DNA of 64,000 bases from Buttiauxella agrestis. Its GTDB lineage: Bacteria; Pseudomonadota; Gammaproteobacteria; Enterobacterales; Enterobacteriaceae. The first letter of the stretch is position 1; the number at the start of each line of letters is the position of its first letter. Shown here in pieces: positions 1 to 64,000 of the stretch. The notes under the pieces were generated by a model, which saw nothing but the letters and a program-made list of their open reading frames with translations, was not told where the DNA came from and ran no database searches. Made by a program: the position numbers and the translations under genes. The DNA is taken from positions 1,638,763 to 1,702,762 of the forward strand of contig NZ_UIGI01000001.1 of NCBI RefSeq assembly GCF_900446255.1. Direction: 5' to 3'.

Positions 1-925
1 AGGTCATGATGCTGCTGACGGTACGCCGGTTCAGATTGAGCACTCGTTCAATCATCAACCGTTCCTGAGGCTCAAAAATTTCATCCTGTTGCGAGTGGTC
101 AGCAATCAACGATGCCGTTTGCGCATCCAGTTCCGCTTCTTCCTTTTTCCCGTTAAGCAGACGTAAAACAGCCTCGGCGGTGCGCTGGCGCAATGACTGG
201 TCGGCTGATAAGAAGCGGCGACGATTGAAAATGGCGAGCTGGTTCAGACTCTCAATCATCACCGAGAAACCAATGGCGGCGTACAAATAGCCTTTCGGAA
301 TATGGTAGCCAAAACCGTCAGCCACCAGACTAAAGCCAATCATCAACAGGAAACTCAGGCACAAAATCACGATGGTTGGGTGATTGTTCACAAAGCGCGT
401 CAGGGCTTTGCTGGCAAGCAGCATCAGGCAAATGGCGATGATGACCGCGGCCATCATGACGGGCAAATGGTCGACCATCCCCACGGCGGTAATCACCGAG
501 TCGAGAGAAAATACCGCATCGAGAACGACGATTTGCGCCACCACCGGCCAGAAGCGTGCGCCCCTTCGCTGCGAGTGGGATTCGCTGTCTTTACCTTCAA
601 GGCGTTCGTTTAGCTCAACGGTAGCTTTGAATAACAAGAACAGGCCGCCAAACAGCATGATTAAATCCCTGGCGCTGAATGCCAGTTCACCGAGATGAAA
701 CAGCGGGCGGGTCAGCGTTACCAGCCAGGAGATAGAAGCCAGCAGCAGCAAACGCATTAACATCGCCAGTATCAGCCCCGTGACACGAGCACGGTCGCGC
801 TGAGCCGGGGGAAGTTTTTCGGCAAGTATGGCGATAAACACCAGGTTATCGATACCCAGAACCAATTCAATAACGACCAGAGTCACCAGTCCTGCCCAGA
901 TTGAGGGGTCGACAATCCATTCCAT
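1..925 (-). CDS. yegH: YegH, TerC-family inner membrane protein (5' part, runs off window)
   Basis: The reading frame begins at the ATG read on the minus strand at 925 ([13 protein letters not shown]) and stays open to the window edge, giving 308 codons. The N-terminal half is a TerC-type membrane domain: hydrophobic helices carry the acidic motifs [11 protein letters not shown] and [12 protein letters not shown] that TerC proteins use in membrane-embedded metal handling. Beyond about residue 240 it turns hydrophilic, where YegH has CBS and CorC/HlyC domains; most of these lie outside the window. E. coli yegH is also divergent from wza, which supports the assignment. Physiological function is unknown. 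The C-terminus cannot be assessed. Confidence 0.9.
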
Positions 926-1376
926 ACGCCGGTCAGTACCTCATTAAAGATGACAAATGTCACAATGAAATGATGGATACTCACTGGGGAAATTGCAATG
1001 CCAGATGCGGGAATAATCCATTCATGCCGAATTCTTGTGCCTGCCTCGTTTAATTCCACTTAATCACCAGGGTAAATAATTAATTATTTTGCTAAATAAA
1101 AGGCAATTGCTTTTTCTTATATTAAAAATCACATGAGATAGTTCTGTATATTCCACTGTGGCGTATCACTTATTAATTTTCTGTCAATATAAAGAAAATC
1201 CTAAACGCGTGTAAATGTGCTGTTAATACTAATCTTAAAAGTCAGGTTCTCCTTCTGCGGAACCTTGCCTGATATAGGGTTAGCTGTAACAATCGATATC
1301 GGTGTCTGATATTAGATGTATTTTTTATATTCGCTGAAGCCATGATATTTAACCTGGCACCGCAGGGTTTATTTTC

Positions 1377-1390
1377 TAAGATAATTCTTT
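1377..1390 (+). promoter_or_regulatory. Candidate RcsAB box and adjacent wza promoter
   Basis: TAAGATAATTCTTT matches 11 of 14 positions of the RcsAB consensus TRVGAAWAWTSYGR. A TATAAC hexamer follows at 1419-1424, and the region where a -35 would sit (about 1396-1401, TAATTT) is poor. An activator site abutting a weak -35 is what Rcs-dependent activation would need. The match and spacing are seen; the function is inferred from colanic acid operons. Confidence 0.5.
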
Positions 1391-1439
1391 GAATTTAATT
1401 TCTGTAACGATTACCCATTATAACTTGTCTTTTTTCAGT

Positions 1440-1473
1440 AGGTTGGTGACTGTAAGCCAGGGGCGGTAGCATG
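1440..1473 (+). promoter_or_regulatory. JUMPstart sequence with ops element (colanic acid operon)
   Basis: The segment contains GTAAGCCAGGGGCGGTAGCA and ends in the ops core GGCGGTAGCATG at 1462-1473. In transcribed leaders, ops pauses RNA polymerase and recruits RfaH, which prevents termination and polarity over long polysaccharide operons. It lies about 190 bases upstream of wza, on the same strand. A second copy precedes the O-antigen genes. Confidence 0.92.
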
Positions 1474-1660
1474 CCCGAAGGCCAGAGAATAAGCCTCAAT
1501 TATTCTGTCAATAGGATGTCGGGAAATAAGAGTTTTTTTAGGATTGATGCCAGATATTTCTGCGGCAACCAGGTTTACATTCAGACCTCATTCAAATACC
1601 TAACGAGTCACTTATTTTATTCGCTCAGGATAATTACTCTGCCATAGTGATAAATACTCA

Positions 1661-2794
1661 ATGATAAAATACAAACTTAAATTGATGCCTTTATTGGTGT
1701 CAGTAACCCTTATGAGTGGTTGCACAGTGCTCCCCGGTAGCAATATGTCTACGATGGGGAAAGATGTTATCAAGCAACAGGATTCAGACTTCAATCTGGA
1801 TCGCATGGTTAACGTTTATCCGTTAACGCCGCGTCTGGTTGAACAATTACGCGTACGCCCTGCGGTCGCTCAGCCAAATATGTCTCTCGACCAGGAAATC
1901 GCTGCGTACCAATATCGCGTGGGGCCAGGCGACGTGCTGAACGTCACCGTCTGGGATCACCCGGAACTCACCACGCCTGCGGGCCAATATCGTAGCTCAA
2001 GCGATGCCGGTAACTGGGTACAGTCTGACGGCACGATGTTCTATCCGTATGTCGGTAAAGTAAAAGTCACGGGTAAAACCCTTTCTGAAATTCGTAGTGA
2101 TATTACCAGCCGCCTTGCGACGTACATCGCAGACCCGCAGGTGGACGTTAATATCGCTGGGTTCAGATCGCAAAAAGCCTACGTCTCGGGCCAGGTCAAC
2201 AAATCAGGGCAACAGGCGATTACTAACGTCCCGCTCACCGTTCTGGATGCGATCAATGCCGCAGGTGGCCTGACCGATGCTGCCGACTGGCGCAACGTGG
2301 TGCTGACGCACAACGGCCAGGAAAAGCGCATTTCTCTGCAAGCCCTGATGCAAAACGGCGACCTGAGCCAGAACCATCTTCTGTACCCAGGCGACATTTT
2401 ATTCGTGCCGCGCAATGACGACCTGAAAGTGTTCGTGATGGGTGAAGTGAAGAAACAAACCACCCTCAAAATGGACTTCAGCGGCATGACGCTGACCGAA
2501 GCGCTCGGCCAGGCTGAAGGTCTGGATATGACCTCATCCAACGCCAGCGGCATCTTCGTTATTCGCCCAATCAAAGAGAAGCAGGGCGGCAAAATCGCCA
2601 ACATTTATCAGCTTGATATGTCCGATGCGACCTCGCTGGTGATGGGCACCGAATTCCAGCTGCAACCTTACGACGTGGTGTATGTGACCACCGCACCAGT
2701 CACGCGTTGGAATCGCCTGATCAACCAACTGCTGCCAACCATCAGTGGCGTTCGTTATATGACGGATACCGCCAAAGATATCCATACCTGGTAA
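1661..2794 (+). CDS. wza: Wza, outer membrane polysaccharide export lipoprotein
   Basis: The 377-residue protein forms the octameric outer membrane channel through which colanic acid leaves the cell. The N-terminus is a lipoprotein signal with lipobox LMSGC, so Cys21 should be lipidated. The PES domain follows ([19 protein letters not shown]), then SLBB-type domains (for example [13 protein letters not shown]), and the C-terminus ends with Trp (DIHTW) like the amphipathic helix of E. coli Wza. Length is within two residues of the E. coli protein. It is the first gene of the colanic acid operon, with wzb 6 bases downstream. Confidence 0.97.
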
Positions 2795-2800
2795 CGCGCT

Positions 2801-3244
2801 ATGTTCAACAAAATTCTGGTTGTTTGTGTGGGGAATATTTGCCGTTCCCCAACCGCTGAGCGGTTATTAAAGAATTACCATCCGCAGCTTACTGTGACTT
2901 CCGCAGGGCTTGGGGCGCTGGTGGGAAAAGGGGCGGATGTGGGCGCAATCCGCGTGGCCGAGCAACACAACCTCTCGCTTGAGGGGCATTGTGCGAAGCA
3001 GGTTTCCGGAAAAATGTGCCGCGAATACGACCTGATCCTCGCCATGGAAAAACGCCATATCTCCGCAATTTGCGAAATGGCTCCAGAGATGCGCGGCAAA
3101 GTGATGCTGTTCGGTCACTGGGATGCGGAGCGGGAAATTCCCGATCCGTATCGCAAAAGCCACGACGCTTTTGAAGCGGTTTACGGTCTTCTGGACCAGA
3201 GCGCTCAGAAATGGGCTAACGCACTCAACGCTCATCAGGGATAA
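2801..3244 (+). CDS. wzb: Wzb, low-molecular-weight protein tyrosine phosphatase
   Basis: This 147-residue cytoplasmic phosphatase removes phosphate from the tyrosine-rich tail of Wzc, allowing cycles of Wzc phosphorylation needed for export. The P-loop CVGNICRS holds nucleophile Cys9 and Arg15, and the general acid Asp115 lies in IPDPY, the layout of LMW-PTPs. The gene sits 6 bases after wza and 2 bases before wzc, the fixed wza-wzb-wzc order of group 1-type capsule and colanic acid loci. Confidence 0.97.
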   Translation: MFNKILVVCVGNICRSPTAERLLKNYHPQLTVTSAGLGALVGKGADVGAIRVAEQHNLSLEGHCAKQVSGKMCREYDLILAMEKRHISAICEMAPEMRGKVMLFGHWDAEREIPDPYRKSHDAFEAVYGLLDQSAQKWANALNAHQG

Positions 3245-3246
3245 CA

Positions 3247-5415
3247 ATGACAGAAAAATCACGCCGTCCGAGCGCCCCGACTGAGGGCAATGACGAAATT
3301 GATATTGGCCGATTGTTTGGCACGGTTCTCGAAGCCCGCTGGTGGGTTTTGGGGATCACCGCCGTCTTCGCCATTCTTGCCACCGTCTACGCGATGTTTG
3401 CCACACCCATCTATAAAGCCGATGCGCTGGTGCAAATTGAACAAAACGCCGGTAACTCGCTGGTTAATGACATCAGCTCCGCGCTCTCAAACAAACCGCC
3501 AGCATCTGCTGCGGAAATGCAGCTGATTCAATCGCGCCTGGTTTTAGGTAAAACGGTTGACGATCTCAACCTTGATATTGCGGTGGAGAAAAACAGTTTC
3601 TGGTTATTGGGCGCGGGTTGGGACCGCTTGCAGGGTCGCCAAAATGACACCGTTGTGGTCGATACTTTTAACCTCCCTGCGGGGCAGGGCAAAAACATCT
3701 TCACCGTCGAAGTCACTAGCTCAACGCAATATCAGCTCACCAGTGATAACGGATTTAGCGCCAAAGGGCAGGTCGGGCAAACCCTCAGCAAAGATGGCAT
3801 CACAATGAACGTGAGCGCGATTAAAGCTGAAGTGGGCGATACCTTTACCGTCACCAAATATTCCACGCTTGGCATGATTAACCAGCTACAGGGCAATCTG
3901 GTGGTCGCTGAAAACGGCAAAGATACCGGGGTATTAAGCCTTTCTTACACCGGTGAAGACCGGGATAAAATTCGCGATATCCTCGACAGCATCACGCGCA
4001 ATTATCTTGAGCAGAACGTACAGCGCAAATCGGAAGAAGCGGCGAAAAGCCTGAAGTTCCTTGCCGAACAATTGCCAGAAGTGCGCACGCGTCTGGATGC
4101 CGCTGAAAACAAGCTCAACGCCTATCGCCAACAGCAAGATTCGGTTGATTTGTCGCTTGAAGCGAAATCTGTGCTCGACACCATGGTGAACATTGACGCG
4201 CAGCTTAACGAGCTGACCTTCAAAGAAGCCGAAATTTCCAAGCTATATACCAAAGTTCACCCGGCGTACCGCACGCTGCTGGAAAAACGTAAAACGCTGG
4301 AAGATGAGAAAGCGCGTCTGAATGGCCGTGTGACGGCCATGCCGAAAACCCAACAAGAAATCGTGCGTTTGACGCGTGATGTGGAATCCGGCCAGCAGGT
4401 TTACATGCAATTGCTGAACAAACAGCAAGAGCTGAAAATCACCGAAGCCAGCACCGTGGGCGATGTGCGCATTGTTGATGCGGCGATTGCACAACCTGGA
4501 ATGGTTAAACCGCAACGGGCGTTGATTATTCTCGGCAGCATTATTCTTGGCCTGATGCTTTCTATTATGGGCGTGCTGCTACGTTCGCTGTTCAACCGTG
4601 GCATCGAAAGCCCGGCGGTGCTGGAAGAGGCGGGAATTGGTGTTTACGCCAGCATTCCACTTTCTGAATGGCAGAAATCTCGTGATAACGCCACGGTTCG
4701 CGGTGTGAAAGCGGCGAAGCGCAATAAACAAAGCCAACTGCTGGCGGTGGGCAATCCCACGGATCTCGCCATCGAAGCCATTCGCAGCCTGCGCACCAGT
4801 CTGCACTTCGCCATGATGCAGGCATCGAACAATGTTCTGATGCTCACCGGTGTCAGCCCGTCGATTGGTAAAACCTTTGTCTGCGCCAACCTGGCCGCCG
4901 TGATTAGCCAGACCAACAAACGCGTGTTGCTTATCGACTGCGATATGCGTAAAGGCTACACCCACGAACTGCTCGGCACCACCAACACCAATGGCCTGGC
5001 CGAAGTGCTGACCGGGCAGGCGGAAATCAGCCGCTGTGCGCAAAAAACTTCCGTACCTAATTTCGACCTCGTTCCGCGCGGTGTGGTGCCTTCAAACCCT
5101 TCTGAACTGCTGATGAGCGAGCGCTTTGCCGAGCTGATTGCGTGGGCGAGCAAGAACTATGACCTGGTGTTGATCGATACCCCGCCAATTCTCGCCGTGA
5201 CCGATGCCGCTGTGGTCGGGCGCCACGCGGGCACCACGCTGATGGTGGCGCGTTATGCGGTGAACACGCTCAAAGAAGTCGAAACCAGCCTTAGCCGCTT
5301 TGAACAAAACGGTATCAACGTGCGCGGCGTGATCCTGAACTCCATCTTCCGCCGTGCGGCAGGATATGAAGATTACGGTTACTACGAATACGAATATAAA
5401 TCTGATGCGAAATAG
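3247..5415 (+). CDS. wzc: Wzc, tyrosine autokinase / polysaccharide co-polymerase
   Basis: This 722-residue inner membrane protein controls colanic acid polymerization and export together with Wza and Wzb. A first membrane segment at about residues 32-52 begins the Wzz-type periplasmic domain, which is coiled-coil rich near 260-400. A second membrane segment is at about 425-445. The cytosolic BY-kinase domain carries Walker A (SPSIGKT, Lys542), Walker A' (LLIDCDMR, Asp564 and Asp566) and Walker B (LVLIDTPP, Asp644). The C-terminal tail has six tyrosines between 707 and 717, the autophosphorylation cluster. Length is close to the family norm of about 720. Confidence 0.97.
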   Translation: MTEKSRRPSAPTEGNDEIDIGRLFGTVLEARWWVLGITAVFAILATVYAMFATPIYKADALVQIEQNAGNSLVNDISSALSNKPPASAAEMQLIQSRLVLGKTVDDLNLDIAVEKNSFWLLGAGWDRLQGRQNDTVVVDTFNLPAGQGKNIFTVEVTSSTQYQLTSDNGFSAKGQVGQTLSKDGITMNVSAIKAEVGDTFTVTKYSTLGMINQLQGNLVVAENGKDTGVLSLSYTGEDRDKIRDILDSITRNYLEQNVQRKSEEAAKSLKFLAEQLPEVRTRLDAAENKLNAYRQQQDSVDLSLEAKSVLDTMVNIDAQLNELTFKEAEISKLYTKVHPAYRTLLEKRKTLEDEKARLNGRVTAMPKTQQEIVRLTRDVESGQQVYMQLLNKQQELKITEASTVGDVRIVDAAIAQPGMVKPQRALIILGSIILGLMLSIMGVLLRSLFNRGIESPAVLEEAGIGVYASIPLSEWQKSRDNATVRGVKAAKRNKQSQLLAVGNPTDLAIEAIRSLRTSLHFAMMQASNNVLMLTGVSPSIGKTFVCANLAAVISQTNKRVLLIDCDMRKGYTHELLGTTNTNGLAEVLTGQAEISRCAQKTSVPNFDLVPRGVVPSNPSELLMSERFAELIAWASKNYDLVLIDTPPILAVTDAAVVGRHAGTTLMVARYAVNTLKEVETSLSRFEQNGINVRGVILNSIFRRAAGYEDYGYYEYEYKSDAK

Positions 5416-5428
5416 TCAGGCATCAGCT

Positions 5429-5501
5429 GGCGGATGACGCTTTGCTTATCCGCCCTACATTTCACGCCCTGTAGGGTGGATAAGCGATAGCGTCATCCAC
5501 C
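5429..5501. repeat. REP-like palindrome pair between wzc and wcaA
   Basis: Two palindromic units face each other. The unit at 5429-5458 begins GGCGGATGACGC and ends TCCGCCCTAC; the unit at 5471-5501 begins GTAGGGTGGATAAGC and ends GTCATCCACC. This inverted pair resembles a BIME of REP elements. Related units occur at 10599, 17397 and 18931. Such elements can stabilise the upstream mRNA or bind gyrase or IHF; no specific role is shown here. Confidence 0.8.
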
Positions 5502-5532
5502 AATAAATAAAAACGATTTTCGGGGGAACGCC

Positions 5533-6369
5533 ATGAATAACCCACTTATCTCTATTTATATGCCGACATGGAATCGTCAGCAGCTGGCAATCCGCGCCAT
5601 TAAATCCGTGTTGCGCCAGGATTATGAACACTGGGAAATGTTAATCGTTGACGACTGCTCTTCATCCTACGAACAGCTCCAGCGCTTTGTGGAAGAACTC
5701 GGCGATGCGCGTGTGCGTTACACCCGCAATGATTTCAACTCTGGCGCGTGTTCAGTGCGTAACCAGGCCATCAGCCAGGCGACGGGCGAATTGATCACGG
5801 GTATTGATGACGATGATGAATGGACGCCTAATCGTCTGTCCGTTTTTCTGGAGCACAAACACCAACTGGTGACACACGCCTTTTTATACGCCAACGACTA
5901 CGTCTGTGAAGGGCAGGTTTATTCACAGCCCGCCAGCCTGCCGCTGTACCCAAAATCGCCGTTTTCACTAAAGCTGTTTTATAAGCGCAATATTATTGGT
6001 AATCAGGTGTTTACCTACGCCAGTCGCTTCAAGGCTTGCCTGTTTGATACCACACTGGCTGCGGCTCAGGACTACGACATCTTCCTGCGAATGGTGGTCG
6101 AGTACGGTCAACCCTGGAAAGTGGAAGAAGCCACGCAAATTTTGCATGTTAACCACGGTGAAATGCAGATAACGAAATCGCCGAAAAAATTCGCCGGGTA
6201 CTTTCACTTCTACCGAAAGCACAAAGATAAATTCGACCGGGCCAGCAAGAAATACCAGCTGTTCACCCTCTACCAAATCCGCAATAAACGCATGTCTTTA
6301 CGCACGTTATTAGCGCTGTTGAGCGTGCGTAATACCAAACGTCTTGCCGACGGACTACGGGGGAAATAA
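5533..6369 (+). CDS. wcaA: WcaA, colanic acid family 2 glycosyltransferase
   Basis: The 278-residue protein is a GT2 glycosyltransferase with a GT-A fold: the N-terminal ISIYMPTWNRQQLA segment, a nucleotide-binding VDDCS, and the metal-binding acidic motif in TGIDDDDEW near residue 94. It adds one sugar of the colanic acid repeat on the cytoplasmic face; which sugar cannot be read from sequence. The start is preceded by GGGGGAA, a good ribosome site. Length matches E. coli WcaA (279). It follows a REP pair and is 2 bases ahead of wcaB. Confidence 0.95.
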   Translation: MNNPLISIYMPTWNRQQLAIRAIKSVLRQDYEHWEMLIVDDCSSSYEQLQRFVEELGDARVRYTRNDFNSGACSVRNQAISQATGELITGIDDDDEWTPNRLSVFLEHKHQLVTHAFLYANDYVCEGQVYSQPASLPLYPKSPFSLKLFYKRNIIGNQVFTYASRFKACLFDTTLAAAQDYDIFLRMVVEYGQPWKVEEATQILHVNHGEMQITKSPKKFAGYFHFYRKHKDKFDRASKKYQLFTLYQIRNKRMSLRTLLALLSVRNTKRLADGLRGK

Positions 6370-6371
6370 CC

Positions 6372-6857
6372 GTGCTTGAAGATCTGCGCGCAAATTCCTG
6401 GAGCCTCCGCCCCTGCTGCATGGTGATGGCTTATCGCATCGCGCACTTTTGCTCGGTGTGGCGCAAAAAAAGCGTCATCAACAATCTCTGGGCGGCACCG
6501 GTCATCCTGCTTTATCGCTTTATCACTGAATGCCTGTTTGGCTATGAAATCCAGGCGGGCGCCACCATCGGGCGTCGTTTTACTATTCACCACGGTTATG
6601 CCGTCGTCATCAATAAGTTCGTGGTTGCCGGAGACGATTTCACTATTCGCCACGGCGTCACTATCGGCAATCGCAGCAAAAGCAATGATTGCCCGGTGAT
6701 TGGCAACAGTGTGGAACTGGGTGCGAATGTGGTGATGATTGGTGATATCACCGTGGGTAATAACGTGGTGGTCGGTGCAGGAAGTGTAGTGCTGGACAAC
6801 GTGCCGGACAATGCGCTGGTCGTAGGCGAGAAAGCGCAAGTAAAGGTTATAAAATGA
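6372..6857 (+). CDS. wcaB: WcaB, colanic acid O-acetyltransferase
   Basis: The 161-residue protein belongs to the serine-acetyltransferase-like left-handed beta-helix acyltransferases. It has the motif FTIHHGYAVVIN followed by hexapeptide repeats (IGNSVELGANVVMIGDITVGNNVVVGAGSVV). It is expected to acetylate a sugar of colanic acid using acetyl-CoA. The start codon is GTG at 6372, chosen because the protein then aligns from its first residues with E. coli WcaB (MLEDLRANSWSLRP). Its stop overlaps wcaC by 4 bases, indicating translational coupling. Confidence 0.95.
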   Translation: MLEDLRANSWSLRPCCMVMAYRIAHFCSVWRKKSVINNLWAAPVILLYRFITECLFGYEIQAGATIGRRFTIHHGYAVVINKFVVAGDDFTIRHGVTIGNRSKSNDCPVIGNSVELGANVVMIGDITVGNNVVVGAGSVVLDNVPDNALVVGEKAQVKVIK

Positions 6858-8071
6858 ATATCTTACAATTCAACGTTCGCCTGGCTGAAGGCGGTGCGGC
6901 AGGTGTTGCGCTGGATCTTCATCAGCGCGCCAACGCCGCCGGTTTTAGCTCCCGTTTTATCTATGGTTACGGCAAGGGCGGAAAGAAAAGCGCCAGCCAC
7001 GATAAATTCCCCGGCGTAGTAAAACACACGCCGCGCCTGACCTCGATTGCCAACATCATTCTGTTCCGCTTTTTCAACCGCGACCCGTTTGGCAACCTCA
7101 ATAACCTGTACCGAAAAGTGACCCGCAGCACCGGCCCGGTGGTTCTGCATTTCCATGTGGTCCACAGCTACTGGCTGAATCTGGAAGAGATGGTGACGTT
7201 TTGCCAGCGCGTGAAAGCCCATAAAGCAGATGTCACTTTTGTCTGGACGCTACACGACCACTGGAGCATTACCGGGCGCTGTGCGTTTCTCGATGGATGC
7301 GATGGCTGGAAAACCGGTTGCCAGAAATGCCCAACGCTAAATAACTATCCGCCCGTCAAAACCGACCGCGCCCATTTGCTGGTGGACACCAAACGCCAGT
7401 TGTTCCGCGAAATGTTAGCGCTGGGCTGCCAGTTTATCTCCCCGAGCCAGCATGTAGCCGATGCTTTTAACCGTATTTACGGGGCAGGGCGCTGCAAAAT
7501 TATCAATAACGGAATCGACGTCGCAACCGAGGCGATTCTGGCCGAACTGCCGCTGACGAGTGCGGCGGGTGACAAGCCCAAAGTGGCCGTGGTGGCGCAC
7601 GATTTACGTTATGACGGCAAGACCAACCAGCAGCTGGTGCAGGCGATGATGGCGCTGGGCGATGAAATTGAACTGCACACCTTCGGGAAATTCTCGCCGT
7701 TTAATGGCCCGAACGTCGTGAATCACGGTTACATGACCGACAAAAAAGCGCTGATGAGCGAGCTCAATGAAATGGATTCGCTGGTCTTCAGTTCGCAGGT
7801 GGATAACTACCCGCTGATTTTGTGCGAAGCGCTGTCGATTGGCGTGCCGGTTATCGCCACACAAAGTGACGCCGCCGATGAAGTGCTGCGCAAAGTCGAC
7901 GGTAAAACCTTTAGCGATATGCGCGTGCTGGAACTGGTGAAAATGCCAAAAGAAGCGCTGGCACAGCAGGTGTTTGGCAAGGATTTGCAGAGTTTCAAAA
8001 CTGCGAGTCGCCAGGCGTTTAGTGGACAACAGATGCTGGAGGAATATGTCTCGTTCTATCAGAATCTGTAG
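6854..8071 (+). CDS. wcaC: WcaC, colanic acid family 4 glycosyltransferase
   Basis: The 405-residue protein is a GT-B type (GT4) glycosyltransferase. It contains an N-terminal glycine-rich segment (EGGAAGVALDLHQRA), the WTLHDHWSITGRC stretch with a cysteine-rich insert (CDGWKTGCQKCP) typical of this subfamily, and a C-terminal nucleotide-sugar domain with LILCEALSIGVPVIAT. It acts in assembling the colanic acid repeat; sugar specificity is not visible. It overlaps wcaB by 4 bases and wcaD by 26 bases. Confidence 0.95.
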   Translation: MNILQFNVRLAEGGAAGVALDLHQRANAAGFSSRFIYGYGKGGKKSASHDKFPGVVKHTPRLTSIANIILFRFFNRDPFGNLNNLYRKVTRSTGPVVLHFHVVHSYWLNLEEMVTFCQRVKAHKADVTFVWTLHDHWSITGRCAFLDGCDGWKTGCQKCPTLNNYPPVKTDRAHLLVDTKRQLFREMLALGCQFISPSQHVADAFNRIYGAGRCKIINNGIDVATEAILAELPLTSAAGDKPKVAVVAHDLRYDGKTNQQLVQAMMALGDEIELHTFGKFSPFNGPNVVNHGYMTDKKALMSELNEMDSLVFSSQVDNYPLILCEALSIGVPVIATQSDAADEVLRKVDGKTFSDMRVLELVKMPKEALAQQVFGKDLQSFKTASRQAFSGQQMLEEYVSFYQNL

Positions 8072-9266
8072 TTATCTGCTGCTGCCGTTCATCTATCTGG
8101 TGGTCAACGTCAAGTTGGCCTCACTCGGAGAAAGTTTCCCGATAACGATAGTCACCTTCTTGCCCGCCATTCTCTTTTTGTACATTGAACGCATTAGCGT
8201 CAAAAAATTGATGATTGCTTTGGGCATCGGTGCGGGACTCACCGCATTTAACTACATCTTTGGCCAATCGCTGGATGCCAGCAAATATGTCACCTCGACA
8301 TTATTGTTCGTTTATATCGTGCTGATCATGGCGATGACGTGGAGCTGCCGCTTCAAAACTATTTCACAACGTAATCACCGTAAGTTATTAAGGTTATTTT
8401 ATGGTGTTGTCGGCATTATTGTGATGTTGGCAGCAGCGGAAATGGCTCAGATTATTCTCACTGGTGGCAGTAGCCTGATTGAGAAAATTTCGAAGTTTCT
8501 TATATACAGTAATAGCTATGTTCTGAACTTTATTAGCTTCGGCGGTAAGCGTACCACGGCTCTTTATTTTGAACCGGCGTTCTTCGCTCTGGCGTTAATC
8601 TCAATTTGGCTCAGTATCAAACAGTTCGGTATCAAAACACCAAAAACTGATGGTATGATTCTTTTGGGGATAGTGCTTTCGGGATCGTTTTCAGGGGTAA
8701 TGACTTTTATCCTGTTCTATTTGCTTGAATGGGCATTTCAATACCTTAATAAAAATGCAATAAAGAAGAAGTTACCGTTAGCGATAATTTCTCTCTCCGT
8801 ATTTTTAGTAGGGTTAATATTCGCATTCCCTTATATCGCCACACGCCTGGGTGATTTGGGAACGGAAGGTTCGTCATCGTATTATCGTATTATTGGCCCT
8901 CTGGCAATGGTCGGGCATTCATTGACCAATATTGATGGGGTAGTGCGGTTTGGATCTTTATATGAATATGTCGCATCATTCGGAATCTTTAACGGTGCGG
9001 ATGTCGGTAAAACAGTAGACAATGGTTTGTATCTGCTAATTATTTATTTTTCATGGTTCGCGGTATTACTGACAATTTGGTATATGTGGAAAGTCATTAA
9101 AATGATGCGCACGGCATTTGGTAATAATGAAAATTACCGTGTGCAATTATGGCTCTTTACCCCTGTATCACTGTTTTTTACCGGTTCAATTTTTAGCCCT
9201 GAATATGCGTTCTTAATTGTTTGCCCGTTTATTTTACGTAAAGCACTCAATATTACGAACACCTGA
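8046..9266 (+). CDS. wcaD: WcaD, colanic acid polymerase (Wzy-like)
   Basis: The 406-residue, very hydrophobic protein has about ten predicted membrane helices and a large hydrophilic loop ([16 protein letters not shown]... near residues 280-330), the usual layout of Wzy polymerases, which join repeat units on the periplasmic face of the inner membrane. I chose the ATG at 8046 ([15 protein letters not shown]) because this is where similarity to E. coli WcaD (405) begins. A longer in-frame start at 7974 would only add residues encoded within wcaC. Translation likely couples to wcaC through the overlap. Confidence 0.93.
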
Positions 9267-9277
9267 GGTCAATAACA

Positions 9278-10030
9278 ATGCTGCTAAGTGTCATCACGGT
9301 TGCTTATAAAAATCTTGCCGGAATAGAAAAAACCTGGCAGTCGCTGGCCCATTTAGCGAAGGCGCCTGGTATCACATTTGAGTGGATTGTGGTTGATGGT
9401 GGCTCGCAAGATGGTACCGCCGAGTTTCTGGAAAACCTGAATGGGCAGTACAACTTACGTTTCGTGAGTAAGAAAGATAACGGCATTTATGATGCGATGA
9501 ACAAAGGCATTGATATGGCTCAGGGCCGTTATGCGTTGTTCCTTAACTCAGGTGATGTTTTCCATCAGGATATCGTGAATGTCGCCCGCCAGCTTGCTGA
9601 AAGGCCGTTGACGGAAAATGCCATGATCATTGGCGATGCATTATTAGACTTTGGTGACGGGACAAAAATAGAGCGTCGGGCAAAACAGGGTTGGTATATT
9701 TACCACAGTTTGCCCGCCAGCCATCAGGCGATATTTTTCCCTATGGATGGTCTGCTTAAATACCCGTATGACCTGCAATATAAAGTATCTTCGGATTACG
9801 CCCTGGCAGCTAAAATGTATAAAAGCGGTTATGCATTTAAACGCGTCAAGGGGATTGTCTCCGAGTTTTCAATGGGCGGTGTTTCTACCACCAATAATAT
9901 TGAGTTGTGCCGTGATGCGAGAAGCGTGCAGCGCAGAATATTACACGTCCCAGGCTTTATTGCGGAATTGTCTTATAAGCTCCGTTTGCGCACCACCGGA
10001 AAATCAAAAGCATTATATAACAAAGCCTGA
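9278..10030 (+). CDS. wcaE: WcaE, colanic acid family 2 glycosyltransferase
   Basis: The 250-residue protein is a GT2 transferase: [19 protein letters not shown] at the N-terminus, [10 protein letters not shown] for nucleotide binding, and the Asp-containing motif LFLNSGDVF near residue 92. It shares the [12 protein letters not shown] signature of WcaE-type enzymes. It transfers one colanic acid sugar in the cytoplasm, acceptor unknown. Length is within two residues of E. coli WcaE (248). It lies 11 bases after wcaD and 18 bases before wcaF. Confidence 0.94.
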
Positions 10031-10048
10031 TTCTCACAGGAATAACTT

Positions 10049-10591
10049 ATGCAGGAATTAAATGACTTCTCGGTACCGAAAGGTTTTCGGGGTGCAAACT
10101 CTATTAAGGTTCAACTCTGGTGGGCAGTACAAGCAACATTATTTGCCTGGTCACCACAAGTGTTATATCGCTGGCGGGCATTTTTATTACGCTTGTTTGG
10201 CGCACGAATCGGTAAAGGTGTTGTGATTCGTCCGTCAGTGAAAATTACTTACCCATGGAAATTAACCCTCGGGGATTATGCCTGGGTCGGCGATGACGCC
10301 GTGTTATATACGCTGGGTGAAATTACGATTGGTGCAAATTCGGTCGTTTCACAAAAGTGTTATTTATGTACCGGCAGCCACGATTATATGAGCAAGCATT
10401 TTGATATTACTGCCACACCCATTGTTATTGGTGAGAAGTGTTGGCTTGCCACGGATGTCTTTGTTTCACCTGGCGTCACGATTGAAAATGGCACCGTCGT
10501 CGGTGCTCGCAGCAGTGTTTATAAATCATTACCGGCAAATGCCGTTTGCCGGGGTAACCCAGCCATAAAAATACGTTCCAGAACTTTGTAG
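10049..10591 (+). CDS. wcaF: WcaF, colanic acid O-acetyltransferase
   Basis: The 180-residue protein is a left-handed beta-helix acetyltransferase. Hexapeptide-like turns run from about residue 55 (IGKGVVIRPSVKITYPWKL), the catalytic His lies in CTGSHDYMSKHF, and the C-terminal cap reads NAVCRGNPAIKIR. It is expected to place an O-acetyl group on a colanic acid residue. The sequence tracks E. coli WcaF (182) throughout. A REP-like unit fills the 81-base gap before gmd. Confidence 0.95.
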   Translation: MQELNDFSVPKGFRGANSIKVQLWWAVQATLFAWSPQVLYRWRAFLLRLFGARIGKGVVIRPSVKITYPWKLTLGDYAWVGDDAVLYTLGEITIGANSVVSQKCYLCTGSHDYMSKHFDITATPIVIGEKCWLATDVFVSPGVTIENGTVVGARSSVYKSLPANAVCRGNPAIKIRSRTL

Positions 10592-10598
10592 ATATTAC

Positions 10599-10628
10599 GG
10601 TGGATGACACTTCGTTTATCCACTCTAC
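10599..10628. repeat. REP-like palindromic unit between wcaF and gmd
   Basis: A single unit begins GGTGGATGACACTTCG and ends TTATCCACTCTAC. Its arms GTGGAT and ATCCAC pair. It belongs to the same family as the units at 5429, 17397 and 18931, but stands alone. Confidence 0.7.
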
Positions 10629-10672
10629 GAACCTACAAATCAGAACCTGGTTTTTAAAGAGGAAAATACATT

Positions 10673-11794
10673 ATGACTAAAGTAGCTCTCATCACGGGTG
10701 TTACCGGACAAGACGGCTCTTATCTGGCGGAACTGCTGCTGGAAAAAGGTTATGAAGTTCACGGTATTAAACGTCGCGCATCTTCTTTCAACACCGAACG
10801 TGTTGATCATATTTACCAGGATCCGCATTCCGGTAATCCTAAATTCCATCTGCACTACGGTGATCTGACGGACAGCTCGAACCTGACCCGTATTCTTTCC
10901 GAAGTGCAGCCGGATGAAGTGTATAACCTCGGCGCAATGAGCCACGTAGCGGTTTCTTTCGAATCCCCGGAATACACTGCTGATGTGGATGCGATGGGAA
11001 CCTTGCGTCTGCTCGAAGCGATTCGCTTCTTAGGTCTTGAGAAGAAAACCCGTTTCTACCAGGCCTCGACGTCTGAGTTGTATGGTCTGGTGCAGGAAAC
11101 CCCGCAGAAAGAAACCACACCTTTCTACCCGCGCTCTCCGTATGCCGTAGCCAAACTTTACGCCTACTGGATCACCGTCAACTACCGCGAATCGTACGGC
11201 ATGTTTGCCTGTAACGGCATTCTGTTCAACCACGAATCTCCACGCCGTGGCGAAACCTTCGTGACCCGTAAAATCACCCGCGCTATCGCCAACATTGCTC
11301 AGGGCCTGGAAAAATGCCTGTATCTGGGCAACATGGATTCCCTGCGTGACTGGGGCCATGCCAAAGACTACGTGAAAATGCAGTGGATGATGTTGCAGCA
11401 AGACAACCCGGAAGACTTCGTGATTGCGACCGGCGTGCAGTATTCCGTGCGCGAATTCGTGGAAATGGCGGCGGCACAGTTGGGTATCAAACTGCGCTTT
11501 GAAGGCACCGGCGTTGACGAAAAAGGCATCGTTGTTTCCGTAACCGGCCATGACGCACCGGGCGTGAAACCAGGCGACGTCATTATCTCCGTTGACCCGC
11601 GTTACTTCCGTCCTGCTGAAGTGGAAACCCTGCTGGGCGACCCAACTAAAGCACACGAAAAACTGGGCTGGAAACCAGAAATCACACTGCGTGAAATGGT
11701 TGGCGAAATGGTCGCTAAAGACCTTGAAGCGGCGAAAAAGCATTCGTTGCTGAAGTCACACGGCTACGAGGTTGCCATCGCGCTGGAGTCCTGA
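10673..11794 (+). CDS. gmd: GDP-mannose 4,6-dehydratase
   Basis: The 373-residue extended short-chain dehydrogenase converts GDP-D-mannose to GDP-4-keto-6-deoxy-D-mannose, the first step to GDP-L-fucose for colanic acid. Seen are the NADP-binding motif GVTGQDG (residues 9-15), the catalytic ASTSELYG segment (Thr133, Glu135) and Tyr157-x3-Lys161. The RR motif near residues 34-35 ([10 protein letters not shown]) fits NADP preference. Upstream ribosome site is AGAGGAAAA. It is 2 bases before fcl, which performs the next step. Confidence 0.97.
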
Positions 11795-11796
11795 GT

Positions 11797-12762
11797 ATGA
11801 ATAAACAACGTATCTTTGTTGCTGGCCATCGCGGGATGGTCGGTTCCGCCATCGTGCGTCAGCTTGAGCAACGTGCAGACGTTGAACTGGTGCTGCGTAA
11901 CCGCGATGAGCTGAACCTGCTGGACGGCGCGGCGGTTAATGCTTTCTTCGCCGATGCGCGTATTGATCAGGTTTACCTGGCGGCGGCGAAAGTGGGTGGA
12001 ATTGTGGCGAACAACACCTACCCGGCTGACTTCATCTACGAAAATATGATGATTGAAGCCAACATTATTCACAGCGCGCACACGCACAACGTGAATAAGC
12101 TGCTGTTCCTCGGTTCCTCGTGCATCTATCCAAAAATGGCGAACCAGCCAATGGCGGAAAGCGAGCTGCTGCAAGGCACGCTTGAAGCGACCAACGAGCC
12201 GTACGCGATTGCCAAAATCGCGGGTATCAAACTGTGCGAGTCCTACAATCGCCAGTTCGGTCGCGATTATCGTTCGGTCATGCCAACCAATTTGTATGGC
12301 CCGCACGATAATTTCCACCCGAGTAACTCGCACGTGATTCCGGCATTGTTGCGTCGTTTCCACGAAGCGACTGCGCAAAACTCGCCAGACGTGGTGGTGT
12401 GGGGCAGCGGTACGCCAATGCGTGAATTCCTGCACGTTGACGATATGGCGGCAGCCAGCATTCACATTATGGAGCTGGCAAGCGAAGTGTGGCAGGAAAA
12501 TACCGAGCCGATGCTTTCGCATATCAACGTCGGCACCGGTGTGGACTGCACCATCCGCGAGCTGGCGCAGACCATCGCGAAAGTGACCGGTTACCGTGGC
12601 CGCGTGGTGTTTGATGCCACCAAACCTGACGGCACGCCGCGCAAACTGCTCGACGTGACGCGCCTGCGCCGTCTGGGCTGGTATCCGGAAGTCACACTGG
12701 AACCTGGCCTTGCCAGCACTTACCAGTGGTTCCTCGAAAACCAGCAACGGTTCCGGGGGTAA
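11797..12762 (+). CDS. fcl: GDP-L-fucose synthase (GDP-4-keto-6-deoxymannose epimerase/reductase)
   Basis: The 321-residue enzyme (also WcaG) epimerises at C3 and C5 and reduces the 4-keto group of the Gmd product, giving GDP-L-fucose. It has GHRGMVGS as the NADPH-binding turn (residues 10-17), Ser107 and Cys109 in FLGSSCIYP, and the catalytic pair Tyr136 and Lys140 in EPYAIAK, all at the positions known for the E. coli enzyme. It is placed between gmd and gmm, in the colanic acid GDP-sugar block. Confidence 0.97.
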
Positions 12763-12764
12763 GT

Positions 12765-13244
12765 ATGTTTTTGAGTGCTGAAGACTTCGCAACCGTTGTC
12801 CGCTCCACACCGCTGATTTCCATCGATTTGATTGTTGAAAATCAGGCAGGAGAATTCCTGCTGGGCTTACGCACTCAGCGCCCGGCGCAGAACTTTTGGT
12901 TCGTGCCGGGTGGCCGGGTACAGAAAGACGAAACGCTGGAGCGCGCTTTTGCGCGCTTAACCGAAGCTGAATTAGGCCAGCGGTTTACTCTTTCAGACGG
13001 TGAGTTTTACGGCGTGTGGCAGCACTTCTACGACGACAATTTCTCCGGGCCGGATTTCTCCACGCACTATGTGGTGCTGGGGTTCCGCCTGCGCATGGAT
13101 GCTGATGCGCTGCAACTGCCGACTGCGCAGCATAACGACTACTGCTGGTTAACGCAGGAAGCACTGCTGGCGACCCAGAACGTCCACGACAACAGCCGCG
13201 CTTACTTTCTGACCGACAAGGCAGATAAGGTCATCGGATTATGA
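12765..13244 (+). CDS. gmm: GDP-mannose mannosyl hydrolase (WcaH, Nudix family)
   Basis: The 159-residue protein hydrolyses GDP-mannose to GDP and mannose and may set GDP-sugar levels during colanic acid synthesis. It has a Nudix-like segment, [20 protein letters not shown], which lacks the normal REUXEE ending as known for this subfamily, and the [14 protein letters not shown] signature. The ATG at 12765 ([12 protein letters not shown]) was chosen over an upstream in-frame ATG at 12726 because it gives the family length of 159 and does not eat into fcl. It overlaps wcaI by 4 bases. Confidence 0.95.
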
Positions 13245-14461
13245 AGATTCTGGTCTACGGCATTAACTACTCGCCAGAGCTGACAGGCATCGGGAAATAC
13301 ACCGGCGAGATGGTGGAGTGGATGACGAGCCAGGGCCATGAGGTGCGGGTCATTACCGCACCACCTTATTACCCGGTATGGGAAGTACATCCCGATTATT
13401 CATCCTGGAAATACAAGAAAGAAGTGGGTGCCGCGACCGTCTGGCGCTGCCCGCTGTATGTGCCAAAGCAGCCATCAACGTTAAAGCGTCTGATTCATTT
13501 AGGCAGCTTTGCGCTTAGCTCGTTCTTCCCGCTGATCGCGCAACGTCGCTGGAAGCCGGATCGCATTATCGGCGTCGTGCCGACCCTCTTTTGCGTGCCG
13601 GGCATGCGCCTGCTCGCAAAATTGAGCGGTGCGCGCACGCTGCTGCATATTCAGGATTACGAAGTCGACGCCATGCTCGGCCTGGGAATGGCGGGCAAAA
13701 AACAGGGCAAAGTGGCGAAACTGGCACAGCGCTTTGAACAAAGTGGATTGCATAACGTCGACCATGTTTCGACCATTTCGCGCTCAATGATGAACAAAGC
13801 GGCGGAAAAGGGCGTTGATCCCGGCAAAGTGATCTTCTTCCCGAACTGGTCAGAAGTGGAGCGTTTTCGCGCTATCTCCCACGAAGAGATCCTTGCGGTG
13901 CGCAACAGCCTGCAACTGCCTGCGGATAAAAAAATCATTCTCTATTCCGGCAACATCGGGGAAAAGCAGGGGCTGGAAACGGTGATTGAAGTGGCGGAGC
14001 GTTTTGCTCATCAGCCATACCTGTTTGTGATTGTCGGCCAGGGCGGTGGCAAAGCCCGCCTGCAAAAACTGACACAGGACAAAGGGCTGCGCAACGTGGT
14101 GTTCCATCCGCTTCAGCCTTACAACGCGCTACCTGCACTGTTGCGTCTTGCGGATTGCCACCTGGTGATTCAACGCCGTGGCGCGGCCGATGCCGTGTTG
14201 CCATCGAAGCTAACCAATATTCTTGCCGTGGGCGGAAATGCGGTGATTACCGCAGAACCGGATACCGAACTCGGCCAACTTTGCGACGCGTATTCCGGTA
14301 TTGCCGTGTGTGTAGAGCCTGAGTCGGTTGACGCGTTAGCCGACGGTATTGAGCGCTGCCTGCAATTGCCGGTACACAACACGGTGGCATGTGAATATGC
14401 CGAGCGCACGCTCGAGAAAAACAGCGTGCTGAACCAATTTATTGCAGACATTACTGCATAA
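13241..14461 (+). CDS. wcaI: WcaI, colanic acid glycosyltransferase (GT4)
   Basis: The 406-residue GT-B transferase starts with the subfamily signature [24 protein letters not shown]. The C-terminal nucleotide-sugar domain reads [21 protein letters not shown] and later [14 protein letters not shown], typical of WcaI-like proteins. In colanic acid synthesis it is thought to add fucose early in the repeat; specificity is not visible here. It is coupled to gmm by a 4-base overlap and precedes manC by 17 bases. Confidence 0.95.
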
Positions 14462-14478
14462 GAAATCGGGGTTAAATC

Positions 14479-15924
14479 ATGAGTCACAGTCAACTCTACC
14501 CAGTCATTATGGCTGGCGGAAACGGCAGCCGGTTGTGGCCGTTGTCCCGCGTACTTTACCCGAAACAGTTCCTGTGCCTGAAAGGCGAACTGACGATGCT
14601 GCAAACCACTATCAGCCGCCTGAACGGCGTTGAATGCGAAAGCCCGGTGGTGATTTGCAATGAAGAACACCGTTTTATCGTCGCGGAGCAACTGCGTGAG
14701 CTGAACAAGCTGACGGAAAATATCGTGCTGGAACCTGCCGGGCGTAACACCGCTCCAGCCATTGCGCTGGCGGCTCTGGCGGCGGTGCGCAATCAGCCGG
14801 AAAACGACCCGCTGATGCTGATTCTCGCAGCAGACCATGTGATTGAGAACGAAGAGGCATTTCGTGACGCTGTGCGTAACGCGCTGCCGTTCGCAGAAGC
14901 CGGGAAACTGGTCACGTTTGGGATCGTGCCCGATCTGCCAGAAACCGGTTATGGCTACATTCGCCGTGGCGAACTGGAGAACCCGAATACCCCAGATGTT
15001 GATGCTGTGGCCTTTAGCGTGGCGCAGTTTGTCGAAAAACCGGATCTCGACACCGCGCAGGCTTATGTCGCCAGCGGCGAATATTACTGGAACAGCGGCA
15101 TGTTCCTGTTCCGCGCCGGGCGCTATCTCGAAGAGTTGAAAAAATTCCGCCCGGATATTCTCGTCGCCTGCGAAAAAGCGATGGCGAATATCGATCCGGA
15201 TCTCGACTTTGTGCGCGTTGACGAAGCGGCGTTCCTGGCGTGCCCGGATGAGTCTATCGACTACGCCGTGATGGAAAAAACTGCCGATGCGGTGGTGGTG
15301 CCGATGGATGCAGGCTGGAGCGACGTGGGTTCATGGTCTTCTCTTTGGGAAATCAGCACCAAAAACCAGCAGGGCAATGTGCATCATGGCGATGTGATAA
15401 GCCACAATACCGAAAACAGCTACATCTACGCGGAATCCGGCCTGGTCACCACGGTTGGCGTGAAAGATCTGATTGTTGTGCAGACCAAAGATGCGGTGCT
15501 GATTGCCGACCGTGACCACGTTCAGAGCGTGAAGAAAGTGGTTGAGCAAATCAAATTCGATGGCCGCCACGAACACCACAACCACCGCGAAGTGTACCGC
15601 CCGTGGGGCAAATACGACTCCATCGATGAAGGCGAGCGTTACCAGGTGAAGCGCATCACCGTGAAACCGGGCGAAGGTTTGTCATTGCAGATGCACCATC
15701 ACCGCGCCGAGCACTGGATTGTGGTGGCGGGTACCGCGAAAGTCACACTGGGTGAAGAGACAAAATTGCTGGGCGAAAACGAGTCCATCTACATCCCGCT
15801 TGGCGTGACGCACTGCCTGGAAAACCCCGGAAAAATCCCGCTCGACCTGATTGAAGTGCGTTCCGGCACTTACCTCGAAGAAGACGACATCGTGCGTTTC
15901 GAAGACCGTTACGGGCGTATCTAG
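14479..15924 (+). CDS. manC: Mannose-1-phosphate guanylyltransferase, colanic acid copy (CpsB)
   Basis: The 481-residue enzyme makes GDP-D-mannose from mannose-1-phosphate and GTP. The N-terminal nucleotidyltransferase domain has [14 protein letters not shown] (pyrophosphorylase signature) and FVEKPD. The C-terminal cupin of the PMI type contains [19 protein letters not shown]. It serves Gmd/Fcl and direct mannosyl use. A second manC lies at 38101; the two are almost identical over the central and C-terminal parts but differ at the 5' end and in a short patch near 15468-15568. It is followed by manB after 73 bases. Confidence 0.97.
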
Positions 15925-15945
15925 CCAATAAAAATTTGATGAGTC

Positions 15946-15965
15946 CCCGCAGACCACTCTGCGGG
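15946..15965 (+). other. Conserved hairpin in the manC-manB gap (colanic copy)
   Basis: CCCGCAGA and TCTGCGGG pair perfectly around a 4-base loop. No T run follows, so it is unlikely to be an intrinsic terminator. It may protect or attenuate between manC and manB. The whole 73-base gap is repeated unchanged at 39529-39601. Confidence 0.6.
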
Positions 15966-15997
15966 TTGGGTAACTGTTGCCCGAAGGAGACTGAAAA

Positions 15998-17368
15998 GTG
16001 CAAAAACTGACCTGTTTTAAAGCCTATGACATCCGTGGAAAGCTCGGCGAAGAGCTGAACGAAGAGATAGCCGAGCGCATTGGCCGCGCCTATGGCGAGT
16101 ACCTGAAGCCGAAAACCATCGTGCTGGGCGGTGATGTGCGCCTGACCAGCGAAGTCCTGAAACTGGCGCTGGCAAAAGGGTTGCAGGATGCGGGCGTGGA
16201 CGTGCTGGATATCGGCCTGTCCGGCACCGAAGAAATCTATTTCGCCACCTGGCATCTGAATGTGGACGGCGGGATTGAAGTCACCGCCAGCCACAATCCG
16301 ATGGACTACAACGGCATGAAACTGGTGCGCGAAGGCGCTCGCCCAATCAGCGGCGACACCGGCCTGCGCGATGTGCAGCGTCTGGCGGAAGCCAACGATT
16401 TCCCGCCAGTTGATGCCGCAAAACGCGGCAGCTACCAGAAGATTTCGGTGGTTGAGGCGTATATCGACCATCTGTTCACCTACATCAACGTGGCCAACAT
16501 CAAACCGCTGAAGCTGGTGATTAACTCCGGTAACGGCGCGGCTGGCCCGATTGCCGATGCCATCGAAGCCCGCTTTAAATCACTCAATGTGCCGCTGACG
16601 TTTATCAAAGTGCACAACCAGCCTGACGGCAACTTCCCGAACGGTATCCCGAACCCGCTGCTGCCGGAGTGCCGCGACGACACCCGCAATGCGGTGATTG
16701 AACACGGTGCGGATATGGGGATTGCCTTTGACGGCGATTTCGACCGCTGCTTCCTGTTCGATGAGAAAGGGCAGTTTATCGAGGGTTATTACATCGTCGG
16801 CCTGCTGGCGGCGGCCTTCCTGGAAAAACAGCCGGGGGCGAAGATTATTCACGACCCGCGCCTGTCGTGGAACACGGTGGATATCGTGGAGCGCGCAGGT
16901 GGCACACCGGTGATGTCGAAAACCGGGCACGCGTTTATCAAAGAGCGTATGCGTCAGGAAGATGCGATTTACGGCGGTGAAATGAGCGCCCACCACTATT
17001 TCCGTGATTTTGCCTACTGCGACAGCGGGATGATCCCGTGGCTGCTGGTGACGGAACTGCTGTGCCTGAAAGGCAAAACCCTGGGCGAGCTGGTGTGTGA
17101 CCGCATGGCGGCGTGGCCGGCGAGCGGGGAAATCAACAGCAAGCTGGCCGATCCGAAAGTCGCCATTGAACGCGTACAGCAGCACTTTTCGCCGCACGCG
17201 GAAGAGATCGATAACACGGACGGCGTGAGCATGGCGTTTGCCGACTGGCGCTTTAACCTGCGCAGCTCAAACACCGAGCCGGTGGTGCGCCTGAATGTAG
17301 AATCGCGCAGCGATGAAAAGCTGATGCAGGCGCGAACGCAGGAAATTATGGAACTGTTGAATCAGTGA
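15998..17368 (+). CDS. manB: Phosphomannomutase, colanic acid copy (CpsG)
   Basis: The 456-residue enzyme interconverts mannose-6-phosphate and mannose-1-phosphate, feeding ManC. It has the phosphoserine loop [11 protein letters not shown] (Ser98), the Mg-binding loop DGDFDR (Asp245, 247, 249) and the C-terminal phosphate-binding [11 protein letters not shown]. The start codon is GTG at 15998 following GAAGGAGAC. The paralogue at 39602 is nearly identical except for the last 20 or so codons, here [22 protein letters not shown] pair follows. Confidence 0.97.
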
Positions 17369-17396
17369 TTGGTGGGGACGGCATCTCCTGGCATTT

Positions 17397-17475
17397 GTAG
17401 GGTGGATAAACGAAGTGTCATCCACCGTGGTGTTGCAAAAACACATGGCGGATGACGCAAGCTTATCCGCCCTAC
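17397..17475. repeat. REP-like palindrome pair between manB and wcaJ
   Basis: Two inverted units: 17397-17426 begins GTAGGGTGGATAAACG and ends TCATCCACC; 17447-17475 begins GGCGGATGACGCAAGC and ends CCGCCCTAC. The pair has the opposite head-to-tail order from the pair at 5429-5501, as found in BIMEs. Confidence 0.8.
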
Positions 17476-17521
17476 AACGGCAGGAAAGGGGAGCCGTCAC
17501 TCCTTTAATAAAGGTAAAACG

Positions 17522-18916
17522 ATGACAAACCTAAAAAAGCGCGAGCTGCCAAAAACGAACGCATCGTTGATCTCTATGGTGCAACGTTTTTCCGACATAA
17601 CCATTATGTTTGTTGGCTTATGGGTAGTGTGTCAGGTCAACGCGTTACCGTTTTTGTACATGCATTTGCTGATGGCGTTGCTGGCCCTCGTCGTCTTTCA
17701 AATGATTGGTGGAATAACCGATTTTTATCGTTCCTGGCGCGGTGTGCGAATTTCCAGTGAACTGATGCTGCTGCTGCAAAACTGGACGCTGAGCCTGATT
17801 TTCAGCGCCGGGCTGCTGGCATTTAACCCAGATTTCGACGGTTCATTCTGGGTCTATCTCGCCTGGTATGTGTTAACCAGTTTCGGCATGGTGATGTGCC
17901 GCTCGTTTATTCGTTTCGGTGCTGGTTGGCTGCGCAATATGGGCTACAACACGCGCCGCATTGCTATCGCGGGTTCTATGCCGGTCGGTTACACGCTCGC
18001 CGAAAGCTTCCGCAATGAGCCGTGGTTAGGTTTTGATGTGATGGGCGTTTACGACGACGAACAGCCAGAAACAAAACACGGTGATTATGCGGGCTGTTTC
18101 GCAGATTTAGTGGAACAGGCGCGGGCAGGGCGCATCGACAATGTCTATATCGCGATGGCGATGAGCGAAGAAGCACGCATTAAAAGCCTGGTGCGCGAAC
18201 TGACGGATACCACCTGTTCGGTGATGCTGATCCCGGATGTTTTTACCTTCAATATTCTGAACTCCCGCACCGAAGAAGTGAACGGCGTGCCGGTTGTGCC
18301 GCTGTTTGATACGCCGCTCAACGGTATCAACCGCATCCTGAAACGTCTCGAAGATATTGTGCTTTCGGCGATGATCCTGCTGTTTATTTCCCCGGTGTTG
18401 CTGTGTATCAGTGCGGCGGTGAAATTGACGTCTCCCGGCCCGGTTATCTTCCGCCAGACACGCTACGGCATGGACGGCAAGCCGATCAAGGTGTGGAAAT
18501 TCCGCTCGATGAAAGTGATGGAAAACGACACGGTCGTCACCCAGGCCACCAAAGGCGATAAGCGTGTGACGCCGGTCGGGAATTTCCTGCGCCGTACCTC
18601 TCTTGACGAACTGCCGCAGTTTATCAATGTGCTGATGGGTGAGATGTCGATTGTTGGCCCGCGCCCTCACGCGGTGGCACACAACGAGCAGTATCGCTCG
18701 CTAATTGAAGGCTACATGTTGCGCCATAAAGTGAAGCCGGGCATTACAGGCTGGGCGCAAATCAACGGCTGGCGCGGTGAGACCGATACGCTCGAGAAGA
18801 TGGAAAAACGCGTTGAGTTTGACCTGGAATATATCCGCGAATGGAGCCTGTGGTTTGACATCAAAATTGTCTTCCTCACCATTTTCAAAGGCTTTGTGAA
18901 TAAAGCCGCGTATTAA
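17522..18916 (+). CDS. wcaJ: WcaJ, undecaprenyl-phosphate glucose-1-phosphate transferase
   Basis: The 464-residue inner membrane protein starts colanic acid synthesis by moving glucose-1-phosphate from UDP-glucose to undecaprenyl phosphate. N-terminal membrane helices lie within residues 20-130, a soluble middle domain follows, and a further membrane segment near 285-305 precedes the sugar transferase domain (KFRSMK, TSLDELPQFINVLMGEMS, VGPRPHAVAHN). Length matches E. coli WcaJ. It has its own ribosome site after the REP pair. Confidence 0.96.
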   Translation: MTNLKKRELPKTNASLISMVQRFSDITIMFVGLWVVCQVNALPFLYMHLLMALLALVVFQMIGGITDFYRSWRGVRISSELMLLLQNWTLSLIFSAGLLAFNPDFDGSFWVYLAWYVLTSFGMVMCRSFIRFGAGWLRNMGYNTRRIAIAGSMPVGYTLAESFRNEPWLGFDVMGVYDDEQPETKHGDYAGCFADLVEQARAGRIDNVYIAMAMSEEARIKSLVRELTDTTCSVMLIPDVFTFNILNSRTEEVNGVPVVPLFDTPLNGINRILKRLEDIVLSAMILLFISPVLLCISAAVKLTSPGPVIFRQTRYGMDGKPIKVWKFRSMKVMENDTVVTQATKGDKRVTPVGNFLRRTSLDELPQFINVLMGEMSIVGPRPHAVAHNEQYRSLIEGYMLRHKVKPGITGWAQINGWRGETDTLEKMEKRVEFDLEYIREWSLWFDIKIVFLTIFKGFVNKAAY

Positions 18917-18930
18917 GTGACGAACTTTTT

Positions 18931-18960
18931 GTAGGTCGGATAAGCGCAGCGTCATCCGAC
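18931..18960. repeat. REP-like unit between wcaJ and wzxC
   Basis: A single 30-base unit begins GTAGGTCGGATAAGCGC and ends GTCATCCGAC; the arms GTCGGAT and ATCCGAC pair. This copy is closest to the classic enterobacterial REP form. Confidence 0.8.
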
Positions 18961-18978
18961 AAATTAACGGATAACCCA

Positions 18979-20454
18979 ATGAGCCTCAGAGAAAAAACCA
19001 TCAGCGGCGCGAAATGGTCTGCTATCGCCACGGTCATCATTATTAGCCTTGGCCTGGTGCAGATGACCGTGCTGGCGAGAGTTGTCGACAATCATGAGTT
19101 TGGTCTGCTGACCATCTCGCTGGTGATTATCGCGCTGGCCGATACGCTGTCGGATTTTGGCATTGCCAACTCGATCATCCAGCGTAAGGAAATCAGCCAC
19201 CTCGAACTCACCACGCTGTACTGGCTGAATGTGGGCCTCGGGATCGTGGTGTTTGCCACCGTATTTTTACTCAGCGATGTGATCGCTTCGGTGTTGCATG
19301 CACCGAAGCTTTCGCCACTGATTAAAACGCTGTCGTTTGCTTTTATTGTCATCCCGCACGGCCAGCAGTTCCGCGCGTTGATGCAAAAAGAGCTGGAGTT
19401 TTCGAAGATTGGCTCGATTGAAACGGTTTCCGTGATGGCGGGCTTTACGGTCACGGTGGGGGCGGCGATGTTTTACCCGTTCGCCATGACCGCGATTATC
19501 GGTTATCTGGTCAACACCGTGGTGCGCACGTCGTTGTTCGGCTTCTTTGGCCGCAAAATTTATCGCCCTGGCCTGCATTTCTCGCTGAAGTCTGTCAGCT
19601 CTAATCTGAAGTTTGGCGCGTGGCTGACGGCTGACAGCATTATCAATTACGTGAACACCAACCTTTCAACCCTTGTGCTGGCTCGTATTTTGGGGGCCAG
19701 CATCGCCGGGGGTTACAACCTCGCTTATAACGTGGCGGTGGTGCCACCGATGAAGCTGAACCCAATTATCACTCGCGTGCTGTTCCCGGCTTTTGCCAAA
19801 ATCCAGGACGATACCGACAAGTTACGTATCAACTTCTACAAACTGTTGTCGATTGTCGGAATCATCAACTTCCCGGCGCTGCTTGGTCTTTTAGTGGTTT
19901 CGAATAATTTTGTGCCGCTGGTATTTGGTGAAAAGTGGCAATTCATTACCCCGATTCTGCAATTGCTGTGTGTGGTGGGGCTGTTGCGCTCTATCGGCAA
20001 CCCGATTGGTTCGCTGCTGATGGCGAAAGCGCGGGTCGATATCAGCTTTAAATTCAATGTCTTCAAAACGTGTCTGTTTATCCCGGCGATTATCGTCGGT
20101 GGGCATCTTGCGGGCGCGTTGGGTGTGACGCTCGGCTTCCTGTTTGTGCAGGTGGTGAACACCGTACTGAGCTACTTCGTGATGATCAAACCGGTGCTTG
20201 GCTCCAGTTATCGTCAGTACATTCAGAGCATCTGGCTGCCGTTTTACCTTTCCATTCCAACCATTGTGGTGAGTGCTGCGCTGGGGATCGCCCTGAAAGG
20301 GCATATCTCCCTCGGCCTGTTACTGGCGACGCAAATTGCGTCGGGCGCACTGGCCTTTATCGTCATGCTGTTGCTTTCGCGTAACGCGCTGGTGGTCGAG
20401 ATGAAACGTCAGTTCATAAGAAGAGAACCCCATTTGAAAAAGAGGTCTGTATGA
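18979..20454 (+). CDS. wzxC: WzxC, colanic acid lipid-linked repeat flippase
   Basis: The 491-residue integral membrane protein of the polysaccharide transporter (MOP/PST) family flips undecaprenyl-PP-linked colanic acid repeats to the periplasm. It has the N-terminal SGAKWSAIATVIIISLGLVQ and about 12-14 hydrophobic helices, with the GWEFGLLTIS-like segment VVDNHEFGLLTI. Length is one residue from E. coli WzxC (492). It overlaps wcaK by 4 bases. Confidence 0.95.
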   Translation: MSLREKTISGAKWSAIATVIIISLGLVQMTVLARVVDNHEFGLLTISLVIIALADTLSDFGIANSIIQRKEISHLELTTLYWLNVGLGIVVFATVFLLSDVIASVLHAPKLSPLIKTLSFAFIVIPHGQQFRALMQKELEFSKIGSIETVSVMAGFTVTVGAAMFYPFAMTAIIGYLVNTVVRTSLFGFFGRKIYRPGLHFSLKSVSSNLKFGAWLTADSIINYVNTNLSTLVLARILGASIAGGYNLAYNVAVVPPMKLNPIITRVLFPAFAKIQDDTDKLRINFYKLLSIVGIINFPALLGLLVVSNNFVPLVFGEKWQFITPILQLLCVVGLLRSIGNPIGSLLMAKARVDISFKFNVFKTCLFIPAIIVGGHLAGALGVTLGFLFVQVVNTVLSYFVMIKPVLGSSYRQYIQSIWLPFYLSIPTIVVSAALGIALKGHISLGLLLATQIASGALAFIVMLLLSRNALVVEMKRQFIRREPHLKKRSV

Positions 20455-21731
20455 AATTATTAATTCTTGGCAACCACACCTGCGGCAACCGTGGTGATAG
20501 CGCCATTTTGCGCGGACTTATTGATGCGATTACCACTATTGATGAATCGGTAGACGTTGACGTAATGAGCCGCTACCCGGTGAGTTCTGCCTGGCTGCTG
20601 GGCCGCCCGGTGATGGGCGACGGTCTGTATAAGCAAATGAAGCAGCACAACAATGCTGTTGGGTTGATGGGGCGAGTGAAGAAAGTGCTGCGCCGTAAAT
20701 ATCAACACCAGGTTTTGCTGGCAAAGGCGACTGACAACGGGCGTCTGCGCAATATTTCTATCCCACAGGGCTTTATTGATTTCGTGAAATCGCTGCAAAA
20801 ATATGACGCGATTATTCAGGTCGGCGGATCGTTTTTTGTCGATTTATACGGTGTTTCGCAGTTCGAGCATGCGCTGTGCAGTTTTATGGCGAAAAAGCCG
20901 GTTTACATGATTGGGCACAGCGTGGGGCCATTCCAGGACCCGCAGTTTAATCATCTGGCGAGTTATGTCTTCGGCAATGTGGAATCGCTGATTTTGCGTG
21001 AAACCGTCAGCCTTAAATTGATGAACCAAAGTAATATCGACAGCAGCAAAGTCGAGCAGGGCGTGGATACCGCGTGGCTTGTGGACCATCACAACGACAA
21101 TTTTGTACCGAATTATGCGGTCAATCACTGGCTTAACACCATCAAGCGTAAGAAAACTGTCGCAATTACGCTGCGTGAACTGGCTCCGTTCGACAAGCGC
21201 CTCGGCACCACGCAACAGGCCTACGAGCAAGCGTTCGCAGCGGTGGTTAATCGCGTGATTGAAGAGGGTTATCAGGTGTTGGCGCTCTCAACCTGTACGG
21301 GAATCGATAGCTACAACAAAGATGACCGCATGGTGGCGCTCAATCTGCGGCAGTACGTGAATGACCCGGAGCAATATCATGTGGTGATGGATGAACTCAA
21401 CGACCTGGAAATGGGCAAGATTCTGGGCGAGTGTGAGCTGACCGTGGGCACACGTCTGCATTCGGCGATTATCTCCATGAACTTCGGCACGCCTGCGATT
21501 GCTATCAATTACGAACACAAATCCGCGGGCATCATGCAGCAGTTGGGTGTGCCAGAAATGGCGATAGAAATCCGCCAGTTACTTAACGGTTCGCTCCAGA
21601 GTGTGGTGGCGGATGTATTAGGGCAATTGCCTGCCATTAATGAGCGCCTGGCTCATGCGGTGCGCGCTGAACGTGAGGACGGCCTGCGCATGGTGGAGTC
21701 GGTATTAACTCGAATTAAGGAGGGAAAATGA
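20451..21731 (+). CDS. wcaK: WcaK, colanic acid pyruvyl transferase
   Basis: The 426-residue protein is a polysaccharide pyruvyl transferase, expected to add the ketal-linked pyruvate of colanic acid from phosphoenolpyruvate. Seen are the N-terminal LGNHTCGNRGDSAILRG, QVGGSFFVDLYG, MIGHSVGPFQD, and the C-terminal GTRLHSAIISMNFGTPAIAI, all typical of the family. Overlaps of 4 bases with wzxC and with wcaL indicate coupled translation. Confidence 0.95.
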   Translation: MKLLILGNHTCGNRGDSAILRGLIDAITTIDESVDVDVMSRYPVSSAWLLGRPVMGDGLYKQMKQHNNAVGLMGRVKKVLRRKYQHQVLLAKATDNGRLRNISIPQGFIDFVKSLQKYDAIIQVGGSFFVDLYGVSQFEHALCSFMAKKPVYMIGHSVGPFQDPQFNHLASYVFGNVESLILRETVSLKLMNQSNIDSSKVEQGVDTAWLVDHHNDNFVPNYAVNHWLNTIKRKKTVAITLRELAPFDKRLGTTQQAYEQAFAAVVNRVIEEGYQVLALSTCTGIDSYNKDDRMVALNLRQYVNDPEQYHVVMDELNDLEMGKILGECELTVGTRLHSAIISMNFGTPAIAINYEHKSAGIMQQLGVPEMAIEIRQLLNGSLQSVVADVLGQLPAINERLAHAVRAEREDGLRMVESVLTRIKEGK

Positions 21732-22948
21732 AAGTCGGTTTCTTCCTGCTCAAATTCCCGGTGGCATCCGAAACCTTCGTACTCAACCAGATAACCGCGT
21801 TTATCGACATGGGGTACGAGGTGGAAATTGTCGCGATTCAAAAAGGCGATTTGACCCATACGCATTCGGCATTCAAGGAGTACGGGCTGGCGGAGAAAAC
21901 CACCTGGCTGATGGATGAACCTGCGGGAAAGGTCGCAAAACTGCAATCCCGCGCGTTGAACACGCTGCGTGGCTCGTTACGCCCGCGCACCTGGCGTGCG
22001 CTGAATGCAAAACGTTACGGCGAAGAAGCACGCAATCTGATTTTGTCCTCTATTTGTGGCAGCCACCCGCAAACCGTGTGCGCGGATGTGTTTATCGCCC
22101 ACTTCGGCCCGGCGGGGGTGACGGCGGCCAAACTCCGTGAACTGGGCTTGCTGAAGGGCAAAATCGCCACCGTATTCCACGGCATTGATATTTCAGGCCG
22201 CGAAGCCCTGAATCATTACACGCCTGAATATCAAAAGCTGTTTACCCGCGGCGATTTAATGCTGCCCATCAGTCAATTATGGGCGGGGCGCTTGCACAAA
22301 ATGGGCTGCCCGACGGCGAAAATCAGCGTGTCGCGCATGGGCGTCGACATGGAACGCTTTTCACAACGCCCGGTGAAAGCACCGGCCAAAACGCTGGAGA
22401 TTATCTCGGTGGCCCGGCTAACTGAGAAAAAAGGGCTGCACGTCGCCATCGACGCTTGTCTGATGCTCAAAGAGCGCGGCGTGAAATTCCGCTACAACAT
22501 CCTGGGGATTGGCCCGTGGGAAAAACGCCTGCGCACGCTGATTGAACAATTTCAGCTCGACGATGTGGTGTTTATGCCGGGTTTTAAACCTAACCACGAA
22601 GTGAAAGCGATGCTGGATGAAGCCGATGTCTTCTTGCTGCCTTCTATTACGGGCGAAGATGGCGATATGGAAGGCATTCCCGTGGCATTGATGGAAGCGA
22701 TGGCGGTCGGCATTCCGGTGATTTCTACGGTTCATAGCGGTATTCCGGAACTGATTGATGCCGGGCGTTCAGGCTGGCTGGTGCCAGAGAAAGATGCGGC
22801 AGCCCTCGCAGATTGCTTACAAGCTTTCGGCAATATCGAGGCCAGCGAGCTGAAACCGATGCTGAACCTGGCGCGCGAAAAAGTTGAAACTGAATTCAAC
22901 CAGAAGGTTATCTACCAGCAACTCGCTCGCCAGTTACAGATGTTATGA
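21728..22948 (+). CDS. wcaL: WcaL, colanic acid glycosyltransferase (GT4)
   Basis: The 406-residue GT-B enzyme starts MKVGFFLLKFPVASETFVLNQI, the WcaL/AmsK signature. Its C-terminal domain has SVARLTEKKGLHVAIDA and the E-x7-E motif region (EGIPVALMEAMAVGIPVIST). It adds a late sugar, probably the galactose of the side branch; this is family knowledge, not visible specificity. It is followed by wcaM after 6 bases. Confidence 0.95.
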   Translation: MKVGFFLLKFPVASETFVLNQITAFIDMGYEVEIVAIQKGDLTHTHSAFKEYGLAEKTTWLMDEPAGKVAKLQSRALNTLRGSLRPRTWRALNAKRYGEEARNLILSSICGSHPQTVCADVFIAHFGPAGVTAAKLRELGLLKGKIATVFHGIDISGREALNHYTPEYQKLFTRGDLMLPISQLWAGRLHKMGCPTAKISVSRMGVDMERFSQRPVKAPAKTLEIISVARLTEKKGLHVAIDACLMLKERGVKFRYNILGIGPWEKRLRTLIEQFQLDDVVFMPGFKPNHEVKAMLDEADVFLLPSITGEDGDMEGIPVALMEAMAVGIPVISTVHSGIPELIDAGRSGWLVPEKDAAALADCLQAFGNIEASELKPMLNLAREKVETEFNQKVIYQQLARQLQML

Positions 22949-22954
22949 GGACGT

Positions 22955-24382
22955 ATGCGCAAAACATTTAAAACTCCCCACACCTCCTTCTCTCCCTCCC
23001 GCCGCAAATTACTAAAAGCCAGCTCCGTGCTGGCCGCGGTGCCATTTATCTCCCCTCGCTATGTATTAGCTGCCGCTGGCAAAAGTGAGGTCAGCGTCCA
23101 AAAGTTCTATCGTGGTGACTGGATTGCCGCCTTCAAACAGGCATTCTCAACCGCTGATACCGTGACCGTTCCCGCCAATTTAGTCTGCGACAACATCAAT
23201 ACGGCTATCTTTATGCCCGAGGGTAAAACTTTGCATGTTGCGGGCGGCTTAAAAGGCAACGGTAAAGGGCGCTTTGTGATGCAGGACGGCTGCCAGGTTT
23301 TAGGCGAGAAGGGCGGGCGATTTAACAATATTACCCTTGATGTGCGTGGCTCAGACTGCACCATCAAAGGGATTGATATGAGCGGCTTTGTGCCGGTTAC
23401 GCAAATCTACATCGGCGGCAAAGAGAAGCGCACCATGCGTAACCTGGTGATAGACCAGATCACGGTGCACGATGCGAACTACGCTATTTTGCGGCAAGGG
23501 TTCCATAACCGCATGGAAAACGTAAAGATCACTAATGGACACTTTAGTCACTTACAAGGTGATGCTATCGAATGGAACGTGGCGATTAACGACCACGATT
23601 TGCTTATCTCAGACCATGTCATCGAAAACATTGACTGTACCAATGGCAAGATAAACTGGGGAATCGGTATCGGCCTTGCGGGAAGTACCTACGACAACGA
23701 CTATCCTGAAGACCAGGCGGTTAAGAATTTTGTGGTGGCGAATATCACCGGTAGCAACTGCCGCCAGCTGGTGCACGTTGAAAACGGCAAACACTTCATC
23801 ATCCGTAATATAAAGGCACGCAATATTAATCACACTTTCAGTCAGAAAGCGGGCATTGATAACGCTACGGTAGCTATTTATGGTTGTGATAATTTCGTGC
23901 TTGATAATATTCATATGACAGATAGTGCTGGGTTTTTAATTGGCTATGGTGTGATCAAAGGTAAGTATTTATCTATTCCGCAAAATTTTAAACTAAACGA
24001 TATTTCGCTTGATAATAGTCACATGAAGTATAAAAGCCGCGGAATTCAGATATCTTCCGGCAATGCGACCTCCTTTGTGGCTATCACGAACGTCACCATG
24101 AAGCGCGCTAGCCTTGAGTTGCATAACAAACCGCAACACTTGTTTCTGAGAAACATCGATGTGATGCAGTACGCTAACGCGGGACCTGCGCTAAAACTAA
24201 ACTTCGACCTGCGCAAAGATGTGCGTGGCCGTTTTATGGCAAAAGACGAGACGCTGCTGTCGCTCGCCAATGTGCGTGCTGTGAACGAGAAAGGGCACAG
24301 TTCGGTGGACATTGACAGGGTGGATCAGCGGTATGTGAATAGTGAGCACCTGAACTTCACATTACCTGGTAATACCCGTTAA
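22955..24382 (+). CDS. wcaM: WcaM, colanic acid biosynthesis protein (predicted Tat-exported beta-helix)
   Basis: The 475-residue protein is slightly longer than E. coli WcaM (464), mainly at the N-terminus. It begins with a signal resembling a twin-arginine peptide: SRRKLLK (Arg16, Arg17) followed by a moderately hydrophobic stretch ending [10 protein letters not shown]. The rest is rich in short strands of the type [16 protein letters not shown], consistent with a right-handed parallel beta-helix like polysaccharide lyases. No enzymatic activity is established. It is the last gene of the colanic acid operon. There is no clear terminator after it. Confidence 0.93.
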
Positions 24383-24612
24383 GAAATTTTAACGTCAGGT
24401 GTTGATGAATGTTGGCGTGATTGATTTTTGATTAACAATTAATTCAGTATCAAAATGAGTAGGCTTTTTGTGCTGGCTATCAGGCTTCAAAAGTTTATAA
24501 TTCTGCAACAAAATCAGATGCTATACAGGCAAGGCATTTGAAAAACTCCCATGAAATCACACAGCTCACGTTTTGGTGACTTCATCGGAAAAATTAACTT
24601 ACTGGGCTTAGT

Positions 24613-25608
24613 ATGAAAGATAAGGTTATTTTTGTTGGTGCATCTGGCTTCGTTGGAACCCGACTGATTGAAACAGCACATTCTGAATTCGAGATCAAAA
24701 ATTTAGATAAACAAGGTAGCCACTTTTATCAAGACATTACTGTTACCGGTGATGTTCGTGAACAAAGCTCTCTTGATGACCATTTCTTCGGACAAAACAC
24801 CGTAGTGCTACTTGCAGCTGAACACCGCGATGACGTAAGCCCAACTTCGCTCTACTATGATGTGAATGTTCAGGGAACGCGTAACGTCCTGGCTGCAATG
24901 GATAAGAATGGTGTTAAGAATATCATTTTCACCAGTTCTGTAGCTGTTTATGGTCTTAACAAAAAAAATCCTGACGAAACCCATCCTATAGATCCCTTCA
25001 ATCATTATGGTAAGAGCAAATGGCAGGCGGAAGAAGTCCTGCGTGCCTGGCATAATGAAGCGCCTGAAGAACGTTCTCTGACTATCATTCGTCCTACCGT
25101 AATTTTCGGTGAGCGAAATCGTGGCAATGTCTACAATCTCCTTAAACAGATTGCCAGTGGTAAATTTGCGATGGTAGGAGCAGGTAACAATTACAAATCT
25201 ATGGCTTACGTCGGCAATATTGTTGAGTTCATCAAGTACAAACTCCAGAATGTTGAGGCCGGTTATCAAGTCTACAACTATGTTGATAAACCTGATCTCA
25301 ATATGAATCAGCTAGTATCCGAAGTTGAAAAAAGCTTAAGCAAAAAAATCCCATCTGTTCACTTACCCTATCCGGTAGGGATGCTTGGCGGCTTCTGTTT
25401 TGATGTTTTGAGCAAAATCACGGGTAAAAAGTACTCAATCAGTTCGGTGCGGGTGAAGAAATTCTGCGCAACGACACAGTTTGATGCGAGTAAGGTACAT
25501 GCTTGTGGTTTTGTTGCACCTTACACCTTGTCGCAAGGTTTGGATCGTACTTTGCAGTATGAATTTGTCTCCGCTAAAAAAGACGATATCACTTTTGTTT
25601 CTGAGTGA
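24613..25608 (+). CDS. gnu: Gnu, GlcNAc-PP-undecaprenol 4-epimerase
   Basis: The 331-residue extended SDR closely resembles Z3206/Gnu of E. coli O157, which epimerises undecaprenyl-PP-GlcNAc to undecaprenyl-PP-GalNAc so that O-repeats can start with GalNAc. It has the GASGFVG NAD turn (9-15), SSVAVYG (108-114) and Tyr132-x3-Lys136. Location between wcaM and galF is the same as in O157-type strains. A 230-base gap precedes it, with a TATAAT at 24496-24501 but no convincing -35. A plain NAD epimerase of another substrate is possible, but similarity to Gnu runs over the whole length. Confidence 0.88.
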   Translation: MKDKVIFVGASGFVGTRLIETAHSEFEIKNLDKQGSHFYQDITVTGDVREQSSLDDHFFGQNTVVLLAAEHRDDVSPTSLYYDVNVQGTRNVLAAMDKNGVKNIIFTSSVAVYGLNKKNPDETHPIDPFNHYGKSKWQAEEVLRAWHNEAPEERSLTIIRPTVIFGERNRGNVYNLLKQIASGKFAMVGAGNNYKSMAYVGNIVEFIKYKLQNVEAGYQVYNYVDKPDLNMNQLVSEVEKSLSKKIPSVHLPYPVGMLGGFCFDVLSKITGKKYSISSVRVKKFCATTQFDASKVHACGFVAPYTLSQGLDRTLQYEFVSAKKDDITFVSE

Positions 25609-25713
25609 GGGAAGGGCGCACCAGGGGTGATTCAGCGGGAGTAATCCGATTCAGACTTACCTTGGTTGCATGTATTCTACAGGAACGTACATTTTCTTTA
25701 CGAGATGTAGTTG

Positions 25714-25783
25714 GTGGAATAATCATCTGACATTTACTCGTATGTAAATTTTTGATGGATATGCATTTGCCAGTGACTATAAT
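25714..25783 (+). promoter_or_regulatory. Candidate galF promoter with weak RcsAB-like site
   Basis: TATAAT at 25778-25783 lies 28 bases before the galF start. A TTGATG at 25752-25757 has a long 20-base spacer. An inverted sequence at 25714-25727 (GATGATTATTCCAC on the minus strand) matches 9 of 14 positions of the RcsAB consensus. The -10 is good; the rest is weak. Confidence 0.35.
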
Positions 25784-25810
25784 CCCTCAACTATCATAGG
25801 TGGGCAGAAT

Positions 25811-26707
25811 ATGATTAATTTGAAAGCAGTGATTCCGGTTGCCGGTTTGGGTATGCATATGTTGCCTGCAACAAAAGCTATCCCGAAAGAGATGCTACCG
25901 ATTGTAGATAAGCCAATGATTCAATACATTGTTGACGAAATCGTAGCTGCCGGTATCAAAGAAATCGTGCTGGTAACGCACTCTTCAAAGAATGCTGTAG
26001 AGAACCATTTCGACACATCTTATGAACTGGAAGCCTTGCTTGAGCAGCGCGTTAAGCGCCAGTTGCTCGCAGAAGTCCAGTCTATCTGCCCTCCGGGCGT
26101 GACGATTATGAACGTCCGCCAGGCTCAACCTTTAGGCCTTGGTCACTCGATTTTGTGCGCCCATCCGGTCATCGGTGATAATCCATTCGTTGTAGTATTA
26201 CCTGACGTTATTCTTGATGGCGCCAGTGCGGACCCATTGCGCTATAATTTAGCAGCCATTGTTGAGCGTTTTAAAGAGACGGGCCGCAGCCAGGTTCTGG
26301 CAAAACGAATGCCGAACGTCGATCTGTCTGAGTACTCAGTAATTACGACCGAAGAGCCACTTCAAAATGACGGGCAAATTGGCCGTATCGTTGATTTTGT
26401 GGAAAAACCGGATCAACCACAGACTCTGGATTCTGACGTGGCTGCTGTTGGTCGCTATGTGTTGTCTGCGGATATCTGGCCTGAACTTGAGAAAACCGAA
26501 CCAGGTGCCTGGGGCCGTATCCAACTTACCGATGCCATCGCTGCGCTGAACCAAAAACAAGCGGTTGAAGCGGCATTGATGACAGGTGAAAGCTACGATT
26601 GCGGCAAGAAAATGGGGTATATGCAGGCGTTTGTGCAATATGGTCTGCGCAACCATAAAGAAGGCCAGAAGTTCAGGGATAGCATTCAGAAATTACTGGC
26701 TCGTTGA
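25811..26707 (+). CDS. galF: GalF, GalU-like UTP-glucose-1-phosphate uridylyltransferase homologue
   Basis: The 298-residue protein is a nucleotidyltransferase homologous to GalU. In GalU the nucleotide loop reads GLGTRMLP; here it is GLGMHMLP, so the usual Thr-Arg is Met15-His16, the change that marks GalF proteins, which have little or no activity and have been proposed to modulate Gal[19 protein letters not shown] and FVEKPD are kept. It is the conserved 5' flank of enterobacterial O-antigen and capsule loci. A hairpin terminator follows. Confidence 0.95.
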
Positions 26708-26747
26708 TTCTTTTGTAATCGATGATGATCAAAGTCTGATGAAAAGA

Positions 26748-26813
26748 ACGGCAGTCGATAGTCGTGGGGGAGTTACAGTTTTGTAACTTTTCTGCTGCTG
26801 ACTGCCGTTTTTA
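26748..26813 (+). terminator. Nested hairpin terminator after galF
   Basis: ACGGCAGTC (26748-26756) pairs with GACTGCCGT (26800-26808), followed by TTTTT. Inside lies a second perfect hairpin, AGTTACAG with TTGTAACT at 26771-26788. It should end the galF transcript before the O-antigen leader. Confidence 0.75.
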
Positions 26814-26948
26814 TTGGGTAAAATCAGATATAGGATTTTTCCGATGAAATAGTGCATATTCGATTATTCATCAACGTGACTATTCGAATGAGTATCAACA
26901 TTTAGCCATCTATTCGTTGAACAGGATGGTAAGAGAAGAATTTCAGTC

Positions 26949-26982
26949 CACTGGTAGCTGTTGAGCCAGGGGCGGTAGCATG
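26949..26982 (+). promoter_or_regulatory. JUMPstart sequence with ops element (O-antigen cluster)
   Basis: The element contains CTGGTAGCTGTTGAGCCAGG and then the ops core GGCGGTAGCATG at 26971-26982. It precedes the first O-antigen gene by 63 bases. It is a fuller match to JUMPstart than the wza copy. It implies RfaH-dependent elongation through the AT-rich cluster. Confidence 0.93.
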
Positions 26983-27045
26983 GTTGCTATTTTCTCAACG
27001 TTAAATTATTAATTTCGAAAATGCATGTAACTAAAAGGTTGAGCC

Positions 27046-27669
27046 ATGTTTTTCTCAAAACTAAAAAGAAATATTTCTATTCTGAAAACAAATCTAAAAT
27101 CTACATTATATAAAAACAGAAATAAAAGTACTTCATTTGGGAAAAGAACAATATTATTTTCACCTGTGACAATAACTAACTCAGTAATTGGTGACTATAC
27201 TTACTTTGCTGGTAGTGCTCATGTCAATAATACAACAATCGGCAAGTTTTGCTCAATTGCTGATGATGTGAGAATTGGATTAGGAACTCATCCAATTAAT
27301 TTATTTTCCACGCATCCTATATTTTATTCAAATAAAAGTAGGTTGCCATATATATTGGGAGATATTAACTATGCTCTTGCCGAGAAAATAAAAATTAATG
27401 AAACAAAACCAATCAACATAGGGAATGATGTTTGGATAGGTGTAGGGGCGATTATTATCGATGGGGTAAATATTGGTGATGGAGCAATTATTGGTGCAGG
27501 TTCAATAGTGACCAAAGATGTTTCATCTTATACAATAGTCGCAGGAGTTCCAGCGAAAGTCATTAACCACCGGAATATTAATCATGACAAATGGTGGGAT
27601 TATAATGATGAACAACTCATTGAGTATGTAAACACCATGCTGGCAAAAGGAATGTTTGAAGATGTATGA
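27046..27669 (+). CDS. CatB/xenobiotic-acyltransferase-like O-antigen acetyltransferase
   Basis: The 207-residue protein is a left-handed beta-helix acyltransferase. Hexapeptide repeats start near residue 40 ([21 protein letters not shown]), the loop [19 protein letters not shown] carries the catalytic-type His of the CatB/Vat subfamily, and [15 protein letters not shown] and [10 protein letters not shown] close the helix. The likely role is O- or N-acetylation of an O-antigen sugar or precursor. It is the first gene after JUMPstart and is strongly AT-rich. No gene for an amino-sugar aminotransferase is in the cluster, which favours O-acetylation. Substrate unknown. Confidence 0.85.
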
Positions 27670-28252
27670 GTTGATTTATAGAGTGAAAAGGAAATTAACT
27701 TGCTTAATTACTGGTAAATTGTATTCGCTATCATTCAATTCGTTTGGTCGGAAAAGTACAATTTACCAACCAGACCTTTTGCAAGGCGTGAGATATTTTG
27801 AGATAGGTGAAAATACCCATATTCAAAAAGGTTTATGGGCATTAGCGTTAAAAATAAATAGTAAATCCCCTTTATTAAAAATAGGTAGTAATGTTTATAT
27901 TGGTAGATATTGTCATTTGGTTTCAGTAAGCGAATTAATTATCGAAAATGATGCACTGATTGCTGACAAAGTATATATTTCAGACAATGTGCATGAATAT
28001 ACTAATATTAATAAAGCCATTGCTAAACAACCAGTTGCACTAAAACGAGAGGTAAGAATTGGTCAGGGATGCTGGATTGGGGAAAACGTAAGTATTATCG
28101 GTGCTAATGTTGGTAAGAATTCTGTCGTTGCAGCTAATTCTGTGGTTGTCAAAGATGTTCCTGATTATACAGTTGTTGCTGGAGTACCTGCTCGAGTGAT
28201 AAAAAAATATTGTTTTGAAAGAAAAGAATGGATAGCAGAAACAAATCAATGA
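27662..28252 (+). CDS. Hexapeptide-repeat acetyltransferase (WbbJ/WcaF-like)
   Basis: The 196-residue protein has a left-handed beta-helix acetyltransferase core: [20 protein letters not shown], then the loop [12 protein letters not shown] with the probable catalytic His, and [26 protein letters not shown] ending in [14 protein letters not shown] use the ATG at 27662 ([12 protein letters not shown]); a TTG two codons upstream is possible. The start lies inside the end of the preceding gene (8-base overlap), so the two are likely translated together. Substrate unknown; O-antigen acetylation is inferred. Confidence 0.83.
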
Positions 28253-28297
28253 GATGTATTAAAACTTATATGATTTAAGGTTTGATATAATCCCTGC

Positions 28298-28328
28298 TTG
28301 ATGATCCATAAATGATGAACTATATAAT
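28298..28328 (+). promoter_or_regulatory. Possible internal promoter ahead of rmlB
   Basis: TTGATG (28298-28303) and TATAAT (28323-28328) are separated by 19 bases within the 126-base gap before rmlB. In such AT-rich DNA chance matches are common, so this is tentative. Confidence 0.3.
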
Positions 28329-28378
28329 TTACTGCTCAATAAAATCGATTAAATAGTATAAAGCTGAAGAGATACAAT

Positions 28379-29464
28379 ATGAAAATTTTAGTTACTGGCG
28401 GTGCTGGATTTATTGGGTCCGCTGTTGTTCGCCATATCATCGAAAATACAAACGATGAAGTCATAAATGTAGATAAGCTAACATACGCTGGTAATCTTAG
28501 TTCAGTTGCTGATGCTTCAACCAGTGATCGGTATCAATTTGTACAAGCTGATATTTGTGACAAAGAAGCTATCGATTCAATTTTCGAATTACATCAACCT
28601 GATGCAGTCATGCATTTAGCCGCAGAAAGTCATGTCGACCGCTCTATTTCTGGCCCCGGTGAGTTCATCGAAACCAATATCACTGGCACATATGTACTGC
28701 TTGAAACTGCCAGAAAATATTGGATGTCATTGCCAGAATCTCGTAAAAATGCATTCAGGTTCCATCATATCTCAACTGATGAAGTTTATGGCGATTTGCC
28801 ACATCCTGATGAGTGGGACAGTAATGAGCCATTGCCATTATTTACAGAAAAAACATCATATGCCCCAAGTAGCCCTTACTCTGCTTCCAAAGCGGCAAGC
28901 GATCACTTAGTCCGGGCATGGCAAAGAACATACAACATGCCAACAATTGTGACCAATTGCTCGAATAATTATGGCCCTTATCATTTCCCTGAAAAATTAA
29001 TTCCTCTGATTATCCTTAATGCACTGGAAGGCAAAAATTTGCCGATCTACGGAGAAGGCGATCAAATTCGCGATTGGTTGTATGTAGAAGACCATGCTTG
29101 TGCATTATATAAAGTCATTAGCGAAGGCGCGATTGGTGAAACATACAACATCGGAGGTTTCAATGAAAAGAAAAACATTGAAGTTGTTGATACCATTTGC
29201 GATATCCTCGATGAATTAATGCCTAAAGAGACATCATATAAATCGCAGATAACATATGTTGCCGATCGACCTGGTCATGATCGTCGCTATGCAATTGATG
29301 CATCTAAAATTAATAAAGAATTAAACTGGCTTCCAAATGAAACATTCCAAACCGGTATAAGAAAAACAGTTGAATGGTATTTAAGTAACACCGAGTGGGT
29401 CAACAATATAAAAAATGGTACCTACCAAGACTGGATAGCTAAAAACTATACCCAGAGAAACTAA
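28379..29464 (+). CDS. rfbB: dTDP-glucose 4,6-dehydratase (RmlB)
   Basis: The 361-residue SDR turns dTDP-D-glucose into dTDP-4-keto-6-deoxy-D-glucose. It has GGAGFIGS (7-14), the catalytic Thr133-Asp134-Glu135 in HISTDEVYG, and Tyr167-x3-Lys171 in SPYSASK, exactly the RmlB positions. It works with RmlA upstream and RmlC downstream in the pathway. Base composition is AT-rich like its neighbours and unlike the flanking housekeeping genes, as expected for a transferred O-antigen cluster. Confidence 0.97.
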
Positions 29465-29503
29465 CTAAATTTCTGATGTAATAATTAACTAAGCAATGAG
29501 GAA

Positions 29504-30382
29504 ATGATGGCAATTCGTAAAGGAATTATATTGGCTGGTGGTTCAGGTACTCGTTTATATCCTGTAACGATGGCTGTTAGTAAACAACTATTACCCATTT
29601 ATGACAAACCAATGATTTACTATCCACTAAGTACGCTAATGCTTGCGGGGATTAAAGATATTCTAATCATAAGCACCCCACAAGATACACCAAGGTTTGA
29701 GCAGTTACTTGGTGATGGTAGCCAGTGGGGATTAAATTTATCCTATAGAATTCAAGAAAGCCCTGATGGTTTAGCCCAGGCATTTATAATTGGTGAGGAT
29801 TTCATTGGTGAGGATAATTGCGCACTAATACTTGGAGATAATGTTTACTACGGTCATGATCTGCCTAAAGAACTGGAACAGGCTGTTACAAAAACCGAAG
29901 GAGCGACCGTATTTGCTTATCATGTCAAAGATCCTGAGCGATACGGTGTTGTTGAGTTTGATGAGTCAGGGAAGGCCATTTCACTTGAAGAAAAGCCTAA
30001 AAAACCAAAAAGTAATTATGCTGTTACTGGCCTTTATTTCTTTGATAACAAAGTTGTCAAAATGGCAAAGAGCCTTAAACCATCAGAGCGTGGTGAGTTA
30101 GAAATAACAGATATTAATCGTCTTTACTTAGAAAATGGTGAATTATCTGTAGCTATTATGGGTCGTGGGTACGCTTGGTTAGATACTGGGACACATGAAA
30201 GTTTGATAGAAGCTGGCAACTTTATTCAGACTATTGAATCAAGACAAGGGCTTAAAGTATCTTGTCCGGAAGAAATTGCTTATCGCATGCATTTTATTGA
30301 TAAAGAACAATTAAAAAAATTGGCAAAGCCACTTAGCAAAAATGAGTATGGCAAATACCTGCTCAATTTGGCTAGGGATTAA
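29504..30382 (+). CDS. rfbA: Glucose-1-phosphate thymidylyltransferase (RmlA)
   Basis: The 292-residue enzyme joins glucose-1-phosphate and dTTP into dTDP-D-glucose, the first step of the pathway. The N-terminal signature [33 protein letters not shown] and the catalytic region [14 protein letters not shown] are RmlA hallmarks. Two consecutive ATG codons (29504 and 29507) follow GAGGAA; either may start the protein. It lies between rmlB and rmlC. Confidence 0.97.
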
Positions 30383-30423
30383 TCAATATCAGTGTGTTAA
30401 ATCGAAGAAGAGTAAATTATTTA

Positions 30424-30978
30424 ATGAAAATTATAGAAACAGGTCTTAAAGACGCCATTGTTATTGAACCCAGAGTTTTTAAGGATGAGAGAGGGTATTT
30501 TTTTGAGCTTTATCAGCAAAAAAGATACGAAGACGCTGGTATTAAACTCCCTTTTGTTCAGGACAACCGCTCACGTTCTACAAAAAATGTATTGAGAGGC
30601 CTACATTTTCAGAAAAATAAACCTCAAGGCAAGCTCGTTACGGTTACCGAAGGGGAAGTCTTTGATGTTGCTGTCGATTTAAGGCCTGATTCTCCTACTT
30701 TTGGTAAGCATCATTCTGTGATCCTTAGTGGTGAAAATTTCCTTGAGTTTTATATCCCTCCGGGATTTGCACATGGTTTTTGTGTATTGAGTGAAGTTGC
30801 ATGTTTCCAATATAAGTGCACAGATTATTATGACCCAACCGATGAAGGTGGGCTTATCTGGAGTGATTCTGAACTTGGTATAGAGTGGCCAATTAATTCT
30901 CCTGTTGTATCGGGGAAAGATCAGGTTTTGCCTTTATTCGACCAAATAAAAGAAAACATAATTAAAGGGTGGAAGTAA
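30424..30978 (+). CDS. rfbC: dTDP-4-dehydrorhamnose 3,5-epimerase (RmlC)
   Basis: The 184-residue cupin epimerises dTDP-4-keto-6-deoxy-glucose at C3 and C5 to dTDP-4-keto-L-rhamnose. It has NVLRGLHFQ with the catalytic His, VFDVAVDLRPDSPTFG, and the IPPGFAHGFCVLSE segment. The ATG at 30424 is chosen because MKIIETGLKDAIVIEP is the normal N-terminus; an in-frame GTG at 30394 would add ten unlikely residues. The stop codon abuts the next start. Its presence commits the pathway to an L-sugar. Confidence 0.96.
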   Translation: MKIIETGLKDAIVIEPRVFKDERGYFFELYQQKRYEDAGIKLPFVQDNRSRSTKNVLRGLHFQKNKPQGKLVTVTEGEVFDVAVDLRPDSPTFGKHHSVILSGENFLEFYIPPGFAHGFCVLSEVACFQYKCTDYYDPTDEGGLIWSDSELGIEWPINSPVVSGKDQVLPLFDQIKENIIKGWK

Positions 30979-31809
30979 ATGGCACATTATACTGTCATAG
31001 GTGGTAAAGGTTTTATTGGTTCTCATATAGTAAAAAAATTAGAAGATACTGGGAAAGATGTTTGGGTTCCTTCGCGAAATGACGACTCAATTTACACAAA
31101 AGATTTAGGTATTGTAATCTATTGTGCTGGTAATGGTGACTGTGCAAAAACACCGTTCAACGTAGTTGAAGCGAATATAACCTTATTGGCTAAGGTTGTT
31201 GAGAAAGCCAATTTTGAAAAATTAATTTACGTTTCTTCTACACGCGTTTATATGAACGGTCCAGGTTCTTCAGAAAATGATGATCTGGTGGTATGTAACG
31301 ATGATAACAGACGTCTCTTTAATATTACAAAACTTGCAGCAGAAGAGTTATGTATCCGAAGCGGGCGAAATGTTGTTATTGTACGACCAAGTAATGTTTA
31401 TGGTTTAGCTTTGAACAGTACATTATTTCTTCCCTCTATTATTCGTCATGCGATTAATAATGGAGAGGTTAATATGTTTGTAAGGCCAGAATATACTAAA
31501 GATTATGTTTCAGTCGATGATGTTGCAGATGTAAGCATTTATCTGTCCAAAGTAATTACAGCAAATCAGCATGTATTTAATATAGCTTCAGGTTACAATA
31601 CAAATGCTCAAGCAATAGCAGATGTATTAGTACAACATACGCAATGTGAAATTAACTGGCATGAAGTCAACTTCCCACGTGAGTATTTCCCGGAAACAGA
31701 CATATCTGCGATAAAAGCTATTTATAAAGATTATACTCCGCGAAATGTGCTTAAAGATCTGGAGTATATGATCAGGAATTTCAAGAATGAACTTGGCAGA
31801 GTTGAATGA
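30979..31809 (+). CDS. NAD-dependent sugar reductase in the rmlD position (possible dTDP-6-deoxy-L-talose synthase)
   Basis: This 276-residue SDR has the GGKGFIG nucleotide turn (8-14), a YVSSTRVYMNG segment (Ser86-Ser87-Thr88) and RPSNVYG. It is not RmlD by its motifs, yet it directly follows rmlC with no gap, where rmlD or the talose reductase tll would stand. I infer that it reduces dTDP-4-keto-L-rhamnose to dTDP-L-rhamnose or, more likely because it is not RmlD, dTDP-6-deoxy-L-talose. Oddly, the SDR Tyr-x3-Lys site reads Phe114-Asn-Ile-Thr-Lys118: the catalytic Tyr is Phe. It may use another residue, be impaired, or do something else. It overlaps wzx by 4 bases. Confidence 0.72.
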   Translation: MAHYTVIGGKGFIGSHIVKKLEDTGKDVWVPSRNDDSIYTKDLGIVIYCAGNGDCAKTPFNVVEANITLLAKVVEKANFEKLIYVSSTRVYMNGPGSSENDDLVVCNDDNRRLFNITKLAAEELCIRSGRNVVIVRPSNVYGLALNSTLFLPSIIRHAINNGEVNMFVRPEYTKDYVSVDDVADVSIYLSKVITANQHVFNIASGYNTNAQAIADVLVQHTQCEINWHEVNFPREYFPETDISAIKAIYKDYTPRNVLKDLEYMIRNFKNELGRVE

Positions 31810-33260
31810 GTGGGTTTAATAGACTGATTAAAAATTCTGTAGCTAATATTATAAATGGTTTTTCAAATGTGATTATGGGGATTGTTATATCTCCATTACT
31901 TTTGCATAAACTGACCACAACTGAATTCTCTGTGTGGTCATTAGCTCTTCAGGCAGGAGCATTGATTGGAATTATTGGCTTTGGACTGCAAATCACGGTT
32001 GGACGATTCGTTTCACTGCATCGAAGTGATCAATTTCAGTTAAGAAGTGTGCTGTATAACTCTAAATTAGTTTCATACATTCTTGCATCTATGATGCTAA
32101 TTTTGGTATTAGTTATTAACCATTACTACTCTTCCTTTTTTACCGCAATACCGGTTGAATATCAAAAACAAGCTAAAACTACTTTTTTGTTAATCTGCAT
32201 ATCTTTTATCATTAATAATATATCTTCTATTTATTTAGGATATTTTACAGGTATTGAAAGAAACGATATTACTGCTTCTGTGAATCTTGTATTCAAAACG
32301 ATACTGGGTGTTTTTATTGTATTCATAGCAAAATATGGTATTTTTGCAATGTGTATTGTTTATTTCTCAATTAACCTTATTAATCAGATTTTCTTTTTCT
32401 ATATTTTTAATAGGAACTTGGGGAAAGACGCAACAAAAAAAACAATGAATGCTGTAGTAATAAAGAAGATTGCAATTTTTTACATTGGATTGTTAATATG
32501 GAATATTGCACAGTTTCTAATCACGGGTATAGGAACATTCACCGTTGGTAAATTCGCTTTTAACGAACTTGCTGGTTATGTACTTGCCATGACACTAATC
32601 AATGCGGTAGTGGGTATAATTGGGGCAATAACCAGTCCGATTATACAACCTATGCTTCGTTTATATAATGCTGGAAAAGTTCAGAACCTTGAAAAGCTAG
32701 TTGTATTACTATCGCTACTGTATGCATTTATTGTTTATATTGCATATTTTGTATCATCTAACATTTCCGGGTGGATTCTTAATTTGTGGTTGGGGCACGA
32801 TTTATCTGTGCACATAGAATCATCTTTTACACTCTTACTTACGGCATTTTTAATCAGGATGATCGCGGCACCTTACGGGATGATGCTGGTGGCTTTCGGT
32901 AAGCAGTTGTCAGTTGCTTACCTCCCTTTACTGGAGGGGGTAATAAATTTTACACTCTCTATATTTTTCGTGAAAGAATATGGAGCCGTAGGTATTGCTT
33001 ATGCAACAGCAATATCTGGGATGTCTATAATGGTTTTCTATGCATTTAAATTTTATAGAGAGTCTGAAATAAGAGATGGACTGATATTTACATCATTTTT
33101 AATAATACCAGCAACTATTTCTGTTTTGATGTTAGTTAATTATTACTTTGCGCATTCGCTATATGGCAAGTATATACACATCAGTCAACTTGCATTAAGT
33201 CTTATATCCTTAATTTTGGTCGCTATTCTAATTAGAAAAATTAAATCTATAGTTGATTAA
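31806..33260 (+). CDS. wzx: Wzx, O-antigen flippase
   Basis: The 484-residue protein is almost wholly hydrophobic with about 12-14 predicted membrane helices, and begins with an amphipathic, basic stretch followed by IINGFSNVIMGIVISPLLL, as in polysaccharide transporter family flippases. It should move undecaprenyl-PP-linked O-repeats to the periplasmic face. The paired charged helices (RFVSLHRSD, GYFTGIERND) are family-like. Only one other multi-helix protein, the wzy candidate at 34216, is in the cluster, so the wzx/wzy split is by length and N-terminal pattern. Confidence 0.88.
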   Translation: MSGFNRLIKNSVANIINGFSNVIMGIVISPLLLHKLTTTEFSVWSLALQAGALIGIIGFGLQITVGRFVSLHRSDQFQLRSVLYNSKLVSYILASMMLILVLVINHYYSSFFTAIPVEYQKQAKTTFLLICISFIINNISSIYLGYFTGIERNDITASVNLVFKTILGVFIVFIAKYGIFAMCIVYFSINLINQIFFFYIFNRNLGKDATKKTMNAVVIKKIAIFYIGLLIWNIAQFLITGIGTFTVGKFAFNELAGYVLAMTLINAVVGIIGAITSPIIQPMLRLYNAGKVQNLEKLVVLLSLLYAFIVYIAYFVSSNISGWILNLWLGHDLSVHIESSFTLLLTAFLIRMIAAPYGMMLVAFGKQLSVAYLPLLEGVINFTLSIFFVKEYGAVGIAYATAISGMSIMVFYAFKFYRESEIRDGLIFTSFLIIPATISVLMLVNYYFAHSLYGKYIHISQLALSLISLILVAILIRKIKSIVD

Positions 33261-33323
33261 TTATATCTAACAATACATTATCTGTATGTAATACATAGAA
33301 AGGGTGTTTAATACATAGTAAAT

Positions 33324-34208
33324 ATGATGAAAATTGGCTTGGTTACAGTGCTTTATAATTCCCCTGCGGTTTTGACCGATTTTTTCTCTAGTTTAGCAGT
33401 GCAGAATTACAACGAATATTGTTTATATGTTGTTGATAATAGTTCATCGTCTGAGTCATTGAATTTAGCCAGAAAACTGAGCGCTGAATTATTTATCAAT
33501 GTTAAATTTATCGATAATCAAGGTTCAAATGTTGGTGTCGCTGCTGGTAATAATCAAGGCGCGAGAGAAGCATATGAAGATAATTGCGATTATATCCTTT
33601 TTCTTAACAACGATCTGCTCTTTGAAAACCCAAATATCCTCAAATCATTAGTGATATATGCAGATAGTCAAAAAATGGATATGGTCAGCCCAACCATTTT
33701 GAATTATCCAGAAAAAAAAGTATGGTACTGTGGTGGATATTTTGATGAGTGGAAGTCGTTAGCTCCTCACAAAGATATCGATACCGCTTATAATGCTGCA
33801 AATTTCCCACCGGTACATCAACACGATTATGCTCCAACTTGTTTTTTGATGGTGTCACGTCATTTATGGGATACGATCGGAGAGATGGACGAGAAATATT
33901 TTGCTTATTATGATGACACTGATTTTTTATATCGTGCTCGTAAAGCTGGATTTGTTGTTAATGTTATATCTGATTTAATAATTTATCATAAAGTCGGATC
34001 TTCAACTGGTGGTGACTTATCTTATTTTGGCATGTACCATTTGACCCGAAATAGATTGTATTTTATTCGAAAAAATTTACATGGACTTAAAAAAGCTTAT
34101 TCATTATCCTATTTGTTTCTAACTCGATTATATATGCTGATTTTTACTTCCAATAGACAGAAGAAAGCAATTCGTAAAGGATTGATTGATGGTTTACGTA
34201 TGAAATGA
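33324..34208 (+). CDS. GT2 glycosyltransferase, rhamnosyltransferase-like
   Basis: The 294-residue protein is a GT2 (GT-A) transferase of the RfbF/WbbL type: IGLVTVLYNSPAVLTDFFSSL, VVDNSSSSESL, NVGVAAGNNQGA, and the metal-binding LFLNNDLLF. The later motif FAYYDDTDFLYRARKAGF is characteristic of rhamnosyltransferase-like GT2s. With rmlBAC in the cluster, it probably transfers rhamnose or 6-deoxytalose. Two adjacent ATGs (33324 and 33327) are candidate starts; the ribosome site (AAAGGG) is rather distant. It sits between wzx and wzy. Confidence 0.85.
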   Translation: MMKIGLVTVLYNSPAVLTDFFSSLAVQNYNEYCLYVVDNSSSSESLNLARKLSAELFINVKFIDNQGSNVGVAAGNNQGAREAYEDNCDYILFLNNDLLFENPNILKSLVIYADSQKMDMVSPTILNYPEKKVWYCGGYFDEWKSLAPHKDIDTAYNAANFPPVHQHDYAPTCFLMVSRHLWDTIGEMDEKYFAYYDDTDFLYRARKAGFVVNVISDLIIYHKVGSSTGGDLSYFGMYHLTRNRLYFIRKNLHGLKKAYSLSYLFLTRLYMLIFTSNRQKKAIRKGLIDGLRMK

Positions 34209-34215
34209 GAATGAG

Positions 34216-35460
34216 ATGAAAATTAATACTAACGCTTTTTATCTTTCAATCATTGCAGGGATAATGATTTTTCTACCATCAATGTTGATGATTCTGTTCC
34301 ACCAATCTTCTTTTACATTGGGAATAGTGGCTAGTTCTATAGTTATAATCTGTGCATACTGCCTGGTTAGCCGTAAAAGAGCAACACTTGAAAGAAAAAC
34401 ATACTCGTTGTTGCTATCGATTGTTTTTTTGAGTTTATTTTTATTATTGCATTTTATCATAGTTTATTATTTTCCTGCCTCAGGGATATTTCCTCCTGAT
34501 GTACCCAAATTCATTATAAGCTTCTGCTTTATTATGATATGTACTGTTGCTGCATTTATAACAAAAATAGTCATCGATGACACTTTGGAGCATGAAGTTC
34601 ATATTGCATTACGAATTATTTTATATATTCTTATTTTTAATGCACTTATTAGTATATCTAAAATTGACTTCTTCAATAGTGGTTTGGCAAAACCAACTTT
34701 TTTGTTTCAAGAGCCTTCTCATTTTGCTTTGGTATGTGCACCTTTATTAATGTATTTTTCTTTTACAAATATTAAAAGTCCGTTGAGATTATCACTACTC
34801 CTTTTATTTGGTTTGTGGGGGGGGTACATACAAAACTTCACAATGATTCTTGCCGTACTACTTGCATATTTAATTACTACAAAAAGTTTATTACCTTCAT
34901 TCTTTATAATTATACTTATGTCTATTCCTGTATATATATTTATAGAAAGTGATTTCTTCTCATATTATAGAGACCGTTTAGATTTAGCTGGAGATAGCCA
35001 GAATTTATCATCTTTGGTGCTGCTGCAAGGATGGGAAAATTCATTTCTTACATTAAGAAAAAGTTTGCTGGGTGTTGGATTTCAACAGTACGGGACATCA
35101 ACGCTTTATGGTGATATATCTGAGAAGATATACTCGATGCTGCATATTTATATAAACACATTTGATGCAGGGTCAACAGCGCCGAAAATAATTGGAGAAT
35201 TTGGCATCTTTGGTATTGTACTAGTTCTTACCTATTTATGGGGGTGGTGGAAAATATTTAAACTTGTCAGACGGAATAGGTTTACAGGCAGTAAAAAATT
35301 CTTGCTTTTTAGTAGTGTATATTTATCTAGTTTCCTGGAATTTTTCGTACGTGGAGCCGGTTATTTCACTCCCAGTATGTTTTTCTTTATCGTTTCTGTC
35401 ATGTATTTCATATCAAATAATAAATTTAAAAAGAGAGTTTGTCATGAAGTTAATTATTGA
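34216..35460 (+). CDS. wzy: Wzy, O-antigen polymerase
   Basis: The 414-residue integral membrane protein has about ten predicted helices and a longer hydrophilic stretch around residues 245-325 (SYYRDRLDLAGDSQNLSS... to GSTAPKIIGEFG), the periplasmic loop layout of Wzy polymerases. Low sequence similarity is normal for Wzy, so the call rests on topology, length and location between two glycosyltransferase genes in a cluster with one flippase. It overlaps the following gene by 17 bases. Confidence 0.85.
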   Translation: MKINTNAFYLSIIAGIMIFLPSMLMILFHQSSFTLGIVASSIVIICAYCLVSRKRATLERKTYSLLLSIVFLSLFLLLHFIIVYYFPASGIFPPDVPKFIISFCFIMICTVAAFITKIVIDDTLEHEVHIALRIILYILIFNALISISKIDFFNSGLAKPTFLFQEPSHFALVCAPLLMYFSFTNIKSPLRLSLLLLFGLWGGYIQNFTMILAVLLAYLITTKSLLPSFFIIILMSIPVYIFIESDFFSYYRDRLDLAGDSQNLSSLVLLQGWENSFLTLRKSLLGVGFQQYGTSTLYGDISEKIYSMLHIYINTFDAGSTAPKIIGEFGIFGIVLVLTYLWGWWKIFKLVRRNRFTGSKKFLLFSSVYLSSFLEFFVRGAGYFTPSMFFFIVSVMYFISNNKFKKRVCHEVNY

Positions 35461-36478
35461 TGGTGTAATCGAAAATTTGCAAAATGGTGGTGGATGCACA
35501 GTTTATTTTGATCAGATATTATCTTTTTATCAAAAGCACAATAATAAACTTAACTATATTAGATACGAAAATAGTCATGAAAATATAACATTGAATGGAT
35601 CTGCTACAAAAACTTTCAGACGAGAACTTCGTGTTTTAGAAAGATGGAGAGATGTTGATCTGACAGAATTTGGTAAAGATAATATATTTCATTCAACACA
35701 CTATCGTTTACCGGTAAATAAAAAAAACAATAAAATAATTACCACTGTGCATGATTTTACTTACGAAATTTATCGCAAAGGTCCCGCGCAATGGATGCAT
35801 TCATGGCAAAAAAATAGGGCTATCACTAAAAGCGATTTAGTTATTTGTGTCTCTCATAATACAGCCAGAGATTTGATGAAGTATTCGCCAATTAATGAGA
35901 GTAAAATCCGTGTGGTACACAATGGCGTATCTGATAGTTATTATAAAATTGAAGGCATTGATAAAACTAATGAGGTCTTATTTGTTGGCGCCAGAGGCTG
36001 GTATAAAAATTTTTCAATGGCCGTGGATGCACTTGCACTAATTCCTTCCTTGACGTTAAGTATCGTAGGCGGTGGCGCACTAACAAAAGAAGAAATTGCA
36101 ATGCTGGATCAAAAGATCCCAAATCGCTACAAGCATTTGGGGCGAGTGAGTGATGAGCAGTTAAACAAAATATATAACCGTGTATATTGTCTTCTTTATC
36201 CATCATCTTACGAAGGATTTGGTATTCCAGTTATTGAAGCAATGCGGTGTGGGTGCGTTGTAATTGCGGTTAATGAATCTTCCATACCAGAAGTAGCCGG
36301 GAACGCAGCTTATTTATTAGACAAGCCTAATCCTTTAGCCATTGCTGATGCTCTGAAAGAGTTATCAAATTCAAGTGGTTATACAAAATTACAGCATGCT
36401 GGGTTACTTCAAGCACTTAATTTTTCTTGGGAAAAATGCTATGAAGAAACTCAAGCAGTTTATAATGAGTGCCTCTGA
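35444..36478 (+). CDS. GT4 family glycosyltransferase (O-antigen)
   Basis: The 344-residue GT-B transferase begins MKLIIDGVIENLQNGGGCTVYF and contains HSTHYRLP, TVHDFTYEIYRKGPAQ, VLFVGARGWYKNFSMAVDAL and the donor-binding YPSSYEGFGIPVIEAMRCGC with the E-x7-E motif. Mannosyltransferases of this shape are common in loci with manC-manB, so mannose is a reasonable but unproven donor. The ATG at 35444 is chosen because the upstream in-frame extension lies within wzy in another frame and has no family likeness. Confidence 0.87.
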   Translation: MKLIIDGVIENLQNGGGCTVYFDQILSFYQKHNNKLNYIRYENSHENITLNGSATKTFRRELRVLERWRDVDLTEFGKDNIFHSTHYRLPVNKKNNKIITTVHDFTYEIYRKGPAQWMHSWQKNRAITKSDLVICVSHNTARDLMKYSPINESKIRVVHNGVSDSYYKIEGIDKTNEVLFVGARGWYKNFSMAVDALALIPSLTLSIVGGGALTKEEIAMLDQKIPNRYKHLGRVSDEQLNKIYNRVYCLLYPSSYEGFGIPVIEAMRCGCVVIAVNESSIPEVAGNAAYLLDKPNPLAIADALKELSNSSGYTKLQHAGLLQALNFSWEKCYEETQAVYNECL

Positions 36479-36479
36479 T

Positions 36480-37079
36480 ATGTTAAATATGATTCAACAC
36501 TATGGAATATTGGGTTTAATTAAATTAATTTTTGATAAATTTATTACATTTTTTATTTTTAAAAATGCCAGAATAATTCGTAGACCTTTTGATGTTCGCG
36601 GTAAGAAAAAAATGTCAATCGGCCCAGGGTTAACAACCGGTCGGTATTGTAGGCTTGAAGCACATGGGGTAGATGACCAATATTCTTTAGTTATTGGCCG
36701 GGATTGTCAGATTAATGACTCCGTACATATAGCTGCGGCAGAAAGCGTTAAACTGGGTGATAATGTATTGATTGCCAGTCGTGTTTTCATTACCGACTTA
36801 AATCATGGTGTCTATAAAGGTGATTTGCAATCTCACCCTGATATCATTTGTAACGAAAGAACATTGCATACTAATCCTGTTGATATAGGATCAAACGTTT
36901 GGTTGGGTGAAGGTGTAGTGGTTCTCCCTGGTGTTAGTATTGGCTCCTCATCGATAATAGGTGCTAATTCTGTAGTTACAAGAAGTATACCGGCTAATTC
37001 TATCGCCGTTGGGAATCCAGCGAAAATTATTAAACATTTTGATTTTAATTTAAATAAATGGGTAAGTGTTAATGATTAA
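36480..37079 (+). CDS. Hexapeptide-repeat acetyltransferase (third of cluster)
   Basis: The roughly 199-residue protein has an N-terminal helical stretch (HYGILGLIKLIFDKFITFF), then GKKKMSIGPGLTTGRYCRLEA and a left-handed beta-helix (VIGRDCQINDSVHIAAAESVKLGDNVLIASRVFITDLNHG) with the catalytic-type His in DLNHGVYKG, ending SIAVGNPAKIIKHF. This is the WbbJ/WcaF-type sugar O-acetyltransferase. The start is uncertain: ATGs at 36441, 36465 and 36480 are in frame; 36480 avoids overlap with the preceding gene. Substrate unknown. Confidence 0.84.
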   Translation: MLNMIQHYGILGLIKLIFDKFITFFIFKNARIIRRPFDVRGKKKMSIGPGLTTGRYCRLEAHGVDDQYSLVIGRDCQINDSVHIAAAESVKLGDNVLIASRVFITDLNHGVYKGDLQSHPDIICNERTLHTNPVDIGSNVWLGEGVVVLPGVSIGSSSIIGANSVVTRSIPANSIAVGNPAKIIKHFDFNLNKWVSVND

Positions 37080-38097
37080 TGATAGTACTGCTTTATTTAT
37101 TTGCCCTGACTTCTTCGATTATAAAAAATACATAACCCAGGAATTGTCCTCTAAGTATAAAAAAGTTATTAGCTTGTCAGACCGCCCTGCCTGTTCTTCA
37201 ATTGCGAAGGCCCTAATTAAGTATAATGCCCCAGTTTATTCTTCTGCGATAGCCGCTAAATATAGCCAACATATCATTAACCTGATAGAAAATGAGCTTC
37301 CGAATATTTCAGATGTTATCATTATAAAGGGTACTTGTATTACACCTTCGTTTATTGAGCAGTTGCGGAGCAAGAAAAATGACATCAATATAGTGTGTTA
37401 TTCATGGGACTCAATTTCCAACATCAAGACGTTTATTTCTCTTGCTGAAAAAGCCGACAAGTCTTTTACTTTTGATCTAAAAGATAGTGTTGATTATAAG
37501 TTGAATTATCTACCGCTATTTTATGTAGACCATGCTGTTTGTGTTGATATTTCAGATGCGTCTGATTCTACTATAACAAATAACATTTTTGACTACACAT
37601 TTATAGGAAGCTACCACGGAGATCGTATTCGTGTGCTATCCAAGTTTTTATCAAAGAAACCCAATTCGAAAAGTTTTATAAAAATATATTTTCAGAGCTA
37701 TTTGCAGTATTTATTTTATTTGGCCACCGACTCATCTTTACGTTCATGCTCTAAAGAATGGATTACTTTCAAGCCGCTATCGCGCGTTGAGCTAGAAGCA
37801 AAAGTAGAATGCAGTGAAGCTATTATTGATATTCATCATTCAGGGCAAACAGGTCTAACGATGAGGACCTGGGAAACGCTTCATGCAGGACACCGATTGA
37901 TAACTACTAACCCTGTCGTTCTTTTGCACACTACAACTAAATTAGCAACGGTAATTGATCGTGACAGCGGTACAGAGTGGGAAAGTGATCAATGTGAAAA
38001 ATATCGGTACGAGTTGCTGAAATTAGTTCCACACTCGGTAAGTTATGAAAGTTTGCCATTGTCCGATTGGATCATGGCGCTGCTAATGAAGAGCTAA
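37072..38097 (+). CDS. Predicted glycosyltransferase of an uncommon GT-B-like family
   Basis: The 341-residue protein is not one I recognise by name. Its N-terminal half has VIIIKGTCITPSFIEQL and the phrase IVCYSWDSISNIKTF, then SFTFDLKDSVDYKLNYLPLF, DYTFIGSYHGDRIRVLSKFL, and a C-terminal block DIHHSGQTGLTMRTWETLHA. The last block, with a conserved Arg and Glu, resembles the donor-binding helix of GT-B enzymes such as CgeB-like and capsular transferases. In a cluster with only two other clear transferases, it is the best candidate for the third. The ATG at 37072 follows GGGTAAG; a GTG two codons upstream is possible. It ends 3 bases before manC. Confidence 0.65.
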   Translation: MINDSTALFICPDFFDYKKYITQELSSKYKKVISLSDRPACSSIAKALIKYNAPVYSSAIAAKYSQHIINLIENELPNISDVIIIKGTCITPSFIEQLRSKKNDINIVCYSWDSISNIKTFISLAEKADKSFTFDLKDSVDYKLNYLPLFYVDHAVCVDISDASDSTITNNIFDYTFIGSYHGDRIRVLSKFLSKKPNSKSFIKIYFQSYLQYLFYLATDSSLRSCSKEWITFKPLSRVELEAKVECSEAIIDIHHSGQTGLTMRTWETLHAGHRLITTNPVVLLHTTTKLATVIDRDSGTEWESDQCEKYRYELLKLVPHSVSYESLPLSDWIMALLMKS

Positions 38098-38100
38098 AAA

Positions 38101-39528
38101 ATGAGTATTTTTCCCGTAATTATGGCTGGCGGAAACGGTAGCCGCCTATGGCCGTTGTCCCGTGTGCTTTACCCAAAACAGTTCCTGTGCCTGAAAGGGG
38201 AACTAACGATGTTGCAAACAACCGTCAGCCGACTGAATGGCGTCGAATGCGAAAGCCCGGTGGTGATTTGCAACGAACAGCACCGTTTTATCGTCGCCGA
38301 ACAACTACGCCAGCTTGATAAGCTCACAAATAATATCATTCTTGAACCTGTTGGTCGCAATACCGCACCGGCTATCGCGCTTGCAGCACTGGCGGCGGTG
38401 CGCAATCAGCCACAAAATGACCCGCTGATGCTTATTCTGGCAGCTGATCATATTATTCAGAATGAAGAAGCTTTTCGAAATGCGGTACGCAACGCTTTGC
38501 CATATGCGGAAGCCGGGAAATTGGTCACATTTGGCATAATTCCCGTTCAACCTGAAACAGGATATGGCTATATCCGTCGTGGTGATGAGCTTAATTCTCA
38601 ATGCGTAGGCACTGGTTTTAATGTTGCCGAATTTGTCGAAAAACCGGATCTTGACACCGCGCTGGCCTATGTCGCCAGCGGCGAATATTACTGGAATAGC
38701 GGCATGTTCCTGTTCCGTGCCGGGCGCTACCTCGAAGAGCTGAAAAAATTCCGCCCGGATATTCTCAGCGCCTGCGAAAAAGCGATGGCGAATATCGACC
38801 CGGATCTCGACTTTGTGCGCGTTGACGAAGCGGCGTTCCTGGCGTGCCCGGATGAGTCTATCGACTACGCCGTGATGGAAAAAACTGCCGATGCGGTGGT
38901 GGTGCCAATGGATGCGGGCTGGAGCGACGTGGGTTCATGGTCTTCTCTTTGGGAAATCAGCACCAAAAACCAGCAGGGTAATGTGCATCACGGCGATGTG
39001 ATAAGCCACAATACCGAAAACAGCTACATCTATGCGGAATCCGGCCTGGTGACTACCGTCGGCGTGAAAGATTTAGTGGTGGTACAAACTAAAGATGCGG
39101 TTCTGGTTGCAGACAGGAATTGCGTTCAGGATGTGAAAAAGATCGTCGAAGAACTGAAAGCAGCGGGTCGCCACGAGCACCACAACCACCGCGAAGTGTA
39201 CCGCCCGTGGGGCAAATACGACTCCATCGATGAAGGCGAGCGCTACCAGGTAAAACGCATCACCGTGAAACCGGGCGAAGGTTTGTCTTTGCAGATGCAC
39301 CACCACCGCGCCGAACACTGGATTGTGGTGGCGGGTACCGCGAAAGTCACACTGGGTGAAGAGACAAAATTGCTGGGCGAAAACGAGTCCATCTACATCC
39401 CGCTTGGCGTGACGCACTGCCTGGAAAACCCCGGCAAAATCCCGCTCGACCTGATTGAAGTGCGTTCCGGCACTTACCTCGAAGAAGACGACATCGTGCG
39501 TTTTCAAGACCGTTACGGGCGTATCTAG
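38101..39528 (+). CDS. manC: Mannose-1-phosphate guanylyltransferase, O-antigen copy
   Basis: The 475-residue enzyme makes GDP-mannose for the O-antigen. It has [14 protein letters not shown] at the N-terminus and the C-terminal cupin [16 protein letters not shown]. Compared with the copy at 14479, the first third and a patch at about 39070-39170 have many changes, mostly silent or conservative, while the stretch around 38640-39065 and the last 350 bases are nearly identical. That mosaic pattern suggests gene conversion between copies. Base composition returns to the chromosomal norm here, unlike the AT-rich genes just upstream. Confidence 0.97.
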
Positions 39529-39549
39529 CCAATAAAAATTTGATGAGTC

Positions 39550-39569
39550 CCCGCAGACCACTCTGCGGG
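39550..39569 (+). other. Conserved hairpin in the manC-manB gap (O-antigen copy)
   Basis: CCCGCAGA and TCTGCGGG pair around a 4-base loop, identical to the hairpin at 15946-15965. The surrounding 73-base gap is the same in both copies, including the GAAGGAGAC ribosome site. Confidence 0.6.
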
Positions 39570-39601
39570 TTGGGTAACTGTTGCCCGAAGGAGACTGAAA
39601 A

Positions 39602-40972
39602 GTGCAAAAACTGACCTGTTTTAAAGCCTACGACATCCGTGGTCGCCTGGGCGAAGAGCTGAATGAAGACATTGCGCAGCGCATTGGCCGCGCCTATGGC
39701 GAGTACCTGAAACCGAAAACCATCGTACTGGGTGGCGATGTGCGCCTGACCAGTGAGCGACTTAAACTGGCGCTGGCTAAAGGATTGCAGGATGCGGGCG
39801 TGGACGTGCTGGATATCGGCCTGTCCGGCACCGAAGAAATCTATTTCGCCACCTGGCATCTGAATGTGGACGGCGGCATTGAAGTCACCGCCAGCCACAA
39901 CCCGATGGACTACAACGGCATGAAACTGGTGCGCGAAGGCGCTCGCCCAATCAGCGGCGACACCGGCCTGCGCGACGTGCAGCGTCTTGCGGAAGCCAAT
40001 GACTTCCCGCCAGTTGATGCTGCAAAACGTGGCAGCTACCAGAAGATTTCGGTGGTTAAGGCGTATATCGACCATCTGTTCACCTACATCAACGTGGCCA
40101 ATATCAAGCCACTGAAACTGGTGATTAACTCTGGTAACGGCGCGGCTGGCCCGATTGTCGATGCTATCGAAGCCCGCTTTAAATCACTCAATGTGCCGCT
40201 GACGTTTATCAAAGTGCACAACCAGCCTGACGGTAATTTCCCGAACGGTATCCCGAACCCGCTGCTGCCGGAGTGTCGCGACGACACCCGCAATGCGGTG
40301 ATTGAACACGGAGCGGATATGGGGATTGCCTTTGACGGCGATTTCGACCGCTGCTTCCTGTTCGATGAGAAAGGGCAGTTCATTGAAGGCTATTACATCG
40401 TCGGCCTGCTGGCGGCGGCCTTCCTGGAAAAACAGCCGGGGGCGAAGATTATTCACGACCCGCGTCTGTCGTGGAACACGGTGGATATCGTGGAGCGCGC
40501 AGGTGGCACACCGGTGATGTCGAAAACCGGGCACGCGTTTATCAAAGAGCGCATGCGTCAGGAAGATGCGATTTACGGCGGCGAAATGAGCGCCCACCAC
40601 TATTTCCGTGATTTTGCCTACTGCGACAGCGGGATGATCCCGTGGCTGCTGGTGACGGAACTGCTGTGCCTGAAAGGCAAAACCCTGGGCGAACTGGTGC
40701 GTGACCGCATGGCGGCGTGGCCGGCGAGCGGGGAAATCAACAGCAAGCTGGCCGATCCGAAAGTCGCCATTGAACGCGTACAGCAGCACTTTTCGCCGCA
40801 CGCGGAAGAGATCGATAACACGGACGGCGTGAGCATGGCGTTTGCCGACTGGCGCTTTAACCTGCGCAGCTCAAACACCGAGCCGGTGGTGCGCCTGAAT
40901 GTGGAATCGCGCAATAACAGCCAGCTGATGGAAGAAAAAACAGAAGAAATCCTGAAACTGTTGCGGCAGTAA
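39602..40972 (+). CDS. manB: Phosphomannomutase, O-antigen copy
   Basis: The 456-residue enzyme converts mannose-6-phosphate to mannose-1-phosphate. It keeps the phosphoserine loop [11 protein letters not shown] (Ser98) and Mg site DGDFDR (245-250). It is a near copy of the gene at 15998: differences are few across the body, but after NVESR the last 19 or so residues change abruptly ([19 protein letters not shown]), marking a recombination endpoint. GTG start at 39602. It is the last gene of the O-antigen cluster before gnd. Confidence 0.97.
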
Positions 40973-41118
40973 GGTTTGACCATATTGAATGATAGTTCAT
41001 CAGTAGGTGAGCATGGTTGATCAAACTCTACCCACACCCTACAAACCTGAGTTAACATCAAGACAACATTAGTACGGCGTTGAAGTCGTAGTAACCTTCC
41101 AAAAGACAGGAGTTTGTA

Positions 41119-42528
41119 ATGTCCAAACAGCAGATCGGCGTCGTTGGTATGGCCGTGATGGGGCGCAACCTTGCGCTGAACATCGAAAGCCGTGGCTATA
41201 CCGTTTCCGTGTTCAACCGTTCTGGCGATAAAACTGAAGAAGTTATCGCAGAGAACCCGGGCAAGAAGCTGGTTCCTTACTATACGGTGCAAGAGTTTGT
41301 AGAATCGCTCGAAACTCCACGCCGCATCCTGTTGATGGTTAAGGCTGGAGAAGCCACGGACAAGACCATTGATTCTCTCAAGCCATATCTTGAAAAGGGC
41401 GATATCTTGATTGATGGTGGTAACACCTTCTTCCTGGATACCATCCGCCGTAACCGTGAACTTTCTGCGGAAGGTTTCAACTTTATCGGTACCGGTGTTT
41501 CTGGTGGTGAAGAGGGCGCATTGAAAGGTCCTTCTATCATGCCTGGCGGTCAGAAAGAAGCTTACGAACTTGTTGCCCCAATTTTGAAGCAAATCGCTGC
41601 TGTTGCTGAAGATGGCGAACCATGCGTTACCTATATTGGTGCTGATGGCGCTGGTCATTATGTGAAGATGGTTCACAACGGTATCGAATATGGCGATATG
41701 CAGCTAATCGCTGAAGCCTATTCACTGCTCAAAAATGGCCTGAACCTGTCGAACGAAGAGTTGGCAACAACCTTTACCGACTGGAACAAAGGCGAACTCA
41801 GCAGCTACCTGATTGATATCACTAAAGACATCTTCACTAAAAAAGATGAAGAAGGTCACTATCTGGTTGATGTGATTCTTGATGAGGCAGCGAACAAAGG
41901 TACAGGCAAGTGGACTAGTCAGAGCTCGCTGGATCTGGGTGAACCACTGTCTTTGATCACCGAATCTGTATTCGCACGTTATATCTCTTCTTTGAAAGAA
42001 CAACGCGTGGCAGCTTCTAAAGTGCTTAGCGGCCCACAGGCTAAGCCTTTTGCTGGTGATAAAACTGATTTTGCCGAAAAAGTGCGTCGTGCATTGTATC
42101 TGGGCAAGATTGTTTCTTACGCGCAAGGTTTTTCCCAACTGCGTGCAGCATCTGAAGAGAATAACTGGGATCTCAACTACGGTGAGATTGCTAAGATTTT
42201 CCGTGCTGGCTGCATTATCCGTGCTCAGTTCTTGCAGAAAATTACTGATGCATATGCAGAAAATCCGGCTATCGCAAACTTGCTGCTGGCACCATACTTC
42301 AAGCAAATTGCTGATGAGTATCAGCAGGCATTGCGTGATGTAGTTTCTTACGCAGTACAAAATGGCATTCCAACCCCGACTTTCTCTGCTGCGATTTCTT
42401 ACTACGATAGCTACCGTTCAGCAGTTTTGCCTGCTAACCTGATTCAGGCGCAGCGCGACTACTTCGGCGCGCATACCTATAAGCGTACCGATAAAGAAGG
42501 CGTGTTCCATACCGAATGGCTTAGCTAA
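41119..42528 (+). CDS. gnd: 6-phosphogluconate dehydrogenase, decarboxylating
   Basis: The 469-residue enzyme of the pentose phosphate pathway oxidises 6-phosphogluconate to ribulose-5-phosphate, CO2 and NADPH. It has the NADP turn [16 protein letters not shown], the FNRS segment, the substrate-binding [10 protein letters not shown] and the catalytic [17 protein letters not shown]. It is the standard 3' flank of enterobacterial O-antigen clusters and is often recombinant because of that position. It has AAAGACAGGAG as ribosome site. A terminator follows. The usual ugd gene is not downstream. Confidence 0.98.
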
Positions 42529-42557
42529 TCACGTTAGCGCGTGTGTTGATAAATTCA

Positions 42558-42584
42558 ACGGTCCCTTCTTGGGGCCGTTTTTTT
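42558..42584 (+). terminator. Intrinsic terminator after gnd
   Basis: ACGGTCCC (42558-42565) pairs with GGGGCCGT (42571-42578), with one G-T wobble and a TTCTT loop, followed by a run of Ts. Confidence 0.85.
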
Positions 42585-42784
42585 AAGATTTTACTGGTGC
42601 GCTAATAATCAAAAATATTATAAATTTGGTGCATCACATATGATCTGGCCATACAAGATTTGTATGTAATTTGTGCACTCGAGACAAGTATTTAATTTTC
42701 AATCAAAAACTGCATTTCTACATTTGTTGTTCTAATCTACAATTCGCAATGAACGTTCGGTGAATCACTTTTCCTAGGGTAACC

Positions 42785-43771
42785 ATGAATCAAGATAATA
42801 ATAATGTGGTAAAAAATCACATTAGTGAGCCAGCAGAAACAATTGATTTAATTGATCTTATTATGCAGTTGTGGAAAGGCAAAGTCACCATCATCGCTTT
42901 TGCTGTTCTTGCTATCGTTCTTGCAGTTATCTATCTATTCGTCGCTAAAGAGAAATGGACCTCTGAGGCTATCGTTACACTTCCTGATTCAGGGCAGATA
43001 GCGAACTACAATAATGGAATGAATGTTCTGTATGGCGCTGGCGCTCCAACGATTGTTGATATTCAAGAGCGTTTCTTTGGTCGCTTCAACTCTGCCATCT
43101 CCGCTTTATCTGAGCAGTTAGACAACCAGGAAAAACCGGAAAAACTGACTATCGAAGAGTCAGTTAAAGGTCAACCAGTGCCACTGAAAGTAAGTTATGT
43201 CTCTACGAGTGCGGCAGAAGCGCAAAAAACACTCACTACTTATATTCAGCAGATCAATAAAAGGGTTGTCACTGAACTGGACGATGACTTGAAAACCAGC
43301 ATTAACTCTAAAGTCGAGGATCTGAATGTAGATTTGGCGACTAAAGAGAAAATCGCTCAAGAGAAGAAAGACAAGCGTCTGGAGATTTTGAATCAGGCAT
43401 TGATCGTTGCGCAGCAATCCAATATCAAGAATACCCTGGTTCAGCAGGCTGAAACGCTGTCGGAAGATACCTTGTTTGTTTTGGGTAGCGATGCGCTTTC
43501 AGCGACCATAAAGAATGAAGCGACGCGTCCTCTGCCGTTGGATGATAGCTATTTTAATGCTCGTCAATCCTTACTTGCCATTAACGCATTGAAATCTAAA
43601 CCAGAAGCAACGTACGCGTTCCGCTATGTCATGAAACCAACCTTACCGATTCACCGCGACAGCCCTAAAAAGGGTCTGACGCTAGTCCTCGGAGCGTTAG
43701 TCGGTCTGATTCTTGGCTCTGGCGTGGTGCTCGGTCGTAACGCGTTACGCAATTACAAACCAGTTGTCTAA
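42785..43771 (+). CDS. wzzB: WzzB, O-antigen chain length regulator
   Basis: The 328-residue polysaccharide co-polymerase sets the modal number of O-repeats made by Wzy. Two membrane segments bracket a periplasmic domain: residues about 33-53 (VTIIAFAVLAIVLAVIYLFV) and about 297-318 (LTLVLGALVGLILGSGVVLG), the latter after the conserved proline region PTLPIHRDSPKKG. A coiled-coil-rich middle (SKVEDLNVDLATKEK) fits the family. It stands alone after a 256-base gap that contains the gnd terminator; a TACAAT at 42738 could be a -10. It is convergent with the his operon. Confidence 0.96.
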   Translation: MNQDNNNVVKNHISEPAETIDLIDLIMQLWKGKVTIIAFAVLAIVLAVIYLFVAKEKWTSEAIVTLPDSGQIANYNNGMNVLYGAGAPTIVDIQERFFGRFNSAISALSEQLDNQEKPEKLTIEESVKGQPVPLKVSYVSTSAAEAQKTLTTYIQQINKRVVTELDDDLKTSINSKVEDLNVDLATKEKIAQEKKDKRLEILNQALIVAQQSNIKNTLVQQAETLSEDTLFVLGSDALSATIKNEATRPLPLDDSYFNARQSLLAINALKSKPEATYAFRYVMKPTLPIHRDSPKKGLTLVLGALVGLILGSGVVLGRNALRNYKPVV

Positions 43772-43790
43772 GCACTAATCTAAGATACAC

Positions 43791-43815
43791 AAAAGGCCGC
43801 GATTGCGGCCTTTTT
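43791..43815. terminator. Bidirectional terminator between wzzB and hisI
   Basis: AAAAGGCCGC and GCGGCCTTTTT form a GC-rich stem with a GATT loop. With A and T runs on both sides it can serve the convergent wzzB and his transcripts. Confidence 0.85.
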
Positions 43816-43828
43816 AACATCCCAAAAA

Positions 43829-44433
43829 CTACTTATGCCTTTCCCGCAAATTCTCAATCACCGCGCTCAAATCGAGATCCTGATCCTGCAACAGCACCAG
43901 CAAGTGATACACCAAATCCGATGCCTCATTCTTCAGCTCAAAGCGGTCATTCACTGTCGCCGCCAGCGCAGTCTCAACGCCTTCCTCACCGACTTTCTGC
44001 GCGATGCGTTTAGTGCCACTCGCATACAATTTGGCGGTGTATGAGCTTTCCGGATCGGCAGTTTTGCGCGATGCCAACAGTTCCTCTAGCTGATACAAGA
44101 AGTGCCAGTCGTGATGCGTTTCGCCAAAGCAGCTTGAGGTGCCGAGGTGGCAGGTCGGGCCGATAGGATTCACCAGCACCAGAAGCGTGTCGTTATCGCA
44201 ATCTGGTGCAATGTTCACCACGTTAAGGAAGTTGCCCGAGGTTTCGCCTTTGGTCCACAAGCGCTGTTTGGTGCGCGAGAAGAAAGTGACCTTGCCGCTT
44301 TCAATCGTTTGTGCCAGAGCTTCAGGATTCATGTACCCCAGCATTAGCACTTCACCCGATTTCGCGTGTTGAACAATCACCGGCATCAATCCGTCGATTT
44401 TTTCCCAGTCCAGTTGGTTTTGCTGCTCTTGTG

Positions 44434-44440
<7 letters not shown>
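43829..44440 (-). CDS. hisI: Bifunctional phosphoribosyl-AMP cyclohydrolase / phosphoribosyl-ATP pyrophosphatase
   Basis: The 203-residue HisIE fusion performs steps 2 and 3 of histidine synthesis. The N-terminal cyclohydrolase has [18 protein letters not shown], the Asp-rich [11 protein letters not shown] and the zinc-binding CHLGTSSCF. The C-terminal pyrophosphatase (from about residue 115) has [19 protein letters not shown] and [14 protein letters not shown]. It is the last gene of the his operon and overlaps hisF by 7 bases. Confidence 0.97.
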
Positions 44441-49975
<5,535 letters not shown>

Positions 49976-49979
49976 GGTG

Positions 49980-50879
49980 TTACTCCATCATTTTCTCAAT
50001 TGGTAACACCAGAATTGAACTGGCACCCAGCGCTTTCAGTTTTTCCATGGTTTCCCAGAACAGCGTTTCACTGCTCACCATATGCATCGCTACACGCTGT
50101 TGATCGCCTGCGAGCGGCAGAATGGTTGGGCGTTCAGCGCCTGGCAGCAGAGAGATAATCTCGTCCAGACGCTCACTTGGTGCATGCAACATAATGTATT
50201 TCGATTCACGCGCCTGAATCACGCCCTGAATACGAGTCATCAGTTTGTCGATAAGCTGTTGTTTAGCTTCTGGCATTTCGCCATCGCGCTGAATCAGGCA
50301 CGCTTTGGAACGGTAAATCACTTCTACTTCACGCAGGCCGTTGGCTTCAAGCGTTGCACCGGTAGAAACCAGGTCACAAATCGCATCAGCCAGACCCGCA
50401 CGCGGGGCAACTTCAACGGAACCGTTCAACAAGCAAGATTTGAACTGCACACCTTTGCCATCAAGGTAGCGCTTTAACAGGTGAGGGTAAGAGGTGGCGA
50501 TACGTTTGTTGTTGAGGCATGCCGGGCCATCCCATGGCTCATCAACAGAAATCGCCAGCGAGAAACGGCAACCGCCGAAATCTAAACGACGCAGCGTGTA
50601 ATAACGAGGATCTTCGCCCTGAGCGCGGCGAGTCAGCAACTCTTCTTCCAGCACGTTCTCGCCAATAATCCCCAAATCCACCACGCCGTCCATAATCAGC
50701 CCAGGGATATCGTCATCACGGACACGCAGAATGTCGATCGGCATGTTTTCTGCCAACGCAATCAGGCGCTGAGTGTGCAGGTTGATTTTTATCCCGCAGC
50801 GAGCCAGTAATTCGCGTGAGTCATCGCTCAAACGGCCTGATTTCTGAATAGCTATGCGTAAACGGTTGTTGTCTAACAT
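49980..50879 (-). CDS. hisG: ATP phosphoribosyltransferase
   Basis: The 299-residue long-form HisG joins PRPP and ATP, the first and feedback-controlled step of histidine synthesis. It has [19 protein letters not shown], the PRPP-binding [14 protein letters not shown] and the C-terminal regulatory ACT-like domain ([20 protein letters not shown]). The ATG at 50879 ([12 protein letters not shown]) gives the exact E. coli length; a longer in-frame reading would run through the attenuator. Confidence 0.98.
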
Positions 50880-50915
50880 GTGCAATCTCTCCTGATAAAT
50901 TCTTGTCTGACGTCC

Positions 50916-50951
50916 AAAAAAAAGCCCCCGGAAGAAATCTTCCGGGGGCTT
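50916..50951 (-). terminator. his operon attenuator terminator
   Basis: A 13-pair stem, AGCCCCCGGAAGA with TCTTCCGGGGGCT around an AA loop, is followed (on the minus strand) by a run of eight Us at 50916-50923. It lies between hisL and hisG, and is the terminator arm of the histidine attenuator. Confidence 0.92.
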
Positions 50952-50973
50952 ATTGACTCGTTCATGCACCAGT

Positions 50974-50993
50974 GGAAGATTTTTTCATCTTCC
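50974..50993 (-). promoter_or_regulatory. Upstream attenuator hairpin between hisL and terminator
   Basis: GGAAGAT and ATCTTCC form a 7-pair hairpin. The TCTTCC arm is also complementary to the GGAAGA arm of the terminator, so it can act in the alternative pairing that antiterminates when ribosomes stall in hisL. Confidence 0.65.
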
Positions 50994-51013
50994 AGCACAC
51001 ATCGCCTGAAAGA

Positions 51014-51064
51014 CTAGTCAGGATGATAGTGATGATGGTGGGTCGTATTTTGAACGCGTGTCAT
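51014..51064 (-). CDS. hisL: his operon leader peptide HisL
   Basis: The 16-codon frame encodes MTRVQNTTHHHHYHPD and stops with TAG. Its run of His codons senses charged tRNA-His: stalling there favours the antiterminator and his expression. The E. coli peptide is MTRVQFKHHHHHHHPD with seven consecutive His; here there are five, and a Tyr interrupts the run. Position 134 bases upstream of hisG and the start context match the known operon. Confidence 0.93.
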   Translation of the reverse strand: MTRVQNTTHHHHYHPD

Positions 51065-51102
51065 AAAATTCTCGTATGAATGTTTATTCATGATGTGCTT
51101 TT

Positions 51103-51132
51103 AACGTAAACCAGATGCAGCGTTGAGCGCAA
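51103..51132 (-). promoter_or_regulatory. his operon promoter
   Basis: Reading the minus strand, TTGCGC (51127-51132) and TACGTT (51103-51108) are 18 bases apart, and the -10 is followed by AAAAGCACATCATGAATAAA, very like the initiation region of the Salmonella and E. coli his promoter. The hisL start lies about 40 bases downstream. Confidence 0.7.
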
Positions 51133-51261
51133 GGGCTTTTTTCACCTGGGATTAATATTCTGTTTAGCCGCAGTAATTGTCAGTTCCGCTAACGTGGCGT
51201 AGCCTAAAAGCAGGGCGAAAAAGAACCGCAGAGAAATATGCTGCATTCCAGGAGACAGGAA

Positions 51262-52089
51262 ATGAAAAAGGTTGCGATTGTCGGGTTAGGCTGGTTGGGA
51301 ATGCCACTGGCATTGTCATTGTCAGCGCGTGGCTGGCAAGTGACAGGAAGTAAAACCACCCTTGATGGTGTCGAAGCCGCAAGAATGTGCGGAATTGACA
51401 GTTATCAATTGCAACTCACGCCCGAACTGATTTGCGATAGCGACGATCTCGACGCGTTGCTTGATGCTGATGCTTTGGTGATAACGCTGCCCGCTCGCCG
51501 CACCGGTGAAGGGGACGATTTTTATCTGCAAGCGGTTCAGGAAATTGTCGATAGCGCGTTAGCACATGATATTCCGCGCATCATTTTTACCAGCTCCACG
51601 TCGGTTTACGGTGAAACAGAAAGCACCGTGAAAGAAACCTCGCCGCTTGAACCGGTGACTGCCAGTGGCCGCGTGCTTAAAGAACTTGAAACCTGGCTGC
51701 ATGATTTGCCGGGAACCTCGGTCGATATTCTGCGCCTGGCAGGCTTAGTTGGGCCGGAGCGCCATCCTGGGCGCTTCCTTGCAGGGAAAGTGGATGTGCA
51801 AAACGGCACGCATGGCGTCAACCTGGTGCATCTCGAAGATGTTATTTCAGCTATTACGCTGTTGTTGCAGGCTCCAAAGGGCGGACACATCTATAATTTA
51901 TGTGCGCCAGATCACCCATCGCGTGCTGAGTTCTACACTCAAATGGCGCGCCAGATGAACCTTGATGCGCCAGTGTTCAGAACGGAAGGGCAAAATGGCC
52001 ACGGTAAGCTGGTGGATGGCAACCGTATTTGCAATGAACTTGGGTTTGAATATCAGTATCCAAACCCGCTGGTAATGCCCATGCAGTAA
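51262..52089 (+). CDS. yeeZ: YeeZ, NAD-binding SDR-like protein
   Basis: The 275-residue protein has an N-terminal nucleotide-binding turn VAIVGLGWLGMPLA and later FTSSTSVYGETE, as in extended SDRs, but lacks a clear Tyr-x3-Lys at the usual place (SGRVLKELE), as in E. coli YeeZ. Function is not established. The ATG at 51262 follows GGAGACAGGA and gives the family length (274 in E. coli). It lies upstream of and in line with yeeY, and divergent from the his operon. Confidence 0.94.
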   Translation: MKKVAIVGLGWLGMPLALSLSARGWQVTGSKTTLDGVEAARMCGIDSYQLQLTPELICDSDDLDALLDADALVITLPARRTGEGDDFYLQAVQEIVDSALAHDIPRIIFTSSTSVYGETESTVKETSPLEPVTASGRVLKELETWLHDLPGTSVDILRLAGLVGPERHPGRFLAGKVDVQNGTHGVNLVHLEDVISAITLLLQAPKGGHIYNLCAPDHPSRAEFYTQMARQMNLDAPVFRTEGQNGHGKLVDGNRICNELGFEYQYPNPLVMPMQ

Positions 52090-52127
52090 CCGCTGTGGGG
52101 CATTGCTCGTGACCGAAGGGAACGAGT

Positions 52128-53054
52128 ATGAAACCACTGCTGGATGTATTGATCATTCTCGATACCCTCGATAAAGAAGGGAGCTTTGCTGCGGCGGCAA
52201 CAAAGCTTTTCAAAACGCCTTCCGCACTCAGTTACACCGTTCAAAAACTCGAAAACGATCTCAACATTCAAATCCTCGACCGTTCCGGTCATCGCGCACG
52301 TTTTACGCGAACGGGTCAGCTTCTGCTGGAAAAAGGCCGCGAAGTACTGCATTCCGTACGTGAACTGGAACAGCAGGCTATCAAGCTACATCAGGGCTGG
52401 GAGAACGAACTGGTCATTGGTGTAGACGACTCTTTCCCATTCTCACTGCTGACTCCGCTGATTGAAGCGTTCTACAAAAGTTACAGCGTGACGCGCCTGA
52501 AATTTATTAATGGCGTGCTCGGTGGTTCCTGGGAGGCGCTCACCGAAGGGCGGGCGGATATTATCGTTGGCGCAATGAGTGACCCGCCGTCACTGAGCGG
52601 TTTTGGTTTTACCTTGCTCGGGCAACTCGAAAGCGTGTTTGTCGTCGCGCCACATCATCCCCTGGCTGAGATCGAAGAACCTCTAACGCGCCGGGTGGTG
52701 AAACGCAGTCGCGCGGTGATCGTCGGCGACACTTCCCGTCTTGAACCGTCGCGTTCGATGCATTTGCTTGAAGATCAGGATGCAATCACTGTTTTTGATT
52801 TCAAAACTAAACTCGAGCTGCAAATCAGCGGCATCGGCTGCGGTTACGTTCCGCGTTACATGGCGCAACGCTTTATTGAAAGTGGCGTTTTGGTAGAAAA
52901 ACGGGTGGTTTCCCATGTGCCGTTTGTTCCGGTATGGATTGGCTGGAACGAGCAAACCGCTGGGCTTGCCAGCGAATGGTGGCGCGAGCAGATAGTCAGC
53001 AGTCCGGAGATTGCCGTGGTCTACGGCACCACGGAAAATAATACAAATGGGTGA
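52128..53054 (+). CDS. yeeY: YeeY, LysR-type transcriptional regulator
   Basis: The 308-residue regulator has an N-terminal winged helix-turn-helix (EGSFAAAATKLFKTPSALSYTVQKLENDL, about 17-45) and a LysR effector-binding domain (from about residue 90, with ELVIGVDDSFPFSLLTPLI). It matches E. coli YeeY in place and length. Its targets are unknown; the downstream aminotransferase and plaP genes, absent or different in E. coli, are candidates worth considering. It is 38 bases after yeeZ. Confidence 0.92.
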   Translation: MKPLLDVLIILDTLDKEGSFAAAATKLFKTPSALSYTVQKLENDLNIQILDRSGHRARFTRTGQLLLEKGREVLHSVRELEQQAIKLHQGWENELVIGVDDSFPFSLLTPLIEAFYKSYSVTRLKFINGVLGGSWEALTEGRADIIVGAMSDPPSLSGFGFTLLGQLESVFVVAPHHPLAEIEEPLTRRVVKRSRAVIVGDTSRLEPSRSMHLLEDQDAITVFDFKTKLELQISGIGCGYVPRYMAQRFIESGVLVEKRVVSHVPFVPVWIGWNEQTAGLASEWWREQIVSSPEIAVVYGTTENNTNG

Positions 53055-53179
53055 GTGGCAGGGTGCTGTCGTCACATCTATGGTTAAGAGTGGATCGTTA
53101 TTTCTTCTGAAAGTGTCTTCGCGTTTATTTTTCTTCTCTGCGTGGTTTTGCAGAGTTTTTTTGTGCGCAAGGAGTCTGT

Positions 53180-54478
53180 ATGAAGCAAACCAATCAGCAA
53201 TGGCAGTCACGACGTGAGCAGGCGGTTCCTCAGGGAGTCGGCAATGCGTTGCCGGTATACATCGAAAAAGCGAAAAATGCCGAAATCTGGGATGTTGAAG
53301 GCAAACGCTATATTGATTTTGCTTCGGGTATTGCGGTGCTCAATACCGGGCATAACCATCCGGCAGTGATTGACGCGGTACGTCAACAGCTTGAAAAATT
53401 TACCCATCCTTGTTTCCAGGTCACGCCATACGGCAATTATATCGAGCTTGCCGAACGGCTGAATACACTGGTGCCGATAAGCGAACCGTGCCAGACCCTG
53501 TTTCTCACCACTGGCGCAGAAGCCGTTGAAAATGCCATTAAAGTGGCGCGAATCGCCACCGGGCGCTCGGCTATTATTGCGTTTCGTGGCGCGTTCCATG
53601 GCCGAACCCTTCTGGGAATGGCGCTAACGGGCAAAGTTCAGCCGTATAAAAAAGGTTACGGCCCCTTCCCGGCAGGTATATATCACGCGCCTTATCCAGC
53701 GGCATATCTTGGCGTGAGCGACACTCAGGCGCTGGCCTCACTGGCGGGTATTTTTGCCGCCGATGTGTCACCCGATGAAGTCGCCGCCATTATTATTGAA
53801 CCGGTACAAGGGGAAGGGGGCTTCTACGCCGCATCGCCTTCCTTTATGAAACAACTGCGCGCGCTGTGCGATAAACACGGCATCGTGTTGATTGCCGACG
53901 AAATCCAGAGCGGTTTTTGCCGTACCGGTAAAACCTTCGCGATTGAACACAGTGAAGTGGAACCCGATTTAGTCACGATGGCGAAAAGCCTGGCGGGCGG
54001 TTTCCCACTTTCGGCGCTGGTCGGCAAGAAATCGTTGTTTGATAAAGCCATGCCGGGCGGGCTTGGCGGCACTTATGCGGGTTCACCCGTGGCGATTGCT
54101 GCCGCGCTGGCGGTGACTGATATCATTGAGACGGAAAATCTCAATGCCCGCGCGCAAGAAATTGGCGAGCAAATCACCCGTCGTTTACACGAAATGGCTG
54201 AGCAATTTGACTGTATTGGCGATGTCCGTGGTTATGGCGCAATGATTGCCATGGAACTGGTGGAAGAGCGTGACAGCCATCGTCCAAATAAAGAGTTAAC
54301 ACAAGAACTTGTTAAAGAAGCCGGTAAAAAGGGACTGGTGCTGCTTTCTTGCGGAGTGCGAGCCAATGTGATTCGTTTTCTCGTTCCGTTAACTGCTGAA
54401 AAAGAAATTGTTAATGAAGGTCTCAACATCTTGTCATCATGCCTCGAATTAGTGCAAAATACGCGCCTCACTAAATGA
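53180..54478 (+). CDS. 4-aminobutyrate aminotransferase-like enzyme (GabT/PuuE family)
   Basis: The 432-residue class III PLP aminotransferase contains YIDFASGIAVLNTGHNHPAV, FLTTGAEAVENAIKVAR, FRGAFHGRT, EPVQGEGGFY, the Asp of IADEIQSGF and PLP Lys269 in MAKSLAGGFPLSA. It should move the amino group of GABA to 2-oxoglutarate, giving succinate semialdehyde. It could be GabT or PuuE; the motifs do not separate them. It has a terminator of its own and stands between yeeY and the putrescine importer plaP, where E. coli K-12 has no such gene, hinting at putrescine/GABA use. Confidence 0.88.
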   Translation: MKQTNQQWQSRREQAVPQGVGNALPVYIEKAKNAEIWDVEGKRYIDFASGIAVLNTGHNHPAVIDAVRQQLEKFTHPCFQVTPYGNYIELAERLNTLVPISEPCQTLFLTTGAEAVENAIKVARIATGRSAIIAFRGAFHGRTLLGMALTGKVQPYKKGYGPFPAGIYHAPYPAAYLGVSDTQALASLAGIFAADVSPDEVAAIIIEPVQGEGGFYAASPSFMKQLRALCDKHGIVLIADEIQSGFCRTGKTFAIEHSEVEPDLVTMAKSLAGGFPLSALVGKKSLFDKAMPGGLGGTYAGSPVAIAAALAVTDIIETENLNARAQEIGEQITRRLHEMAEQFDCIGDVRGYGAMIAMELVEERDSHRPNKELTQELVKEAGKKGLVLLSCGVRANVIRFLVPLTAEKEIVNEGLNILSSCLELVQNTRLTK

Positions 54479-54485
54479 GAACAAA

Positions 54486-54518
54486 AAAACCGACGTTAAA
54501 CGCGTCGGTTATTTTTTT
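54486..54518 (+). terminator. Intrinsic terminator after the aminotransferase gene
   Basis: AACCGACG (54488-54495) pairs with CGTCGGTT (54503-54510) around a 7-base loop, followed by A and seven Ts. Confidence 0.88.
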
Positions 54519-54685
54519 GCATTAAGTTCCAGTAGTCAAACAGGCATCCGCCAAAAAATCCAAGAGGCCGGGCTTCGTACCGGATAGATACTAGCTTTTA
54601 AAAAACGACAGTCGTGTCGCCGAGGAAATTCAGATGGGGCAGCTTTTTGCTTTTGCGCAGGTATTCGCCGTTTGGGGGAATGACC

Positions 54686-56050
54686 ATGTCGCTTAACGTC
54701 ACCGCAGGTGCAAAATCTCGTGTTGAACTCCGTAAGAGCCTAACGCTCATTCCGGTTGTTATGATGGGCCTTGCTTATATGCAGCCTATGACCTTGTTCG
54801 ATACATTTGGGATTGTATCTGGCCTTACCGACGGACATGTCGCTACGGCTTACGCGTTTGCCCTTGTGGCAATTTTGTTTACCGCGTTAAGTTATGGAAA
54901 GCTAGTACGCCGCTTCCCATCAGCGGGTTCCGCCTATACCTACGCTCAAAAAGCTATCCACCCGGTGGTCGGCTTTATGGTGGGCTGGTCGGCGCTGCTT
55001 GATTATCTCTTCATGCCGATGATCAACATCCTGCTGGCAAAAATCTATTTTGAAGCCCTGGTGCCGTCGATCCCATCGTGGATATTCGTGGTGCTGCTGG
55101 TGGGCTTTATGACCATCTCCAACCTGCGTGGCATCAAAACTGTGGCTAACTTCAATAGCCTCATCGTTGTGCTGCAAATGATTGTGATGGTGGTGATAAC
55201 GGGTCTGGTGATTTACGGCGTAGCCAATGGCGAAGGTGCCGGCACGTTAACCAGCACGCGTCCATTCTGGTCTGAACACGCAAACGTGGTGCCGATGATC
55301 ACCGGAGCGACGATACTGTGCTTCTCGTTCCTCGGCTTTGACGGCATTAGCTCGTTGTCCGAAGAAACTAAAGATGCTGGCCGAGTCATCCCGAAAGCGA
55401 TTTTCCTGACTGCCCTGATTGGCGGCGTGATCTTCGTGGTGGTGTCTTACTTCCTGCAACTGTACTTCCCGGACATCTCTCGCTTCCATGACCCGGATGC
55501 GTCACAGCCAGAAATCATGCTGTTCGTGGCAGGTAAAACCTTCCAGTTCGGAATCCTGATTTTCTCCTGTGTGACTGTTCTGGCGTCAGGTATGGCGGCA
55601 CATGCGGGCGTTTCGCGCCTGATGTATGTGATGGGTCGTGACGGCGTGTTCCCGGAGCGTTTCTTCGGTTACATTCACCCGAAATGGCGCACCCCGGCGT
55701 TGAACGTTGTGCTGGTGGGTATCATTGCTCTGTTCGCGGTGAAATTTGACCTGGTTACAGCAACGGCGCTGATTAACTTCGGTGCGCTGGTGGCGTTCAC
55801 CTTCGTGAACCTGTCAGTCATTTCCCAGTTCTGGATCCGCGAAGGCCGTAACAAGTCCATCAAAGATCACATCAACTATCTGGTGCTGCCAATCTGTGGC
55901 GCGCTGACAGTGGGTGCATTGTGGATTAACCTGGAAGAAAGCTCGATGATTCTGGGGCTGATTTGGGCGGCTATCGGCCTGACCTATCTGGCCTTCGTGA
56001 CTCGTCGCTTCCGTAACCCGGTGCCACAATTCAACGAAGACCTGGCGTAA
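54686..56050 (+). CDS. plaP: PlaP (YeeF), putrescine importer
   Basis: The 454-residue APC-superfamily transporter has about 12 membrane helices and closely matches E. coli PlaP (452), a proton-driven low-affinity putrescine importer. Characteristic segments are [39 protein letters not shown] and [20 protein letters not shown] chose the ATG at 54686 ([12 protein letters not shown]) since GGGGGA lies 6 bases upstream; ATG 54680 is too close to it, and longer in-frame starts add basic residues absent in the family. A terminator follows. Confidence 0.94.
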
Positions 56051-56062
56051 TCGCTGCAGATG

Positions 56063-56088
56063 AAAAAGGCCGCGAAAGCGGCCTTTTT
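56063..56088. terminator. Bidirectional terminator between plaP and sbcB
   Basis: AAAAAGGCCGC and GCGGCCTTTTT pair around a GAAA tetraloop. Runs of A and T on either side suit both convergent genes. Confidence 0.88.
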
Positions 56089-56108
56089 GTTTTATACCTT
56101 CAAAGAAA

Positions 56109-57536
56109 TTAACCCACCAAAAACTGCGCGTACTCAAACAATGCCTTAAGCAACGCCGTCTTTTCTTTATCGCTTTCATGCAGGTTGTACAGCGCTTCCA
56201 GTTCTTGCGCGTAGGCCTGCAGCGCCTCCTGAGACAACACCTCACGGCGATGTTCTAACCAGCGCTGTTGTTCTGCTTCATCCAGCGTGCCGGGGAAATT
56301 TCGCGCGCGATAGTTAAACAGCAATTTCTCGATGCGTTTATCGGCAAAGGTAATATCCAGCGCCGGTAAATTTTGCGGCTCCGTCTCCAGTACAATGCGC
56401 ATCGCCGCGCGATCGGCATCGCTGAAGAAGCCATTATACAATTGAGCATCGACATTATCAGACGGCACAAAAGGCTCGGCCTCAGCAAAAATAGCCACCG
56501 CTTTTTCACGCGCGGCCGGGTGTTCACGCAGTAATTTCAGGTTATCCAGGCAACGTTTACGATCGATGCCTAACCGCTCGGCATCTTCCGGACGCAGAGT
56601 ATTCGCCACCGCCAGCACCGGGCATTTATTCAAATGCACCAGTTTGATGGGCACCGCCGGACTATCGCCCAACGCGGCTTTCGGTGTATACAAACGCTCG
56701 CGTAATGCATCGGCATCCAGTTCCAGCAGTGGAGAAATATCTCCAGCCAAATCGACCATGATCACCGCATTACGGTTATCCGGATGCCAGGCCAGCGGCG
56801 CAATCCAACTGGTATTGCCGCGCCACGCACCGAACATGCCCGAAACATGCACCAGCGGTTTCATCTGCGGAATATCAATCAGCGTGGTGAGCTTGTGTTT
56901 GGAGCGGTAAGTATAGAGATACTCGAACAGACGCGGCTGGCGTGTTTTAACCAGTTGCGCCATAGCGATAGTGGCGTAAACGTCGGACATCGCATCGTGC
57001 GCGTTGGCATGATCAATTCCGTTGGCTTTGGTTAAATGCTCCAGGCGAAAACTCGGCAGACCATCCTCGTTTTCCGGCCAGACAATCCCTTCAGGGCGCA
57101 ACGCATAACAGGCGCGCATCACATCAAGCAGATCCCAGCGCGAGTTATCGTTCTGCCAGCTCCAGCCATACGGGTCGTAAAAATTACGATAGAAAATATT
57201 ACGCGTCACTTCATCATCGAAGCGCACATTGTTGTAGCCCACCACACAGGTCTTGGGCAGCGTAAAAATACTGTGGATGCGTTTAGCAAAATCGGCTTCG
57301 TTGACTCCCTGAGCCAGCGCGTGCTGCGGGGTAATCCCGGTAATCATCACTGCTTCGGGTTGAGGCAGATAGTCATCAGCGGGTTTGCAGTAAAATACTT
57401 CCGGTTCGCCAATGACATTGAACTCGGAATCTGTCCGAATCGCTGCAAATTGCGCGGGGCGGTCAAGCGAAGGACTTTTGCCGAAAGTCTCATAATCATG
57501 GAAGAGAAAGGTCGGTTGTTGCGTTGTATTATCCAC
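56109..57536 (-). CDS. sbcB: Exonuclease I
   Basis: The 475-residue enzyme digests single-stranded DNA 3' to 5' and acts in recombination and mismatch repair. The DEDDh nuclease motifs are visible: Asp14 and Glu16 in FHDYETFG, VGYNNVRFDDEV, and HDAMSDVYATIAMA near residue 180. The C-terminal ExoI-specific domains follow. Length equals E. coli SbcB. It is convergent with plaP and divergent from dacD. Confidence 0.97.
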   Translation of the reverse strand: MDNTTQQPTFLFHDYETFGKSPSLDRPAQFAAIRTDSEFNVIGEPEVFYCKPADDYLPQPEAVMITGITPQHALAQGVNEADFAKRIHSIFTLPKTCVVGYNNVRFDDEVTRNIFYRNFYDPYGWSWQNDNSRWDLLDVMRACYALRPEGIVWPENEDGLPSFRLEHLTKANGIDHANAHDAMSDVYATIAMAQLVKTRQPRLFEYLYTYRSKHKLTTLIDIPQMKPLVHVSGMFGAWRGNTSWIAPLAWHPDNRNAVIMVDLAGDISPLLELDADALRERLYTPKAALGDSPAVPIKLVHLNKCPVLAVANTLRPEDAERLGIDRKRCLDNLKLLREHPAAREKAVAIFAEAEPFVPSDNVDAQLYNGFFSDADRAAMRIVLETEPQNLPALDITFADKRIEKLLFNYRARNFPGTLDEAEQQRWLEHRREVLSQEALQAYAQELEALYNLHESDKEKTALLKALFEYAQFLVG

Positions 57537-57801
57537 GGTTTACTCCCGCCCTTGAGTGTTGTTTAACATATTGTTATTAAACTGAAATCCCACTAAAACT
57601 CTCTCCATGTTTCAAACTTGTTGGTCAGTCACTGCATCAGTGCATGGTAAACCATTAACAGGCCTCCTGCACCACTGCGCAAGATATTCAAGATGAGTAT
57701 GCAATGCTATCTATTCATATATTTTTGCAATTTAATTGCGAAAATTATCGCAAACTCCAGTAAAAGAAGCGGCTGAATTTATTGTTACCGAGGGTATATC
57801 G

Positions 57802-58968
57802 TTGAAGATCCGTCTGTTTGCTGTCTGTTCTCTGCTGTCATTATCTGCTCACTCCGCTTTTGCCGACGATATCTTTGTTAACCCGCCATCCCCTCCACAA
57901 ATTCAGGCGGGTTCCTGGGTGTTGATGGATTACACCACCGGGCAAATTCTGGCTGCGGAAAATGAACATGTGCGACGCAACCCGGCAAGTCTGACTAAAT
58001 TGATGACGGGCTATGTGGTGGACCGCGCCATTGATAGCGGGCGCATCAAGGCTGACGATATCGTGACAGTGGGCAGAGATGCCTGGGCAAAAGGCAATCC
58101 GGTTTTCGACGGTTCATCGCTGATGTTTTTGAAACAGGGTGACAGACTCACCGTTCACGATTTGAGTCGCGGGTTGATTATCGACTCCGGGAACGATGCT
58201 TGTGTCGCGCTAGCCGATTACGTTGCTGGCGGGCAGCCGCAATTTGTGGCGATGATGAATAAATACGTGCAGCAATTACGCCTGCGCGATACCCATTTTG
58301 AAACGGTACACGGCCTGGATGCACCGGGTCAGCACAGTTCCGCTTACGATCTTGCCGTGTTATCCCGCGCCATTATTCATGGCGAACCTGATTTTTATCA
58401 TATGTATAGCGAACGTAGCCTGACCTGGAATGGCATCACCCAACAGAACCGTAATGGGCTGTTATGGGACAAAGGCTTGAATGTCGATGGCCTGAAAACC
58501 GGTCACACCGCGAGTGCCGGGTTCAATCTTATTGCGTCGAGTGTTGATGGCGAGCGCCGTTTAATTGCTGTGGTGATGGGGGCTGAAAGCCCGAAAGGGC
58601 GTGAAGATCAGGCGCGTAAATTACTGCACTGGGGTCAGGATAATTTCGATACCGTTCAGGTTCTGCATAAAGGTAAGAAAATTGGCACCGAGACAATCTG
58701 GTACGGCGATCAAAAGAAAGTCGAAGTCGGAACCAATCAGGATGTCTATCTGGCGCTGCCAAAATCTGAAGTGCCTAATATTAAAGCTAAATATGTCCTC
58801 GACAAGCCTGAGCTGGAAGCCCCTATAGCGGCTAACCAGCATGTCGGTGAGATTGAACTGTTTGACCGCGATAAACTGATTGCGCACTGGCCGCTGGTGA
58901 CGCTGGCTGATGTCAAAAAGGGCAGCGCATGGTCGCGCTTCAGCGATTATCTGAGCCACAAACTGTAA
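57802..58968 (+). CDS. dacD: D-alanyl-D-alanine carboxypeptidase DacD (PBP6b)
   Basis: The 388-residue penicillin-binding protein trims the terminal D-Ala of peptidoglycan stem peptides in the periplasm. Active-site motifs are SLTK (63-66), SGN (129-131) and KTG (232-234), all at class C type-5 positions. A signal peptide precedes cleavage near SAFA-DD, and the C-terminus FSDYLSHKL can form the membrane-anchoring amphipathic helix. No ATG exists at the expected place; TTG at 57802, 8 bases after GAGG, restores the signal peptide. Another TTG at 57736 would add 22 residues before the signal. The 265-base gap to sbcB shows no other feature I can support. Confidence 0.93.
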   Translation: MKIRLFAVCSLLSLSAHSAFADDIFVNPPSPPQIQAGSWVLMDYTTGQILAAENEHVRRNPASLTKLMTGYVVDRAIDSGRIKADDIVTVGRDAWAKGNPVFDGSSLMFLKQGDRLTVHDLSRGLIIDSGNDACVALADYVAGGQPQFVAMMNKYVQQLRLRDTHFETVHGLDAPGQHSSAYDLAVLSRAIIHGEPDFYHMYSERSLTWNGITQQNRNGLLWDKGLNVDGLKTGHTASAGFNLIASSVDGERRLIAVVMGAESPKGREDQARKLLHWGQDNFDTVQVLHKGKKIGTETIWYGDQKKVEVGTNQDVYLALPKSEVPNIKAKYVLDKPELEAPIAANQHVGEIELFDRDKLIAHWPLVTLADVKKGSAWSRFSDYLSHKL

Positions 58969-58989
58969 ATTAATTGAAGGATGCAAACG

Positions 58990-59019
58990 GGGTCGGCAGT
59001 TATGCCGGCCCTTTTTTTT
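58990..59019 (+). terminator. Intrinsic terminator after dacD
   Basis: GGGTCGGC (58990-58997) pairs with GCCGGCCC (59004-59011), one G-T wobble, followed by eight Ts. Confidence 0.88.
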
Positions 59020-59120
59020 GCCTGTACTAAGATCTACAGGCGATAGATTCGCGAAAAGCGATCATGCTCGCAAAGTAACCACATCACCCTGACAAAGGAT
59101 TGTTTCCCTGCAATTTAGTG

Positions 59121-59136
59121 GTGTATAAACATACAG
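59121..59136 (+). promoter_or_regulatory. LexA box upstream of sbmC
   Basis: GTGTATAAACATACAG matches the LexA operator CTGT-N8-ACAG at all but the first base, with an AT-rich centre. It lies 26 bases before the sbmC start. E. coli sbmC is part of the SOS response, so LexA repression here is expected. Confidence 0.85.
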
Positions 59137-59162
59137 TATTTTTAAACGAGTCAGGAGGTCAT

Positions 59163-59633
59163 ATGGAATTTAACGTACAACAAGTGCATGAGCGGAAAGT
59201 AGCTGGTTTTCATATGGTAGGGCCGTGGGAAAAAACGGTTCATCAAGGGTTTGAGCAGCTTTCTCTGTGGGTGAAAACACACAAAATTGTCGGCGAAGAG
59301 TGGCTGGCGGTTTATTACGATAACCCAGACGTTGTGCCTGCGGAAAAGCTGCGCTGCGATACCGTAGTATCAGTGGCCGAAAACTTCACCGTGCCTGAAA
59401 ACAGTGAAGGCGTTATCACCACTAAAATAGAAGCCGGGCAGTATGCGGTGGCGCGCGCCCGAGTCGATGACGGTGATTTCGCCAGGCCGTGGAACCTGTT
59501 CTTCGACAGCCTGCTGGCTGACAACCGCTATCAAATGGCATCGAAACCCTGCTTTGAACACTATCTTAACGATGGTTCGGAGAGTGGAGTCTGGGAAATC
59601 GACATGTTTATCCCGGTGGCAGATCAAGTCTGA
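59163..59633 (+). CDS. sbmC: SbmC, DNA gyrase inhibitor (GyrI)
   Basis: The 156-residue protein has the GyrI-like fold seen in SbmC and in AraC-family effector domains ([53 protein letters not shown]). It protects gyrase from poisons such as microcin B17. The ATG at 59163 is chosen because AGGAGG precedes it and the length fits E. coli SbmC (157). It stands alone behind a LexA box. Confidence 0.94.
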
Positions 59634-59640
59634 TGCTAAA

Positions 59641-59660
59641 GGGGGCGCAAGCCCCCTAAC
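59641..59660 (+). terminator. Short hairpin after sbmC, weak terminator
   Basis: GGGGGC and GCCCCC pair around a GCAA loop. The following TAACTTT is a poor T tract, so termination may be partial. Confidence 0.5.
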
Positions 59661-59723
59661 TTTGTGATGCCACCTCAATAAAAACAGGTACAATCCCGTT
59701 TTTGTTTTTCAGGAGACCCGGGT

Positions 59724-60782
59724 GTGCGCCCCGACAAATCATTAAGCCCGTTTGAGCTCCGCGTTTATCGCCACTACCGAGTCGTGCACGGTATCCGTAT
59801 CGCGCTGGCATTTGTGCTCACCTTTCTTATTGTCCATCTTCTGAAAGTGCCAGAAGGGACATGGCCATTAATCACCCTCGTGGTGGTGATGGGGCCGATT
59901 TCCTTTTGGGGAAACGTTGTCCCGCGTGCATTTGAGCGTATTGGTGGCACCATTTGTGGTGCAACTATGGGCCTGGTTGCGCTCAGGTTAGAGCTGTTTT
60001 CGCTGCCTTTGATGTTGGTGTGGTGTGCGCTGGCGATGTTTATCTGCGGCTATCTGGCCCTGGGTAAAAGGCCCTATCAGGCTTTGCTGATTGGTATCAC
60101 ACTTGCCGTGGTGGTGGGTGCGCCCGCAGGAGACATGGAAATCGCGATGTGGCGTAGCGGTGATGTTATCTTCGGTTCATTACTGGCGATGCTCTTCACC
60201 AGCATTTACCCGCAGCGTGCGTTTATCCACTGGCGTATTCAAATGGCGAATTTCGTCACGGCCTTTGGTCGGGTCTACAACGCCGGTTTTTCTCCAAACC
60301 TGGTGGAACGCCCACACCTGGAAAAGCATCTGCGCCAGGTATTAAGTGATGTGGTCAGAATGCGGGCGTTGATTGGCCCGAGCAGCAAAGAAACCCACAT
60401 TCAAAAAACCATTTTTGAAGCGATTCAAACCGTCAGCCGTAACATGGTGTGCACGCTCGAGCTGCAAATTAATGCTTACTGGGCGTCCCGTGAAAGCCAC
60501 TTCCTGATGATCAACGCACGCACACTGCGTGACACTCAGCAGATGACGCAACGCACACTCGCGGCAATTGCCCTGGCATTGCATGACGGAAATCCGTCGC
60601 CGATTTCTGCCAATAACGAAAAACTAACCGAAATCGTCAGTGAGTTGCGCCAGTTGATGCAAGAGGGGCCGAACGGGAAACTTCAGGAAACCCCCATTCA
60701 TGGCTACGTCTGGTTGAGCCTTGAGCTTGCCCGTCAACTGGAATTGCTCTCACAGTTGATCTGCCGCGCGTTACGCAAATAA
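59724..60782 (+). CDS. yeeA: YeeA, FUSC-family inner membrane protein
   Basis: The 352-residue protein has about six N-terminal membrane helices (from VVHGIRIALAFVLTFLIVHL through the WRSGDVIFGSLLAMLFTSIYP segment) and a C-terminal cytoplasmic helical domain, the pattern of the fusaric acid resistance/aromatic acid exporter-like family. It matches E. coli YeeA (352). Substrate unknown. The start codon is GTG at 59724, 8 bases after AGGAGA. Confidence 0.93.
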   Translation: MRPDKSLSPFELRVYRHYRVVHGIRIALAFVLTFLIVHLLKVPEGTWPLITLVVVMGPISFWGNVVPRAFERIGGTICGATMGLVALRLELFSLPLMLVWCALAMFICGYLALGKRPYQALLIGITLAVVVGAPAGDMEIAMWRSGDVIFGSLLAMLFTSIYPQRAFIHWRIQMANFVTAFGRVYNAGFSPNLVERPHLEKHLRQVLSDVVRMRALIGPSSKETHIQKTIFEAIQTVSRNMVCTLELQINAYWASRESHFLMINARTLRDTQQMTQRTLAAIALALHDGNPSPISANNEKLTEIVSELRQLMQEGPNGKLQETPIHGYVWLSLELARQLELLSQLICRALRK

Positions 60783-60885
60783 TTGCTTAGTCTGATATGA
60801 ATTGCTGGTTTCGATTCAGCACTATTTGAGGTTAAGATAGCGAAAGAGACCCATCGCCTGTATGTTCGGGTTGCAGCTAATCACC

Positions 60886-60906
60886 ATGCAGCTTGAAGAA
60901 TGACAT
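60886..60906. repeat. Possible remnant of the palindromic repeat half-site
   Basis: ATGCAGCTTGAAGAATGACA resembles one arm of the element at 61328-61411 as read on the opposite strand (GCAGCCCGAAGTATGACG). It is short and could be chance. Confidence 0.3.
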
Positions 60907-61006
60907 TGTCAGCGGCCGTCGCTACCTTTAAGGTAAGCTTATGACCGTTAACTTAATGAATCGTTGTTTTAACGAATCCAAGTATGAAATTAGCAGGGGT
61001 ATAAAA

Positions 61007-61327
61007 ATGGAACCAACCAAACCATCTTTCCAGGACGTGCTTGAGTTTGTGCGTCTGTTCCGTCGTAAAAACAAACTGCAACGTGAAATCCAGGACGTGC
61101 AGAAAAAGATCCGTGATAACTCAAAACGCGTTCTGCTGCTGGACAACCTGAGCGATTACATCAAGCCGGGCATGAGCATCGAAGCTATTCAGGGCATCAT
61201 CGCCAGCATGAAAACCGACTACGAAGACCGCGTTGATGACTACATCATCAAAAACGCTGAGCTGTCTAAAGAGCGTCGTGAAATTTCCAAAAAATTGAAA
61301 GTGATGGGCGAAATCAAGGCCGATTAA
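61007..61327 (+). CDS. tmaR: TmaR (YeeX), PTS regulator/polar protein
   Basis: The 106-residue, highly charged protein is predicted mostly helical with coiled-coil ([22 protein letters not shown]). E. coli TmaR sits at the cell pole, binds enzyme I of the sugar phosphotransferase system and tempers its activity. The ATG at 61007 ([12 protein letters not shown]) has AGGGG at 60995-60999 and matches the E. coli N-terminus; an in-frame ATG at 60941 would add 22 residues. A palindromic repeat begins directly after the stop codon. Confidence 0.94.
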
Positions 61328-61411
61328 ATTTACCCGTCATACTTCGGGCTGCCTCTGCGTTGGCTGCGTTCACTTGCCGCCTTGATGCAACTCGAATTAT
61401 TTAGGGTAAAT
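61328..61411. repeat. 84-base imperfect palindromic intergenic repeat
   Basis: The ends are inverted: ATTTACCC at 61328-61335 pairs with GGGTAAAT at 61404-61411, and the inner segments ATACTTCGGGCTGC and GCAACTCGAATTAT pair imperfectly. The text (CGTTGGCTGCGTTCACTTGC, then GCAACTCGAATTATTTAGGG) is of a kind I know as a dispersed non-coding repeat in enterobacterial intergenic regions, in the MITE/ERIC style. It abuts the tmaR stop codon and may affect mRNA end processing. Confidence 0.7.
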
Positions 61412-61425
61412 AGTGTTAATTTTAG

Positions 61426-61452
61426 AAACCGCCATTCATGGCGGTTTTTTTT
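61426..61452. terminator. Terminator between tmaR and pduX
   Basis: AAACCGCCAT and ATGGCGGTTT form a 10-pair stem around a TC loop, followed by Ts on the plus strand. The leading As are too few for a strong minus-strand terminator, but it may serve convergent pduX weakly. Confidence 0.85.
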
Positions 61453-61461
61453 CGCCTGAGT

Positions 61462-62322
61462 TTAACGCACGCCGCCTGCTACCATCTTCACCAGATGTTG
61501 CCGTGGGTAATGCACATCAATAGCCAACTGTTTAATCTGCCAGCGTAATTTCTCAGCATCATGTTTGCGCACATCCAGCATCAGTCCCACAGCACTTCCG
61601 CTGTGCGCCACGTTCACGCCGAATAAATCAAACTCTTCGACCAGCGCCAACAGCGGCGAAAACATCGGTTTTGCCAGTAACGCCTGGCTGGCGATAGCGC
61701 TTTGCGTGGCAGCTTCTCCCAACAAGCGAGGATCTTGCATCCTGCAACTTTGTTGCAAGCGAAGCCACGCCTCATCGAGCGCTGCGGCATTGCTGATTAA
61801 CGTCGATTCGCGCTGATGACGGCGATATTCCTCAGTCAGAATCGTCGTATCACTTTCAAGTAACAGGATATCCACTGCTGGCGCGGGCTGGCAGCTAAAC
61901 TGAGTCTGTGCATTCAGATGGGAAAACAGCGTCGGCAAGACAAAAATCGTGCTGTCGGTCGGTTCGATTTTTACACATAAAGCGGCAAGGGTAGATTCGC
62001 TGAGTGTTTCACCTAAATGCCGGGCGGTTGCTAAGGCTGTTGCGGCAATATCTGCGGTGCTGCTCGCAAGGCCTTTACCCACTGGGATGGTGGACTCAAG
62101 AGCCGTGCTCAGGCTATTTGCTAATGCAGCGGGGTAGCCGAAATACGCCACCACCTGTTCCAGCATCTGGCGCATACGTGGCCGCTCTTCGCCAGACTGC
62201 ACGCCTTCACGGACTTCAACGGTGCTAAACCAGTCGATAGGGCATGAAACCAGCTTTTCGCTGCCGCCAATCCAACCCTGAATGAATTCGCCGCAGGACG
62301 CCGGGCAGCGCGCTTCAGCCAT
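61462..62322 (-). CDS. pduX: PduX, L-threonine kinase
   Basis: The 286-residue GHMP kinase phosphorylates L-threonine to L-threonine-O-3-phosphate, the precursor of the aminopropanol linker of cobalamin. The ATP-binding motif PVGKGLASSTADIAA lies at residues 80-94; the N-terminus ARCPASCGEFIQGWIGG and HSGSAVGLML near the C-terminus complete the family pattern. In Salmonella it is the last gene of the pdu operon next to yeeX. Here the pdu genes are missing and it faces cbiA across a 460-base gap. Confidence 0.93.
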   Translation of the reverse strand: MAEARCPASCGEFIQGWIGGSEKLVSCPIDWFSTVEVREGVQSGEERPRMRQMLEQVVAYFGYPAALANSLSTALESTIPVGKGLASSTADIAATALATARHLGETLSESTLAALCVKIEPTDSTIFVLPTLFSHLNAQTQFSCQPAPAVDILLLESDTTILTEEYRRHQRESTLISNAAALDEAWLRLQQSCRMQDPRLLGEAATQSAIASQALLAKPMFSPLLALVEEFDLFGVNVAHSGSAVGLMLDVRKHDAEKLRWQIKQLAIDVHYPRQHLVKMVAGGVR

Positions 62323-62494
62323 AACGGTGGCAACTCTCTTTCATCGTGGATCTCATTTTGTTTTCTTCGCCACAAGCCTTAAAAAATCAATAAAAATTGT
62401 TATAGCGCAACACTCGCTATCTATTAGCTTTTACACTGTTCGAGCTTTTATATATTCACGCGCATGATAGTTTGAGTGTCATGCACGATACAAC

Positions 62495-62670
62495 TGACTC
62501 GTTTATGCCATGTCTTTACCCGTTCTTATTTGGGGTGAATATGGCTGGGAAGGAGGTGTAATTCCTCCGCAGCCCCCGCTGCTGTGATGCCGACGAACCC
62601 GCGTAACCACTGATCTCACGATTGGGAAGGGCGGGCGAGAATGAAGCTAAGCCAGAAGACCGACGAGTCA
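62495..62670 (+). promoter_or_regulatory. Cobalamin (adenosylcobalamin) riboswitch upstream of cbiA
   Basis: The closing stem TGACTCG (62495-62501) with CGAGTCA (62664-62670) encloses the expected order of conserved elements: GGGTGAATATGGCTGGGAA, CGTAACCACTG, GGGAAGG and the B12-box sequence AAGCCAGAAGACCG at about 62648-62661. Family knowledge: adenosylcobalamin binding hides the ribosome site or promotes termination, shutting down B12 synthesis genes. It sits 112 bases upstream of cbiA, as in the Salmonella cob leader. Confidence 0.92.
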
Positions 62671-62715
62671 TTTAATTTAAACAACTCCTTCGGTGGGAAG
62701 TCAGTTGTCATCAGT

Positions 62716-62740
62716 TGCGTGCGGCTTCCGGCTGCACGCA
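62716..62740 (+). promoter_or_regulatory. Hairpin in the cbiA leader (possible expression platform)
   Basis: TGCGTGC and GCACGCA pair around an 11-base loop between the riboswitch and the cbiA ribosome site (AAGG at about 62773). No U run directly follows it, so regulation of translation is more likely than termination. A second small stem, ACAACT with AGTTGT, is at 62681-62708. Confidence 0.45.
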
Positions 62741-62782
62741 CGTGCTGACATCCGCTTTTTGCCCAAATGTAATAAGGCAACT

Positions 62783-64000
62783 ATGGCAGGGGCAGCGAAA
62801 CACGCATTCGTCATTGCAGGCACCAGCAGCGGCTGTGGCAAAACCACCGTCACGCTTGGGCTGCTCCGCGCCTTGATGGTGCGTCATCTGCGCGTTCAAC
62901 CTTTCAAAATCGGCCCCGATTATCTCGATAGCGGCTGGCACAGTGCGGTGTCAGGCGTGACCTCGCGCAATCTCGACGCGTTTATGTTGCCGACTCCCAC
63001 GCTCAATGGTTTGTTTAACCAACAAATGCAGCAGGCCGATGTGGCGGTTATCGAAGGCGTGATGGGGCTTTATGACGGCTACGGCACAGACCCGAACTAT
63101 TGCAGCAGCGCCGCAATGGCAAAGCAGCTCGGCTGCCCGGTTATTTTGCTGGTTGATGGCAAAGCAGTCTCCACCTCTATCGCCGCCACGGTAATGGGCT
63201 TCCAGCGGTTTGACCCGTCGTTAAACATCGCGGGTATCATCCTTAATCGCGTCAACAGCGACAGCCATTACCAACTGCTGGCCGAGGCGATTACCCGTTA
63301 CTGCGGTCTGCCCGTACTGGGGCGAGTGCCGGTTATGGCGGATGTGGCATTGCCATCACGCCACCTTGGCCTGGTTCCGGCACAAGAAAATCTTCCTCAG
63401 GACGAACGCTGGCAGCAGCTCGCAAAACAGCTTGAAGAAACCGTTAACATCGACCATCTGCTGGCGTTATCGTGCCTTAACTCATTGCCAGAGGGCAAAG
63501 CGCCCACCCTACCAGATGCGGCATTAGCCGATGGATTAACCCTCGCGCTGGCCGAAGACGAAGCCTTTAACTTTTATTACCCGGATAACATCGACCTGCT
63601 CGAGCAGGCCGGAGTGAAAATTCAGCGCTTCAGCCCGCTTCATGACGACGCCGTTCCCGATTGCCAGATGATCTGGCTGGGTGGCGGTTATCCCGAAGTG
63701 CATGCCGCCAGGCTCGCCGCAAATTTCAAAATGCATGAATCCCTCAAACAAGCCCATCAACGCCGCATCCCATTGTATGCCGAGTGCGGCGGGTTGATGT
63801 ATCTGGGCGAATCGTTGACTGACATTGAGGGCGAAACTCACGCCATGTGCGGCGTATTGCCTGGCCACAGTCAGATGGGCAAACGCCTGACCCGCTTTGG
63901 CTACTGCGAAGCCACCGCGCGACAAGACACCTTGCTGGCAAGCAAAGGCGAAACTCTGCGCGGCCACGAATTTCACTACTCCGATTTCAGCGGCCCATTA
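62783..64000 (+). CDS. cbiA: CbiA, cobyrinic acid a,c-diamide synthase (3' end outside window)
   Basis: The open frame gives 406 codons to the window edge. CbiA amidates the a and c side chains of cobyrinic acid using ATP and glutamine. The N-terminal P-loop AGTSSGCGKTT (Lys20) is of the dethiobiotin-synthetase-like type; KIGPDYLDSGWH and GVMGLYDG follow. The C-terminal glutamine amidotransferase domain has the triad-type nucleophile Cys335 in AECGGLMYLGE. The usual protein is about 455-460 residues, so some 50 are missing. It is probably the first gene of a cbi/cob operon controlled by the riboswitch. Confidence 0.95.
   Translation, partial: MAGAAKHAFVIAGTSSGCGKTTVTLGLLRALMVRHLRVQPFKIGPDYLDSGWHSAVSGVTSRNLDAFMLPTPTLNGLFNQQMQQADVAVIEGVMGLYDGYGTDPNYCSSAAMAKQLGCPVILLVDGKAVSTSIAATVMGFQRFDPSLNIAGIILNRVNSDSHYQLLAEAITRYCGLPVLGRVPVMADVALPSRHLGLVPAQENLPQDERWQQLAKQLEETVNIDHLLALSCLNSLPEGKAPTLPDAALADGLTLALAEDEAFNFYYPDNIDLLEQAGVKIQRFSPLHDDAVPDCQMIWLGGGYPEVHAARLAANFKMHESLKQAHQRRIPLYAECGGLMYLGESLTDIEGETHAMCGVLPGHSQMGKRLTRFGYCEATARQDTLLASKGETLRGHEFHYSDFSGPL

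Follow-up and report, generated by a model that had tools for sequence, protein, structure and literature searches.

The window, a 64,000-nucleotide stretch of Buttiauxella agrestis DNA, contains an O-antigen operon in which rmlB, rmlA and rmlC are followed by an intact reading frame for an SDR (Table 1). The products of the three rml genes all scored above the curated cut-offs, and no RmlD was seen among the ORFs of the 64-kb window, both in agreement with the original prediction. The rmlC stop lies at 30978 and the SDR ORF starts on the next base; downstream, the SDR ORF and the wzx-like gene (31806) share an ATGA overlap. The GTG at 30394 given by the ORF finder as the rmlC start is probably too early: an ATG at 30424 is more in keeping with the family, since the model match begins at residue 12 of the GTG-started ORF. 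Further along the cluster are two ORFs which we take to be manC and manB, names given from the sequence rather than obtained by a family search. Upstream of the rml genes, an epimerase-like ORF (24613-25608) sits between ORFs taken from their sequences to be wcaM and galF; at the S88 locus the genes taken as wcaM and galF adjoin each other.

Table 1. Genes and residues of the Buttiauxella agrestis cluster, in window coordinates.
Feature	Position	Strand	Basis or remark
rmlB, dTDP-glucose 4,6-dehydratase	28379..29464	+	715 bits, above curated cut-off
rmlA, glucose-1-phosphate thymidylyltransferase	29504..30382	+	536 bits, above curated cut-off
rmlC, dTDP-4-dehydrorhamnose 3,5-epimerase	30394..30978	+	246 bits, above curated cut-off
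Tll-like SDR reductase ORF	30979..31809	+	ORF, 276 aa, ATG start
Cys55	31141..31143	+	29/29 of Phe branch; all 14 Tyr rows have Phe or Tyr
Ser86-Ser87-Thr88-Arg89, end of strand 81-85; putative replacement for Tyr	31234..31245	+	each 29/29 of Phe branch
Phe114 at SDR catalytic Tyr position, codon TTT	31318..31320	+	codon position counted by hand; alignments
Lys118, Lys of the x3K motif	31330..31332	+	kept in 29/29 Phe-branch rows
Tyr172, alternative candidate acid or nucleotide contact	31492..31494	+	29/29 of Phe branch; Tyr in 1/14 Tyr rows
wzx-like flippase	31806..33260	+	51-52% identity to E. coli O88 Wzx
Family 2 glycosyltransferase (GT2)	33324..34208	+	48% identity to O88 counterpart
Two ORFs taken as manC and manB, mannose supply for O unit	38101..40972	+	ORFs

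Almost every SDR uses the tyrosine of its Tyr-x3-Lys motif as acid/base, and in SDR reductases this residue passes its proton to the new alkoxide. The window protein is an extended SDR of the nucleotide-sugar type (82 bits with Pfam Epimerase), with a Rossmann fold and the Gly-rich motif, and its Tyr-x3-Lys site reads Phe114-Asn-Ile-Thr-Lys118. This reading, already made in the original prediction, was confirmed in three ways. F114 and K118 align with the Tyr and Lys of SPYGVTK in MoeE5, a solved SDR, in both phmmer and profile alignments. Both residues lie on a predicted helix (112-127), preceded by a stretch of low model confidence (91-110). The equivalent column holds Tyr in the window's own RmlB and in the 24613 epimerase-like protein. 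Thus the catalytic Tyr of extended SDRs is absent, and the catalytic Lys (K118) and Ser/Thr (S87, T88) are conserved. A shifted motif was also considered and rejected: there is no second Tyr-x3-Lys in residues 1-274 of the window protein, and those in 7 of the 29 Phe-branch rows of the alignment described below are scattered and mostly non-matching. The Phe site is not mentioned in the available portions of the literature searched on this site and on 6-deoxy-L-talose and its genes, a scope that excludes the founding paper (Nakano 2000).

Comparison with the RmlD and Tll families, as proposed in the original prediction, gave opposite outcomes. The SDR scored 17.3 bits against TIGR01214, for which the curated RmlD cut-off is 224. 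When rmlD ORFs from other loci were compared with the window, that of L072 matched only the 24613 protein (20.6 bits), and that of L071 gave no match at E<=1e-5 among window ORFs of 80 aa or more. Tll-like copies were sought by blastn in 5426 E. coli genomes; 119 matched, none over 80% of the query, and 40 were listed. Eight loci among the listed matches and then six more were retrieved, the other 105 matches lying outside the analysis. In the first eight the gene, of which L008 retains only remains, lies after rmlC, in clusters with flippases annotated as O88, O45, S88-variant O45, O66 and O109. Seven of these copies were aligned and are 53-61% identical to the window SDR, all with Phe; identity is 56% to the copy from O45 and 55% to that from O66, both of which have 6-deoxy-L-talose O antigens. 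The L008 copy is frameshifted, as are other genes of its cluster, and was left out. L008 is E. coli strain ESBL 15, with an O109-type cluster and a tll frame reduced to a fragment, and its frameshifts reflect either loss of the O antigen or sequencing error. A motif check found Phe in all six further E. coli copies, among which only L076 is new, because the other five share protein accessions already counted.

Searches of other genomes gave matches in 2 of 40 relatives and, by taxonomic rank, in 9 of 392 genomes of the family, 7 of 394 of the order, 2 of 369 of the class and 11 of 398 of the phylum, groups that overlap; the E threshold was 1e-15 for class and phylum and 1e-20 otherwise. The closest relative genome compared (G001, with 25% of sampled words in common), which judging from the identity of its loci appears to be a Buttiauxella, gave no Tll match. 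A profile search of genome contigs yielded 16 loci, and a scan of the contigs with a single protein as query yielded no relatives. Overall, relatives show 50-63% identity where this was measured, and their genes come after rmlC both in E. coli clusters and in other gammaproteobacteria.

After removal of identical and broken sequences the alignment contained 45 rows. Column 114 is Phe in 29 rows (28 distinct, two being identical over the stretch used) and Tyr in 16, two of which are outgroups from the window; no other residue occurs, and the Lys of x3K is present in 45 of 45. The Phe codon is TTT in 18 rows and TTC in 11. In a tree built without column 114, a single branch separates the Phe rows from the rest (support 95/87), so that a single Tyr/Phe change is enough to explain the tree. 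Support for the split rose to 100/100 when four long branches, the two outgroups, L036 and L044, were dropped (41 rows). The outgroups, together with the fact that Tyr is standard in SDRs, indicate a change from Tyr to Phe; this direction is less sure than the split itself, because the two outgroups do not group together. In six pairs of relatives dN/dS was about 0.07 to 0.23 (ratios calculated by hand), pairs with the window being saturated at dS. These results, taken together, show that Phe is the inherited and maintained state of the branch, and that Phe114 is a clade-wide departure from the SDR rule rather than one private to this strain. The question raised in the original prediction, whether Phe is fixed in close homologues, is therefore answered: it is found in all 29 branch rows.

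The Rossmann glycines, Ser87 and Lys118 are invariant in the Phe branch. Among the 14 Tyr rows, S86, S87, T88 and R89 are each likewise found in 12 to 14; the residues whose fixation is confined to the Phe branch include Cys55, Asp109, Tyr172 and Trp227. Phe114 with these four provides a sequence mark by which Tll can be told from its Tyr relatives.

The sister group has Tyr in 13 of 13 rows. A CDP-glucose 4,6-dehydratase above the curated cut-off was found in 10 of the 13 sister loci (L022, L023, L046-L052 and L054), L061 and L062 being outside the set examined; L053 has no dehydratase-like ORF within 10 kb. RmlC-like proteins are encoded in 9 of the 11 sister loci examined, and nine of the ten loci with the dehydratase also carry such an epimerase. 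The sister SDRs therefore probably act on a CDP-linked ketosugar using the usual Tyr, in what is perhaps a CDP-6-deoxysugar pathway. As the Tyr sisters are linked to this dehydratase, the change to Phe appears to go with a move to the dTDP pathway. The sisters are the nearest outside relatives of the Phe branch, and most share with it SSTR, the Tyr that follows and the Lys, but they differ in having Tyr at the column and a CDP-pathway gene nearby.

Within the Phe branch, the rmlC end lies between -8 and +59 nt from the gene start in 25 of the 28 loci other than the window. The exceptions are L021 and L034, in which no rmlC was seen, and L063, with rmlC further downstream. The window gene falls in a 27-row branch (support 97/89); of the 26 remaining rows, 25 have the gene after rmlC. 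L034/L055 and L063 form a deep Phe-type sub-branch (100/100), with rmlB and rmlA upstream and rmlC distal or not seen, which possibly makes another product.

RmlD was sought in 13 genomes with a Phe-type Tll, a set without the E. coli genomes. No RmlD match at E<=1e-30 was found in ten of these (genome completeness was not given); the other three had a match, two above the cut-off. In those ten genomes the Phe enzyme is the only visible outlet for the RmlC product, and the earlier suggestion that the strain may rely on a different reductase is improbable as a general rule. The title of a reference records 6-deoxy-L-talose in the polysaccharides of E. coli O45, an O45-related strain and O66, so the Phe enzymes presumably work.

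In its front half the window cluster is similar to two O88 loci, with identities of 76% for RmlB, 85% for RmlA, 77% for RmlC and 59-61% for Tll, followed by the lower values for Wzx and GT2 given in Table 1. The two front acyltransferases are 54 and 63% identical to their counterparts in L002, and in L001 both match one ORF, at 30 and 39%. The Wzy-like ORF has no match in the two O88 loci compared and the GT4 is at best 31-32% identical, so that the O unit is not simply that of O88. A literature search pairing O88 with 6-deoxy-L-talose found no paper; a further search listed one, PMC8498110, in which both short terms occur once. According to its abstract, the O unit of Pectobacterium brasiliense F152 contains mannose with an acetylated 6-deoxy-L-talose branch. 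The window encodes three acyltransferase-like ORFs, below curated cut-offs, besides the ORFs taken as manC and manB, and its O unit may thus be like that of F152. The ORF at 37066-38097 is 29-31% identical to the S88 gene adjoining tll (annotated as a WaaS/CpsH-family glycosyltransferase), to a gene further on in O45, and to the tll neighbour in L021. A gene with this family annotation is also found beside tll in the O109 locus L006 and, in HL15, two genes further along. This ORF is a candidate 6-deoxytalosyltransferase.

We conclude that the window SDR is probably a functional Tll-type reductase supplying dTDP-6-deoxy-L-talose for the O antigen, and that Phe114 is the ordinary state, passed down within the Tll branch. 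The reaction and product proposed for the window copy are as follows. RmlA, RmlB and RmlC would make dTDP-4-keto-L-rhamnose, and the SDR would use NAD(P)H to reduce the C4 ketone of this sugar, giving dTDP-6-deoxy-L-talose, which would feed an O antigen with an O88-like front half to its cluster. Phe114 would have been fixed by the one Tyr/Phe change at the parting from the CDP-glucose 4,6-dehydratase-linked relatives.

Phe cannot donate a proton, so the Phe enzymes must do the chemistry in another way. As a tentative model, held with low confidence, Lys118 would hold the nicotinamide ribose, and Ser87-Thr88 with Arg89, on the opposite side, would stabilise and protonate the C4 oxyanion, taking the part of Tyr much as a Thr-Asp pair does in PglF. 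The equivalence of Ser87-Thr88-Arg89 to the PglF stretch was drawn by hand from the motif and not by structure; as these residues are also conserved in the Tyr rows, they offer no visible compensation for the loss. Talose and rhamnose differ at C4, and the hydride must therefore reach the other face than in RmlD. The sugar would accordingly have to turn its other C4 face to the hydride, and a sugar re-seated in this way might make a Tyr in the old place useless. It is conceivable, if somewhat doubtful, that ketone reduction in an entire SDR branch proceeds without the superfamily-defining Tyr, and that the change to Phe was part of a stereochemical and substrate switch to L-talo. If so, with Tyr gone and the other C4 face presented to NAD(P)H, a Ser-Thr-Arg wall would protonate the oxyanion to give the L-talo rather than the L-rhamno product.

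The original prediction left two readings of the SDR, a Tll-like enzyme with an unusual catalytic residue or one damaged by mutation. The former is upheld by the homologues that follow rmlC. Damage in this strain by a single base change at the catalytic Tyr is suggested by the TTT codon, one base from a Tyr codon, but Phe occurs in 29 of 29 branch rows, through two codons, and the frame is intact within an O-antigen operon. As stated, strain-specific damage is refuted by the fixed Phe column, and we regard it as extremely improbable. Loss of reductase chemistry throughout the branch, with the protein kept as a partner for binding or regulation while the ketone is reduced by another SDR, would fit the fact that in most SDRs activity is abolished or crippled once the Tyr is lost. 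This is very unlikely in view of the 10 of 13 genomes without an RmlD match, the invariant Rossmann glycines, Ser87 and Lys118, and the 6-deoxy-L-talose named for O45 and O66 in the reference title. Phe-type copies should not be annotated as inactive.

The other two alternatives accept a working reductase. One with a different product, such as dTDP-D-fucose made from dTDP-4-keto-6-deoxy-D-glucose without RmlC, is brought to mind by the deep sub-branch L034/L063, with rmlB and rmlA and no adjacent rmlC; for the window gene, immediately behind rmlC and a member of the 27-row branch, it has very little probability. The remaining proposal is a functional Tll with a relocated tyrosine, in which Tyr172 supplies the proton. 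Tyr172 is present in all 29 Phe rows and in one of the 14 Tyr rows, a distribution that favours such a role. Against this stands its place two residues ahead of the Lys/Arg-Asp-Tyr motif, whose contact in extended SDRs is with the nucleotide and not with C4. A contact with dTDP is therefore likelier, and Tyr172 is unlikely to be the acid. Accordingly we prefer Ser87-Thr88 with Arg89 as the acid or oxyanion support, with Tyr172 second.

The Tll-type reductase thus proposed can be set beside several known systems. RmlD has the same substrate and the same place in the pathway, but gives the opposite configuration at C4 and has the catalytic Tyr. Tll is the name used for the reductase of such gene sets in O-antigen surveys of Enterobacter and Aeromonas, a correspondence of gene set rather than of matched sequences. 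Tll of A. actinomycetemcomitans serotype c likewise lies after rmlC, in a locus with no rmlD, and has the same proposed substrate; the comparison with it covers gene position and proposed substrate. In a search for that enzyme, the 140 genomes of the G032 family, a family picked by uptake-signal counts, gave no match; the set had no positive control, and the assayed serotype is perhaps absent from it. Tle/WbiB, a dTDP-L-rhamnose 4-epimerase, has the same product, dTDP-6-deoxy-L-talose. It acts on dTDP-L-rhamnose, and according to PMC11549994 it is inactive after substitution of its Tyr, which is Y181 in the M. abscessus enzyme. The window SDR, with Phe at this column, is set apart from it by the description of Tle and not by sequence comparison, and the RmlD that the Tle/WbiB route needs to make dTDP-L-rhamnose was not seen within the window. 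The closest precedent for the missing Tyr is found in the WbpM/PglF UDP-GlcNAc 4,6-dehydratases, active extended SDRs with an Mx3K motif; in PglF the proton of the C4-OH is taken by a Thr-Asp pair (PMC8987622). These have Met rather than Phe, and are dehydratases, not reductases; their opposite wall is Thr-Asp-Lys, against Ser-Thr-Arg in the Tll branch by a mapping made by hand. The fixed-Phe branch would offer a clean, testable case of ketone reduction without Tyr, outside the Mx3K dehydratases.
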